Below are positions 1-64,000 of a DNA stretch of 64,000 bases, one piece after another; the first letter of the stretch is position 1, and each line of letters begins with the position of its first letter. The stretch comes from Powellomyces hirtus (taxonomy: Eukaryota > Chytridiomycota > Chytridiomycetes > Spizellomycetales > Powellomycetaceae), in NCBI GenBank assembly GCA_025526995.1, contig JAHLKG010000020.1, positions 62,001 through 126,000 of the forward strand, read 5' to 3'. Below the pieces are notes generated by a model. The model did not search any database and had not been told where the DNA came from. It saw nothing but the letters and a program-made list of their open reading frames with translations. The position numbers and the translations under genes are program-made.

Positions 1-184
1 TTACAGTACGTTGTGGTGCTAGACCTAGCCATATATATAGACCCACATTTTTTTTATCCTTCCAGCCATGAATTCAAAGGATAAACAAAGCCAAAAAGAA
101 AAAACATCCATGTACATGCAGCATAAATATATATATAGAAATCACCCAGACAGAACAAAGTAAAATCTCAAGTATCAAGTCACC

Positions 185-3100
185 TCACTTGCGCTTTGGT
201 TTCTTGACCACCTTTCCACCCTCGCCGGCGTCCTTCTCCTGTTCCTTCTGCGCCCTGACCAAGTCCTCCAACCTCACACTGACGCCCTGGACCCAGGGCT
301 CGACCAACCTCACGACCAGCTTGCTGCGCCGCGCGGCGCCGCCCGCTTCCTCCACACACACAATCACCGTACATTTCGAAAACAACTTGATCTCCACCTC
401 CTCCTCCTGCCCCTCCTTCCCATTCGTGGTCCCCGCGGCGCCGACGGCAGCGCGCGCAACCAGCCGATTCTGGTCCGCGTCATACGTGAAGGGTGATAAT
501 GGCTGTATGGCTGTTGTTGTTGTTGTCGACGCCTTGGTGTTGAGGGGCGTCGGGGCAGCTTCGGCATAAACATAACCCTCGATTCCAAATTTGGGGATGA
601 GGACCGAGAACCCGTTCTTCATGACGCGGATAACGTACGCTTCTTCTTGCAGCGTCTTGTCTTTGAAGAAGAGGTTGGTGAAGAGCTCGACCGAGGAGCG
701 CGAGGCTTGTTGGGCTTGGCGGTGGCGGTAGTTCAGAACTTTGGGGGAAAAAAAAAATTTAAAAAAAATCAAACCGTTTAGTGAAATAGGATGAAAAGAA
801 AAAAAAAACAACACGCGCGCATCCCATCTCGCAACTCACCATCACTCAACTCCTTCAGCTTGACCTTATCCACCAACTCACTCACATACCCCTTCTCATA
901 GCCAATCGCGACCGCCAAAAGGCGATGCACGACGAGATCCGAGTAGCGTCGGATCGGGGACGTGAAATGGGTATAAATCGGGGTGGCGAGTCCATAATGC
1001 CAAAAATCAGGCTCCGAGAGCGTTGCCGAGCAAAAATAGACAGCCTGCATCATGCAGCGGGTGGTGAGGATGCGGATGAGTTTGTTAATGTACGGGTCGG
1101 TGGGCACAATGGCCTTGTCGAGCGAGTCGGCGAGGGCGCGCGAGGTGGACGCGTCAATGGAGATGCCGAGTTCCGCGACGGCTTTTTGGAGGGCTTCGAA
1201 ATTCGAGGGCGGGGGTTGCGGGTGTCGGCGGAGAATGGAGGATTCGGGGAAATGCTGATACACTTTTTTCGCCACCCAGATATTGGCAAGCAACATAAAT
1301 TCTTCCACAAGTGCGTTCGTGTCTTTGAGTTCTTTGAGTTCAACATCCACGGGGTCCTGCTGGTCTTCTTCGAGCTTGAAGCGGACTTCGGGGGATGCGA
1401 GGGTAAGCGCTCCAGCCTCCATGCGTTGAGCGCGGAGTTTCTTGGCGAGGGCGTTGAGGAGCTTGATGCCCGTAGTGACGGGGTCGTTGGCAGTAGTATC
1501 GTCAAGTCGGGCCTGGGCTTCATCGTACGTGAGGGAGGCTTTGGAGCGAATGACCGATTTGGTGTAGTTGACCGAGACGACGGTTGCGTCGCGTTTCATT
1601 TCCCATATGCAGGAGAAGGCGAGACGGTCGACGTTGGAGCGGAGAGAGCACAGGTTGGTTCCGAGGAGGGAAGGTAACATGTCGATCCGCTTGTTGACGA
1701 GGTAGACGGTGGTTCCACGGCGACGGGCTTCCATGTCCATAGCATTGTCGGGGCGGACAAAATGTGACACATCCGCAATATGGACTCCGACTTCGAGGTT
1801 CCCGTTGGGTAAGGGCCGGCAATGGAGTGCGTCGTCAATATCGGTACACCCAGGGGGATCGATCGAGCACACATCGAGGTGACGGAAATCGGTCCGGCCG
1901 GCAAGGTGGAGGTCGTCACGGACGATCCAGTCTTCTCCCTCGACGGGGAGATGGCTGAGGACTTGCGGGGAAAAGGGGGCAAAGGGCACGTCGTGTTCCA
2001 GGAGGACCACTTCGGTTTCGGTGGCGCGGTCGCCAACGTCGCCGAGGGTGCGGACGAAATGGCCGGTTGGATAGCGTGAGTTTTTGGCCCACCCGTCAAT
2101 GGCGACAATGATGCGCCGACCGACGAGATCTTCGGCTTGCCGGGTGCGGATGCGGATTTTGGGGATTTTCTTGTCCATGGCCCAGAAAAACACGGATTGT
2201 TGGGATGACATGCCACCCGTGGATTTCACCGAGGCCTTCTCAATCGTCCCGCAGAACGGGCGCCAGTTGCGTTTGATGATGCCGACAACTTTAGCAGTCG
2301 GAACCTTTTCCGGAGCGGCGGCCGCAGCATCCACGCCATCCACCTCCATCGCGTGTTTGGCCGCAGCATCATCAACCGCCTCGTCTTCATCCTTCTCCAT
2401 CTGCTCTTCTTCCAAAATCACTCCAACGGGGACCTTCCACTCGCTGCGGGGTAGGAACTGCAGCGCGACGATATCTCCATGGATAGCGCGATTGAGATGT
2501 TCGCGTCCCACCACCATAACCGTCTTCTCCTCCTTATCCACCTCGGCAAAGACACTCCCCTCCAAAAAGTTGTTGGCGCTGATACTCAGTTTTCCCTGAA
2601 AGAAAGCGCCCGACTTGAGGCCCGCTGATATTTGCGAATTGGCCAGATGTTCCGGATACGCAAACTTTTCCTCCTCATCAATATTCTCCTCATTCACGGT
2701 CGCGACCATATCAATCAATTCGGGGTGATCCGCCATCGACGACACATACTCCTTGACCGAGTACGCCGGCAATTTCTCCGCAACTGCTTTCCTCCGGTTG
2801 TCCGCATCATCCGTAACCAACACCGTCGCAGCGGCCGGTATGCAGTCCTTGAGGTGGACATTGTACCACGCCACCGCGGTCCTAATCGCGCGATCATTCC
2901 GGTCATTCGGGCTCTCCTCCACCGCGCGTTCGACATAACAGTCCCGATTGTGCTCGTTGCAAAACACATAGAATCTCCGCGCCGGGTCGGCAATCAGTTG
3001 GCGCACGCGTTGGTACACGGGCGTACTGCGGTGCTTGAGTTCCTCCAACACAGTCTGCAGCACAATCACGTCCGTGAAGGCCGCATGCTCCATAACGTCA

Positions 3101-3418
3101 ATCTGGTGGTACAGCACATTGGTGTCTGGGACGATAAAATGCGGGGAGGTGAATTTCGTCGTGGTGCGCGGCGACGTGAGGACGGCCGCTTGGGGAGCGT
3201 GGTGGTGGTGTTGTTGGGCGGAGAGACATGTTCGACAGCTGGGAACACCGCAGTATATGTCATCTCGTAGGTCTGAAAAGAAAGCCGGTTAGCAATTTGG
3301 ACATGCCCACATGTCATGCCGCCGCGTGGTTTTTGCTTTGGCACCTACAGTGTTCTTTCACGACTTTAACAACGGCTCCCCGCTTTGTTTTGCGCACAAA
3401 TGCCTTAGTCTTAAGCAT
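185..3418 (-). CDS. DIS3: DIS3/RRP44 catalytic subunit of the RNA exosome
   Basis: Processive 3'-5' exoribonuclease and endonuclease of the nuclear/cytoplasmic exosome. Three exons fit: 3349-3418, 840-3272 and 185-738, with introns of 76 and 101 nt, giving about 1018 aa (family members about 950-1000 aa). The first intron joins EH to YLRDDIYCG, the conserved N-terminal stretch, followed by a Cys-rich CR3-like motif (CGVPSCRTC). A PIN domain follows (VPDTNV with the catalytic Asp, later NDRNDRAIR), then cold-shock/S1-type regions and the RNB domain with the metal-binding DPPGCTDIDDA motif and HIADVSHFV. The C-terminal S1 region ends in a basic KKPKRK tail. The start ATG at 3418 was chosen because it opens the conserved N-terminus. 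The gene is divergent from the Spo7-like gene with 199 bp between starts. I see no breaks; identification rests on family motifs and colinearity along the whole length. Confidence 0.96.
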
Positions 3419-3617
3419 TTTGCCTATATGGTCTGTATGTCAAATCCTGACTCTGATTTCTGAAATGACAAACTCGCACCGACTTTGGCCTTTTACTGTG
3501 CCACATCCGCGTCGCCAGGCAATCTGCCCTCGTCACACCTCTGGCAGCATCTCACACGCCGTCAGTCGCCCTCCTCATCTCCACCTCACACACCAACACC
3601 ACCACCACCGCGCCGCA
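3419..3617. promoter_or_regulatory. Shared divergent promoter of DIS3 and the Spo7-like gene
   Basis: Only 199 bp separate the two start codons, so the promoters and 5' UTRs of both genes must lie here or overlap neighbouring exons. I see no clear TATA box. The Spo7 side is rich in CACC/CACA runs just before its ATG. Confidence 0.5.
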
Positions 3618-4698
3618 ATGCTTCGCCGGCGCCCCTCCTTCCCACCGCCCGCGGCGCCGTCTCTCGACTCGGTCACGATCGGGCGCGAACATGTGCCGCT
3701 GCTCGGACGCCCGGACCTGGCGAGTCCCGTGGCCAATGTAGATACGGTGCCGTCGATGAATATCCCACGCGCGGCGTTTGAGAAACGATTTCATGCGACT
3801 GAGGAGGCGTTTAAAGGTGAGTGCGTGAGAATCGCGGTTGGGGAAGTGGGGCGAGGATGAGACGACCACCCCCTGTTTGGCTTCAGGTCGGGTGGGCGGA
3901 TACTGTCATTTCGATCCCATTCCCTTCCCGCCTACTTTCCTGCCTTCCCAACCTTCGTGGCGCATCCTGTTTCTCGTCATCAAACCAACTCGCCTTCCTC
4001 CCTCCCATTCATTTTTCTTTTTTGGCTCACCAGACCTAGCCCGCTTCGAATCCCGCCTCCGCCACAACGAGCTCAAAGGTCGACGGTCCCAACTCCGCTG
4101 GCAAGGTAAAAACAACCCCCCCCCCCTCTTTCCCTCCCATCCAATCCAATCCCTCTAACCGCCCCCCATTTCCTACTCTCTCTTTCTCCCAGTCGGCATA
4201 TCCCTCCTTTTCCTCCTCCTCGCCTACTGCTCCTTCCGCATCTTCCTCACCACCCATGACCCCCATCACCCCTCGACCACCGCCGCTTCCCCCCCACAAC
4301 AACAACAACGCATCCCGGCCCAAACCACCTGGCACGTCCTGGGCGCCACCCTCGCGCTCTCGGCGTTCATCATTTTCTGGACGTCGGGCAGCTTCCGAGC
4401 CAAAATTGTGGATGCGAGCTAGTATGTTGGAAAAACAAAACACAACAAATGGCAATCAAAGCGTCCAACCCAACCGACTAAACGGTTACCTGTTCGTTTT
4501 TTTCTTTTGTTTTGTTTGTTTTTTCCTAGCCACACGACCCGCTGCAACAACGCCCTCCGCCCCTTCAACATGCATTTCAACACCACCACCCCAAACCACC
4601 ACCTCGCATTCGGCCCCAAAGTCCCGCCCGAGTTCCGCACCGCCTACGCCCGCTTTCGCGCCGCCGCGCCGCCCGATGACTTCGTGTACAGTGACTGA
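3618..4698 (+). CDS. Spo7/CNEP1R1-like nuclear envelope phosphatase regulatory subunit
   Basis: Likely regulatory subunit of the Nem1-Spo7 phosphatase, which dephosphorylates lipin (Pah1) at the nuclear envelope/ER and so controls lipid synthesis and nuclear membrane growth. Four exons: 3618-3816, 4034-4105, 4193-4421, 4530-4698, giving 222 aa. The order of parts matches the family: a soluble N-terminus, DLARFESRL (compare the DLKAFERRL type motif), a conserved RW just before the first membrane segment (about ISLLFLLLAYCSFRIFL), a short loop, a second membrane segment (about VLGATLALSAFIIFW), then RAKIVDAS..TRCNNALRPFNMHF, which aligns with the conserved post-membrane Arg-Cys block. The loop carries a Q-run. 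The last exon is needed for that block. Introns are 217, 87 and 108 nt. Identification is from motif order rather than high identity. Confidence 0.75.
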
Positions 4699-5524
4699 AA
4701 CCCAGTCATCCCACGCCCACCATCGGAGCCCCCGGTCTCCCGCGGCTTTGCAATACCCCGCCCACACACACACACACACAACCACGCTACGGCACGGTAC
4801 AGTCAGACCCCGCCTCCCATCGGTCGCACACACGCCCGCCACACAAACGCACTCGCATTCGTTTTCGAGCCACGGAAAACCCCCACCCACCCAACCCCGC
4901 ATCCGTCTGCGTTTGTGTGGTTTGTGAAGGGGTGTGTGGTGTGTGTTTTTCTCTGGATCGGCGACGGGTGTCTTGTGGATTTGTATATATATATATATAT
5001 TTCTTTTTTCTTTTCTCTTGTGTAGTTTCTGGTGTGTGGTGTATCGCGGGGCGTGTGTGTCTGTATATGCATACATACAATCAAGCTTGATAACAAAACC
5101 ATGCATGACCCCCGTTTCCCACACCACACCACAGCCCAACAACACGAGCCAGAGAGAGTGCAAGACCAGGAGACCCCGTATTCACACTCCACACGCCACA
5201 CGCGTATATTCCGTCATCACTACACACACTAGCCTACAGTTCACGATACACGAACGATCCAATATACCACACCGACACCGACACCGACACCGACCCGGCA
5301 GGGGGGATACTCAACATGACAGTGCGCGCCCGCACCTACCCGAACTAAAGCCCTATTAAAGCCCCCCGCCCCAACCACCATTAGATACGTATACAGCCAA
5401 ATATAAAAGGCGTGGCAGAAGAAATGCAGAGAGACAAGTAGAGTAAAGAAGAAACAGCAACTCGTCTTGTGCCTGCCTGCATTCGTTTTTTTTTTTTTCG
5501 TGTACTTGTTCGAACGAGGATTCA
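4699..5524. other. Convergent intergenic region with simple repeats
   Basis: 3' ends of the Spo7-like gene and the F-box gene face each other here. It holds CA/TG-rich microsatellite sequence, a (TA)n run near 4985-5000 and a CACCGA tandem near 5273-5294. Open frames in it are low-complexity and I see no gene. Confidence 0.6.
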
Positions 5525-8115
5525 TCATCCCCTGACGCCGTCCCAAAAGGGTACAAATCCCGGCACGTTAATCTTGACGATGCGGTTATCGGGTACACCC
5601 GTTCTGAAATGACCCAGATTCAATCTCATCGAATCCGCGACCGTGCCCGCTTGGTGGAGCGGCAGGGGTGCTGGCGCCTGCGCCGCACTGATGCTGCTCG
5701 GGTGGAGATGCGGGTGCTGGGGGTCGACGACCATGGGGGGCGTGGGTTGCGGGAAGAGTGGCGGTGGCGGTGATGCATCCATGTTCATTCGTGTTGCGCC
5801 CCCGCTTGTTTTCTTGAGATGCATGGCCGTCCACGCGCACTCTGTTCGCACAGCCGACATGTCGCCGCACCCGACAATATTGACCACGTCGAGCGAGTCG
5901 CCGCATTTGAGGAGCAGGTCGCGGACGGCGATGGTGGTAATGTGGGTGCAGTAGGACAGGTTGATGTGTTTGAGGACCGAGCGGCGCGGGCGGATCGGTG
6001 CGGGTGCAAGGGCAAAGGACGATGGGAGGGACTGTGAGTGCGAGTGTCCTTGTGTTGATGTTGATGATGATGATAATGACGACGATGATGCTGCTCCAGC
6101 GGGTGATGGAATGGCGGTGGCAAGGGGGGTGCTGCTGGATTTGGTTCCGGTGGGCGTGCGGGCACGGGCAGGCGGTGCAGCGGCGATGGGGCTGCTGGGC
6201 ACACGGTAGTGCGGAGAAAAGCCGGGAGACCACGGGGACGCTGGTGTTGTGGCAGAAGAGGGCGAACCTGGGGATGGCGCATTGCTGGGGACCATCGCCA
6301 CAGGACGCAATCGAAGGGGAGGCATGCTGCCCTTGTGGCCCGAGGCACCTTTGGCGCTGTGGACCGGGTCGCTTCCCACCAGTCCCTTTACCAGCCACAG
6401 GATGCCGGTATCGCCAACCCCATAGCAGCCACTGAGGTCGATCCATTCGAGCAGCGGGCACCATCGTCCGACTTCTCTGACGCAGAAATCCGTCACTGCC
6501 GAGTTCCAGCCCAAACCAAGGCGCCTCAGTCCTCTGCACTCGGATGCGAGCTTGATGACGCAGATTTCGCTGCGGCCGCCCCCGGCGAGGTTGAGGCTGG
6601 TCAGAGAGCGGAGCGCATGGGCGCACCGCTGGAGGGCAAAGTTGGAAACACCTTTGCAGAATCCGAGATCCAGCGTCGCGAGGTGGAGGGTGGGCAGGGA
6701 AACAAGGCGGACCAAAAGGGGCGAGAGGCGGTGGGCGTAGCGATGTGGCTCAGAAAGAGTTTGTGACAGCGAGAGGTGTTGTATCAATTCTGGGTATGCA
6801 AACGTCGTCCTTGTTGTTGGGTCGGTGGTCGTGGTCGTCATTGCAGTGTTGTGCGATTGCGGGGACTGGCAAGCCAATTCTGCAATGCTCACGAGCTTCT
6901 CGAACCGAGCGGCATCGTAGACGCGGGGTCTGCGCCAAAGAACGCGGGTTGCTACGCGATTCCACCAGCGACAGACCGAGGCACAGTGGCGGAGAGCAGC
7001 AATGGTGGAAGCGGGCGAGAGGAAGGCCGTGCTGCTGTCGCGCGACGGGGGATCAAAGTGGCTAAAGATCTGCACCAGGAGCTCAGGCGGGAAACTAGCC
7101 ACCAGACAGGTGGTCCTAGATGACCTTGTCCTGTCGCGCTGCTGCAGCTGATTGTGTGGCAAGGGCTCGCGCGGCAGCGCTTCATGCACATCCATCATGT
7201 CCGGTGAATGCGTTTGGTCACTCTCTACGGCAGGAGCCAGCATGGGGATCTCGTCAATGTCCATGTTGATGTTGGATTGCTTCAAGACCTCGTCCGGACA
7301 GGAAACCTGGTGGATCAGCGCGGGCGGCTGCGGTGGTTCGGCATTCAATTGCATACCGCATGGCTCTGTGGGAAGCGAGGCCGGGAAGAGAGAACTTGCT
7401 GGAGGAGGCGTCCCCCATGAGAATCTTTTGAGCGCCAACGTGGTCGTCTGCTGTGGAGCGTGGTGGTGGTGGTGGTGGTGGTGGTGATGGTGGAGGTGAG
7501 AATGCTGCGGAGCCGTGGCTTTGGCCATGGGCATGGGAGCGGTGGACGACAGGACCGATGCAGCAGCGCCCACTGCAGCGACTCTGTCGTCGACATGGGG
7601 TACGCAGACTGGCGATGGCGATGGCGATGGCGATGAGGAGGAGGAGGATACGGCAGGGCAGGCATTGTTGGTGGACGACGAGTCGCTGAGGAACATGTGG
7701 GCACAGCTGTGGACTCTGGAGTGTGCGGGGTCGTCGACCAGCCTGGTATCGGGGCGAGTGTCGAGGTCGAGGGCAGAGCGCAGCAGGTTGTGTTGCGGCG
7801 GGGACGGGACTGGCGGGTTGGCAAAGGACAAGGGCAAGGGCGACGGACCGGCCGACGGACCGGCGGACGAGGCCAAGGAGGAGGAGGAGGAGGAGGTAGC
7901 CAGTCCTGGGTCGGTGGCGCTCAATGGAGAGGTGGAGACTAGGACGGCGCTCTGGATGGCAGCATACTTTTTGTTCTGCGACTGTGGGAAATGGATGACG
8001 GGGTGAGGTTAAGCCAAGGGGGGGAGGGGGGGTGAGCGGTGGGGGGAAAGAAGCGCACCTCGATAACCAGACTCCTGGACCTGGGCATTGTGTTGCTGGT
8101 TGTGGTGGTGGCCAT
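5525..8115 (-). CDS. F-box and leucine-rich-repeat protein (SCF substrate adaptor)
   Basis: Predicted substrate-binding subunit of an SCF ubiquitin ligase. Two exons: 8059-8115 and 5525-7981 joined by a 77-nt intron, about 837 aa. The long open frame itself begins at a non-ATG codon; the ATG at 8115 becomes available through the splice and is preferred. The N-terminal 300 residues are Ser/Pro-rich with an 11-His run. An F-box lies at about residues 310-370 (FPPELLVQIFSHF ... CASVCRWWNRVATRVLWRRP). Cys-containing LRRs of the Grr1/AMN1 type follow (LDLGFCKGVSNFALQRC, LGLGWNSAVTDFCVREV, IDLSGCYGVGDTGI). The LRR array is then split by roughly 120 residues of Ser/Pro/Thr-rich sequence before more repeats (INLSYCTHITTIAVRDLLLKC, VNIVGCGDMS). 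The substrate cannot be inferred. Starts of this gene and the C2H2 gene face away from each other. Confidence 0.85.
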
Positions 8116-9488
8116 GACGCAGCCTTGTTGGTTTCAGTGAGAGTTGTCTCGAAGGCGAGGTTGCGGTGGTCGGGTCAGCGGGAGACAATGACGGCGGTCA
8201 GTCTGAGCGAATAAAGGGAGATGGGAAGTAGATACTACTACTACTACTACTACTACTACGGATATGATATGTATCGATAGATAAAATAGATATCTCAACG
8301 ACACGCAAGTAAGTGCTTCCTCGTTGAACGAACGTCCAACGTCAACGCAGACAGAGTGAGTGAGTGAGTTGTCTATCGATATGATATGATATGATTCAAG
8401 GGAATGGATGGCCCATATGCAACCACCACCACCTAATACCAACTGGGAACGAATGAAGTATCGATAGACATCCCATCGAGTGTCAGCCAGCCAGCCGTAA
8501 AGGAGACTTGTGTAATAAATAAAGCAATAAAGAGGAAAAACGCGCCCAAACCCATCCCATCCCATATCCATCCTCATATCCCTCATCCAGTATGCCATAT
8601 CCCATATCCAGTGTCGTCTTGCCATATCCAGCATCGCATAGTCACTCGCCGCAATCCTAGATGTATGATCAGTCTCACTCACTCACTCACTTGGGCAGGC
8701 AGGCGATGGAGGCATCTGTCAGACAGACAGACAGACTGCTTGCCTCTGTCTACATGTGGGGGATGACTGAGTGAGACGGACAGAGAGAGAGAAGGAGAGC
8801 GTCACCTCTTGCGCCTAGATGTATGCTCCCATATCCATCCATCCCATTCCATCCATCCCATATCCATCCATCCCATATGCATCCTACGTCTATCCCATAT
8901 CCAACATCACGATGTCGTATTGCGGGTGTGTGTGACTCACTCACTTGTCGAATGCCCTCAATTTTGTGGAATAAGCGCGGACGGTGTGCGTGTTTTTACA
9001 TCCCAAAATTCTCCCTTCCTTCCCTCAATCCCTCAATCATTCCCACACACGTCTTCTTTATTCATGAGAATCCCTAACTGACTAACTATCGATACTCACA
9101 GTCTCTCCATCGTACAACCATTGCCGTTTCTTCGAGTCTTTGTTGGCCGCACGCCGCCCCTCTTTGCCGCCGCCCGCCCACCTTTTTTCCATTCCTTCAT
9201 TCCTTACCCTGCCTCCCTTGCTTCCACTGCTCTGCGTCGTCGTTATCGCAATATCCTCCCGCGCGACAATACCCACTATTATTCCCGTCCTCTCTCCCCC
9301 CACTTTACCCATACCGCTCACATTCGCCGCCGCCGCCGCGTGTAGCAACCTCCCCTTCCCACCACCATCCAGCACACTCCCCAACCCTATTGCTCCCCTG
9401 TTCCCACACAAGCCCCTCCGGTTCCACCTCCGTTTCTGTACATCTGCGCGCTCCAAGTCGGTGACTCTCTGTTCTCGGGGTGCTCCAA
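8116..9488. promoter_or_regulatory. Long divergent intergenic region rich in short repeats
   Basis: About 1.37 kb between divergent start codons. It contains a (TAC)n run near 8233-8259, GTGA/ACTC tetramer runs near 8355-8370 and 8676-8690, CAGA repeats near 8718-8735, and two clusters of CCATATCCAT/CCCAT units (about 8540-8660 and 8826-8905). Pyrimidine-rich sequence precedes the C2H2 start. No coding region is supported; this is probably the promoter and 5' UTR space of both flanking regulatory genes. Confidence 0.55.
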
Positions 9489-11772
9489 ATGTCCGTCTAC
9501 GGACCCCTCCCTTCTCCAACCGCCGTCTCCCACTCCTCCCCTGCCGGAGTCGCCGGCCCCGCCTCCTTTCTCCACCCAAACCACGCCTTTTTCAACAACA
9601 ACAGCAACAACAACAACAAAATGCAACAACACCTGCACCCCCTCAACGACTACTCGGCCGACTTTCGAATGCTGCCCTCCAACTTGCACCTCCCATCTCC
9701 CTCCGCCAACCTCTTTGAACGGAGCATGAATGCCCTCGTCAGCAACTTTAAAGGAACAATTGCAAAGAGTTCCTATGACAATATCCAACCCAACACCACC
9801 ACCCTTTCCGGTCCTCATGACGACTGGGCGTGGGAAAATGCCCTCGCTGGATACTCCAACAACAATAATGACATTGACGAGCGCGACTTGGAAGGTCAAG
9901 ACCTCTTGGGTATGTATTCATGGTCGAGCGGAGCGGCCGAGCTGCCGAGCGGAGCGAGGGTTGGCCGAGCGAAGCGAGGCTTGAGAGTGGAGCGCAAGCG
10001 GAGCGGAGCTGGCGTTGGCCGAGCGAAGCGAGGGTTGAGAGTGGACCGCAGCGGAGCGGAGCCGGGGTTGGCCGAGCGAAGCGAGGTTGGAAAGTGGACG
10101 GCCGCTGAGCGCAACTAAAGCGCAAGCGGAATGCAGGATTGGCGGAGCAATGGTTGCCCGAGGGAAGCGACGTTGGAAAGTGATGCAAGCGGATCGGGGT
10201 ACCGCATCGCATTTATCTTTTCTCTCTCACCTACTCAATTCTAATCTCATTTCTCCATTGTCCCGCTCCATTCAGGTCTCTTCACCACCGCACATGGCAA
10301 CCTGACACCGCAGCAACAGCCTCGGTACGAACAACAGGGATCAGGGAGCAGCGACTCGCATCTACCCGGCGGCCAGCAGCACGCTCTGTCACCAGCAACA
10401 GATAACCTGTTCCAGTTGGAAAACGGACAATCGCTGCTGACTCCCGGCGGTTCTCTCCGCAATGATCTCTTTACATCCCCGCAAACATATGACAACAACG
10501 ACTTTGCCAACTACCAGCCCTACACCGCCGACGACATGCTGCCCTTGTCTCATCCGCTCGACACGGCAGAGTTCAAGAATCCCGCATTTGACTACATTGT
10601 TGGCTCCTTCCTTGACACGATCGAGTCCATGACTCCCGCCACCTCGTTCAACCTGAACACGTTTGATGACATTGTCCGACCGGTCGCCGGCTCGCAATAT
10701 GACAACAAACCTATCCAATATCATCAGGACATGCTGTTGTTGAACTTTGAAGATGTCGCCGCCAGCATCGCAATGAAAAAGCAACCTGCATGGGCTTCGG
10801 GACCTTTGCGTGACGACAATGGTCAGTCCATGGACATGTACCAGTTCGTCCAGGACAACCAGAACGACCAGCAACAACAGCCGCAGCAGCCGCCCGCACC
10901 CGCGCCAACAATGCGATCCCATTTTCCTGGCGTGGACAAGGACAGCAACCTAATCTCGCACGCGCAAGCGAATCTCCGGAGGAGTAGCATTCCCGCGGCC
11001 AACATCCACCCGCCGCTGCGCACGGGACCGGGCGCCGGAGCAGCCGCCAGCCGGTACTCTCCGCCCAAACGCAACCCGCCACCTCAGCACTCGCAATCAC
11101 AGTATCTCCAGCAACACCATCTCCATCACGCAGCAATCAACTCGGCGCAACTCACGCACTCGCCGCCCTCGCACCCATCTCAGCAGCACTCGCACCGCGG
11201 CGACCGCCCGCACCCGTACAAGAAGCTTTCGGACCCCAACCTTCTCGCCAAAGCGCCCGTCGTTCGATCGCATCCGCCGCAGAGCCAGATGGACGTCATG
11301 CACATGTACAACACCCCCGGCACCACTTCCTACGGCGGTTCCGCCCCACCAGCACCGCCGCCGTACCACTCGTCCAACCCGCCCATCTTCCCCTGCCCAA
11401 CTCCCAACTGCTCAAAAGTGTTTGGGAAATACGTGGCGCTCACCCAGCATCTCAGCATGCACCACGGCACCCAGCCCATGGTCGCGCAAAAGACCAAACC
11501 TTACCACTGCACCATGTGCCCGCAAACCTTTTCGCGCTCCCACGACCTCAAACGACACTACTACATCCACACTCAGGAGAAACCTTACCGCTGCAAACGC
11601 TGCTCCAAGGGCTTTTCCCGTCGCGACGCCCTTCGCCGCCACGAAAAGTCGGTCGCGGAAGGCAAAAAGGTTCATTGCCGAGAAGGCGACCCGGGCAATG
11701 ACGACGAGGAGGAAGAGGACGAGGACGGCTCGGTGACGCCCGAGGACGACCACAGCAACGCGGACGAGCTTC

Positions 11773-11803
<31 letters not shown>

Positions 11804-11933
11804 CCATCTTGCCACCCCGCCAGCCGTGTCGACCCACAATGGCAACTCTACCAGTCGCGCACACGGTGGGTCCAGTGAACGCAGACGCAGCAAGACCAAC
11901 TCGGCGGGCGCTCCTGCGCGGCAGGAATCGTGA
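9489..11933 (+). CDS. C2H2 zinc-finger transcription factor, Crz1-like arrangement
   Basis: Likely nuclear DNA-binding regulator. Two exons, 9489-9909 and 10276-11933, give 692 aa. The splice TTG G|GT keeps frame and removes the 366-nt repeat-filled intron. The N-terminal two thirds are Asn/Gln/Pro/His-rich, typical of a fungal activation region. Three zinc-binding units follow near residues 510-600: CPTPNCSKVFGKYVALTQHLSMHH (C-x4-C-x12-H-x3-H, positions 11394-11463), CTMCPQTFSRSHDLKRHYYIH (C-x2-C-x12-H-x3-H), and CKRCSKGFSRRDALRRH followed by a later H-C, an atypical third finger like that of Crz1. The linker TQEKPY is the canonical TGEKP-type linker. The tail has an acidic block and an 8-Gln run. 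ATG 9489 is the first in frame after stops. Crz1 orthology is inference; Msn-type factors are alternatives. Confidence 0.85.
9910..10275 (+). repeat. Degenerate tandem repeats filling the C2H2 gene intron
   Basis: The intron runs from GTATGT at 9910 to CAG at 10275. It is made mostly of about four to five diverged units of roughly 53 nt, each containing GAGCGAAGCGAGG followed by TTGAGAGTGGA and GCGGAGCGGAGC. No inverted copy is present, so it is a direct array and not a hairpin. Its length is a multiple of three but it has an in-frame TAA at 10116-10118, so a retained intron would truncate the protein before the zinc fingers. Confidence 0.8.
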
Positions 11934-11938
11934 CCGCC

Positions 11939-11969
<31 letters not shown>

Positions 11970-13267
11970 ACATATGCACACATTCCCCCATATACCCCTC
12001 TCGAAAAAAACAACCCCGCCCATATAGTACCCACCCGCACACATCCAATAATGATCGCCCCGCGAACCCAACCCCACCGTAATTTTGGTATATCCCGTAT
12101 CGTTCATCCCCCTATGCATCCTTATACTCGCTCGTAAACCAAACGCGCGACTGGTGTGTGTTTCCCCGTACCCCTTTCCTCCTCCTTCTTGCGCCGGCCG
12201 CCGCCTCTACCCCTCGGCAGCGTGGGGCGGTTGGCTTGGGCTTGGCTTGGCTTGGCTTGGTGCAAATAATATCTGACGGCTGTCCGTTTCTCGGCCCCGC
12301 ATAGTGCGTTGTTTTAAGTGGTGGGTTGTTTTTTTTTTTTTTTTTTTTTTTTTTAGAAAGTGTCGTTTTGGTTAGGTTAGGTTAGGTCCCCCGGCGCGCC
12401 GTCTCGTTTGGCGACAAAAACACACAAGCCCTTCCCCTCCCGGGGCGTGTCGCTGTTTGTTTTATCACCGCGTTCGAACGCCGCTTGGAAATGTAAATTG
12501 GCGCTGTGTCGTGTACCCATCGCATTCCCATTCCCAATCCCATTCGCGATCCCATTCCCATTTGCCTTTGCCTTTGCAATGACCCTGCCTAACCCGCACC
12601 CCACCTCACCTCACCTCACCTCACCTCACCTCACCTCACCTCACCTCACCTCACCTCACCTGACCTCGGATGCAAACCAAACCGCACAGTCCCCACATTC
12701 CCCATCCATCCCCATCCCCATTCAATTTCGGTGTTCGTTTCAGGGGTCGCGTTAACGTGCGTGCGCTGAATATCGATACTTTAGATCCCGAGTCGTTTCG
12801 GCATTGCGGGCCCACGACGAATAACAACACACACATGTTCATGCATGTTTTCGTTTTGTGTGTTGTGTCGTGTATCGCGTCTCACCAACCCACTCATATC
12901 GCAAAAGTACAGTAAGACCGCAGCATACGTCCTGTCCTACCATCAAACTGTTCAGCCGCCCCGAACCGACCCAAAAAAAAGAAAAAAAAACACAATCTGA
13001 CGCACGCTTCTCCTCTGTCTATTTCTGTAACGTACTGTATCTACATCATGACGCGCAAAAGATGGGTGCAATAGAATAGAGGCGGGGAGGTGGACGGGAC
13101 GGCCCCCCCGCAAATCTGTAAAATGCAAAAAAAAAGAGCGCTACCAGACTCGTCCCGCGCCCTCGACACGCCGCCGTAATACTCCACGCATCCAGGTTTC
13201 TTTTCCGCGTCATCGCGCGCCAACAGCCAACAGCGCTGCCGTGCCTTGCCTGCCCACACATTGTTCG
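11934..13267. other. Gene-free convergent region with several simple repeats
   Basis: Lies between 3' ends of the C2H2 gene and the golgin gene. It contains a poly-C run followed by (CA)n (about 11935-11972), GGCTT repeats near 12235-12260, a poly-T of about 26 nt at 12329-12354, three TTAGG units near 12372-12387, and a clean (ACCTC)n array at about 12603-12662. I see no coding or RNA gene. Confidence 0.65.
12603..12662. repeat. (ACCTC)n pentanucleotide microsatellite
   Basis: About twelve nearly perfect 5-bp units in a row, ending where ACCTC changes to TGACCTCGG. It is the cleanest microsatellite in the window and likely length-polymorphic. Confidence 0.95.
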
Positions 13268-16200
13268 TCACGCCATCTTATCGTCCATCTTCTTGCGCAG
13301 ACCAGGGGGTGAGCCGTGTGCGGGTGTGTGGGGCGGTCGCACATTCACATCTGCATTCGTGGTCGCGGGGACGGGTGGGGATGATGATGAGGCCGACAAC
13401 GGGGTGGTCGAGTCGGGTTGCTGCTGCTGCTGCTGCCAAGGGTGCGGTTGTGCATGCGCAGAAATGTGCTGCGGGTGGTGCTGCTGCTGATGGGGGTGAT
13501 GCGGGTGCTGCGGGTGGGTGTCAGGTTGATGTTGATGGTGATGATGATGGTGGTGGTCACCGTGGTGCTGTTGTAGCGACGGCGGATGCTGTGCAATCGG
13601 CGAAATCCCCACAACGCTCTGTCGCCTACTCTCCGTCGCGGGTGGCGGGGGGCCTCCGTTCGCGGCCGCGTTGGTGCCCATTTCATGTCTCGAGCTTTCC
13701 TTGAGCAAGAACGATATCCACATGTCCGTAAAGCTCTCGCCGACCGCCTGCTGTTCCGTCTTGGCGCCAGCAGCACCACCTCCGCCCAAAATGCCCGCAA
13801 ACGGGCCCGCGCGGGCAGGTCGCGCCAGTCCAATCTTGACTCTGTCGGTATCCTCGAGGCGGAGGTACGATGCCAGCACGTTGAGGACATCGTAGCGGCG
13901 CTTATCTCCGCGGGGCAGTTCCAGGAACCCGACGAGGAGGTTGGCCGCGACCTGGCGGTCGACAAGGTCGCCCGAGGCGGTCATGTCGTGAAGACGGCGG
14001 AGAGCTTCCGCGAGGTGCTGCTGGAGGGTATGGACGTCGTGGCGCAACTTGCCAATGAGTTGGGTCTTGGCCGCCAGTTCGGCCGCGGGTTGATGTTGCG
14101 CTTGCTGGTGAGTGGCGGCGGCTTCCGCGCGCTGTTTCCAGTCTTCGACGGCAGCGGCGAGGCGGTCATTGTCGGCTTTCAGGCTCGCAACCGCCGCGTC
14201 GAGGTCCTGCTGTTTGGCATCCTGGAATTCAGCGAGCACGCGCATGAGGTTCTCGACAGCGTGCATCTCACGCTCCTTTTCCAGCTGCACTTTCTGCACA
14301 TCCAGTTTGAGTTCCTCGCACTCATCAAACAATTGATCCGTGCGGTCCGACGCCACGCGGGCCGCGTCACGGTCGCGCGCGGCTTGCTCTTCGGTTTGCG
14401 CGAGGGACCGCTCGAGTTGCGCAATGCGGTTCGTGAAGGTGGTGAGTTGCTCCTCGGTCTGCGTCGCGTGAGCCAGTTGCGCGTCTTCCGTCTCCATCAG
14501 GTGCTGCCGCAGGCGAGTCAGGTCCGATTGCAGACGGCCAATCGTCTCGTCCGACGTCGAGACGGCCAGTTCCAGCCGCGTGCGTTCAGTGGTTTGGTGG
14601 TCGTAGGCTTCTTGGATCGCGGTGATGGTTGTTTGAAGTTGGACAATTTCGGAGCGGAGTTGGTTGGAGGTTTCCTATACATGTGGCAAAACGCCGACAC
14701 GTTGAGCATGCATATGCCGAATAGCCAAGTGCAAAACCGACCATCTATGTACATACCATCTCGGCTTGAAGTTTGGGCGCAAATGCATTCTTCATAGTCG
14801 TCAGACGATCCATCAGCATCTGCTTCTCACCCGTGAGTCGTCTGACCGCTTCACTAGCCTGATCATACTTGGCCTGCAAATCCGTGTCCCCAACAACGCT
14901 CGACTGGGATTGCAGCGAGGAGACAGCAGCCGCGTCAGTCGTCGCAGCAGCCGCTTCTTCCACCCGGCGATCACAATCTGTCTTGACTTGCTGCACTGTA
15001 CGCTCCATGTCCGCTTTCACAGCGTCGACCTGCCGCATCGCCTGTTCGAGCCGCGCCTCGCGGTCCATGATCTGCGCTTTGAGGTCAGTGACCATTCCCC
15101 CGAGGATGTTGATTCGGTCGGTCACGGCGGGTGGTGGTATCGACGGCGCTGCAGTATCCCCATGTGGTTCAGCTCGAGTGCCGATCAGGGTATCAAGCAG
15201 GATGACAATGGATTCGAGAACATGGTTGTCATCCGATTCAAGGTGTTTGGCGCCATCTGCGACGGGGTCGCGTGTGCTTGTGCTAGTCTGCTCGGCGATC
15301 GCCTTTTTGTATTGCTCAATCTCCGCTTCCAGATTCGAAATCCGATCTCTCGCTTCGCGAATCATGGCATCTCCAGCCACGGCATGGGCACCCGCTTGTG
15401 TCTTCATTTCCGCAAGGTGGTTCTCGAGGGCTTTGATTTTTTCCGCGTCGTCGGTCTGCTGCTGCCTGTATGCCGCGACCATTTCGGCGACCTGGTCTTG
15501 ATGCACTCGAGCCTCTTCTTCCAGCACGATGTCAGATTCGTCAAGTTGATGCTGAAGCGAGGCGATCTTGGCTTCGAGGTCCGCGATAGCGGCACTTTCT
15601 GCCAATGCTGAAGCTGAACCGTCTTGCTGCTCTTGTTGTTGATGGAGTCGTTTGGCAGCCGCTAGTTCAACCTGCAGCTGCGCGACCTCATCACCGAGCT
15701 CCTGGATGCGCGACTGGGAGGTCTCAATGGTGGAGGAGAGCTGCTTGTACAGAGTTTCATTAGCTTGCCTGAGGGTAGATAGTTCGTCGTGCAGTTGGGA
15801 CTCGCGAGCCGCCAGGTCTCGCAATCGTTCTGCGTCGCGTGCGTGTTCAGCTGCTGACGCCTGATGCGCTTGGTGATTCAGTCGCTCGCTTTCCCTTTCG
15901 GCTTCCAGCTCGTCAAGTTTGTGCTGCAACACGTCCATCAGAGCATCTTTTTCTTTGATCTGCTGTTTGAGCTCCAATTCGAGGTTGTTGTTGTCGTTGT
16001 TTGATAGAGGGTTTTGTGCTGGCGGCGGTGGGGGCTGCGGCTGTTGTTGAGGCACAAGGGAGACAACGGCCGGAGGTGGCGGTCCCCAATCGAAATCGCC
16101 CATGTCGTCCTCCACATCCCACCCATCCGAGCTTCCCGCCGAAGAAGTGGGAGGAGGCAGACGGTTATGTTCCTTATTCTCTGGCGGTCCAGCGCCCACC

Positions 16201-17880
16201 TCGGTGCTCGGCTGCATCGTTGCCGCTGCCCCTGTTTGTCGTTCGTATTGACGCGCCTGCTCCACCAACAGCTCGTTCTCGGTGCGTATCTTCTCCAACT
16301 GGGCAGCGAGTCCGACTGCAGACGCCTCGTTGTCGGCCGAACGCGCGGCCAGCCGCTCGTGCTCCTGAGTGAGGTTGGCCAGCGTGTCCATCAAGTGCTC
16401 AGTGTGCGCACGTTGCGCTGTTTTTTCGGCTACCAGTGCTTCCTTATCTTCTGTCAATTGCTGGGCGGTCTTAGACAGGACCTGAAGCTCGTCGAGACCG
16501 GTGGTGGCTTCTTGCAGCTGTTCTGCTAACCGCGCGTTTTCAGACGAAAGCACGTCGAGCTGCCGCTTGAGTTCAGCGTTTTCCGCTTCCTTATCAGCCT
16601 GCAGTGTTTCCAGATCCGCGGCATTGGTGGCAGACGGGGCGGCGCTTGCCAGGTCCCGTTTTAGCTGCTCCCGTTCATCTCCGAGCTCCTTGTTCTCGGA
16701 TTGGATCTGATCCAGCTCCTGCGTCAGTTGTCGGACGCGTTCTTCAAGCAGCTCGATGTTTTGTTGCATTGCGCCCAAAGTGGTTCGCGAGTCTTCGCGC
16801 TCAAGCGACAAGCGCTTCAAGTCGTCCGTCAACAGCTCCATGCTCTTTCCTGCTGCATGTCCGGGCGCTTCGGTTGCTTCGCGTGCGCGCACCAGCTCCG
16901 CACACCGTTGTTCGAGTTCGGAAATCTTATGTGCCGCGCTCTCACGCGCTGTCGCCAGTTCCTTGTTCAGCTCAGCTTCCCGTGCGAGACTCTGTCCAAG
17001 CTGGCCCTCCACATCCACCATCCTGGTCCGCAGCTCGTCAACCAAGTGTGCATCGTCATGAATGTCCGTATGAGACTGTTGCGGTGATGGTTCGTGGCTG
17101 ACCATTTCTTCCAACCGAGCTTTTAGAGCGCTGATTTCCGCATCCTTCGCGGCGACCGCCGCGTCCGCTGCAGCAACGCGTTGTGATAAAGTCGAGTTTT
17201 CGGCAGAAAGATGCTTGAGATGGTGCACGGCAGTCCCCAGTTTCTTGCGCAAAGCCGGGACCATTTCCGCATCAGAGGCACCCGGGATAGGCGATCCGGG
17301 CTGCGTGACAGGACGAGAGAGAATCTGGTGTTGTTGTTGCGCGAGCCGGACTTCAAGTTCTTGGATGTAGGTGTCCCGCTGTGAGAGTTGCGCGGCCATC
17401 TCTTTTTGCAAACGCTCGTACTGCGTAAAATAGCGGGATATGAGGCAGGGTCAGATTGGTGTTCTGGACCATTGGTCCCCTTTGGCGTCCATGTTCCATG
17501 CATGTAAACATCGAAGACTCAAGACCCGCAACATGAAAACCCCCTTAACCCCCACCCCCAGTCCCCATCTCCATAGAAATCTCCCTTCACAACACGTGGG
17601 GCGGGACATAAGGGGCTTCTCAAGAAAGACTAACCTTCTCCTCCAATCCACCCCTCCTCACATCCTTAGGTGGTCCTCCATGCCCCTCGTCATCCGAATG
17701 CACATCCCACCCCACCGGGTCTTGCGGCAAGCTCTGGTGAAAATGATTGTTATATGTCGACTGCTGATGTTGCTGTTGTTGCTGCGAGTCTGTGAGTGCG
17801 TTGCCGGCAATGGTCTGGACTTTGGAGGCCAGGGAGCCTAAACTGCCAGACAACTTGTTGGCGTCAAACCAATTGGCCAT
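13268..17880 (-). CDS. Golgin with GRAB domain, GMAP-210/Rud3-like tether
   Basis: Predicted cis-Golgi vesicle tether. Three exons: 17635-17880, 14757-17420, 13268-14674, all phase 0, giving about 1438 aa. The N-terminus MANWFDANKLSGSLGSLASK is a Ser/Gly-rich amphipathic segment resembling the curvature-sensing ALPS helix of GMAP-210. Residues of about 100-1190 are nearly continuous coiled coil (Glu/Gln/Leu/Lys-rich heptads) with one Pro/Gln/Asn-rich break near DDMGDFDWGPPPP. At about 1205-1255 lies DRQVAANLLVGFLELPRGDK followed by RYDVLNVLASYLRL and IGLARP, the signature of the GRAB (GRIP-related Arf1-binding) domain. The last ~180 residues are His/Gln-rich low complexity. ALPS plus coiled coil plus GRAB matches GMAP-210 (TRIP11) and yeast Rud3; the exact orthologue name is inference. 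Confidence 0.87.
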
Positions 17881-18555
17881 GGCATGTGCGGAGGTCAGTC
17901 CGGAGTGGGTGTGTGCCCTTAAATAGAGGGTATGATGTATCGGTGTCGTTGAATAGGCGAGGGAGAATGTAAGATGTGCCGAAAGGTGGAATGTTTCAAT
18001 GATGCCGAGCAAAACTGTCGCGGTTGACTTGCATGAGCGGCGGTAGTTGCCCTCTTCCATACATCAACTTACGCGCAGAAACGTGGTATTAACAGCACTC
18101 ATTCTGTCAAACTCACACCGGCTATCAAAACTAATGTTCACAATGGATGTTTATCGTGAACCCCGCTTTTGGCTCATCGACAGCAAGGCTTTTCATCCCT
18201 TGTCGATAGCGAGTCCCTCACGAACCTCCATATAAAAGCACAGATTAGATTCCAAGGCGCCAAAATCAGCGCAACTTCATCTGCCGGCACGCCTCTCGCA
18301 CGCAAAAACCAGAAAACGTGCCAAATCGTGTCTTTCCCTTGTCTGTATATGTTCAACTGCCAAAATAGGAGACTTGAGAGTAAAGCATTTGCAAAATGTG
18401 GTGCTGAGGCGACACTACCAAATCATGCCTTGGGGTTTTTAGTCCTGCGGAAATGTAGTAATTGTGGACCTTTAGCTGACTACTCCTGGTAATTACCCTT
18501 GATATCGTCACTCAAGAACCAGCAAGTTAACCAGAGAATGCACATCTTTGAATCT
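17881..18555. other. Intergenic sequence upstream of the golgin gene
   Basis: No supported gene. Base composition becomes more AT-rich than the golgin coding region, marking the start of the accessory segment. An upstream exon of the SANT-like pseudogene could lie here but I cannot place one. Confidence 0.4.
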
Positions 18556-19308
18556 TTGAAAAATCAAGATTGCCAGAGACCTTGCTCAATGGCTTGAAGG
18601 ACAAAGTGTCAACAGATGAACGTCTGACCAGATCAAACAAAAGATCTTTGGGTTTGAGCGAAAATGGAAGATTGCTGACCAGAAGATCAAATCGACAGGA
18701 GAAGGCATCCCTGAAGAGCAGAAGGCCAACATACCAACTATTCGAGAGTATGGATCCAAGATCTTCAAGCACTACTGGTGCCTGTTGCCCTATTTTGGCG
18801 AAAGAGCTGGCATACGCCCCCAGCTTGTTGCTGAGCTTGGACAAGGACCAAATGGGGTGGACTTTGAGATGTTGTTGGACACCCAGACGACCCAGCCACT
18901 TGATGCACATCTGAGCAAACTGGACGATCCATCTGACACGGATGATCCACCACTACTCGATCCACCGCTACTTTATCCAACTTCCCTCCATCCACGGTTA
19001 CTTGATCCATTCGGTGATCCACTCTGTGATCCACTTGATGATCCACTCGGTGATTCAGACTCTGACGCGGGGTTAGATGCTCTTCCAGTCACTAGGCCTT
19101 TTTCCGATCCTGAATCCACTCCGCAATCCACTCCGCAATCCACACCAATGTTCACACCGTCATCCACACCGTCATCTACCACTCTGATAACCAACCAAAA
19201 ACATGACGGCAGTGAGGCTCTTCGAGGACGCAGCGCGGCGGGGGTCTTAGGTTTTGCCGATGCAATAGAAGCAGTCGCCGAGAAGCAAGCTCAGATCAGA
19301 CTAGAAAT
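18556..19308 (+). pseudogene. SANT/Myb-like protein gene, 5' part, interrupted by copia A1
   Basis: In one frame this stretch reads a pattern typical of SANT/Myb-like proteins that are often multi-copy and transposon-linked in fungi and oomycetes: KIARDLAQWLEGQ, then SDQIKQKIFGFERKWKIAD, IKSTGEGI, and IFKHYWCLLPYFGER. An in-frame TGA at 18617-18619 sits inside this domain (R-stop-TSDQIK), and there is no upstream ATG in frame. After the domain come Asp/Pro/Leu-rich direct repeats built on GATCCA (about 18926-19053) and a Ser/Thr/Pro segment, then the start of a charged helix (AIEAVAEKQAQIRLEI). There copia A1 is inserted. The frame resumes without shift after the element at 25489. Family name is inferred from residue pattern; it is dead at least twice over. 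Confidence 0.55.
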
Positions 19309-19547
19309 TGTTAGCACGTACAGACTCTGTCATCGAGTCACAACTGCGCCATCGCAGGGCGTATCACGCGATCACGTGAGCCCACGTAATCAGCTCCGAT
19401 ATAAGTAGTTTTCCTTCCATACTTAATATATTGGTGGGACTTTTCTCTTTTTCTCCAGTAGAGCGGGATTAAGTTACTTCGTTGTTCTGCTCAGTCAACT
19501 ACCCTAAAGCTTCCTCAACTATCTACTCAGATACTCTCAGACCAACA
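19309..19547 (+). repeat. 5' LTR of copia A1
   Basis: 239 bp, TG...CA ends. Contains CACGTG-type sites near 19374-19388 (the second is mutated to CACGTA here), TATAAG at 19400-19405 as likely promoter TATA, and is followed at once by the primer-binding site. Confidence 0.95.
19400..19405 (+). promoter_or_regulatory. TATA box of the A-family LTR promoter
   Basis: TATAAG in the middle of the LTR, about 15-25 bp downstream of the paired CACGTG sites; the same arrangement is present in the other A-family LTRs (for example 25341-25346 in the A1 3' LTR). Confidence 0.6.
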
Positions 19548-19559
19548 GGTTATAAGCCC
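19548..19559 (+). other. Primer-binding site, internal half-tRNA-iMet type
   Basis: GGTTATAAGCCC directly after the 5' LTR. Copy A3 has GGTTATGAGCCC (60716-60727), complementary to the anticodon stem-loop of initiator tRNA-Met (GGGCUCAUAACC, with the CAU anticodon) rather than to its 3' end. This is the priming mode known for Drosophila copia and yeast Ty5. A1 carries one mismatch. Confidence 0.75.
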
Positions 19560-19563
19560 GGAA

Positions 19564-22500
19564 ATGGTAGGCAACGAAACGAGCCCCCGGTACACTCGTA
19601 GTATGTTAAGACTCCTAACGGGTCGGCAGACCCCAGGGTCCAATACGCTACAACGAGCCGTAAAACGTGCCGCTAAGAAGAGCGCACGAGTGCCTGGTGA
19701 ATGGACATCACCAAGCAATGGAGGGAAATCTGCCGGTGACGATACACTGGCAGAGCCAACGCCTTTGAGCGTCAACGCCAACGAGGGCGACGATGCATTG
19801 GAAGGGCGTACCCGAAACATCGACCAACGCGATGGTAAGGTCGATACCCGTCCCCTATCAAGCAGTACAGATGATCACAGAACGATCAACTACAGTACTC
19901 CAGCGGCATTCCCAAGTGGGGAATCAGCGAACACCGTGCATGTCCGCCCGCGTGAGGCGGACGTGGATAGGATAGATAGGCTGGAGAATTCTTTAGCCCA
20001 ACTAACGGAAATGCTCCAAATGAAATGGCGCATGGATCAGGATGTGAATATCCCGGTCAACCCTCAAGTACGTACGGCGCAACGGCGCGTACGCACACCA
20101 TCACCCACTCGCAACGACGGGTTCGTTGCACCGTGGACAGAGTACAATCAGGAGATTGGAGCTCACCAGGAATACCAACGTTCTCCATTTGAACGCCGCC
20201 CTACATCACCGACATCAAGCATACACAGCGTGACGACCAAAATCGTCGACAGTCGAGGTGCGAAGGCTTTCGTGGATGGAACGCTGAAAGATATCGGATC
20301 TTACAACGGGGAAGCCAATATGGTCAAACTTCGAACGTTCATTGACAAGATCGAGACAGTTGTGAAGTACGAAATGGTTCCGCCCGAGTTTCTCGTGGAT
20401 TTTGTGGCTACAAAACTCACAGGATGGGCATACACTTGGTGGCAGTCGCTCTCACCAAATAAAAGGAACGCAATTACGACGTGGCATGACTTTGAAGACG
20501 TTGATTCAGGAAGAACCAACACCGGTCTCAGGTCCGCCCTTCTGGGGCAGTTCGCGCCACGAAACCACACTAGGGATTCGCTGCAGAAACTACGCGAATT
20601 GCGTCCCAAAGGCCGCATGGATGAGTACATCACTCAGTTTAACATGCTGGCATTCTCTCTGCCGAAAACACCGGATTACGTCCTTCAGGATTACTTCATC
20701 AACGCGCTAACACCAGACCTTGTGGCCTTGGTTCAGGCTAATGAAGAAAACATAACTGATTTGAGCAGTTTACAGGCCGCTGCATCCAGGATCGCCGCCA
20801 ACATGGCTAAGAAACCTAGCGGGACCACAACGGATACGTGACCAGGTGCCGCACACACTGACGCCTCTGAGAAACAAAAGGGTGGCAAGAACCACGGGGA
20901 GAAGTCAACGAACGGCAAGAAGGACAAGGAATCTACTCCATCAAACAAAGGTCAACAATCACAAAAGTCGGGTTGTTGGGCCTGTGGAGACCCTAAACAC
21001 CGAACACAGGAGTGCGAAGTGTTAAAGAAGTTCAAATCCGAGATGGAGAAGAACAAGACGCAGCAGTCGTCTGATGGTGCTGTTAGCACAAATGCTGTGG
21101 AAGCATTACACGTCTGGGTCCGCCAAGAACAACCGTATGAAGCCCTCATCGACTCTGGCGCTACGGACCACATGACACCTCACAAAGGGACCTTGGATCA
21201 CTCAACCGTGTATAGTGATGTCAGAGCTGTTATGCTTGCTGACAAAACATCACTACCCTCTACAGTTCGAGGTACGGTACGAGTAGAAGTTAACGACTAT
21301 CCGAATCCGCTCGAGTTGGGCGGAGTCCTGCATGTGCCAGGACTACGACGAGATCTTGTGTCGGTAGCGAAATGCAACGATCAAGGCGTTGACGTGCTCT
21401 TCAAGTCGAATGGAGACGTCATTTTCACGCGAGACGGCAAAGATATCGCCAAAGGCGTACGCCGCAACAACGCGTATTACCTGCAAGGTACGCTGCTGTC
21501 TGAAAGTCAGTGGACAGATTCAGAAGCATGCACTGTTGAAGTCTCTCCTACACTCGCTCATGCTCATCTTGGACACGTTGGCAAACACGTCCTGGAGAAG
21601 ATGGCATCGGTTACGGACGGTTGGTCCGTAGTGGGGGATCTAAGTGACTTCAAAGATTGTGAAGCCTGCGTGTTAGGAAAAGCCGCTCGTCTTCCATTCT
21701 CCCCTGGTAACATTGAAACCAGGGAGATCTGTGAGCTGATTCATTCAGACCTACAAGGACCATTTCGCATCCCTGGTTACGAAGGATCACGCTATTCGCT
21801 GGAGTTCATTGAACACACATCCAGATACGTGACTGTTTTCCCTATTCCTTCAAAGGACTCAGCAGTCATACTCGACAAGTTTCTCATCTACAAGGCTTGG
21901 ATTGAGAAACAGACTGACCGACAAATCAAGATCCTACGCACGGATCGAGGCACCGAATACTTTGGCGAGGTTCTAGAGTACCTATTGGAAAATGGTATCA
22001 CTCATCAAAAGTCCGCAGCCTATTCGAGTCAGCAAAATGGGATTGCCGAACGATGGCATCGCACGGCGCTGGACAAGGTCCGCGCCACCTTCGCGGATAC
22101 GAAACTACCTCGAAGATTCTGGCCTGCTTTACTGGTAGCGGCTGGATACATCTATTCCCTTATGTACAACCGCATCAACAAGAAGACACCGCATGAAATA
22201 CTGTTTGGCCGGCGTCCTGATGTCGCCCATCTTAGACGTATCGGTTGCGTGGCGTATTCCGTTCTAACAAGCAAAGGACGCGATAAAATGGGGAATCAAG
22301 CGAAGAAGGCTTACTTGGTAGGCTATGCTCAACCCTCAGGTACCAAGGGGTATCTGGTTTGGGATCCTATCACTGACAAGATTGAAGTGTCACGAGACGT
22401 GATCTTCAAAGAAGACTTGGGACTCGAACCCAAATATCAGCAGGATCCAGCACATCTTGACCTCCTAGATGAGGTGGGTCAGGAGGATGATGTCGAATAC

Positions 22501-24381
22501 GCCGTGGAGGCAATTATCGACAAGCGCCGCAGTAAGGCGCACACGAAAGAGTACTTGGTTAAGTGGGAGGGATATCAGGAACCTACCTGGGAGTCCCGAC
22601 TTTCATTACTCGATACTATTGCATTGGATGACTGGGAGAATCGAGTCGCCGCGTACGATGTCGGCACACGACAAAATGACCCCATCGCTGCATACGCCGC
22701 CCGCGCGCGGACTCAAGCAACGATCAACAAAGACGCCATGACATGGAAGCAAGCAATGAAAACACCTCAGAAGGAGGAATTTCTCAAGGCTGCACACATT
22801 GAGTACCAATCCCTGGTCGACAACGGTACATGGGAACTCACCAAGCGTCCACGTAACAAGCGCGTGATTGGCACAACATGGGTCTTTCGAACGAAGGTCA
22901 ATCCCAATGGCACCTTTAACAAGTTTAAAGCCAGAGCAGTGGCTCAAGGCTTCTCTCAACAACCCGGTCGCGACTTTGGTGATACATACTCACCAACGCT
23001 ACCATTCACAGCGCTACGCCTCTTCTTGGCGTATTGTGTCCAGCACGGGCTGGACATCCACAGTATGGACGCTGTCACCGCCTTCCTTAACAGTGATATT
23101 GATAAGGATATCTATATCGAGCAGTTTGAGGGATTCGAAGATCCGGATCACCCCAAAGGCGAATGGGTCCTGAAGCTAATGAAAGCTCTCTACGGCCTGA
23201 AGCAATCACCTTTTCTTTGGTATGAGACCTTGAAGACTGCACTGTTGAAGCTCGGCTACGAAGCGGTTTCTGTATGCCCGTGTATCTTTTTCAAGTACGC
23301 AACAGATGACCGTACACCTCCGTCGAACGACAATTTGGTCCTTATTATGGTCTTCGTCGACGACCTGCTGATTGCAGCGAAGGATCATGAGATTCTGGCA
23401 AACAGCAAGAAGGAGCTACATTTGAAGTTCAAGTTTACGGAACAACGTCGCGTAACCAGTCACCTCGGTCTCGTCTACAAATATGACTTTGACTCTCCTG
23501 TTCGTACCCTCGAAATCTCAAATGTCAAGTACATCGACGACGCTCTTGCACAATTCGGCATGAGCGACTGCCATCCTATCTTCACTCCGTACGCCGTGTC
23601 AGCGCGTAACCAACAATCGGAGGATTCAACCCCATTCACAAATCTGAAAATGTATCAGGAAGCAGTGGGGGTCCTCACTTGAGCCTCCATCACATGGCAA
23701 TGGGATATCGCCACTGCAGTCGGTTATGTTGCGCGCCGCGTCGCCGCACCTACCAACTCCGACTGGAACAATGTTCAGCGCATTTTCCGCTATTTGAAGG
23801 GTACCCGCGATTATGCCCTCAAGTTTACATCCGAACGAAATGATCCACGTGGTCTACGCGTATTCACGGATGCGGATTATGCCGAAGAACTCACCAACTG
23901 GACGTCCACTATAGGTATTTTGGCCCTTTACAATGGGTTTCCTGTTCTGTGGAAAAGCAGCAAGCAGAAGTGCACCGCCCAAAGTACGACCAAAGCGGAG
24001 TATATAGCTGCCAGTACCGGCCACAACGAAGCCAAATGGCTATGCCAACTCTTGGCGGAAGTCTTGGGACCTCAACCGGATTACAAATCTCGACCGGTCC
24101 CTCTCCATGTCGATAATCAGAGCGCTGGGGCCTTGATTCAGTCTAAAGCTATTAACCAACGCACCAAACACATCGACGTTCGGTACCACGCTATACGCGA
24201 TTTGTTCGCGAAGCAAATTATCGAAATCATTGACACCAATACGGACGATCAACTAGCGGACATCTTTACGAAGCCGTTTCCCACTTTGAAACATAAGGAC
24301 ACTGTCCTGAGGATTACGAACGGGACTCATATATTTGATGAAAGGATACGCAATGAGGGCGCGTCTACAGAAGCACACTGA
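19564..24381 (+). pseudogene. A1 gag-pol polyprotein with chromodomain, broken by nonsense codons
   Basis: One continuous frame interrupted by TGA at 20839-20841 (CGA in A2) and TGA at 23680-23682 (TGG in A2), with the final TGA at 24379-24381. Domains in order: Retrotrans_gag-like region (AYTWWQSLSPNKRN, 20428-20470); zinc knuckle CWACGDPKHRTQEC; protease DSGATDHM (near 21150); pre-integrase H-H-C-C (HAHLGHV ... CEACVLGK); integrase with D (IHSDLQG), D (LRTDRGTEYF) and E (IAERWHRT, Glu codon 22048-22050); a chromodomain at about 22489-22647; reverse transcriptase with FVDDLL; RNase H with TDADYAEEL and KAEYIA. The chromodomain reads EYAVEAIID ... YLVKWEGY ... TWE, keeping the Tyr, Trp and Tyr of the HP1 methyl-lysine cage. 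Start ATG 19564 follows the primer-binding site. Transcript may still be made; protein would be truncated in gag. Confidence 0.93.
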
Positions 24382-24442
24382 GCTCAAGTGTTACTCGCTG
24401 AATGTCAGGAGAATTACTCACAACACTGGCCTACCTTGGCTA

Positions 24443-25133
24443 CTACACCGCAATTGCGGAACCCGAAGCAATGCCTCCCAAAGAGGATGGGCCTGCCCCT
24501 CCTCCATCATCCTCATCGCTTGAGGGTGAGCGTCGGCTTGAAGAACTCGATGGTCCCTCCAACTCCTCAGCTGCCCCCTCCTCCTCCTCCTCTTCCTCAT
24601 CATTACATGGAGCTTCACGCTCCAGGATGTCCCACATCCTCTTCACCTCCGCTGCAGACTTCTTGTCCGCAGCCTTCTTCTTCGCCTGGGCTGTACCCTT
24701 GCCCTTCCCAACCGCCAGCTTCCGGCTCCGCCGGTCCTCTAGTATGGACCTCAGTCCATCAAGCGTCCCGGTCGCCCGTGCGCGACCAAGAGGCGTACGG
24801 GACCTTGCCCGGTCTTTCACCCGGTCTTTTGCCTGCTCAATGTGACGTTCCAGGACCCCTTGACGGTCCTTGCGGTGGAACTGTTGGGCATGCGCTGCCG
24901 ACATCGTTCGAATCTCCGCTCGGGACAACCCCGCAGCGGGTGCACCTCCCTGTGGCACAGAGGGCACCACTGACGACGGCACAGCAGGAGCTGTGGTCGT
25001 TGCAGGAGCGGTTACCGGCGGTCCTGTCTTTCTCGCCGTCTGCTTCGCCTTGCCCGAACCTGACAACTACACCGGCACATAATTAGAATCGTACGCCTCA
25101 TTGGCGCAGATCTTATAGACGTACCCTGGCCAT
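24443..25133 (-). CDS. Antisense cargo gene of copia A1 with histone H3 tail-like N-terminus
   Basis: Opposite strand to pol, between RNase H and the 3' LTR. The long open frame (24443-25066) lacks its own ATG and is preceded by a stop. A short first exon 25125-25133 (ATG GCC AGG) with donor GTACGT, branch-like TTCTAAT and acceptor TAG at 25067 joins it in phase 0; intron 58 nt; about 210 aa. The product starts MAR-LSGSG-KAKQTARKTG; KQTARK equals H3 residues 4-9. After an Ala/Pro/Thr linker comes a charged, probably helical region (LSRAEIRTMSAAHAQQFHRK, RQGVLERHIEQAKDRVKD, DKKSAAEVKRMWDILERE), then a poly-Glu block and a Ser/Gly tail. No known enzyme domain. Its stop faces the pol stop 61 nt away. 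The same gene with the same splice signals is kept in A2 with 13% amino-acid change. Function unknown. Confidence 0.72.
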
Positions 25134-25249
25134 TCCTCGTATCTTTAACAATGAAATAAATGGGGGTGTTTGGGGGTGTGCGCGGGAGTGTGTAGTAAAC
25201 GTAGATAGAGTAACTCTCTCACAGACAGACTGACAGGTCTGAGTGGGGG

Positions 25250-25488
25250 TGTTAGCACGTACAGACTCTGTCATTGAGTCACAACTGCGCCATCGCAGGG
25301 CGTATCACGCGATCACGTGAGCCCACGTGATCAACTCCGATATAAGTAGTTTTCCTTCCATACTTAATATATCGGTGGGACTTTTCTCTTTTTCTCCAGT
25401 AGAGCGGGATTAAGTTACTTCGTTGTTCTGCTCAGTCAACTACCCTAAAGCTTCCTCAACTATCTACTCAGATACTCTCAGCCCAACA
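25250..25488 (+). repeat. 3' LTR of copia A1 with E-box palindrome
   Basis: 239 bp. Contains a perfect inverted repeat with 9-bp arms GATCACGTG (25311-25319) and CACGTGATC (25324-25332) and a 4-bp spacer, giving two CACGTG cores, then TATAAG at 25341. Such symmetry could drive transcription both ways, including the antisense gene that starts 117 bp inside. Followed by the target duplication GAAAT. Confidence 0.95.
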
Positions 25489-25644
25489 GAAATTGAAAAA
25501 ATCAGAGATGCAAGGGCTAGAGATTTGGAAGAGAAACGAGAGCGGGAACGTTGTCAAGTCCACACTGAGGAAGTGGAGCTCCTAAAACTGAAGGTAGAGC
25601 TTGCAAAAGCTCAGTCCAATAGTAATGTTAATGTATCTGGTTAA
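25489..25644 (+). pseudogene. SANT/Myb-like protein gene, 3' part after copia A1
   Basis: Reading resumes here in the same phase as upstream of the element, through the duplicated GAAAT. It encodes a charged helix (EKIRDARARDLEEKRERER, then VELLKLKVELAKAQ) and stops at 25642-25644. The upstream half also ends in a charged helix, so the two halves together make one coiled coil, which supports a single ancestral ORF cut by A1. Confidence 0.6.
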
Positions 25645-25684
25645 TACAATCAACGCTGACACATGTGAGACCCACTGTCTTTGA

Positions 25685-25800
25685 AATGTCACTCGCTTTA
25701 AACTCTTTCATAAATGTCACGCGTTTTAAGCTCTTTTATGACTGTCACTCGATCTAAGCTCTTTTATGAATAAATGTCACTAGGTTTAAGCTCTTGACAG
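25685..25800 (+). repeat. Tandem repeat, about four units of ~32 bp
   Basis: Diverged units sharing TGTCAC..G.TTTAAGCTCTTTTATG, running from about 25685 to 25800. They lie just after the SANT-like gene end; possibly its 3' flank or a small satellite. No coding potential. Confidence 0.7.
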
Positions 25801-25881
25801 ATTTCAAAACTTCTTCTTCATCCCAGCACAGATCACATCACAGCACACACACACATACATACATACAACAACAACACCATC

Positions 25882-26061
25882 ATGCCCAACCACAAATGCA
25901 TCAAATGCGGTGCCACCCACAGCGAAGGGTGAAGATGGAGGACGGGGCCTGGGGGGCCACAGACCCTGTGCAATGCATGCGGAATTGCATGGATTCAAGA
26001 GAAAAAGGGGGAGGCCAAGAAGGAGGCCAAGGAGAAGAATGATGAAGGTAAGAAAGCGTGA
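25882..26061 (+). pseudogene. GATA-type zinc finger gene fragment with in-frame stop
   Basis: Frame from ATG 25882 gives MPNHKCIKCGATHSEG, a TGA at 25930-25932, then RWRTGPGGPQTLCNACGIAW and a Lys/Glu-rich tail to 26061. C-x2-C ... WRTGP ... LCNACGI is the GATA finger signature. Between the Cys pairs there are 20 codons; the fungal type has 17 or 18, and the surplus two codons (TGA AGA) look like an imperfect 6-bp duplication of GAAGGG, which created the stop. A possible donor G|GTAAGA at 26047 suggests a downstream exon. I call it broken; a sequencing error is less likely because exactly six bases are extra. Confidence 0.6.
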
Positions 26062-26404
26062 GATGAGAGTGATCCACCTGAATCAGTGAGATCCAGTTGG
26101 ATCAGTGTGGATCATCTGGCCTGATCCAACCATTTCATCTCCATCTTGTAGGTCGATTCATCATTTGTCTCCCAGCCCAACCCATGCCGGAGGCCTTCGC
26201 CCTTGCCCGAGCCACGTGAGAGACTACGGTTGCCGTCATCACTGAGGCGGTGCAAAACATAAAGGCCCAATTCTTGGCCGCCGCGGCACTGGTCTTACTG
26301 TCCTCCCAGTCTCCTCCTCTTCCTACCCTCTCTCCCCCTGTCCGCAGGCCTGGAAATGCTGGCGGAGACGGCTCTGGTGCCGGAAGGGGGGGGGGAACCT
26401 GACC

Positions 26405-26818
26405 ATGACGGCCTTGCGGGCCGTTAGGGCCAATCTGGAGGACGGTCTTGTCACTGTGAATGCGGCGATGGATACGGTCTGCTGCCGCAAAGCCTGCCGT
26501 ACACAAACGGCGGCGATAGAGGTGGAGTATCTGCCACCGTCATCGTCCTCGTCGTCTTCATCGTTGTCGTCTTCGTCCGAGGAGACTTACCCCTCTGCCT
26601 CCTCTGAGAAGGCAGGTTGCTGGCTCACGGGGGTGTCGTCACCAATCTTGGAAAAGGAAGAAGAAAACAATGAAGACCGGGCATTCATTGCCCACTCAGG
26701 AGAGGAGGAGGAGACAGAGGAAAAGGGGACAGAGGAGGAGAAAAATGAGGAAAAGGAGGAGATGCCGAGGCTGCCAAAGCTCAAAAAATCATATCAAAAA
26801 ATAAAAATTTATTTGTGA
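26405..26818 (+). CDS. Small acidic Ser/Glu-rich ORF, uncertain
   Basis: 137-codon open frame: a short N-terminal segment with VNAAMDTVCCRKACRTQ, then long Ser and Glu runs and a Lys-rich end. It lies 340 bp after the GATA fragment and could be a later exon of it, or chance low-complexity sequence at the edge of the AT-rich island. I do not recognise it. Confidence 0.22.
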   Translation: MTALRAVRANLEDGLVTVNAAMDTVCCRKACRTQTAAIEVEYLPPSSSSSSSSLSSSSEETYPSASSEKAGCWLTGVSSPILEKEEENNEDRAFIAHSGEEEETEEKGTEEEKNEEKEEMPRLPKLKKSYQKIKIYL

Positions 26819-28150
26819 ACAAACTCTGAATAATTTTTTTTTGAATTTTTGAATTTTAACATAAAATTAAAAAAAAAAAAATTCTCTGGGTAGCTCGCAT
26901 TGCATTATTTTTTTTGATAATAGAAAAAGTTTATAGTTTTTTTCATTTCATTTATTTTACAAAATCTGGAGTGCACAAGAATGATAGATCTTTTTTCAAT
27001 ACGCTGATGCTGTTAGAACATATTATAAGAGTATCTAGCGTCACTCTATCAAAATCTTTTTTTTTTTTTGAAGAAAAATATGTATGAAATCAAATTTTAA
27101 AATCTCAATATTGACAAGATTATATAAAAGATATTATCTCAATGAACAAAAGTCACAAAAAAAAACTTTATAACAACAAAGTATTTTAAAACTATAGAGT
27201 TCAATTAAAAATCGACAAAACTTTTTTAGAGGCTTCAATTTAACCCTCAATCTTACCTAAGTATGAAGTGTCCATCTTTAAAATACAAAAAATTCTTCAA
27301 ATCTAGTATATTACCAACTTAGTACAAATGTTCAAAATCAATTTTTAATGATTGACAGTTGTCAGATAAGAATTATATGTTGATTCAGGAAGTGACATAA
27401 AAAAAACTGATTAAATGTGTATGAATTATGTCAAAGAAAATAAAGCATTTTTCAAATTATCGAAAATTATGCCTTTTTTTTTGCATGTTGAATTTACATG
27501 TTCAACAATATTTTTATTATCTGTTTATTTGGTACTAGCAAATAAAGCTTTTGCTGCATTGTGTGTATGATTGTGTTGAGTCAATAATTTTGACATAAAT
27601 AAAAGATTACTATAAGCACATAGCCTCCAATAGTACTTTTGAAGACATTAATAATTATTGAACATCAAAAACTCTGTTTTTAAAGCTCATTTTCACAATC
27701 TCATTTGAATGTAGAATGGTATATGGATGCATAATCAAGCCACTACATAGAAAAAATAGTAAATATAAATGTTTCTATAACAAAAGTCAACTGTGCCACT
27801 TAATAACTTGAAATATATATGTACATCTTATATATATTAATCTACACATTTGACTCAAAGTTGAACAAATTTTTACATTGTTTTACTTCACTATAGACAA
27901 GACTTCACTACCAAAAAATGTGTGCAGACGGTCCTTGTAAATTAAAGTCATTGAACTGCAAAGTCCATTCCACTCTACCATCCAAATCCATTAATAGTAA
28001 CTCAACAAAAGCTGATTTATTAATGTTAGTTTACACAGTTCTCTTCTAAAACCAATACAATATTCCCTTCTTAGAAGAAAACAGATAATTCACAGTTTTG
28101 GAATATTTTGTTCTTTGTGGACTCTTGAACTGCTTATTATATATTATGAT
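26819..28150. other. AT-rich island without genes
   Basis: About 1.3 kb with very low GC (long A/T runs, TATATATTAA stretches), in sharp contrast to GC-rich neighbours. No ORF above 60 codons in either strand and no recognisable repeat or RNA gene. Candidates are a decayed transposon, an organelle-derived insert or a structural AT-rich element. Confidence 0.8.
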
Positions 28151-28676
28151 ACTCCGCTCAATGGAAAATGTAATGCGATAACTCCAGTGAAGCTAATATC
28201 TATATGTGAAATCACAGTTGTAGCACTGCCTCTGTTCCTACGTTCTTGCCTCTGTTTCTTTTTTCTTGGCTGAACATTCCTCTCTTTATACCCACAGATA
28301 TTTTCAATGCCGCCAAGAACAATGGAGCCACTTACTACCATTTCTGAGAGCAAAAGGGGATGCGAATCCGACGGGTGGAGCTGGGCCACATTCCAGCCAG
28401 GGAACAGAATTCCGCGTCTCTTTCACTCTCTTTCGGTTAGCTGTAGCTACCTTACGTACCGCGGGTACGCCTTTGGTGAGGGAAGGGAGATGAAGATCAC
28501 TTGCCAATTGAAGAGGACGTGGCGTTCATTCTACATATCGATAGCGGGCTACCTATGCGTCCATTAATGGCAGAATTTATGTGAAGACATTCCAGCGTAA
28601 ATAGGTAAATGCGGGCTCTATATACAAAAAGGGTGGGATCAATATATATACATTTGGGGGAAGCGAGAAGATCAAT
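28151..28676. other. Intergenic region downstream of HUS1
   Basis: Composition returns to average. Small open frames exist on both strands but none has recognisable motifs. I see nothing firm in it. Confidence 0.4.
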
Positions 28677-30027
28677 TCAGTGGGATCGAGCGGGGATAAC
28701 TGCAAAAACCATGAAAGAGGTGACAAACATCAGCCAAAATGAAAACCCATGACGGCAAGCGGGCTGCGGGAGGGGTTCGAGAAGGGGGGCATATGGAAGC
28801 TTACAATAAATAAACTGGCCATCATCTGAATCCGTGTTCTGGCCGAGATACACGTAGAGCAATAGGCTTTGGCCGTCCACTATGCCTGGGGATTGCAAAA
28901 CGATGCAAAGAAAGATGTTTCAACATCCTAATGTAACGGATTGCGAGACATGGGAAGGGTTGCGAGCACTTACAGCAAATGACATTCTTTGGGTTGACGA
29001 TCGAGCTATGCAGGAATTTTACAAAATCACGCATATCGACGCGAACATGGGCAAACGCCGTGCGATGTTTCAGGGCAGTTTGCGGCGTTGGTGCTGGAGT
29101 GCCATCCGGTTGACCTATCAGAAGAAAACGGAACAATCAGCAGCAAAGCAAATCATTTCTTTGTCGGCATATAAATGCGCTTTACCTAGCTCCGGATTGA
29201 TCAACCCCTTGAACGACGTCTCTACTCTAACCGCATCCGCGACCACCTTCAACACCAACTCCCCATTCATGTTCGCCGCTACCACAACATGCGTTCCAAT
29301 AGCCTTTAACCGTTCCGCAATCGTCTTTAGATCGTTTAACGGCGGCAGCAGGATATGCACTTGTTGGCTCTCGACCTCGGGTTCGGTCAACTCGGCGGAT
29401 TCGTCGGATTGAAGCACGCGGACGGGAATGTCTTGCGTCAAGTACAACCGGTTGCCGGTTCTGGAAGAATTGGTGATGTTGAGAGAGAGCATCGGCCACC
29501 CATCCTTCTTGGCAAGTTTGAGTTTCACATCCAGCGCTTGATGGCAGGACTTGAGCCCCCGGACAAACTGCTCGGCCGAGACCTCGACAAAGATCTGGTT
29601 GTTTAGGGCACTTTCGACTAGGTAGTCTTCGAATATCCGGTCCTGCATTTATGAAAAAGTGTCATTAAGGTTTCGACAAACAAGAGCATATCCTCGACCC
29701 GCTATTCTATTCCCACTGCAAACCTGGCAACCAAGAGATCATTCACACAGGGCTGCTCAGCAATGCACGAGGCACTTTTATACCTGCTTAATTTGCCCAA
29801 ACATCTGCATCGTCTCCGACACAGACGATTTTCCCACAATGAAATGCACGTACTCTCTCGTGAAGAGAATCACCCAGGTCTTGGAGAGTTTCTCGACACT
29901 CTGGGCCATTTCTGCACATGGTGACAAACAGAGATTCAGTAACGTCGTTGCAACTACAAAGGGCGAGGACTGCGGATAACGCACTGATCAGGAGCCCGGC
30001 ATTGGTTATTCGAGCTCGGAGCCGCAT
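28677..30027 (-). CDS. HUS1: HUS1 subunit of the 9-1-1 DNA damage checkpoint clamp
   Basis: PCNA-like clamp subunit that, with Rad9 and Rad1, is loaded at damaged DNA and recruits ATR signalling. Six exons: 29985-30027, 29784-29911, 29186-29642, 28974-29114, 28805-28885, 28677-28699, 290 aa (human 280). Conserved points: N-terminal MRLRARITNAGLL, then VEKLSKTWVI (compare the LAKTCTLRI strand), NNQIFVEVSAEQFVRGLKS, DIPVRVL, LLPPLNDLKTIAERLK, ANMNGELVLKV, HVRVDMRDFVKFLHS, and the last strand ending FIPARSH, matching the family's QYFIPALS-type end. The tiny last exon is required for that end. All splice phases agree. Intron density is high (five in 1.35 kb). Confidence 0.93.
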
Positions 30028-30340
30028 TGTGATGTGGCAGACATTAGAATTAGGATCTTCTTGTCGGAAGGGATGTGCTGAGCATCAGCCCACGCGTTGC
30101 GCGTTGGAAACTGTTGTTTTTCGCCGCAGTGATACCGGCATCCTACTTATGCAAGACAAACATGAACCCTATTGGGGAAGGAGGGTATAAAAACCATTGT
30201 ATTTTCGACAAGGGAATAAATATGTGGGGACTGGGAACAGGCGATGCAGTCCGCGCCAAACCAAAAAATAAAAGGTCCCAAAAAATACAGGCGGAGCTAC
30301 CGTACATTACATTAACGGGTGAGAGTTTCGACGTGAGATG

Positions 30341-31624
30341 TCAATCGTCATCGTCATCAAAATTGGCCGCTCCCATGAAACAGCAACAGAACGGGAAGCA
30401 GAGGAGTCTCTTCCAGCCCGTGGCGCCAGGACGACGGCGACGTTCGTGGCTTCGGTCGCGTCGGTTCCGATTGCCGAGCAATGGTTCGTCCTCGGCGGCC
30501 ACAACCTCCCGTTGCAACTGGTCGATCTCATCCATGAGATGGTTGGTGTCGTGGCCGATCGGCGATGGTTGCTGCGTTGGGAGGTCAGGTTGCGACCGTG
30601 CGTGTTGCAGGACGGGACAGCTGGCTCGTGAGGATCCGTCCGTCGCCGGGACCGGGGTTGGCTCCAGTGATTGGTCCGCCGCTTCTTTCTCTTGCTGCTG
30701 TGAGCGCTCAGCCATCCCATTGAGTGAGATGTATTGGGACTGGGCGTCCCTTGACAACGAGGCCGAAGAGTGAGACGCAGCGTCAGGGAGGTTCAACAGC
30801 GCTGCGAGATGCTTGTTGGACATCTTGGAAGGCGAGATTGCCGTCGGCGTTTCCACTTGTTGTGGAATGTCCTCTGATGTGGGGGTAGGATCTTGTTGGG
30901 GTACTTTCCCAGGTTGTTGCTCTGCGAGTCCTGGCTTTGCCTCGAGAGGGTTCTTGTCCGAGGTGTCATTGCAATCCCCATCCCCATCTCCGTCTTGGGC
31001 CAGTTGTGCAAGCCAGCTTGCCACTCGCTCCTTCCTCGTCGCCTCCTCCTCGGGGTCCCCGCATCCATGTGCCGTCATGTTATCATCTGCGGGATCCGGA
31101 AACTCGTCGTACGGCCCAGAGTAATTGTCGGAAGTTTTATAGACGGGTTCGTAGCCGAGGATCTTGCCGGTGGGGGAATCAATGATTGGGAACATCATGA
31201 CCGGGGGTTTCGGCGGGGGTTTTGGGATGGGGAAGACGTAGGCGCCGGACAAAGTGCTGCGGTTTTTGTGGATTTCCATGCTGGCCATTCGCGCCAGGGC
31301 GCCCGTCCACACGGTTTGCATCCCGATCCCGAGCCCATTGACGGAGGCGGACCGGCTGAGACCAGGAGTGGAGTGCGCGCTCGAGCGGCCGGCGTCGGAG
31401 CCCGATGCGAGAGACGACCGGTGGGAGAAATCGAAGGTTGATTGTTGCAGCGCGTATATCATCGAGTGGATCGATAGATTCTTGCCGGTGATCCCGGGTG
31501 GAAGCGGTGGTTTCGCCGGGTCTGTCGCCGGAGCGCTTGCACCTTCTGCCGGCGGCGGCGTTGGTGCTTGCGCCAGGTGGGTAGTGGCAGGGCATGCACC
31601 TTCTGCCGGAGGCGTCGAAGTCAT
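30341..31624 (-). CDS. Unknown Pro/Ser-rich protein with Cys cluster and Asp tail
   Basis: Single-exon frame of 427 aa from ATG 31624. I do not recognise it. The N-terminus is Pro/Ala-rich; a more conserved-looking middle (about residues 45-175) contains ITGKNLSIHSMIYALQQSTF, YVFPIPKPPPKPPVMMFP and ILGYEPVYKTSDNYSGPYDE. A Gln/Glu/Ser-rich region follows, then EIDQLQREVVAAEDEPLLG, a basic stretch, the hydrophobic Cys cluster LLCFPFCCCFMGA and a run of Asp. The Cys cluster after a basic patch suggests S-acylation and peripheral membrane attachment; the DEPLLG motif resembles an acidic dileucine sorting signal. Both are inferences. Upstream sequence of over 1 kb is gene-free. Confidence 0.7.
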   Translation of the reverse strand: MTSTPPAEGACPATTHLAQAPTPPPAEGASAPATDPAKPPLPPGITGKNLSIHSMIYALQQSTFDFSHRSSLASGSDAGRSSAHSTPGLSRSASVNGLGIGMQTVWTGALARMASMEIHKNRSTLSGAYVFPIPKPPPKPPVMMFPIIDSPTGKILGYEPVYKTSDNYSGPYDEFPDPADDNMTAHGCGDPEEEATRKERVASWLAQLAQDGDGDGDCNDTSDKNPLEAKPGLAEQQPGKVPQQDPTPTSEDIPQQVETPTAISPSKMSNKHLAALLNLPDAASHSSASLSRDAQSQYISLNGMAERSQQQEKEAADQSLEPTPVPATDGSSRASCPVLQHARSQPDLPTQQPSPIGHDTNHLMDEIDQLQREVVAAEDEPLLGNRNRRDRSHERRRRPGATGWKRLLCFPFCCCFMGAANFDDDDD

Positions 31625-32847
31625 TCTCAGAACGTAGACAGAATATGCTGTGTGTGTTGTTGGTGTGTTGTTCGTTCCAAATTCCGTGTAAACGGAAAAC
31701 TGTTGCCCAGCGAAAAAGGGCTGGTTTCAACTTTGTTGCACCGAAGTGCAACTTGGTTAGAGAGGTATGGAGGAGAGAAAAGGGCGGGGCGGGCAGGGTG
31801 GAATGCAAGCTATTTATATTGGGAGGAAGAGGGCAGCAACATACAGTACGGTAGTGAGAGGTTTGAGAGGGTGATTTTTTGGGGTCCCTACTGGCGGCGT
31901 TGAGGGTCGAGCGGACCTTACTGTGGTGTGAATATGAAGTGTGACGTTGGTGATTGTTGACAAGTTCAATTTCCATGCGGACGCGTTGTCGCTCCGCCTG
32001 CGACTATTCCTCGCAGTTCTTCCAACCTGCTCTTTTTTGCACACAGACACCTAGGTCACATACGAAGAATGAAACGTAGAATGGAGACCGACGGACGGAA
32101 ATCAATGCCAGGGGGGAGTGCTTGACTCTGTCCGCACAATAATGGACGGGCGGGTGTTCTGAAGCAGTGATATGGGTGGCGGATCACACTTGCACCTATT
32201 CATCTAACGTGGAGATAGGATATCTCCCGCCAAGACATGCACAGCCTTAACTATCTGCTTTTGGAGAGAACGTCCCATGTGCATGTTGCTCCCAGTAACT
32301 TCTTTCGCTCTGCAGTCGAAGGAGCATTCTTGCAGAACAATGTTTACTTGAGATACAAAAACCGATCATGACATGAGATCCACGTCACTTCTTTCAATGA
32401 CAATGCATGGTATGGAGAAGCATTTACAATCTTTGCGCCTGCAGGCTGCAGTCTCCTTTCCGGACGGTGGACGGTTGGCAGAACATCGTGGCCAATTCTC
32501 TCTTGTACTGGTCAAATAAGATGAGAGTGACAGTATATATACGTACGTCACAAATGGGTTGAATGTGCATTATACATGGAGCTCGAGTCAGATACCTTTG
32601 CCAACCCCTCGAACTATGGAAACCTGCCACTAAAACAAAACAGAGTGCTGCAAGTGAGATTTATTTGATGCTTCAGTTGTATTACATCAGCAGCTGCGCA
32701 CACGATCGGGGCAGCTCCCCCTTCTCACTTGCCCTTTTCACAGTCGATTTCTTCACCTCCAGTTAAGCCATTTTGTCCCAAGACACATATAGGGCAAGAA
32801 GTGCAATTCAGATACAGCGACTCCCTAGCCCCTGCATTTCCGAAATA
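31625..32847. other. Divergent intergenic region
   Basis: Between starts of the Cys-tailed protein gene (-) and the homocysteine methyltransferase gene (+). Open frames are shadows or low quality. No RNA gene or repeat noted; presumed promoters for both genes. Confidence 0.45.
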
Positions 32848-34030
32848 ATGGCTTTAGAGCAGCAACCTCCGAACCCGTTACTCCGGTTCGGCTCCAAGCG
32901 CCCGATTGTTTTGGATGGAGGGCTGGGCACAGAGCTTGAAACGACGTTTGCGAAGGACTTGTCTGGAAATCTCTGGAGTGCACGGTAAAGACCTTGTTAT
33001 ATGGGAAAAAACGTGATGAATCTGACTTATCAGGCCAGTGTATTGTATTTGCAGGCTATTGCTGGAAGACCCGGAATCCATCAGAGCAGTGCATGGTTTT
33101 TACCTTGAAGTCGGAGCAGGTGAGATTTCATGATGTAAGGTGAGAAACAGATTGTATTACCGGTACAGCTCTCAACTGTATTCTTTCTCCCCGGCAGATA
33201 TCATCACCACAAGCACGTACCAAGCTACAACGCAAGGCTTCCAAGGTGCTCTCAACCTCTCACCTACCGACAGCGCCCTGCTCATGCGCACATCCGTCAC
33301 TCTCGCCCAGGAAGCCATTGCCACCGCTCTCAAACAACATCCACGCTCCATAACCCCAGTCATCGCCATCTCCCTCGGCTGCTTTGGCGCTACGCTCGGA
33401 GACGGATCGGAATATACAGGGACTTACCCATCGTACGCCGATCAAGCGTACCTCGCCCGATTCCACATCGAACGGGCACATGCAATATTGTCTCCCTCTT
33501 CTTCTTCATCACCACATCCACTGCTGCCGCCGCCACCACCGGAAGCCACCCTCCTGCTCTTTGAAACCATCCCCTGCATCCTCGAGGCCCGCGCCATCGC
33601 CGACGCGGTGCAAAGCAGTCCGCTCCTCCAACGCTACACCTGCGCTGTATCATTCTCCTGCAGCACCGAAACGACAACCCGCTGTGGCGCTCTCTTGACT
33701 GACTGCATAGCGACCCTCCCTCCGCGCTACTTTCAAATCGTCGGCATCAACTGCACCGACCCGATCCTCGTCACCCACCTCCTCCGCGCAGCAACGAGCA
33801 TCACAAAGAAACAAAACCAGCTCGCATGCGTGTATCCCAACAGTGGGGAAACCTACAATCCAGTCACCAAGACGTGGGCAGGATTTGAAAGGGGGCCCAC
33901 TGCAATCGAGGCATGGAGAACGTGGAGCAAAGCGTGGGTCCACGCCGGCGCAGATGTGGTCGGCGGTTGTTGTAGGACTGGGCCAGCACATGTGAGGGTT
34001 GTGAAAGAGTTGGCGGAGCAATCAGTGTGA
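32848..34030 (+). CDS. Homocysteine S-methyltransferase (Mht1/Sam4 type)
   Basis: Transfers a methyl group from S-methylmethionine or S-adenosylmethionine to homocysteine, making methionine in the cytosol. Three exons: 32848-32984, 33055-33119, 33198-34030, 344 aa. Family features: LDGGLGTELE near the N-terminus, DIITTSTYQAT, the region PVIAISLGCFGATLGDGSEY, LLFETIPCILEARAI, GINCTDP, VYPNSGETY and the C-terminal GGCCRTGP. The Cys of GINC and the paired Cys of GGCC are the zinc ligands of this family. The ATG at 32848 precedes the conserved glycine loop by about 20 residues. It appears intact and a typical length. Confidence 0.93.
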
Positions 34031-34368
34031 TTGGTACCTGCTCCTCCAGTGTGTCTTCTCTTTCCTCTTTTCTGCCTATGGTTCCTGGTTTGAGAAGCTC
34101 GTTCATGTTCTTTCTAAGATTCGTTGTTTGCATTTTGATGGTATAGATCTCATGTGTTTTATGTCAAAGCACATTGAAAAGTTGCCCGTTCTCATTGGCT
34201 GTTCACCTTTGCACAGCATTCCAACTTCATATTCATAAATTTCGAGGTAAAATCACCGTATCATGCTGGCACGTCTCTTTTCCACAGAAATTGCAAAAAA
34301 CGCGAACGCATCTCCGCCATCCGTTCTCTCAACCCCAATCCCAACCCCCTTCTCCCCAGCCCCGCACA

Positions 34369-34617
34369 ATGCTCAAACGCACCCCAACACGGATCCCGCT
34401 CACACCCGTCGACGTCGACCTTCTCCGGGCCCAGATTGCCGTCCGCAAAAACAATGCTAACACCACCAACAACACCACTGACAACGAGAATGGGTCATAT
34501 GCATCCACGCCCCAACAGTACCACAACAACCACGCACCACCACCACCACCGCGCGTCAATGAACAGATCCAGAGGGATGCTCGACGCGGGATGGCGGCTG
34601 CGGATCGGATATTGTAA
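34369..34617 (+). CDS. CDC26-like subunit of the anaphase-promoting complex
   Basis: 82-aa protein beginning MLKRTPTRIPLTPVDVDLLR. APC/C subunit Cdc26 is a very small protein whose N-terminal MLRR-PT-I-LT pattern threads through the TPR superhelix of Cdc16/APC6 and stabilises it; this sequence matches that pattern and size. The rest is Asn/Thr-rich and Pro-rich and unstructured. A longer in-frame extension upstream exists to 34174 but it lacks conserved sequence and the conserved N-terminus must be free, so ATG 34369 is chosen. Single exon, 338 bp after the methyltransferase gene on the same strand. The assignment rests on about 20 residues. Confidence 0.7.
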   Translation: MLKRTPTRIPLTPVDVDLLRAQIAVRKNNANTTNNTTDNENGSYASTPQQYHNNHAPPPPPRVNEQIQRDARRGMAAADRIL

Positions 34618-35134
34618 GATGAGGGGTGACATAAAATGTGGGGGAGGAACCATGTGCGGATTACACAGAAAGAGGGCAGAAAGCATATGCCCATGCAAAC
34701 GGCACTTACCGCCTTCGGGAAAGAAAAACAAGAGTCCGCTCATACCTGTCGAAAGATATCCCACTATTCCCGTGTGCTGGAACCAGAACACTTCAAATTT
34801 GAATAGGATGTTACTGTCTATTGACTGCTTGTCGATCGGCGAGTTGCTATTTTTGGGCTGGAGAAATGCTATGAGGTCCTCAAATGGTTGAGGGGCGTAG
34901 TAAGTCGTGTACGGTGGCAAAATCAGAGATATCAATTGAAAGAGTCACATTCCACAATATCGACAGGGTGTGAAGAGGTAAATTAAATATGAGGAAACAT
35001 ACAGAAAGTAAAAGACAGATTAAACGGGCATGAAAGTAGGTAGCAAAACAGAAAAAAAAACAGAAAGTCAAAGGCAGACAAGAGGCTCGCTCTCATAAGG
35101 GTGACATGCAGGCGGGCAGCAATGCGCGGGCCAT
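34618..35134. other. Intergenic, convergent 3' flanks
   Basis: Between CDC26-like (+) and the glycerol-3-phosphate dehydrogenase gene (-). No feature seen. Confidence 0.4.
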
Positions 35135-37900
35135 CTAAACACCGCCACCGCTGCGCTCGGGCTGCTGGCCTGGCTGCTTGACGTCAGCGCCAGTTTGAGG
35201 GCCAATGCGAGATCGGCTTTGGATGTCCCTGACGGAGCCCAGGACCTAGAATAGCATGTCAAAATCAGTAACGTGAAAACCTAGCAAAATACAATATGAT
35301 GACATATTCAGCATTTCTTACTTCCAAGAATTCGTTGAACTCAACACCTCCGCTCCTGTTGGTGTTGAGTTGCAGTGTGGCAATAACGCCATCTACTTCC
35401 TTCTGAGACATCTTGATGCCGAGCGATTTGAGGATCTTGGAAAGGTCCTTCTCACTGATGTACCCGTCCTTGTTCTTGTCTAGCTTCTGGAACTCTGCCT
35501 GGTATTGCGCGAGCTCGTCGGGGCGGAAGTGGGATCGTTCGTAGAAGTGGGCTTCGTTGGGGGCGGAGGGGTCACGCAGTCCCATGTACTTGAGGAAGTC
35601 CTTGCCTTGGGCGAGCTCCTGCTTCTTGCGAGCGTCGTTCCAGTTGAGTTCTTCGGCCATTATGTCAATCACGCGGGGCAGGGCCTCGAGGGCGGCTTGG
35701 GCGTTCAGGAAAGCAAGACGTGTGCGACGAGCAATCACGTCCACGGCAGTGCAAGCGTATTCACGCTGCACGGCGTATCGGACTTCAGCCTCAATGTAGG
35801 GGTATCCTGCGGCCAGATGTTTACCAAACACGGGCCACCTGTTTCCGGACCGGGAGGCAAGGGAGGCAACAGCCCATGCACGGTCTCCGTAGGCCTCGGT
35901 CAGATGTTGGGCAACTTCCAGCTCAATACCAAAGTGTTGCACCAGCTTAATGAACATGTTCTTGCTCCAGTTGTGAGAACCGACCAGGAGAACGTCCTCT
36001 GTGATGCAAGGCCCCTTGGGCTTCAGGTCTGCAACAGAAGCTTCTGTCAGTATCAAGGAATGAGGGGTGACGCTGCGACCGATAGCTTAGAGTATTACCA
36101 AAGACTTGAATAGCCTTGTCAATGGTCTCGGCAGCCATCTCTCGGTAAGTGGTCCACTTTCCACCGGCAATGGTCAGCAGACCGCTCTCGCTCACGTTGA
36201 TCATATGGTTGCGGACGAGAGACTCGGTGTTCTTGGCGTGAGGGTCACGGACAAGGGGACGGATTCCGGACCATGCGGCCAGAACATCACCTCGGCGGAC
36301 CTTGATCTCCGGAGACAGGTAATTCTCAATCTCGCTGAGAATCCAGGTGATTTCTTTTTCGGACGGGATGGGGTTCTGAGTGACTTCAGTGGGGGCGTCT
36401 GTACAGGGACCGATGAGCATCAAGAGGGAATCAGACTTGCAAATTTTGAAATGATGTCGAACATACCGGTGGTTCCGGCAATGGTGCTTCCCTGCCATGG
36501 CAGGAAAAAGATGACACGACCATCGCTGGTAGCAGGATCAATCAATCCCATGTTGCGAGGGCTGTAGTAGCTGGGCAAGACAATGTGGGTTCCGGAACTG
36601 GGGGCGACAATTTCGGCGGTCTGCATTCCGGAATCGAGTTTGCGAAGACCATCGGTGAAGGGGCCGGTGGCGTTGATGACACCCTTAGCCTTGACCTCCC
36701 ATTCTTCACCGGTCAGGTTGTCACGAACAACGGCGCCATAAATTTCCTCAGAGCCGAATTTGTGCTGGCCGAGAAGAGTTGTCCTCTTCTTTTTCAGAAG
36801 TCTCACAACCTCGGTGTGGTTAGCGACAACAGCACCGTGAGCCACGGCGGTCAGTGCCAGGGCAACGTTCATGCGAGCGTCGTTGTGAGCACCATCATAG
36901 TAGACCAGGGACGCGACCAGGTTATCCCTCTTCAACATGGGAAACGCTTCCAGAGCCTTGCCCTTGCTCAGGAAGTAACTCTGGGACAAAGAGTCGCCGC
37001 TGAAGTAGGCAAGGAGATCGTAAGCCTTGCAACCCGCCCAATAGTAAGGAACTTTCCACAATTGGTAAAGAGGAATCATGGTTGGCAGCTGGTAAGAGAG
37101 GTAAGGCGCAATCTTCAGGAAGACACCACGCTCATGCAGAGCCTCCTTGACGAGCTTGTACTGCTCGTAGTCTAGTTCCCAGAAGGCTTTCTCAAGGTAT
37201 CGCACACCTCCATGGACAAGCTTGGTACTCCTGGAACTTGTTCCTGTAGAGCAAACATGTCAGTCAAATACCCCGTTTGTGATAATTTTTGGTAGAACAA
37301 CAAGAAGAGGATCGCTTTGGCCTCGAACCGAATTGCATGTCGCCACTCGAGCACAGCGGTTTCGGGCGCAAACACACCATTCGAGCCGTAACGATAGCGT
37401 TTGTCTCAACGCGCTTGACAGCGCGAATGGTCGATCATTCCCTTTCACCACACCTCACAGCCGTCTCTCACACGCTCGTACTACTCACCAGACGCAAAGT
37501 CGTCTCTTTCTACGAGGGCGACCTTCAGCCCTCTTGTAGCCGCATCAACGGCACATCCAGTTCCGGTGGCACCACCACCGACGATCAGCAAATCGAATTC
37601 AGGGGCACCGCCGACTGCCGACTTGCCCTTGAGGGCGTCTATCATTTCTTTCCGCGAAGGCGGAGTCCATAGGGAGTGGATCTGCTTGTCGGCATCTGTG
37701 ATGGGAATACCCTGTGCTTCGGCATGCAGAGGATGTCTTAGAAGGAAGCTGGGAACGTGGGAAGCGGCGGACTTTTGAAGTTTTTGTTTTGTTGACTCGC
37801 CGTCAGTGGAGTTGAGAGCGGAGAACGCGGTGTAAGAGAGAGTTCCTGCGGTAGCGGTTGCAGCAGCAAGCTGCAGCGGACGCCTGATGTTGCGCCACAT
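35135..37900 (-). CDS. GUT2: Mitochondrial FAD glycerol-3-phosphate dehydrogenase with EF-hands
   Basis: Oxidises glycerol-3-phosphate to dihydroxyacetone phosphate at the inner mitochondrial membrane and passes electrons to ubiquinone; glycerol catabolism and G3P shuttle. Five exons: 37489-37900, 36467-37243, 36099-36398, 35322-36028, 35135-35245, 768 aa (yeast about 650, human 727). N-terminal basic/hydrophobic targeting segment [22 protein letters not shown] loop [74 protein letters not shown]. The C-terminus has an EF-hand [12 protein letters not shown] and a second, degenerate one ([12 protein letters not shown]), as in the calcium-regulated animal and some fungal enzymes but unlike yeast. 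It ends RSGGGV, like the human RSCGGL end. Intact. Confidence 0.96.
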
Positions 37901-38682
37901 AGCGTGAGAATGTTCCTACTGCAGCAAGTGTGGGGGGGGGGGGGGGGTAGAGAAGAATGCGGTGGGGAATGGGCGAAACCGTTGGGGGATAAAGGATTCG
38001 CAGGGCCGTACAAATTACAAAATTGACGTCGTTGCTGTCTTGTCGTCAGTCAGTCAGTCAGTCAGTCGGTCTCTCTTTCGTCGTCAGGTACAAAGTCTAA
38101 TGATAATCATAAGGGAAATGATCTTATGGTAGATACTACTATGCCATTATGATTGAGACAGACAGAACATCATCAGGTCCAATAGTCGAGAGATCACCAA
38201 CTCGGCCGCCCGCAATCTCGCAGTGCGTATATATAGTATGCTGTGGCACGTGGTTTGATTCTGCCAACACGCGTTTCTTTCTTTCTTTTCGCGGCGAGTG
38301 GCGCTGGCCAATCCCTTCTCCCTTCTCCCGTGTTTGTCCGTTGATGTTCTGTCCGTTCTGCCTGTTCAAATAACCATCCATTGGTGATTGTTGTGTACTC
38401 GCACACAAATAGATGTGCACTTGTCAATGCAGTGATGGAAATGTTGTCTATCAAGCTGCCCAGTAAGAAAAGTACTTGGCTTCCGAGTCCGCTGCTGTTT
38501 GTCCGATCGGGTGCGGGATCGTATTGTAGCTGACAATTGGTGGTTGAATTTCGGGGAGACCGCGCTTGTAAATTTTCCCTTAGCGGCAAACCGGTTTTCG
38601 CGGGATCAAGAAAGGCAGGGGTTGGGAGTTCGGACTCGGGAGTTTTCCCACGCTCTCCGCTCCGTCCTTTTTCCCACCCGGT
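37901..38682. promoter_or_regulatory. Divergent intergenic region of GUT2 and the SET gene
   Basis: Has a poly-G run (37931-37947) just upstream of the GUT2 start and a GTCA tandem at about 38045-38069. No coding region. Presumed promoter for both flanking genes. Confidence 0.5.
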
Positions 38683-39521
38683 ATGTCAACACAGCAGGAA
38701 CCACCCAACTGGCCAACGTCAATAGAATATCTGATCACATATGAGTGGGCTCCCTCAATTCCATACCATGTCAAGTACGGATACTTTTGTCTCGACCCAG
38801 AGGGTCCGCCGGAAGACGAAATCCCTACACGGAAGGTGACTCGTTCAGGCACCTCGCCTGTAGAGATTCGCATTCTGGACAATCCGGATCACCCGGCTTG
38901 TGGCGAGCGCGGACTGTTTGCCACGAAACGCATTCCACCATTCTCTTGGATTCTAGATTGTAAGAAACGCGTCAGAGTTTGACCTTGTGTGAGTCGTCAT
39001 AAAGGTCGAGAAACGGCGGCCTGACCGCTGGTCATTGTCTTCGGTTCGCAGAGCAAAATGCAGTCACATCGTCTTGCTCGAGGATGATGGGGTCTTTTTC
39101 ATGTTCTCACCAACGGTGATGCTTCCACGCTGCTCCTCTAGACATTGGCGTGATCAATCTCACAGCGTCGATACCACCAGAACGTACCTACACGCTCAGC
39201 TACCACGGCCCTCTCTCGATCGACGCGTCTGAACGTGGCAATCAAGGTCGCTGCATCAATGACTGGACGGGAATTGCGACGCGGCCAAATGCTGATTTTG
39301 ACGTTTACCGAGACGCTGTCAGCCATGAGGTGCGCACAGGCGTTTGGTCCTTGAACCAATGGATTGAGATTGGAGATGAAATCCTTGCTGTCTACGGAGG
39401 AGAGTTCTGGGGCGACAATGATGGCAGGCGGCGGTGGGATCCCGAGTGGGATGCAGGCGAAGAAGAGCACCTGCGAGAACAAGCTGCAGTTCAAGTGAAT
39501 AGTGATGTTAAAGAGCTCTAA
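38683..39521 (+). CDS. SET-domain protein, putative lysine methyltransferase
   Basis: Two exons, 38683-38959 and 39142-39521 (intron 182 nt), 218 aa. The SET fold signatures are in order: GERGLFATKRIPPFSWILDY then IGVI (strand 1-2, joined exactly across the intron), RCINDWTGI with PNADF (the region that in classic SET enzymes is NHS-x-x-PN), and IEIGDEILAVYGGEFW (the G-D-E-x-L ... YG motif). There are no pre-SET or post-SET cysteines, and the NH of the pseudoknot motif is replaced by ND, as in many small fungal SET proteins. Substrate (histone or non-histone) cannot be told. The protein ends 34 residues after the SET domain. Confidence 0.82.
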
Positions 39522-39818
39522 ATTTCATGGTCAATCAAGGCCGCGTCGGTGATGTTGCTGCCCGACTGCTCTGATGACATTCGAGGAAGACAAGGTCTCC
39601 CGAAGTCAGACGTATTCAGAGTGGAAGCATAATGGCATTATCAGATTTCCAGCCAGAATGAGGTGGTTTTATTTACTGAATCTGTACAAATCTTTGATCT
39701 ACATGTGTAGAGCTGAGGGGTAGCAACTGTAAACTATGAACAGGGATATACTCTTTCGATCAAACGCACGTTGTCGAATGAACGCTCGGTTGAGGCTCTG
39801 GGATTTCCGAGAGAGGAT

Positions 39819-40574
39819 TTAGAAAATCACTGTCCCGCTCGCAATCTGTTGGCTCAATGTCGGGTTTTGGGCAATGCTGGCACCTGCGGCAGCGGAAGCC
39901 TTGGTCATCTTGTCGGCGACAATCCGGGAGAAGATGATGCCGCCGTTGGTGTTGATATGGGTGAGATCGCCTTGGGCCAGGTTGAGCCTGTTCGCGGCAG
40001 CCTTGCCAATGGCCTTAACGTAGGCAAACGACACCGTGTGGAGGTCGAGAAACTTGATCTTTTTGTCCAACGCAACCGCCTTGGCAGCTTCCGCCCACGG
40101 CTTGAGTGAGTCCGTCAGTGTGCCATCGGCGGCAAATGTACGACGGCACAGCGAGGTGACAATCATCGGGGTGGCCTTGATGGCCTTCACTTGGTCCACG
40201 AGAGCAGCCATGTTGGCCGAGTACTGGGCGAGCGACATGTTCTTCTCAACCTTCTGGTCATTGTGGCCAAACTGGATCGTCACAATGGCGGTCTCCCCGC
40301 GGGCCACGGCCTCCTTGGCGTTGTTTAAAACTTTGGTCCAATAACCCCCCGCAACAAACGAGGCGGTAGTGGCTCCCCCCTTGGCTCCGTTGAAGCACGT
40401 TCCCGCAGCTACGAGAGAGCAGAAGCTGTCTCCCCATCCACCGTTGGTCGCTGTGGTCGAATCCCCGGCGAGAGCAAAGCTGTATTTTCTGGCGGTGGGG
40501 ACGGCCGCTGCGGACACTATCGAGGTGCCGGCGAGCGCGAGCAAGACAGTGGAGAAGACGTTGGTGAGCTGCAT
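39819..40574 (-). CDS. Secreted rhamnogalacturonan acetylesterase (SGNH, CE12)
   Basis: Removes acetyl groups from the rhamnogalacturonan backbone of pectin, outside the cell. 251 aa, single exon. Signal peptide MQLTNVFSTVLLALAGTSIVSA. SGNH blocks: block I GDSTT (nucleophile Ser), block II GGWGDSF, block III FGHND, and block V DLTHIN with the catalytic Asp and His. Length equals fungal CE12 enzymes (about 230-250). Implies growth on or infection of plant material. Being intronless among intron-rich genes is mildly unusual but small secreted hydrolases often are. Confidence 0.93.
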   Translation of the reverse strand: MQLTNVFSTVLLALAGTSIVSAAAVPTARKYSFALAGDSTTATNGGWGDSFCSLVAAGTCFNGAKGGATTASFVAGGYWTKVLNNAKEAVARGETAIVTIQFGHNDQKVEKNMSLAQYSANMAALVDQVKAIKATPMIVTSLCRRTFAADGTLTDSLKPWAEAAKAVALDKKIKFLDLHTVSFAYVKAIGKAAANRLNLAQGDLTHINTNGGIIFSRIVADKMTKASAAAGASIAQNPTLSQQIASGTVIF

Positions 40575-42977
40575 GAGGGTCGGTGCTTGGAATTAAACTT
40601 GGTGTTGGGACTTTTGAACCAGAGACGTCCCCGGACGTCGGCTCGCTATTTGTATTTACTCCACTTCATCTCAATGTCCTTTCCGGTCGAGAAACATACA
40701 TTACAAATCTTGCTGGTCATGCTTGCAGTCCCCCCACCGGGCCCCATGGTTTTGCAGCCAACACAAAAATAATTCAAATGAGTGGTTGGCTGGCAGGATA
40801 CATAACCCTGGGTCCCCGATGCATGCGCGTTCCAAAATGCCAATTTTGGAACATGCATTGACGTGTAGCGGTGCGATGGGACACCAAGATGATGGCTCAA
40901 AGTAACAGCTCGGTGCGGAAATAGAAATGTCAAAAGTACACTACGTACTGCCTGTGAAACGCGATTGCAGAGTATGGGATGGGGAACTACGCGTATATGT
41001 CCCCAGCACCAGGTTACGAGCCGCGTACACGTCGGCAAAGAGTGTTTCAGGCTAGCTACGTGACGGATAGAGCCCTGCTTCCTTTTCGCCAAAAAAGCGC
41101 CGGCCTGTCCGTCAGAGACCCCCCGGGGTCTGACTTGCGCTACGCACTCCTTTACTCCCCGACCAAGCTTTGTGCTTGCTGGGGACTGGATCTGATGAAG
41201 CCATCGGATCTTCTGCTTTACAGCACCTTTGACATGTGACTTGCTGTTGGGAAGCTACAAGGGTCCATCTTGTTTCTTTCGGAAAAGCCGGTGGGACCGC
41301 AGATAGATGGCCCGAGGGCGCATGCATCCTTATGAAGTCATCGGTTGCCAATGTCAGCGTCCGACTGTTTGCGGGAGGGAATCGGGAAAATTCCAGAGCA
41401 TACCGCATTTTCGGTTTCGCGGAGGCCCTGCGCCACACCTCGTTCGCACGAGGAAGAGCCGTTTGGCCCATTTCATACTTACTAACATGCACAACGGGAA
41501 CCCCCTCTGATTAACATGACTACTGCTTATAATCGCTTTGGAAAGGATGAGGAAGCGCGTGACGCACAACAGAAATTCCGAGTTTGCCCACGCGGACTTG
41601 TGAAGCAAACTTTTTCACGAAAACATCATCTCAAAAAGACGATTTTGGGGGAGGGACGAGCGCTGTGCCCGTCCGGGATCGGGTGACAGGGAAGGATATG
41701 TATTACAGAACACGGCCACCAACGGCAATCATCCATCCATTGCCGCATCTGGGTATTGGTTCCGCTCGATTGGTAATTTCTGCGGCGCTCTCGTCATTTG
41801 CCCTGACGGCCCATCATAAATCAAGTGGCTAGTTGCTGGTCGGCCAAGAACCATGCCAACTAGCGTGGGAACATAGCAAAGCCCTGATGGAGCGAGCATA
41901 AGGGGTTGTGAGATGCAAGAGAGAGCGCGGTGAGACGGAGATGGGCGGAATCAGTCTTTCTGGTCATCTTCTAAGCCTACAACCCTGGACGGACAGCAAC
42001 AACGGACGCTGAACATTGGTATACCAGAAGCGATCGACAAAGCCGACGCAGGCAACCTGAGGACTATCACAGCTTCTCCACCGTGTCGTACCAATCGATG
42101 TGATGTTGCTGCTATCTCTCGATGCGGTATAGTTGGCTTGTGTCACGATTTCCTCATTCCTTACTGGGAGGTCGGAGTGATCCTCTGGACCGTCCCACGC
42201 AATGTAAAACGCATCACGCACCCCGCCCATGCGCCCGAAGAAGGTCGGTTCGCCAGCAACTTCTTCCTCATTCCGCCAACTCATTCTGCCAATCATTGGT
42301 TGAAAAGAGACTTGAAAAGACGGCAAATGCTCAGTACGTAGTCGTATGGATTGTCTCAGAACCCGTATTGCGTGAGCGGTGATCCTCTCGCTGGTATGAC
42401 AGCGACCCTGTCTGGTCCGCGTTTCCATCCGCAACTGAAGGCTATGGTCATCACTAACGTCGAGCTGAACTTTGTTCATGGCCGGGCTTGTTTGAATTAT
42501 TTGAATACATCCCAAACCCCTCGGCATACACCAAAACAAGGGTGTCTTGAAAACGCTGTGGTGTCAAGACAATACCATGCTTTTTATAATGCGGTGCAGA
42601 ACCCGACCAGCGTCTCCCCATGTAATACGGTTGATAAGTCTACTTTCATCAAGAAATGAGGGGCTATGCAAACCCAGCCGAAAACCCATTTGTTTTACTG
42701 ACACCGAAAAGCTGGCCAAAGAGTGGGTGACCTCGCGAGGGTGGAAGCAATTCAGCAGGAGGATCCGCTGCAAAACTCCATACTCTGACGGTTGCTGTGC
42801 GATGCACCGCTGTTCACAACAAGCGTTTTGCGTCACTTTGTCACTTTGGGTCTGAGCTACGAAATGTGAATGCTGAAACGCGGTGTGCGCAGCGATGGTT
42901 GTCCACCGCCTCTTGGCCCCCCACGCCTTCCCCTTCCGTGATTCCGTTCGTCAGAAACTAACGGGTACTCAAACGAC
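40575..42977. other. 2.4-kb region without a recognised gene
   Basis: Between the acetylesterase start (-) and ARP1 start (+). It has a mix of short frames on both strands; the longest is a 191-codon minus-strand frame at 41964-42539 with no recognisable motif. No tRNA-like cloverleaf, LTR or microsatellite was noticed. Confidence 0.45.
41964..42539 (-). CDS. Unsupported 191-codon ORF
   Basis: Open frame in the otherwise empty stretch upstream of ARP1. Composition is not obviously low-complexity but no family motif, signal peptide or intron pattern is visible. Listed only so the stretch is covered. Confidence 0.15.
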   Translation of the reverse strand: MFWCMPRGLGCIQIIQTSPAMNKVQLDVSDDHSLQLRMETRTRQGRCHTSERITAHAIRVLRQSIRLRTEHLPSFQVSFQPMIGRMSWRNEEEVAGEPTFFGRMGGVRDAFYIAWDGPEDHSDLPVRNEEIVTQANYTASRDSSNITSIGTTRWRSCDSPQVACVGFVDRFWYTNVQRPLLLSVQGCRLRR

Positions 42978-44571
42978 ATGGAATTCGACGATGTGCTGAC
43001 CAACCAGCCCGTCGTCATTGACAATGTACGTCTCACACAGTCCCCACCCAGCCGCACGGGCTGCGAGAACGCGGGGGTCCGCAATTCTTGGCGATCTTTC
43101 GTGATCTCTGCGTTCGAACGTGACCTGCATTTGAGGCTATATATTCGTTGACCTATTTGCTTGTTTGGATATGTAGGGATCTGGAGTCATCAAAGCTGGA
43201 TTCGCGGGCGATGACCAGCCGAAATCATACTTCCCGTCATTGTAAGCATAGAGAGAGACGCTACAGGCGGCCGCCCACCATTCCGAAACTGTGCGAACAA
43301 TGAGACACTGACATTCTGTCGATTTTCGCAGCGTCGGGCGGCCAAAGCACCTGCGCGTCATGGCTGGTGCTGTAGAAGGAGACACATTTATCGGGAAGAA
43401 GGCGCAGGAACTACGCGGCCTGCTGAGGATCAAATACCCCATAACCCACGGAATCGTTACAGATTGGGATGATATGGAGCGGATATGGGGATTTGTATAC
43501 GAGGAGGAGCTGAGGATATTAAGTGAAGAGGTACAGTATCCAGAATAATGCGGATACACATGGATGGGAGGACTGCGAAGAGTTGCGGTGGGCAGCTGTG
43601 GACTGTGGAAAGTCAGCTCACAGAACGCGTGTGTTTTCTGCTTTCCCCTGTTTGTTAGCACCCGGTGCTTTTGACCGAAGCGCCACAGAACCCACGCTCG
43701 AATCGAGACCAAGCTGCCCAGATCCTCTTCGAGACCTTCAACGTCCCCGCCCTCTTCACCTCCATCCAAGCCGTGCTGGCGCTCTACGCCTCGGGTCGCA
43801 CCACGGGCGTCGTCCTCGACATTGGCGACGGCGTCACCCACTCCGTCCCCGTCTATGAAGGCTTCACCATGCCGCACGCCGTCCAGCGCATCGACCTCGC
43901 TGGCCGCGACGTCACCGACCACCTCAATCTCCTCCTCCGCAAATCCACCGCATCCCCGACCTTCACCACTTCAGCCGAAAAGGAAATTGTCCGCGTCATC
44001 AAGGAAAAAACATGCTATGTCGCTCAAAACCCGATCAAAGAGGAAAAGGAATCTGCGGGGAAACAGATGTTTGATACATTTGTCCTCCCGGACGGTAACC
44101 CCCTCAAAATCCACAACGAGCGGTTCCGCGCACCTGAAATCCTCTTCCAGCCCGATCTCATCGGTCTCGAGTTCCCGGGCGTCCACCAACTCGTTGTCGA
44201 TTCCATCAACAAGGCCGACATGGATCTCCGCAAACATTTGTTTGGGAACATTGTCCTCAGCGGGGGAACCACCCTTACACGCGGATTCGGCGACCGCCTG
44301 CTGTCCGAAGTCAAACGGCTCGCGCTCAAAGACCTAAAGATCCGAATCCTCGCCCCGCCAGAACGGAGATGGAGTACCTGGATTGGAGGAAGTATCCTCG
44401 CGGGACTGAGTACGTGTTGACGAAACAGTATTGATCCCCTGGTCATCCCCATCCATGCCCCATGCTGACGAAAAACGCTTTTGCTTTTTAGGCACATTTA
44501 AGAAGATGTGGGTCAGCGCAGAAGAATGGCAGGAAGATCAAGAAATCATACATAAAAAGTTTATGGGATAA
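42978..44571 (+). CDS. ARP1: ARP1/centractin, actin-related filament protein of dynactin
   Basis: Forms the short actin-like filament of dynactin, the dynein activator for nuclear migration and retrograde transport. Five exons: 42978-43025, 43177-43241, 43332-43530, 43659-44409, 44492-44571, 380 aa (human ACTR1A 376). Colinear with ACTR1A throughout: [104 protein letters not shown] and TFKKMWVS. The nucleotide-binding loops (DNGSG and DIGDGVTH) are kept. Two exons are very short. No anomaly. Confidence 0.97.
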
Positions 44572-44969
44572 TCCAACAGCCACATTCTTTCCCACCACCT
44601 GCGGTCCGCACAGAACTTCATTCAACAATCATACCCTTGGGGCTCCGCTTTTCTGCCTTGCCCATCCGGACCCCACCTGTGACATATAAGCGCTATTCTG
44701 AATATATATTGTACAATTTCGGCAACGCAGGTAGCATGCGAACCAAAAAAGAGGGGTCAGAAGATGATTGAATAATAATTTACGTTTTGAGGGAAAAATG
44801 TACCAAAAACACAACAGGGGCGACACTATGAATAGGGTGACGACGGCCACCATGGGAGATAGAGAGGGTAAGGATACTGCGGATAGTCCGCTACACTAAA
44901 AAATGTATATGAAGCAACAGGGAGGGTCAACTGTTCAAAGTCAGTAGGAATGCAGCACAGGAAAGATAT
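44572..44969. other. Convergent 3' flanks of ARP1 and the LAM gene
   Basis: About 400 bp, nothing beyond presumed polyadenylation sequence (A-rich stretches near 44745-44800). Confidence 0.4.
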
Positions 44970-47900
44970 CTAAGGTTCTGTTGCGACAATCTCGACATCA
45001 GGAACCTGTTTCTCAAGTGAAGGACCGCCTACGCCTTCAGCCGGCTGTACCGCTAGCGGGGTTTGAGGAGGTACATCAGGCGCTGGTGGCTCCCCATGTT
45101 CCCCTTTGTGCAACGGTGCAGGCGCCGACGAAGGTTGAGCTGGCGGCTCTGGCTGGTTATGATGATGACGAGGTTCGTCTTTGTTCTGCTCACTTTTCAA
45201 GTCGCCCAGAAGGCCATCAAGATCTTTGAACGCATCTTGGATGCGCGTGTTGGCATCCGCGATCGAGTGTGCCAGATTGTTGGTGCGCCGCTGCGCCGCG
45301 GTGAGGGACGCCTGCATGCGTTCCAGTTTTTCATGCGCGCGTTCCATATTGTGCGCTCTGAATTGGCGCTTCTCGTCTTCCAGCCGTGTTTCTTTGGCAA
45401 CGACCGCAACCGGAATGCGCAGCGCGGAGGAATCCCCACCCGCCAAACCAGCCGCGTTGCTCAGCGAATGTCCCGAAATGACCAGCTCGCGGACCTTCTC
45501 GAGTCCCGAGATGGTATTGTCAAGTCGTTGGCCGACCGACAATATCCAGTAGACGTTGAGAACAGTGAGAAGGAATCCCAATAGAAGCAGGACAGCAAGC
45601 GCGAGAAGAGCAGCAATGGTGATTCGCTTCTCGCGACGATGTCGTTCGGCTTTATTGTTCTCTGAAGTGGAGCCATCGACGCTGGTCGCTGACGATGAGC
45701 GCAGGAGGGGACCAACGACCAAATCTGCCAGGCGGGAAACGAACGCGAAGGGTTTGGACCGCGATCCGGGTACTGCAGCGGGACGAGGGGTAGAGGCTGC
45801 CGTGGATTGTGCAGAAGGGCTAGCTTCAGTGGCTGAGACCGACGCTTTGCAGGTGGCTGCGGCTTTTACAGGAGATGAGTTCTCGCGGATGCCAGCTTCA
45901 GTTCCCTTGGATTTTAAGAGAGACACCAGCTCGTTGCAGAAAGCTTTTATTCCATCGACTGTGGCGTTTTCGATTTGAGCTGCATACATGTCATTAGTAT
46001 CAAGGGAAAAACATCCATCCCACAGCAGATTGATATAGCATACTTTTCCACATCAACCGTTTGGTAAAATCCACTTTCACGGTGACCAACATGCGGGTTT
46101 TTCCAGGCCCTGCATGAGTCAAGCAATACCTGTTGATTGGCATGAAGAATTCGCCATATGGAGCTTTGGGAGTGCGGACATTGCATTCCACGACGTAGAC
46201 GCCTGCAACGTCATCCTGGCGAATTACAGTTTGCTTCTCGTACCCAGTTGCCGTTTGTTTGGCCAGCATGGGCGGCTTGTAAGATACGGTATAGGTGACA
46301 TCGCGATTGACCAGGTGTCCATTGGTGTCATCTGTATTCCAGGGTTCAAAGACGACGTCGTGGGTGTCCCGGCGATTGTGAGCTTCGCGAACGAGGTCCG
46401 GGCTAGAGGTAAAGATTTTTGCAAACACCGTCTCCACATCCAAGTCTAGCAGGATGTCGATGGCGGTGGAATCAAAGTGCGCCGGACAATCACAGGTGGC
46501 TGGGGCAGCAGGTCGTGATGTCTTAGAAACGCTAGTCCTGGGGTCCTCGCTGTTGTCTTCTGCAACCTTGACAATGGCATGAGATGAATGATCACCGAGC
46601 TGAGGCCTTGCCGACTGTCTCCGGCTTGCTGACAAGCGACGCAAGATCTTGTTGGTTCTGAGTGCCGGTGAGTGCGGAGCACTCGCGCCATCATTTGTAG
46701 TGGGTGCGGGGGACGTAGATCTGTCCACATTAGGCTGAGCGGTTGGAGGATGAACGTCCAGAGATGCGCAGCTTGAGTTTCCGACATTTGACGGGTCACC
46801 ACCTTTGGTCGGAAGCATCTTTTTGATGAAACCGATCCCGGACGCGAGGGTCGTCTGAGCACGATGCGACCGACAAACAGTTCCAGTGTGAAAAGACGAG
46901 TTCGCTGCGAGTGCAAGTGGTTGTGCCAGATGTGCTATATCAGGTTCACTATTGGAACCGCGTAAGCCGCCCAAGCCACGATCATTCTGAAATCCCGCCG
47001 ACAGGGAGCTTCCATTCTCCAGAGGCACTGGTTCAAGAAGCTTGGCGCGGACTTCTTGCTGCATTTCAAGTGTCTTCGCATTAGAAACGCGTGAGCCCGC
47101 TGGTTTGTTTCCGTTGCCGTCAGCTTCAATCCACGTAGAGACTTCACTTTCGCTGTCAGTCCCGTCGTCTTTTCCGCCAGCTTCATACCCAACCACGCTT
47201 CTCAGGTGTTCGTCCAGGATGCCACCGCGTTCCGGGGAGCCTGGGAGCGATTGATCTGACTCGTCTTTGGTTGCGTCCACGATTTCGTCCGCGAAGGTAG
47301 TAGCCATCGCCCGCTCTGCAGCATTCTGTACGCGAGGAGCAGTCAGTATCCAAGATTGGGCGACTGTAAGCCTACAACCCCCGCTTACCAAAGGACTGAC
47401 GACGTTCCGCCAAAAGTTGACAATGTCTCCATATGCAGCATCACGCTTGAGGAATGCCGAAAAGACGTACTTCAAGAGGAATTGGAAGTGTCAGCAATAC
47501 CTTGCAACCCGGTGAGAGATTTGCGGAGCAAATTTCCTTACCTTGCGATCAGGATCTACAGTCATGCGAAGAGCGTTCGGAAACATCCCCGCTGTGGATT
47601 TCTTTTCCACACCCGTGATCTCTGGATAGCTGACAATAATCTTGGCGCTTTTCGTGAAATGAGTTCCAGAGAAACAAAGATGCGCGTTTGTCAAAAACAT
47701 CTTGCCGTGCCAAAGTCCATCACGGTCAAGAGCGCAGGAATATGTGGCCTCCAGAATCTCGCCGTTACGCGAGGCCACTTCAGGGAATGCTTTGAGGAAT
47801 TTCTTGATGTCCCGGGTGGTGACGGTGCCTCCGGAAGATTTAACGCTCCGCCGAACAAAGGATAAGGCGATATGTGGGATCTAAAACACAACCAGAGTAA

Positions 47901-48463
47901 GTTTGGATGATCACAATGAGGTTCCCTTGAAGTGGGAACAGGCCGTTTCTACCCATGATACATACATCGGTTGGTACTAGAGACGGTCGAGCGGAGCGAG
48001 GGAATGTAGAGGAGGCAGCGGGTGTCACCCCTGGACTGGTACGTGGCCATGACTGTGTCCCTTTTGACTCGTCGGGAAGCGGGTTCTCGGGATAACGTGA
48101 CGCATCGGGCGCGGAGGGCGCTTCCTGACGGGGAGCAGAAGTGTTGTATGCGGCGGTGGTTAACGACGAGCTAGAGACATCTTGATGTTCGCCTGCATGG
48201 GAAGCGGAGATGCGGAGGGGAAGGCAAGCATCTTTGAGTGCTTCTTTGGCGTTGTGTGCAACGTCATAGACCGCGTGTGCGGTCGCCAACAGACCCTCCT
48301 TCAACGAACCATCACTCCTTGTCCTTTGCGACAGCTGGCGCTCTCCCTTAATGGCGGTGCTGGGAGTCGTGGTCGTAGAGGGAGCGTGGGAGCTCTTCGC
48401 AGCGCTGTGTTTGTCGACGACAGACCCGACAAGAGCCGTGGTCGTCGCTGTGCTCGCAGTCAT
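44970..48463 (-). CDS. LAM/GRAMD1-type sterol transfer protein (GRAM + VASt)
   Basis: ER-anchored protein that moves sterol at contact sites with the plasma membrane. Five exons: 47966-48463, 47542-47880, 47389-47469, 46044-47325, 44970-45979, 1069 aa. Parts: disordered Ser/Thr-rich N-terminus; GRAM domain at about 205-305 (LEATYSCALDRDGLWHGKMF, LCFSGTHF, IIVSYPEITGVEKK, YVFSAFLKRDAAY); disordered linker; VASt sterol-binding domain at about 600-735 (LDVETVFAKIFTSS, VNRDVTYTVSYKPPM, VIRQDDVAGVYVVECNVRTP, RMLVTVKVDFTKRLMWK); one membrane helix at about 850-880 (ITIAALLALAVLLLLGFLL); a coiled coil; and a Pro-rich C-terminus. The domain order equals yeast Lam/Ysp and animal Aster proteins, with one VASt domain. 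The coiled coil after the membrane helix would lie in the ER lumen if topology is as usual. Confidence 0.88.
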
Positions 48464-49496
48464 TCCTGCTTAGGCGCGGTGGGTGTTTAACTTCGAGGCG
48501 CGTGTTGTGCGTCCGGTCAGTTTCCGTACGAGAACTTTTGCAGGTAACGACGCAATGGACGTCAAGCTGTGCGCAACGTTTCTACTCGTAGATTGTACAA
48601 TTGACAGTGGGTATCGGTCGGGAACATGTATTGCGGAAGTTGATTTATGGTAACAGAACAGACTAACGGAAGCTTCAATTGTTACGTAACGGGGAAGAAG
48701 TGGGGCTGGCAATGGACAATAATAGAAACAAACTCAAATCGCGGTTAGCGAGTAAGGGCTTGACAAAAGTGCTAAGGTCGCAAGAATGATTCAAGCTCCT
48801 TGCATCCGTGACCTCCTCTATTATACATTGAGAATGGCGGCGCAGGCTACTGTACACGTAGTCGGGGGTACAAAGAAAGTGCACAAATGCATGGCTTGGT
48901 TAGTTACCGCTTGAACATCGGCCGTATCGGCATATCGCATGGGATTTGATCCTCCGAGTCGGACTTGTCGCGTCACGCGTTCCGCCGTGATATAATCTGT
49001 TCTTTTTACACGTCAATTTCTACCCGCGGCCTTACAAATCGGCCCTAGGCTAAACTAATCGTTCGCGATTCATGGCACGTGGAAAAACTGTCAGTCGGGG
49101 AGTTTATTGTTCTTGTTGGACCGCAAGCGTTTATTGCCCTTTGCAGTGACCCTTCTCTTGTATGGGGCTAAACAAAGTTGCCACAATATCCCGCACTATC
49201 GGCGTTCTCATTACGTGCAAAGAGGGAATTTGAAAGCATCTCATTAGCGACAGCACGACCTGACCCAAATCCCGTGACTCCACATGCAGGCCCCGTGACT
49301 TGGTTGAGCAGCCTTCCTAGTGGCCAGAAGTCTACGCGGGCGACGATGCGCGTAAGAGCAGGGCTTCAGTCAAACTGGCGACACAGCTGAATCTGCGTAT
49401 ACCCCTGATAAAGATCTTGTGCTTTTCAGTTGTTTTTCATCTTCCCGGCCCGCGTCCTTCTTCACCACTAGTCTTTTCTTTGCGCAGATCTTTCAC
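48464..49496. promoter_or_regulatory. Divergent intergenic region of the LAM and RPT3 genes
   Basis: About 1 kb without supported coding sequence. Presumed promoters and 5' UTRs. The RPT3 side ends in a pyrimidine-rich stretch before the ATG. Confidence 0.4.
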
Positions 49497-51017
49497 ATGG
49501 AGGACTTGGGCATCAAAGTGCCGCTGGATGGGGTACGCTTGTCCGGCGTTGTTAGACGCGTTCGTCGAGGCGATCCCTGGTTTGTTAACAAGATTCTCAT
49601 TTGTCGTTCGCACAGGACAATGTCTACGCTGCCGCGAAAGCAGAGCTGGTAGAGGATTTGAGTGAGGAGGATATGTACACAAAGCTGAAGAAGCTGCAAA
49701 GGCACCTCGAGTTTCTGTCTCTCCAGGAGGAGTACATCAAGGACGAGCAAAAGAACTTGAAACGCGAGCTCATTAGAGCTCAGGAGGAGGTCAAGCGTAT
49801 TCAGTCTGTTCCGCTGGTCATTGGACAATTCTTGGAACCTATCGATCAGCATACTGGAATCGTGGGATCCACCACTGGCTCGAACTATGTTGTTCGAATT
49901 CTCTCCACCATCGACCGCGAGCTCCTTAAGCCTAGCGCATCTGTTGCTCTGCATAGGCATTCGAATGCGCTGGTGGATGTGCTGCCACCGGAAGCTGATA
50001 GCAGCATCTCCATGTTGAGTGATCAGGAGAAACCAGATGTTACGTACCAAGACATCGGAGGATTGGATATTCAGAAGCAAGAAATTCGAGAGGCGGTCGA
50101 GCTGCCGCTCACCCACTTTGACCTGTATCGTCAGATTGGTATCGACCCCCCGCGCGGAGTACTACTGTACGGGCCTCCAGGAACCGGGAAAACAATGCTA
50201 GTTAAAGCTGTCGCGCATCACACCACCGCATCCTTCATTCGCGTGAATGGATCCGAGTTCGTTCAGAAATATCTGGGTGAAGGACCCCGCATGGTGCGCG
50301 ATGTTTTCCGTCTTGCAAGGGAAAACTCTCCAGCCATTATTTTCATCGACGAAATCGACGCTATTGCTACAAAACGTTTTGACGCGCAAACTGGTGCCGA
50401 CCGAGAAGTGCAGCGTATCCTCCTCGAGCTGCTGAATCAGATGGACGGTTTTGACCAGACGTCCAATGTGAAGGTACGGTTTTTAGTGGCAGGGAAAGCG
50501 GCGGCTTGCATGTACGTGTATCTCAAATCAATAACCGCAGGTTATAATGGCAACAAATCGAGCCGATACTCTTGACCCTGCGCTTCTTCGACCAGGTCGT
50601 CTGGATCGAAAGATCGAATTTCCGACCCCTGACCGACGACAGAAGCGTATGATTTTCACGACAGTGACTTCAAAGATGAACCTGTCAGAGGAAGTCGATC
50701 TCGAAGAATGTAGGGGCTGAGACGTAACTTTGTCTTAACATGCTGCGAAATCTAATGAATGGTCGGCTGTTTCATGTAGTTGTATCTCGACCGGACAAAC
50801 TGAGTGGAGCCGAAATAGCTTCAATCTGTCAACAAGCGGGAATGTTTGCTGTCAGGGTACGTCACTAGCAACGAACTGCGGATTTTGTTACTTGCCGTTT
50901 ACTAACGTCTTTGATCACATCTAGGCCAATCGATATGTGGTGCTAGCAAAGGATATTGAGAAGGCTTACCGGGCAAACGTCAAAAAGACGGATATAGAAC
51001 TGGAGTTCTATCACTAG
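49497..51017 (+). CDS. RPT3: 26S proteasome regulatory ATPase RPT3 (PSMC4)
   Basis: AAA+ ATPase of the 19S base ring that unfolds substrates into the 20S core. Five exons: 49497-49532, 49616-50473, 50541-50709, 50780-50856, 50925-51017, 410 aa (human 418, yeast 428). N-terminal coiled coil ([20 protein letters not shown]); OB domain with [34 protein letters not shown]alker [18 protein letters not shown]alker [21 protein letters not shown] second region of homology; and the C-terminus LEFYH, a hydrophobic-Tyr-X tail that opens the 20S gate. The first exon encodes only 12 residues and is assigned because it supplies the only nearby ATG with a good donor. Intact. Confidence 0.95.
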
Positions 51018-51240
51018 AAGTCATAAGGCTCGAAGGCTGAACTACCTCAATAAAAATATGAAACCGCCTTTGCAAAGAAATCGCATTTTATTTCATTTAC
51101 GTGTGAATGGGGCAAATGCGGAAACCACTTTTCATAACAATCTGGCCTTTCGCAGTACTACCACCCCGATCAATTCCAAAGCTGGCGCTTGCCATACCGC
51201 ATGATGAAAAATTGAAACTACCGTGCACTATAGATTTTGC

Positions 51241-53309
51241 CTATTCACACCACACATCCGCGCGGACTGCAACTTGGCTCTCCGTTGTCATCCCCGGAAA
51301 GATCGAAAATCGGTAAAGGACGTTTCCTCCCGTGGGGCAGCGGGTTTGCATGCGAATAGGGTCAAAATTCACAAATCTTCCCCCCATGAGAGTTTCCTTC
51401 AGTTGGGTGAACCTCTCTCCGTCCAACTGCATGTCTTGAAGGATCTTCTCGTAGACTTTCACCGCAGGGGATCGGGGCGGGTCGAAGTAAAAGTTCATGC
51501 CGACGGCTCGGGCTCGGCATCTGAGTTTCAAGCATGAGCGCAGGATGACCTGGTACCTTGAGAACAGAGACTTCTGATAGGTCTCGGTGATCTCCCCAAG
51601 CACACGTTCCCGAAGTACGGCGTCTAATTGCGACGACTTTTTAAGAAATAGTTTGTCCAATGGATTTGTAAACTTGTCTGGCATTCGATCCGCCTCCAGA
51701 GCTTCACCGACTCGCTTCCACAAGGAACGCAGGAAATTCTCGTCAGATCTACGTGTCCTTTGATGCTCTTCAGAATCTTGCGGGCCGAACGTGATCTTTG
51801 ATGCAAGCAGCTGCGTCAAGTCCATTGGCGGGATCTGCACTTGGCCGCTCAGAGCCGCAAACAGGAGCTCTGAGATGATCGATTGAACCGCTGCAACTAG
51901 TTTATTTTTCTTCCGAGCGGGTGCTCCCTTTTTGGTAACGCTTGCGACACCGGTCGCGCAAAGTTGATCTGTGAGGTTGATGGTCTTACGCAGAGATTCC
52001 TCTTTCCCCTTCGGTTCAGCAGGGTTGGGAACAATTTCAGTCACAAGAGCTCGGACATCCTTCTTGAGCCGATCAAATTCATCCGCGATTTCGTTCGGTT
52101 TCAACGAAGACTGTGTGTCGAATAAGCCATTGCTCTCAAATTGATGGGTCCTCATGAGCTTCCCTTCGGCTCTCGCGAGCCTTTCCTTCAGCAGCTGAAC
52201 TTCTTCCAAATGCTGCTGGCTCTCCATTGCGTAGATTGCCAAGAGCGCCGAGTAATCTGCGTGCAGCCTCATGCGCTCAGCCTCAATTTGATTGACAAAA
52301 TCCGTGCTTCTGGCCATCCAGTTATGTGCTTCCTGCTGAACCTGCGCCATCTTCGCTTGAAGCTCTTCATTCGCATGCTTGACCTGTTGGATCTGCTGTT
52401 CCAGTTCTTGGATTTGCACCTTCGCCGCCCTACCCTGCTGTACTAGTTTCTTTTGCAGCTGTGCGCTCACAAGCCCCGACCGCGACATGGTGGCTTTCAA
52501 TGGCGCCCATTTCAAGAAAACCTGTCCCTTTTCTCCTTCGCATTTGAAAGTCCCCTCCCCATGCTCGGCTAGCGCCTGAAGAATTCTTTCATTCCTCCAG
52601 CTTTTCAGATTAGGGAGAAGCGTGTATTCCATAGGTCCCTTGACATGCGCCAGCAGGTATTCGAAAAAGCGTTTGGTTTCGCTCAAGCTTGCGACACCTC
52701 GTCCCAGGGTAGGTGTGTCTATGCGGTTTGCGGCAAACTCCTCTAGCTCTCTCGCAACATGCATATCCATCTCCGACAACCGACGGTAGGTACTGTCCGA
52801 CAATTCGGGCTGCCAAATCAACTGCATGATCTTGCGCACCTCGCGGCTGACAGGAGATGTGGTGACGTCTCCCCACGATCGTGTTTCACGCCCCATGTTC
52901 TGTATCTTGTCACGCAAAGGCAGGTACAGCTTGAGAAAGGCGAATGTCAAATGATGCTCAGGGAAATAGCCTTTGAGCTCTTCCATCAGTCCAACATTGA
53001 CAATAGCCTCATCGACTGTCTACATAAACACAAGCGGCTCAGCCAGGCCTCAGGCTTTCATTGCAAAGCAGTTGCGCATGAGCACGTACCCTTGGCCAGT
53101 GACTATTCAATATGATGATTTCCTTTCCAGTCATCTGTTTCAGCTCTTTTGCGGCCTTTAACTGACAAGATCGTCAAGAAAGACATGTCCTTCACTCGAG
53201 GCGGCACTCTAGAATCTATGACACATATCCAAGGACGACATACCGGACTATCCGAGTTGTTCGGATTGCAAAAGTAACTCACTAGGGGCACGTAGTTCAT
53301 CAAGCCCAT
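51241..53309 (-). CDS. Unknown coiled-coil protein
   Basis: Three exons: 53244-53309, 53090-53161, 51241-53019, all phase 0, 638 aa. I do not recognise a family. It begins MGLMNYVPLVSYFCNPNN, with NSHWPR and IVNVGLMEELKGYFPEHHLT forming what looks like a conserved helical N-terminal domain, then a region with WAPLKATMSRSGL, a coiled coil at about residues 220-320 (LQKKLVQQGRAAKVQIQELE onward), a charged middle, and a globular C-terminal part with NFYFDPPRSPAVKVYEKIL and LYRFSIFPGM. No transmembrane segment or signal peptide. Convergent with RPT3, 223 bp apart. The exons upstream of the large frame are supported by matching splice sites and frame, which argues that it is a real gene. Confidence 0.72.
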
Positions 53310-53923
53310 TCCAACAATGTCTGTGGGCTTGTGCTAACAGTTGTTTGCGCCGAGGTACGGAGGTGGGGCGAGAATCTAGCAATTTACTCTGACTGCGTGG
53401 GAATTAGTTTCCTTACGACCAACACCGCTGGAGTCAAGTTAGAGCTGCCCTGATCCCCCAGAAGTCATGCGTTTCATAATGTCTCAGGCCGCATCCAAAG
53501 ATCGCGTGGCAAAAGCAAACGCGATTGGGATCCCAGCGACCCGGAGACTCCTGCACATGAAAGACGCTGTCATCTTTCCAACACCCTTTACTAGGTAATG
53601 TTGGCAAGGCGCTTTACCCGGCTTCAAGTTGCCTCCTTAACACGGTTGAAACTATTTTGCAATTTGACAGGCTGCACGCGCGGCTAAGCCACTTGAGCAA
53701 AGAAGGGTGGGCGAAACTGTCAATCCTCCTCCGACGTCTGTGTTCTCACCGAACCAAACCTCCCATGCCGCATTCCGTCAGTTGCATTTACACATACTAT
53801 GTATCCAAAAATGCGGTAACCTACTGGACATGCCTCCACACCCCCATGATGCGAGCCAATGTGAACCCCTTCTCTTCATCTCACAGGCCTGATTTGTGAG
53901 CTCAATCATATTTTGATGCACAC
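53310..53923. other. Intergenic region upstream of the coiled-coil gene
   Basis: No gene or RNA supported. Start of the second accessory block. Confidence 0.35.
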
Positions 53924-54195
53924 TGTTGTGCGTAGGTCCGATTGAGGTATAGCTCAACAGAAGGAAGCTAGCTCGATGCTCTCTATGACAAGGGTGTTAT
54001 ATCTTGTGTTGTTGTTGTTCAGTCTGAACAGTGGGTGAAAGAAGATCTACGCTAAGAAGAAGAAAAAGTGGCTGTGCAAGCTATCTGAGCATACGCGGTT
54101 AGATAGATTATAGAGCTTGCAGCAGAGGTGGTGTGGAGTCTTGGGGCACTGTCGATTTGACAGGTTGGTCTTGCAAGTCCAAAACTTAACTCACA
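53924..54195. repeat. Solo LTR of copia family B
   Basis: About 270 bp that align along their length with the B LTR at 61985-62242: both begin TGTTGTGCGTAGGTCCG and share GTGGCTGTGCAAGCTATCT and GCACTGTCGATTTGACAGGT (GCGCTG in the other). No internal B sequence on either side, so a solo LTR left by recombination. CACAC occurs on both sides (53919-53923 and 54192-54196), a possible target duplication, though the exact 3' edge is uncertain. Confidence 0.75.
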
Positions 54196-55293
54196 CTGCT
54201 GCTGAGGTGCAAGGCTCATTCATGTCAGAAGGATCCAGATAAAAAAGGGGGGAGGAGGGAACGTGCACATGGACAGCATTTTTTCTACAAGTGTTGGATA
54301 CTTTATGAGTAACCCATGCCTTCTGCAGTAAATCAACCAATGTGCATTATAAGTGTCATTGTGTGATGCTATGTTGGGCCTGTGTACATGCCAGCAGTTG
54401 CTTTTTATTGGAATATTGAAGACTTTGTACCCAGCATTGATCTTTACATTAGATCTTGACTTTGGATCTCTGCCCGTGACACGTTACCAGCATACCAGGT
54501 CCCAGTGATCTAAATTGGATCACATTAGTGAAGAAAAGAGAATAGATATGCTTGTTGAACAAACTTTCATGTTAAGACTCAAAAACATGATTGTATTTAT
54601 ACATTACCCATCTCTGTGGATTTACTGACTGCTACATCGCTGTCCGCATTCTGAAGAGTACTGTAACCCTCACCAAAGGCCCACATTGACAGTCTAGTCT
54701 GAGTTACTATTGGAATGCTGTTGAATGTTTACACAATGTGTGTCCTAAAGTTAGATGCTAATTTGAAATCTTCACTCGTTATGCATGACCAACATACCAG
54801 TAACCTGACAAGCTGAACTGGATCATGTGTCTATTGGAGATATCAACGTTTCCAGTACTTTATTGGAAATGCAGAGGATTGGCAAATTCAATGCAGCCTC
54901 CAGTAGACTTCGTAAGGGGGTTACAGAGCTTTTCTATGATGCAGATGACGGTGTATCGTTGTCAGATGCACGGAGATGTAATGTATGTGAATGTATTTTA
55001 TGTCTTAAGTCTTATTGGTAATGTTTTGCTTGTCAAGCATTCTAATCTACTCTTTTTCTTCAAACACGTGATCACACGTGATCCAATTCAGCTCTTAGCG
55101 TTATCAGTATCATGGTCACGCGTTCTAGCTGGAGATTCCAAGTTAGGAACTAATGTAAGGACTAACGTTGAGTACGCAAAGCTCAACATTCCAATACACT
55201 CCATGTCTGAGTGATCGATCTGTGGTAGGGGGATTTTACTCATTCAGGAGCTCCGTCATGGACGCTTTCCTCATTGGCGTGATGGTGTTATCG
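54196..55293. other. Gene-free stretch between retroelements
   Basis: Moderately AT-rich. A 129-codon plus-strand frame (54825-55214) has no recognisable motif. GATCC/GATCA words are frequent. I see no other structure. Confidence 0.35.
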
Positions 55294-55533
55294 TGTTGGT
55301 CTGAGAGTATCTGGGTAGATAGTTGAGGAAGCTTTCAGGGTAGTTGACTGAGCAAAACAATGAAGTAACTTAATCCCGCTCTGTTGGAGAAAAAGAGAAA
55401 AGTCCCACCGATATATTAAGTATGTAAGGAAAACTACTTATATCGGAGTTGATCACGTGGGTTCACGTGATCGCGTGATACGCCCTGCAATGGCGCAGTC
55501 GTGACTCGATGACAGAGTTTGTACACGCTAACA
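55294..55533 (-). repeat. 3' LTR of copia A2
   Basis: 240 bp; reads TGTTAGCGTGTAC...CAACA on the minus strand. Preceded internally by the polypurine tract (CCCCCACTC on the plus strand at 55534-55542). Retains the GATCACGTG/CACGTGATC pair except for one changed spacer base. Confidence 0.93.
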
Positions 55534-55649
55534 CCCCCACTCAGACCTGTCAGTCTGTCAGTGAGAGAGTTGCTCTATCTACTTTTACTACACACCCCCA
55601 CGCACACCCCCAAACACCCCCATTTATTACATTTTTAAGAATACGAGGA

Positions 55650-56333
55650 ATGGCTAGGGTACGTCTATGAGATCCGCGCAAATGAGGCGTAAGCTCTAAC
55701 TATGTGCCGGTGTAGTTGTCAGGTTCAGGCAAGGCGAAGCAGACGGCGAGAAAGACGGGACCGCAGGCAGCTGCTCCTGCGACGACCACAGCTCCGGCTG
55801 TGCTGTCGTCAGTGGTGCCCTCTGCGCCAGTGGGAGGCGCACCCGCTGCGGGGTTGTCCCGAGCGGAGATTCGAACGATGTCGGCAGCGTATGCCCGACA
55901 GTTCCACCGCAAGGACCGTCAAGGGGTCCTTGAACGTCACATCGAGCAGGCGCAAGACCGGGTGAAGGACCAGGTGAGGTCCGGTACGCCTCTTGGTCGC
56001 GCACGGGCGAGCGGGATGGTTGATGGACTGAGGTCCATACTAGAGGACTGGCGGAGCCGGAAGCTGGCGGTTGGGAAGGACAAGGGTACAGCCCAGGCAA
56101 AGAAGAAGACTGCGGACAAGAAGTCTGCAGCGGAGGTGAAGAGGATGTGGGACATCCTGGAGCGGGAGGCTCCGTATAATGATGAGGAAGAGGAGGAGGG
56201 GGAAGCCGAGGAGTTGGAGGGACCACCGGTCTCTCCAAGCCGACACTCACCCTCAAGCGATGAGGATGATGGAGGAGGGGCAGGCCCATCCTCCTTGGGG
56301 GGCATTGCTTCGGGTTCCGCAATTGCGGTGTAG
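55650..56333 (+). CDS. Antisense cargo gene of copia A2 with histone H3 tail-like N-terminus
   Basis: Copy of the A1 antisense gene, here on the plus strand and intact. Exon 1 55650-55658 (ATG GCT AGG), donor GTACGT, branch site CTCTAAC (55694-55700), acceptor TAG at 55713-55715, exon 2 55716-56333; intron 57 nt; 208 aa. N-terminus MAR-LSGSG-KAKQTARKTG is unchanged from A1 while about 13% of other residues differ. The middle charged helices (QQ/RQ variants of AQQFHRKDRQGVLERHIEQA, then KSAAEVKRMWDILEREAP), the acidic run (two codons shorter) and the SGSAIAV end are all kept. It overlaps, on the other strand, an open extension of A2 pol. Transcription would start in or near the LTR 117 bp upstream. 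Confidence 0.75.
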
Positions 56334-59300
56334 ATGCCAAGGTAAGCCAGTGTTGTGAGTAATTCTCCTGACATTCAGCGAGTAACACTTGGGCTTGGTG
56401 TGCTTCCGTAGACGCGCCCTCGTTGAGTATTCTCTCATCAAATATATGAGTCCCGTTCGTAATCCTCAGGACAGTGTCCTTATGTTTCACAGTGGGAAAA
56501 GGCTTTGTAAAGATGTCTGCCAGTTGATCGTCCGTATTGGTGTCGATGATTTCGATAATTTGCTTCACGAACGAACCGCGTATAGCGTGGTACCGAACGT
56601 CGATGTGTTTGGTGCGTTGGTTGATAGCCTTAGACTGAATCAAGGCCCCGGCGCTCTGGTTATCGACATGGAGAGGGACTGGTTTAGATTTGTAATCCGG
56701 TTGAGGTCCCAAAACTTCCGCCAAGAGTTGGCGTAGCCATTTGGCTTTGTTGTGGCCGGTACTGGCAGCTATGTACTCCGCTTCGGTTGTACTTTGGGCG
56801 GTGCACTTCTGCTTGCTGCTTTTCCACAGAACAGGAAACCCATTGTAAAGGGCCAAAATACCTGTAGTGGACGTCCGGTCGGTGAGTTCTCCTGCATAAC
56901 CCGCATCCGTGAATACCCGTAGGCCACGTGGATCATTTCGTTCGGATGTGAACTTGAGGGCATAGTCGCGGGTACCCTTCAAATAGCGGAAAATGCGTTT
57001 AACATTGTTCCAGTCGGAGTTGGTAGGTGCGGCCATGCGGCGCGCAACGTAACCGACTGCAGTGGCAATATCCCATCGCCATGTGATGGAGGCCCAAGTG
57101 AGGACCCCCACTGCTTCCTGATACATTTGTAGATTCGTGAATCGTGTCGAATCCTCCGGTTGTTGGTTACGCCCTGACACGGCGTACGGGGTGGAGACAG
57201 GATGGCAGTCGCTCATGCCGAATTGTGCAAGAGCGTCGTCGATGTACTTGACATTTGAGATTTCGAGGGTACGAACAGGAGAGTCGAAGTCATATTTGTA
57301 GATGAGACCAAGGTGACTGGTTACGCGACCTTGTTCCGTAAACTTGAACTTTGAATGTAACTCCATTTTGCTGTTCGCCAGAATCTCCGGATCCTTTGCT
57401 GCAATGAGCAGATCGTCGACGAAGACGAGAATGAGGACCAAATTGTCGTTAGACAGAGGTGTACGGTCGTCTGTCGCGTACTTGAAAAAGATACACGGGC
57501 ATACAGAAACCGCTTCGTAGCCGATCTTCAACAGTGCAGTCTTCAAGGTCTCATACCAAAGAAGAGGTGATTGCTTCAGGCCGTAGAGAGCTTTCAGTAG
57601 CTTCAGGACCCACTCGCCTTTGGGGTGATCCGGATTTTCGAATCCCTCAAACTGCTCGATATAGATATCCTTATCAATATCACTGTTAAGGAAGGCGGTG
57701 ACAGCGTCCATACTGTGGATGTCCAGCCCGTGCTGAACACAATACGCCAAGAAGAGGCGTAGCGCTGTGAATGGTAGCGTAGGTGAGTATGTATCACCAA
57801 AGTCGCGACCAGGTTGTTGAGAGAAGCCTTGAGCCACTGCTCTGGCTTTGAACTTGTTAAAGGTGCCATCGGGATTGACCTTCGTTTGAAAGACCCATGT
57901 TGTGCCGATCACGTGCTTGTTACGTGGACGCTTGGTGAGTTCCCATGTACCGTTGTCGACCAGGGATTGGTACTCAATGCGTGCAGCCTTGAGAAATTCC
58001 TCCTTCTGAGGGGTTTTCATCGCTTGCTTCCATGTCATGGCGTCTTCGTTGATCGTTGCTTGAGTCCGCGCGCGAGCGGCGTATGCAGCGATGGGGTCAT
58101 TTCGTCGTGTGCCAACATCGTACGCGGCGACTCGATTCTCCCAGTCATCCAATGCGGTAGTATTGAGTAGTGAAAGTCGGGACTCCCACATAGGTTCTTG
58201 ATATCCCTCCCACTTAACCAAGTACTCTTTTGTGTGCACCTTACTGCGGCGCTCGTCGATAATCGCCTCCACGGTGTATTCGACGTCATCCTCCTGACTC
58301 TCCTCATCTAAAAGGTCAAGATGTGCTGGATCCTGCTGATATTTGGGTTCGAGTCCCAAGTCTTCTTTGAAGATCACGTCTCGTGACACTTCGACCTTGT
58401 CAGCAACAGGATCCCATACCAGATACCCCTTGGTACCTGAGGGTTGAGCATAGCCTACCAAGTAAGCCTTCTTCGCTCGATTCCCCATTTTATCGCGTCC
58501 TTTGCTTGTTAGAACGGAATACGCCACGCAACCGATACGCCGAAGGTGGGCGACATCAGGACGCCGGCCAAATAGGATTTCATGCAGCATCTTCTTGTTG
58601 ATGCGGTTGTACGTAAGGGAATAGATGTATCCAGCCGCTACCAGTAGAGCAGGCCAGAATCTTCGGGGTAGTTTTGTATCCACAAAGGTGGTGCGGACCC
58701 TGTCCAGCGCCGTGCGATGCCATTGTGTGGCAATCCCGTTTTGCTGACTTGAATAGGCCACGGACTTTTGATGAGTGATACCATTCTTCAATAGGTACTC
58801 TAGAACCTCGCCAAAGTATTCGGTGCCTTGATCCGTGCGTAGAATCTTCATTTGTTGGTCAGTCTGTTTCTCAATCCAAGCCTTGTAGATGAGAAACTTT
58901 TCGAGTATGACTGCTAATTCCTTTGAAGGAATAGGGAAAACAGTCACGTATCTGGATGTGTGTTCAATGAACTCCAGCGAATAGCGTGATCCTTCGTAAC
59001 CAGGGATGCGAAATGGTCCCTGTAGGTCTGAATGAATCAGCTCACAGATCGCCCTGGTTTCAACGTTACCAAGGGAGAATGGAAGGCGAGCGGCTTTTCC
59101 TAGCACACAGGCTTCACAATCTTTGAAGTCGCTTAGATTCCCCACTACGGACTAACCGTCCGTAACCGATGCCATCTTCTCCAGGACGTGTTTGCCAACG
59201 TGTCCAAGACGAGCATGAGCGAGTGTAGGAGAGACTTCGTCAGTGCATGCTTCTGAATCTGACCACAGACTTTCAGACAGCAGCGTACCTTGCAGGTAAT

Positions 59301-60476
59301 ACGCGTTGTTGCGGCGTACGCCTTTGGCAATATCTTTGCCGTCTTGCGTGAAAATGACGTCTCCATTTGACTTGAAGAGCACGTCAACGCCTTGATTGTT
59401 GCATTTCGCTACCGATACGAGATCTCGTCGTAATCCTGGCACATGCAGGACTCCGCCCAACTCGAGCGGATTCGGATAGTTGTTAACTTCGACTCGTACC
59501 GTACCTCGAACTGTAGAGGGTAGTGATGTTTTGTCAGCAAGCATAACAGCTCTGACATCACTGTACACGGTTGAGTGATCCAAGGTCGCTTTGTGAGGTG
59601 TCATGTGGTCCGTAGCGCCAGAGTCGATGAGGGCTTCATACGGTTGTTCTTGGCGGACCCAGACGTGTAATGCTTCCACAGCATTTGTGCTAACAGCACC
59701 ATCAGACGACTGCTTCGTCTTGTTCTTCTCCATCTCGGATTTGAGCTTCTTTAACACTTCGCACTCCTGTGTTCGGTGTTTAGGGTCTCCACAGGCCCAA
59801 CAACCCGACTTTTGGGTTTGGCCTTTGTTTGATGGAGTAGATTCCTTGTCCTTCTTGCCGTTCGTTGACTTCTCCCCGTGGGTCTTGCCACCATTTTGTT
59901 TCTTAGAGGCGTCAGTGTGTGCGGCACCTGGTCGCGTATCCGTTGTGGTCCCGCTAGGTTTCTTAGCCATGTTGGCGGCGATCCTGGATGCAGTGGCCTG
60001 TAAACTGCTCAAATCAGTTATGTTTTCTTCATTAGCCTGAACCAAGGCCGCAAGGTCTGGTGTTAGCGCGTTGATGAAGTAATCCTGAAGGACGTAATCC
60101 GGTGTCTTCGGCAGAGAGAATGCCAGCATGTTGAACTGAGTGATGTACTCATCCATGCGGCCTTTGGGATGCAATTCCCATAGTTTCTGCAGCAAATCCC
60201 TAGTGTGGTTTCGTGGCGCGAAGCGCGCCAGAAGGGCGGACCTAAGACCGGTGTTGGTTCTTCCTGAATCAACATCTTCAAAGTCATGCCACGTCGTAAT
60301 TTCGTTCCTTTTATTTGGTGAGAGCGACTGCCACCAAGTGTATGCCCATCCTGTGAGTTTCGTAGCCACAAAATCTACGAGAAACTCGGGCGGAACCATT
60401 TCGTACTCCACAACTGTCTCAATCTTGTCGATGAACGTTTGAAGTTTGACCATATTGGCTTCCCCGTTGTAAGATC
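55696..60476 (-). pseudogene. A2 gag-pol polyprotein, truncated, one nonsense codon, read-through 3' end
   Basis: Same domain order as A1: gag (from YNGEANMVKL onward), zinc knuckle CWACGDPKHRTQEC, protease DSGATDHM, integrase, chromodomain (about 58132-58286; EYTVEAIID ... YLVKWEGY ... MWE, cage residues kept), reverse transcriptase with FVDDLL, RNase H. Breaks: TAG at 59152-59154 where A1 has TGG. The integrase catalytic Glu of A1 (IAERWHR) is Thr here (IATQWHR, codon 58726-58728), and the RNase H TDADYA is TDAGYA. Where A1 ends with TGA, A2 has CAA, so the frame stays open about 240 more codons across the antisense gene; the added sequence is Pro/Ser-rich with no domain. Confidence 0.92.
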
Positions 60477-60715
60477 TGTTAGCACGTACAGACTCTGTCA
60501 TCGAGTCATAACTGCGCCATCGCAGGGCGTATCACGCGATCACGTGAACCCACGTGATCAACTCCAATATAAGTAGTTTTCCTTCCATACTCAATATATC
60601 GGTGGGACTTTTCTCTTTTTCTCCAATAGAGCGGGATTAAGTTACTTCGTTGTTCTGCTCAGTCAACTACCCTAAAGCTTCCTCAACTATCTACCCAGAT
60701 ACTCTCAGACAAACA
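60477..60715 (+). repeat. 5' LTR of copia A3
   Basis: 239 bp, TGTTAGC...AAACA. Differs from A1 LTRs at scattered positions. Followed by GGTTATGAGCCC, a perfect 12-nt complement of the initiator tRNA-Met anticodon arm. Confidence 0.93.
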
Positions 60716-61984
60716 GGTTATGAGCCCTGAAATGGTAGGCAACGGAACGAGCCCCCGGTACACTCGTAGTATGTTAAGACGCCTAACGGGTCGGCAGACC
60801 CCAGGGTCCAATACGCTACAACGAGCCGTAGAACGTGCCGCTAAGAAGAGCGCACGCGTGCCTGGTGAATGGACATCACCAAACAATGGAGGGAAATCTG
60901 CCGGTGACGATACACTGGCAGAGCCAACGCCTTTGAGTGTCAACGCCAACGAGGGCGACGACGCATTGGAAGGGCGTACCCGAAACATCGACCGACGCAA
61001 TGGCAAGGTCGATACCCGTCCCCTATCAAGCAGTACAGATGATCACAGAACGATCAACTACAGTACTCCAGCGGCATTCCCAAGTGGGGAATCAGCGAAC
61101 ACCGTGCATGTCTGCCCGCGTGAGGCGGACGTGGATAGGATAGATCGGCTTGAGAATTCTCTAGCCCAACTAACGGAAATGCTCCAAATGAAATGGCGCA
61201 TGGATCAGGATGTGAACATCCCGGTCAACCCTCAGGTACGTACGGCACAACGGCGCGTACGCACACCATCACCCACTCGCAACGACGGGTTCGATGCACC
61301 GTGGACAGAGTACAATCAGAAGATTGGAGCTCAACAGGAATACCAACGTTCTCCATTCGAACGCCGCCCTACATCACCAACATCGAGCATACACAGCGTG
61401 ACAACCAAAATCGTCGACAGTCGAGGTGTGAAGGCCTTTGTGGATGGAACGCTGAAAGATATTGGATCTTACAACGGGGAAGCCAATATGGTCAAACTTC
61501 GAACGTTCATCGACAAGATTGAGACAGTTGTGAAGTACGAAATGGTTCCGCCCGAGTTTCTCGTAGATTTTGTGGCTACAAAACTCACAGGATGGGCATA
61601 CACTTGGTGGCAGTCGCTCTCACCAAATAAAAGGAACGAAATTACGACGTGGCATGACTTTGAAGACGTTGATTCAGGAAGAACCAACACCGGTCTTAGG
61701 TCCGCCCTTCTGGCGCGGTTCGCGCCACGAAACCACACTAGGGATTTGCTGCAGAAATTACGGGAATTGCGTCCCAAAGGCCGCATGGATGAGTACATCA
61801 CTCAGTTCAACATGCTGGCATTTTCTCTGCCGAAAACACCGGATTACGTTCTTCAGGATTACTTCATCAACGCGCTAGCACCAGACCTTGCGGCCTTGAT
61901 TCAGGCTAATGAAGAAAACATAACTGATTTGAGCAGTTTACAGGCCGCTGCATCCAGGATCGCCGCCAACATGGCTAAGAAACC
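60477..61984 (+). mobile_element. Copia retrotransposon A3, 5' LTR and gag, cut by element B
   Basis: Third copy of family A, plus strand, inserted in A2 gag. 5' LTR 60477-60715, primer-binding site, gag to 61984, where the LTR of element B begins. The five bases before it, AGATC (60472-60476), are the expected target duplication; the other copy would be outside the window with the A3 3' LTR. Confidence 0.93.
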
Positions 61985-62006
61985 TGTTGTGCGTAGGTCC
62001 GGTTAA
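60720..62006 (+). pseudogene. A3 gag, truncated by insertion of element B
   Basis: Open from ATG 60720 (or 60732, the position used in A1) through the Retrotrans_gag-like domain to AANMAKKP at 61984, then runs a few codons into the B LTR (VVRRSG) before a stop. About 97% like A1 gag by eye. No nonsense change in the part present. Confidence 0.9.
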
Positions 62007-62242
62007 GGGGTAGTGCAACAGAGAAAAAGCTAGCTCAACACTCTCGATGACAATGGAATGATTGTGTTGTTGTTAAGTGTAAACGATGGGTGAAGGAGAG
62101 CTACACTACAAAGAAGAAAGGTGGCTGTGCAAGCTATCTAAGCATCCGCGGTCAGATGAAGCACCATTGCGCAGCAGGGGTCACGTGGAGTCTTGGAGCG
62201 CTGTCGATTTGACAGGTTTATCTCAAAAGTCCAATCTCAACA
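61985..62242 (-). repeat. 3' LTR of element B
   Basis: 258 bp with TGTTG...CAACA terminal inverted repeats. Matches the solo LTR at 53924. The antisense gene starts only 24 bp from its inner edge, so its promoter must be in this LTR. Confidence 0.85.
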
Positions 62243-62266
62243 CTCCCCCGACTTTGGAGACCAAAC

Positions 62267-62707
62267 ATGCCACAAAACGGTCGAGCTCCGAAGTGTCCCG
62301 TTTGTCTTTTTCGAGATGCCGAATTCTGTGGGGACTGCGGGCACCTGCTGTGCTTCCGGTGTTTGAAGTACATTTGGGTGACACCTGACGACGCCGCACG
62401 CAGATGTGTTATCTGCAGGTGAGGAAGGAGCTCCGTTGTGCTGGTTTCAGGGTACTGATATCTCGCATTGCACAGAAAAGAGTGGATTAACCTCTTTGAA
62501 GGGGAAGTAACGAGAAGGCGGTGTGACAGGTGTTACGAACGAAAAGACTGTCGGACGCCGCACGCCTGTGGAGAAAGAAACCCCTGTTTTTTGTGTGAGA
62601 GCTGTTCACGGGGTCTGGTGCATCGAAGTGGAGAAATACGTTGCCCGAAATGCAACAAGTCGGACTGTCGATTGAGATGGTGGTTGCGGTGGGTGTATTT
62701 CAACTAG
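62267..62707 (+). CDS. Antisense cargo gene of element B, double RING-like Cys-rich protein
   Basis: Two exons, 62267-62418 and 62476-62707, intron 57 nt (GTGAGG...CACAG), 127 aa. Exon 1: CPVCLFRDAEFCGDCGHLLC, FRCLKYIW and CVIC give C-x2-C ... C-x-H-x2-C-x2-C ... C-x2-C, the RING finger spacing with the last Cys pair ending just before the splice. Exon 2 has a second Cys-rich unit: CDRCYERKDC, HACGERNPCFLCESC, RCPKCNKSDC, like another zinc-binding module, and a Trp/Arg-rich end (RWWLRWVYF). RING domains usually act as ubiquitin E3 ligases; here that is inference. It lies inside the element, tail to tail with B pol (18 nt between stop codons). Frame and phase are consistent; all expected Cys/His are present, so it looks functional. 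Confidence 0.75.
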
Positions 62708-62725
62708 ACTTATAACGGGTGTATA

Positions 62726-64000
62726 TCAGTGAGATTTGGCGTAATCTGATTTCGTTCGGAGTCCAGTTCGATGTCGCAGATCATCAAGTAATGGGCGAGG
62801 TAGCGGTTTCGTCAGGGCGTCAGCCAGCATGAGCTTGGACTCAATGTACTGTAGGTGAATGCGCTCGTTACCAACGAGGTCTCGCAGGAAGTGATAACGG
62901 ACATTGATGTGTTTGGTTCGTTGGTGATGCGTCGGATTGGCGGCAAGTTTGATAGTGGCCTGATTGTCCTCATAGATGAGAACTGTTGTCTGCTCCGTTG
63001 CTGACAGTTCGGATAGGAGACCCTGGATCCAGAGTGCTTCCTTTGCACATTCCGCGAGTGCAATGTATTCTGCTTCTGCTGTGGATAGCGCCGTTGATTT
63101 TTGACGTTGAGATTTCCATGAAATAGCAGCTCCGTTGAGCATGAATACATAGCCGGAGGTTGAGCGACGCGTGTCCGTACAGCGTGCGTAGTCGGCATCT
63201 GAATATCCGACAATATCTCCCCCATCTTGGAAGACAAGAGAGAGATCACGGGTTGTGTTTGCGTACGTGCAAACTTTCTTTGCGGCCGTCATGTGTGCGG
63301 CCGTCGGTGCTGCCAGAAACTGAGATAAACGGGAAACTGAGTAGGCCAGGTCAGGACGAGTCCCTAACATCAGATACATTAGTGTTCCAATGATCAACTG
63401 ATATTCCTTGATTCCTGATGCGTCGAGAGCGTCGGCTCCATCGTGCACGTTTAGATGTAAGGTCGGGTCCATCGGGATGTGATGCGGCCGCATGCCGTTA
63501 AGGTTAAACTTGTCGATCATGTCTTTGATGTACTTCTGTTGGCCGATGGTAATGCATCGCTTTGACCGGTCGCGCGTAATCTGAAGACCGAGAAGGAAAG
63601 AGATCTCCCCCATGTCCTCCATCTTGAAGCGTTCGGCAAGCGCGGATTTGAGAGCGAGCAGGTCATCAAGGTTTGATGCGAAAATCGTGAGATCATCCAC
63701 GTAGACGGCAACAATCAGGATCCTTGTGTTGTCAGTCCGCTTAATGTAGAGCGCGGTGTCGAGTTCTGATACTGAGAACCCGAGCTGTTGAAGAAAGGAG
63801 TCGAGAACCTTGTTCCATAGGCGCGGCGATTGTTTAAGGCCGTAAAGGGAACGGCGTAGTTTGACGACGTCGTCAGCGACGCCGGCTGGGAGCCGCATCC
63901 AGATTTCTACGTCGAGATCTCCGTTGAGAAATGCGGTGATGACATCCATCTGATGGACGTGAAGGTCGAGCTTAGTGGCAAGCGCGAGTAGCGCCCGCAA
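62726..64000 (-). CDS. Element B pol, 3' part (reverse transcriptase and RNase H), partial
   Basis: 424 codons open to the right edge. Reverse transcriptase: HQMDVITAFLNGDLDVEIWM, LRRSLYGLKQSPRLWNKVL, VAVYVDDLTIFA (YVDD), LLGLQITRDR. Connection: GTLMYLMLGTRPDLAYSVSRL. RNase H: YSDADYARCTDTRRSTSGYV, ISWKSQRQKSTALSTAEAEY, YEDNQATIKLAANPTHHQRT, KHINVRYHFLRD, MLADALTKPLP. Catalytic residues kept and no stop in 424 codons, unlike A1 and A2, which fits B being the youngest insertion in the nest. The start is outside the window. Confidence 0.95.
   Translation of the reverse strand: MRALLALATKLDLHVHQMDVITAFLNGDLDVEIWMRLPAGVADDVVKLRRSLYGLKQSPRLWNKVLDSFLQQLGFSVSELDTALYIKRTDNTRILIVAVYVDDLTIFASNLDDLLALKSALAERFKMEDMGEISFLLGLQITRDRSKRCITIGQQKYIKDMIDKFNLNGMRPHHIPMDPTLHLNVHDGADALDASGIKEYQLIIGTLMYLMLGTRPDLAYSVSRLSQFLAAPTAAHMTAAKKVCTYANTTRDLSLVFQDGGDIVGYSDADYARCTDTRRSTSGYVFMLNGAAISWKSQRQKSTALSTAEAEYIALAECAKEALWIQGLLSELSATEQTTVLIYEDNQATIKLAANPTHHQRTKHINVRYHFLRDLVGNERIHLQYIESKLMLADALTKPLPRPLLDDLRHRTGLRTKSDYAKSH

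Follow-up and report, generated by a model that had tools for sequence, protein, structure and literature searches.

Organization of element A and of its antisense gene

The window analysed here is a stretch of 64,000 nucleotides of the Powellomyces hirtus genome (contig JAHLKG010000020.1, positions 62,001 to 126,000) and contains two copies, A1 and A2, of an LTR retrotransposon, element A. The element is assigned to Ty1/copia by an SH3_retrovirus match and a sub-cut-off rve match placed before RVT_2, together with the LTRs found in A1. Toward the 3' LTR, on the strand opposite to pol, both copies carry a predicted spliced gene whose product begins with a stretch similar to the tail of histone H3. 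The features are the following.

Copy A2
55408..55446, no strand assigned: near-palindromic TATA-containing core of the 3' LTR, CCGATATATTAAGTA .. TACTTATATCGG
55533: edge of the 3' LTR, TGTTAGC
55650..55658, + strand: exon 1 (coding part), ATGGCTAGG, encoding Met-Ala-Arg; ATG in 51/51 places that cover the site
55659..55715, + strand: intron of 57 nt, GTACGT...CTCTAAC...GTGTAG, whose final TAG is an in-frame stop if unspliced
55716..56333, + strand: exon 2, 205 codons and stop, constrained frame
55737..55754, + strand: KQTARK codons, equivalent to H3 residues 4-9
55746-55757, + strand: ARKT core
55752-55754, + strand: H3K9-like lysine
55696..59151, - strand: pol frame with integrase, chromodomain, RVT_2 and RNase H, open through the antisense gene and unconstrained there
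58132..58281, - strand: chromodomain in pol (PF00385), between integrase and reverse transcriptase
59152..60531, - strand: gag/protease-side frame with Ty3-type capsid, Retrotrans_gag and Pol_BBD matches; gag_pre-integrs below cut-off

Copy A1
19309..19548, + strand: 5' LTR, matching stretch of 240 nt, 98% identical to the 3' LTR
24443..25066, - strand: exon 2, 207 codons and stop
25067..25124, - strand: intron of 58 nt
25125..25133, - strand: exon 1, ATGGCCAGG
25250..25489, + strand: 3' LTR, matching stretch of 240 nt

In A2, the antisense gene (55650-56333, + strand) starts with ATGGCTAGG, which is followed by GTACGT and a 57-nt GT..TAG intron ending in GCCGGTGTAG. The spliced product would have 208 amino acids, beginning MARLSGSGKAKQTARKTG and terminating at the stop TAG in 56331-56333; the next Met after the start is residue 58 of the spliced protein. 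The signals described in the sequence-only reading, namely the ATG at 55650, the GTACGT donor, CTCTAAC, the TAG acceptor and the in-phase frame of 205 codons, are all present at their positions. In A1, the gene extends from the ATG at 25133 to 24443 and encodes a product of 210 amino acids. This copy had been described as keeping every signal and the 18 N-terminal residues unchanged; the 18 residues are indeed identical, but the intron has 58 nt and CTCTAAC is replaced by TTCTAAT. The identity of exon 2 between A1 and A2 is 92.7% for DNA and 88.3% for protein, and the divergence of about 13% earlier given for the remainder thus applies to the protein (11.7% of amino acids) but not to the exon-2 DNA (7.3% of nucleotides).

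The antisense ATG is located 116 nt inside the 3' LTR edge. Both arms of the TATA-containing core of the LTR, with at most 2 substitutions each, were found in 45/46 copies, and this core is a plausible candidate for a two-way promoter. An Rfam scan of the 64-kb window gave no match.

Two further observations concern the sense strand. Opposite the entire antisense gene (55696-56333, - strand), the pol frame remains open in 20/46 copies and could encode a proline-rich pol tail without constraint. The gag side (59152-60531) is of Ty3 type and pol of copia type, as if the capsid were Gypsy-derived.

Copies of the family and constraint on the antisense frame

A protein search of the genome (29.26 Mb in 60 contigs) with the antisense product returned 128 rows, from which we selected at least 112 places that cover the N-terminal part of the frame. 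The question of whether other family A copies carry KQTARK is answered by 82 of these places, which have the exact KQTARK codons. Across the genome, exact KQTARK-coding DNA occurs at 87 sites: the 82 of the family, three in H3 genes and two elsewhere (C2:1880451 and C5:731589); a control with the reversed pattern found 5 sites. Three sets of copies were compared. The whole-gene set comprises 46 copies (45 distinct), 40 picked by likeness to A2 and 6 from a search with A1 (A1 included), and the splice-signal set has 52 places, formed by these 46 and 6 divergent ones. Exact KQTARK codons are absent from 30 places, of which 28 were examined, eight among the 52 copies and 20 as short stretches, the remaining two lying on contig C26; the motif set of 72 places is deliberately enriched for places without KQTARK. 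Across the compared stretch, identity to A2 is about 92-96% in the 46 core copies.

The proposal of an antisense spliced protein-coding gene is backed by codon-position, dN/dS and shared/private tests across the copies, and on this comparative evidence the antisense frame is almost certainly a selected gene. Parsimony on a tree joining the 45 distinct copies gave 0.515, 0.704 and 1.306 changes per site for antisense codon positions 1, 2 and 3 of exon 2, respectively. The RNase H stretch (56481-57200) presented the corresponding excess at pol third positions (1.429 vs 0.713 and 0.404), and 20,000 site permutations never reached either excess. In the same test, no clear codon phase emerged on the LTR side or in the 147 bases that separate exon 2 from the RNase H stretch (56334-56480). 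Inside the antisense frame, the phase is clearest in codons 4-38 (0/20,000 permutations), and codons 57-208 are constrained too (4/20,000).

The dN/dS of the antisense frame across the 45 distinct copies is 0.65, which represents a weak overall constraint, and falls to 0.36 in codons 4-38, the first 35 codons of exon 2. For comparison, RNase H in the pol frame has 0.49 and the LTR side about 1.1-1.3; a value of 0.71 was obtained for the opposite frame whose third positions coincide with those of the antisense frame, as this overlap would lead one to expect. Shared and private changes (given as shared/private) also differ between S and N over the full length of the antisense frame (S 66/41, N 68/82, p=0.011), as in the RNase H pol frame (S 82/56, N 65/82, p=0.013); codons 4-38 taken alone gave no significant difference (S 18/12, N 8/13, p=0.16).

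The splice signals are well kept over the 52 places, with GT in 51, AG in 52, GTACGT in 48, TAG in 50 and CTAAC in 49. The ATG is present in 51/52, the exception being L068, in which the examined stretch begins downstream of the ATG site. The most constrained codons, 4-38, sit 5' of the next Met and right after the in-frame acceptor TAG (present in 50/52 places), and a translation entry other than via a spliced upstream exon would be hard to reconcile with this arrangement. From these signals, splicing of the gene is highly probable. A frame without function had been expected to acquire random stops and to lose splice sites and KQTARK at the neutral rate. The splice sites have been kept; the deficit of stops is less clear, with 3 observed vs 6.5 expected in the antisense frame (P=0.075), compared with 7 vs 13.2 in the RNase H pol frame (P=0.03).

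An alternative acceptor, AAG, 18 nt downstream, would give MARAKQTARKTG, a closer match to H3 (MARAKQTARK). It was rejected, since only 12/45 distinct copies have AAG and 33/45 read AAA. In seven copies of a sister subfamily (L068, L070, L084, L085, L088, L092 and L093) the acceptor TAG is instead GAG or AAG; the stop codon at the intron end is thereby lost, and splicing may be optional there.

The H3-like tail, the pol chromodomain and host genes

KQTARK-coding DNA being rare in the genome, the probability that one given frame of 205 codons contains KQTARK by chance was reckoned at about 1e-5. As many histone hexamers and many frames are open to notice, the hexamer alone constitutes modest evidence. 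Among the 15 variants found in KAKQTARKTG, the shared ones are all synonymous (8), and the private ones divide into 3 synonymous and 4 amino-acid changes (Fisher p=0.026, a small sample and with relatedness ignored); each amino-acid change is private to a single copy, and synonymous ones are shared. Among 203 six-codon windows of the frame, 29 are kept equally or better, and hence KQTARK is well kept but not unique.

The likeness to H3 is not uniform along the tail. ARKT, which corresponds to the A-R-K-S/T pattern of H3K9 mimics (H3 residues 7-10), was found in 64/72 places, with its Arg in 71/72 and the Thr after Lys in 71/72; among the eight places that lack ARKT are a stop, a deletion and replacements of Ala, Lys or Thr. 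The ARKT core is also retained in the sister subfamily. The earlier equation of KQTARK with H3 residues 4-9 holds for this core across copies, but the equivalent of H3 Gln5 is Met or Ile in 16/72 places, some of which also have Met for Thr6, and ARKT is present in all 16. Similarly, the proposed match of MAR to the H3 start is found in A2 and A1, but its Arg is Lys in 3/45 and Ser in 2/45 distinct copies, and Lys in two sister copies. With Gln5 replaced in 16/72 places and Arg2 not strict, the H3 match is tight only at ARKT, and the best-kept part is the minimal H3K9-like motif ARKT, rather than the whole H3 start.

The remainder of the protein does not resemble a histone: no histone Pfam match was obtained, and no solved chain matched the antisense protein. 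An AlphaFold2 model of exon 2 from 28 sequences, of poor quality (mean pLDDT 52.9), presents an unstructured start, helices at 49-62, 66-89, 92-117 and 123-151, and an unstructured acidic end. As regards flexibility of the motif, secondary structure begins only at residue 49 of exon 2 in this poor model. A Pfam scan of one full antisense copy gave nothing above the cut-off. Weak matches among 28 antisense members were to PDCD7 (24/28, best E 0.017), DUF6604 (19/28, best E 0.0032), MerR-DNA-bind (2, best E 0.0051), Pox_Ag35 (8, best E 0.023) and three more.

The only relatives found in the databases are two proteins, P0001 and P0002, the latter a Powellomyces hirtus record; a profile search with the antisense protein added none, so that conservation is not deep. 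Among viral contigs a search found no relative, only 8 pattern matches. The part shared by P0002 begins at LSGSG, which is the position of the predicted TAG acceptor. This record is named DNA polymerase, and its C-terminal part corresponds to the start of antisense exon 2; it is probably a fused gene model.

The pol chromodomain, missed in the sequence-only reading, scored 30.5 bits against a cut-off of 25.1. Its nearest solved chains are CDY and CDYL, followed by SRP43, CBX5, HP1, Swi6 and Polycomb; the chromodomains of SRP43 and Polycomb are not known to be H3K9me readers. The Tyr/Trp/Tyr positions of the pol chromodomain, which correspond to a methyl-lysine cage of HP1/CDY type, are unchanged in 5 aligned copies and present in the sister-subfamily copy L097. 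Judged by sequence and by this aromatic cage, expected of an H3K9me reader, the pol chromodomain is of HP1/CDY type. An AlphaFold2 model of it was poor (mean pLDDT 52.5), and a protein search with the region found nothing among 714 candidates. In the sister subfamily, four stretches were sampled blindly and one of them, that of L097, contained the chromodomain, where a Tyr is changed to Cys and a stop occurs further on. The remaining three had probably missed its place and thus say nothing on absence. Genome-wide, 150 of 455 Chromo candidates were scored and all 150 were above the cut-off, many in long open frames, which may belong to Gypsy chromoviruses.

The host genome, by domain matches, has Clr4-like and HP1-like genes. 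One Pre-SET match was found, in the region of C5:1036725; its frame is closest to Clr4 (E 2.5e-23), and a different frame of this locus encodes a SET domain. Two chromoshadow matches were also found, one with an adjacent Chromo match. Together with the pol chromodomain, these genes provide candidates for each partner that an H3K9 mimic needs.

Possible role of the gene and alternative explanations

Our best reading, offered tentatively, is that element A carries a spliced antisense accessory gene whose product may act as a methylatable, H3K9-like ligand of chromodomains; the ligand action of the H3-like tail is, taken by itself, also a possibility to be held with reserve. Transcription would come from the 3' LTR side, a single splicing event would join the short MAR exon to exon 2, and the protein would have a basic, flexible tail at its N-terminus, helices in the middle and an acidic end. 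The tail would present the lysine of ARKT to the host H3K9 methyltransferase and, once methylated, could bind the integrase chromodomain of the element or host HP1 instead of H3K9me. The outcome would be a tuning of the integration of the element into heterochromatin, or of its own silencing. A more specific version, which we consider unlikely, is that the element encodes both halves of the interaction, with the antisense tail methylated by the Clr4-like enzyme and occupying the chromodomain of its own pol. If this were true, a self-made ligand would limit or redirect integration into heterochromatin, a form of copy-number control via histone mimicry.

The motif that G9a automethylates is ARKT. 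According to PMC9768651, G9a and GLP modify H3-like motifs of their own by methylation, and HP1 is then bound by these motifs; ARKS is described in PMC10611923 as a recognised target motif of EHMT1/2. By analogy, the chemistry of the proposed mimic is plausible. Element A resembles these enzymes in having ARK(S/T) in a basic stretch, with candidates for the host H3K9 methyltransferase and chromodomain. Unlike in G9a and GLP, the motif is here encoded antisense in a retrotransposon, and the mimic is a putative one.

Antisense genes are known from other LTR elements. HBZ of HTLV-1 is an antisense gene driven by the 3' LTR, with a spliced form, and the accessory proteins HBZ and APH of HTLV-type retroviruses are nuclear and have a spliced form with a slightly different N-terminus (PMC10186651). 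The gene of element A is like them in lying opposite pol, near the 3' LTR, in a frame kept by selection. It differs from HBZ in that no bZIP was found in Pfam scans of element A, in the host kingdom and element superfamily, and in that its splicing is predicted. HBZ is also not known to have an H3-like tail. In plants, Retand, Grande and RIRE2 have antisense ORFs between pol and the 3' LTR in most copies, with a proposed regulatory role, as given for these Gypsy elements in PMC11963269, and the position and orientation of the ORF are the same in element A. The plant ORFs (in Retand, a Gypsy element, among others) mostly carry TRP28 (PF04195), and Pfam found none in element A, which is a fungal Ty1/copia element.

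The chromodomain itself is apparently rare for the superfamily in a fungal Ty1/copia pol. A 2017 paper stated that chromodomains had earlier been shown only in Gypsy chromoviruses and in the diatom Ty1/copia group CoDi-I (PMC5348765). Element A shares with the system of that paper a chromodomain beside the integrase of a Ty1/copia element, and differs from it in being fungal and in combining the chromodomain with an H3-like accessory protein. A survey of fungal LTR elements describes chromodomains in Gypsy elements, and the word 'antisense' is absent from the available main text (PMC3248453). The combination of an antisense accessory gene, an H3K9-like motif and a chromodomain in a fungal copia element was not found in the accessible text of the open-access PMC literature. 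Taken separately, antisense accessory genes have been described for retroviruses and for Gypsy elements of plants, and motifs like that of H3K9 for host enzymes. The sequences suggest an element that communicates with the gene-silencing system of its host. Should the tail bind HP1 or the chromodomain of pol, the element would couple its spread to the silencing mark of the host through a self-made protein, and with over 100 places in a single genome this reading is testable.

Equally likely as this chromodomain-ligand reading is that the selected spliced gene is real and its H3-like stretch is a basic tail for nuclear import or nucleic-acid binding, fortuitously similar to H3. The activity of the protein would then reside in the helical middle, and the protein could for instance regulate LTR transcription or be a partner of gag or RNA. 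The tail is indeed rich in lysine, the sister subfamily having for instance KKTK, KKKK or KVK before M(T/M)ARKT. Constraint extends over codons 57-208, and the 29/203 windows that match or beat KQTARK point in the same direction. Antisense proteins of other LTR elements are nuclear regulators, with no H3 mimicry mentioned in the available text of PMC11963269 and PMC10186651. A bare basic signal, however, would allow swaps of Lys and Arg and would not need Ala-Arg-Lys-Thr, whose Arg and Thr are each kept in 71/72 places, and the element also encodes a chromodomain near those of H3K9me readers.

The absence of any function, with frame and motif merely inherited by young copies, is very improbable. 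The core copies are close to A2 and the LTRs of A1 are 98% identical, but shared ancestry explains neither the third-position bias in one frame nor the indels: distinct indels in multiples of three are 6/9 in exon 2, against 3/13 in RNase H and 1/17 on the LTR side. A net change of frame occurs in 3/45 copies in exon 2, 9/45 in RNase H and 19/45 on the LTR side.

Coding by the sense strand, in which pol would continue as a proline-rich tail as far as 55696 and its base composition would account for the antisense frame as a by-product, has a negligible probability and was rejected on codon phase, dN/dS, stops and shared/private changes. The pol frame is open from 57198 to 55696 in 20/46 copies, but over exon 2 its second positions vary most, its dN/dS is 1.15 and its shared and private changes do not differ (p=1). 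Stops there are about as expected (5 vs 6.4), so that the openness of pol opposite the antisense gene looks itself like a by-product.

The capture of the first exon of a host H3 gene, which MAR and KQTARK at the start and the closer match via the AAG acceptor would favour, has hardly any probability either, as that acceptor exists in a minority of the copies, Pfam detects no histone, and the three H3 genes found in the host are uninterrupted after MAR (their first intron follows GGVK) and use other codons (CAG/CAA ACC GCC/GCT CGC AAG vs CAG ACG GCG AGA AAG in the element).

Concerning the distribution of the family, some copies are evenly spaced, 12,070 bases apart on contig C28 (93947, 106017 and 118087) and about 12,200 bases apart on C26 (173173, 185373 and 197572), which suggests tandem duplication of larger units containing the element.
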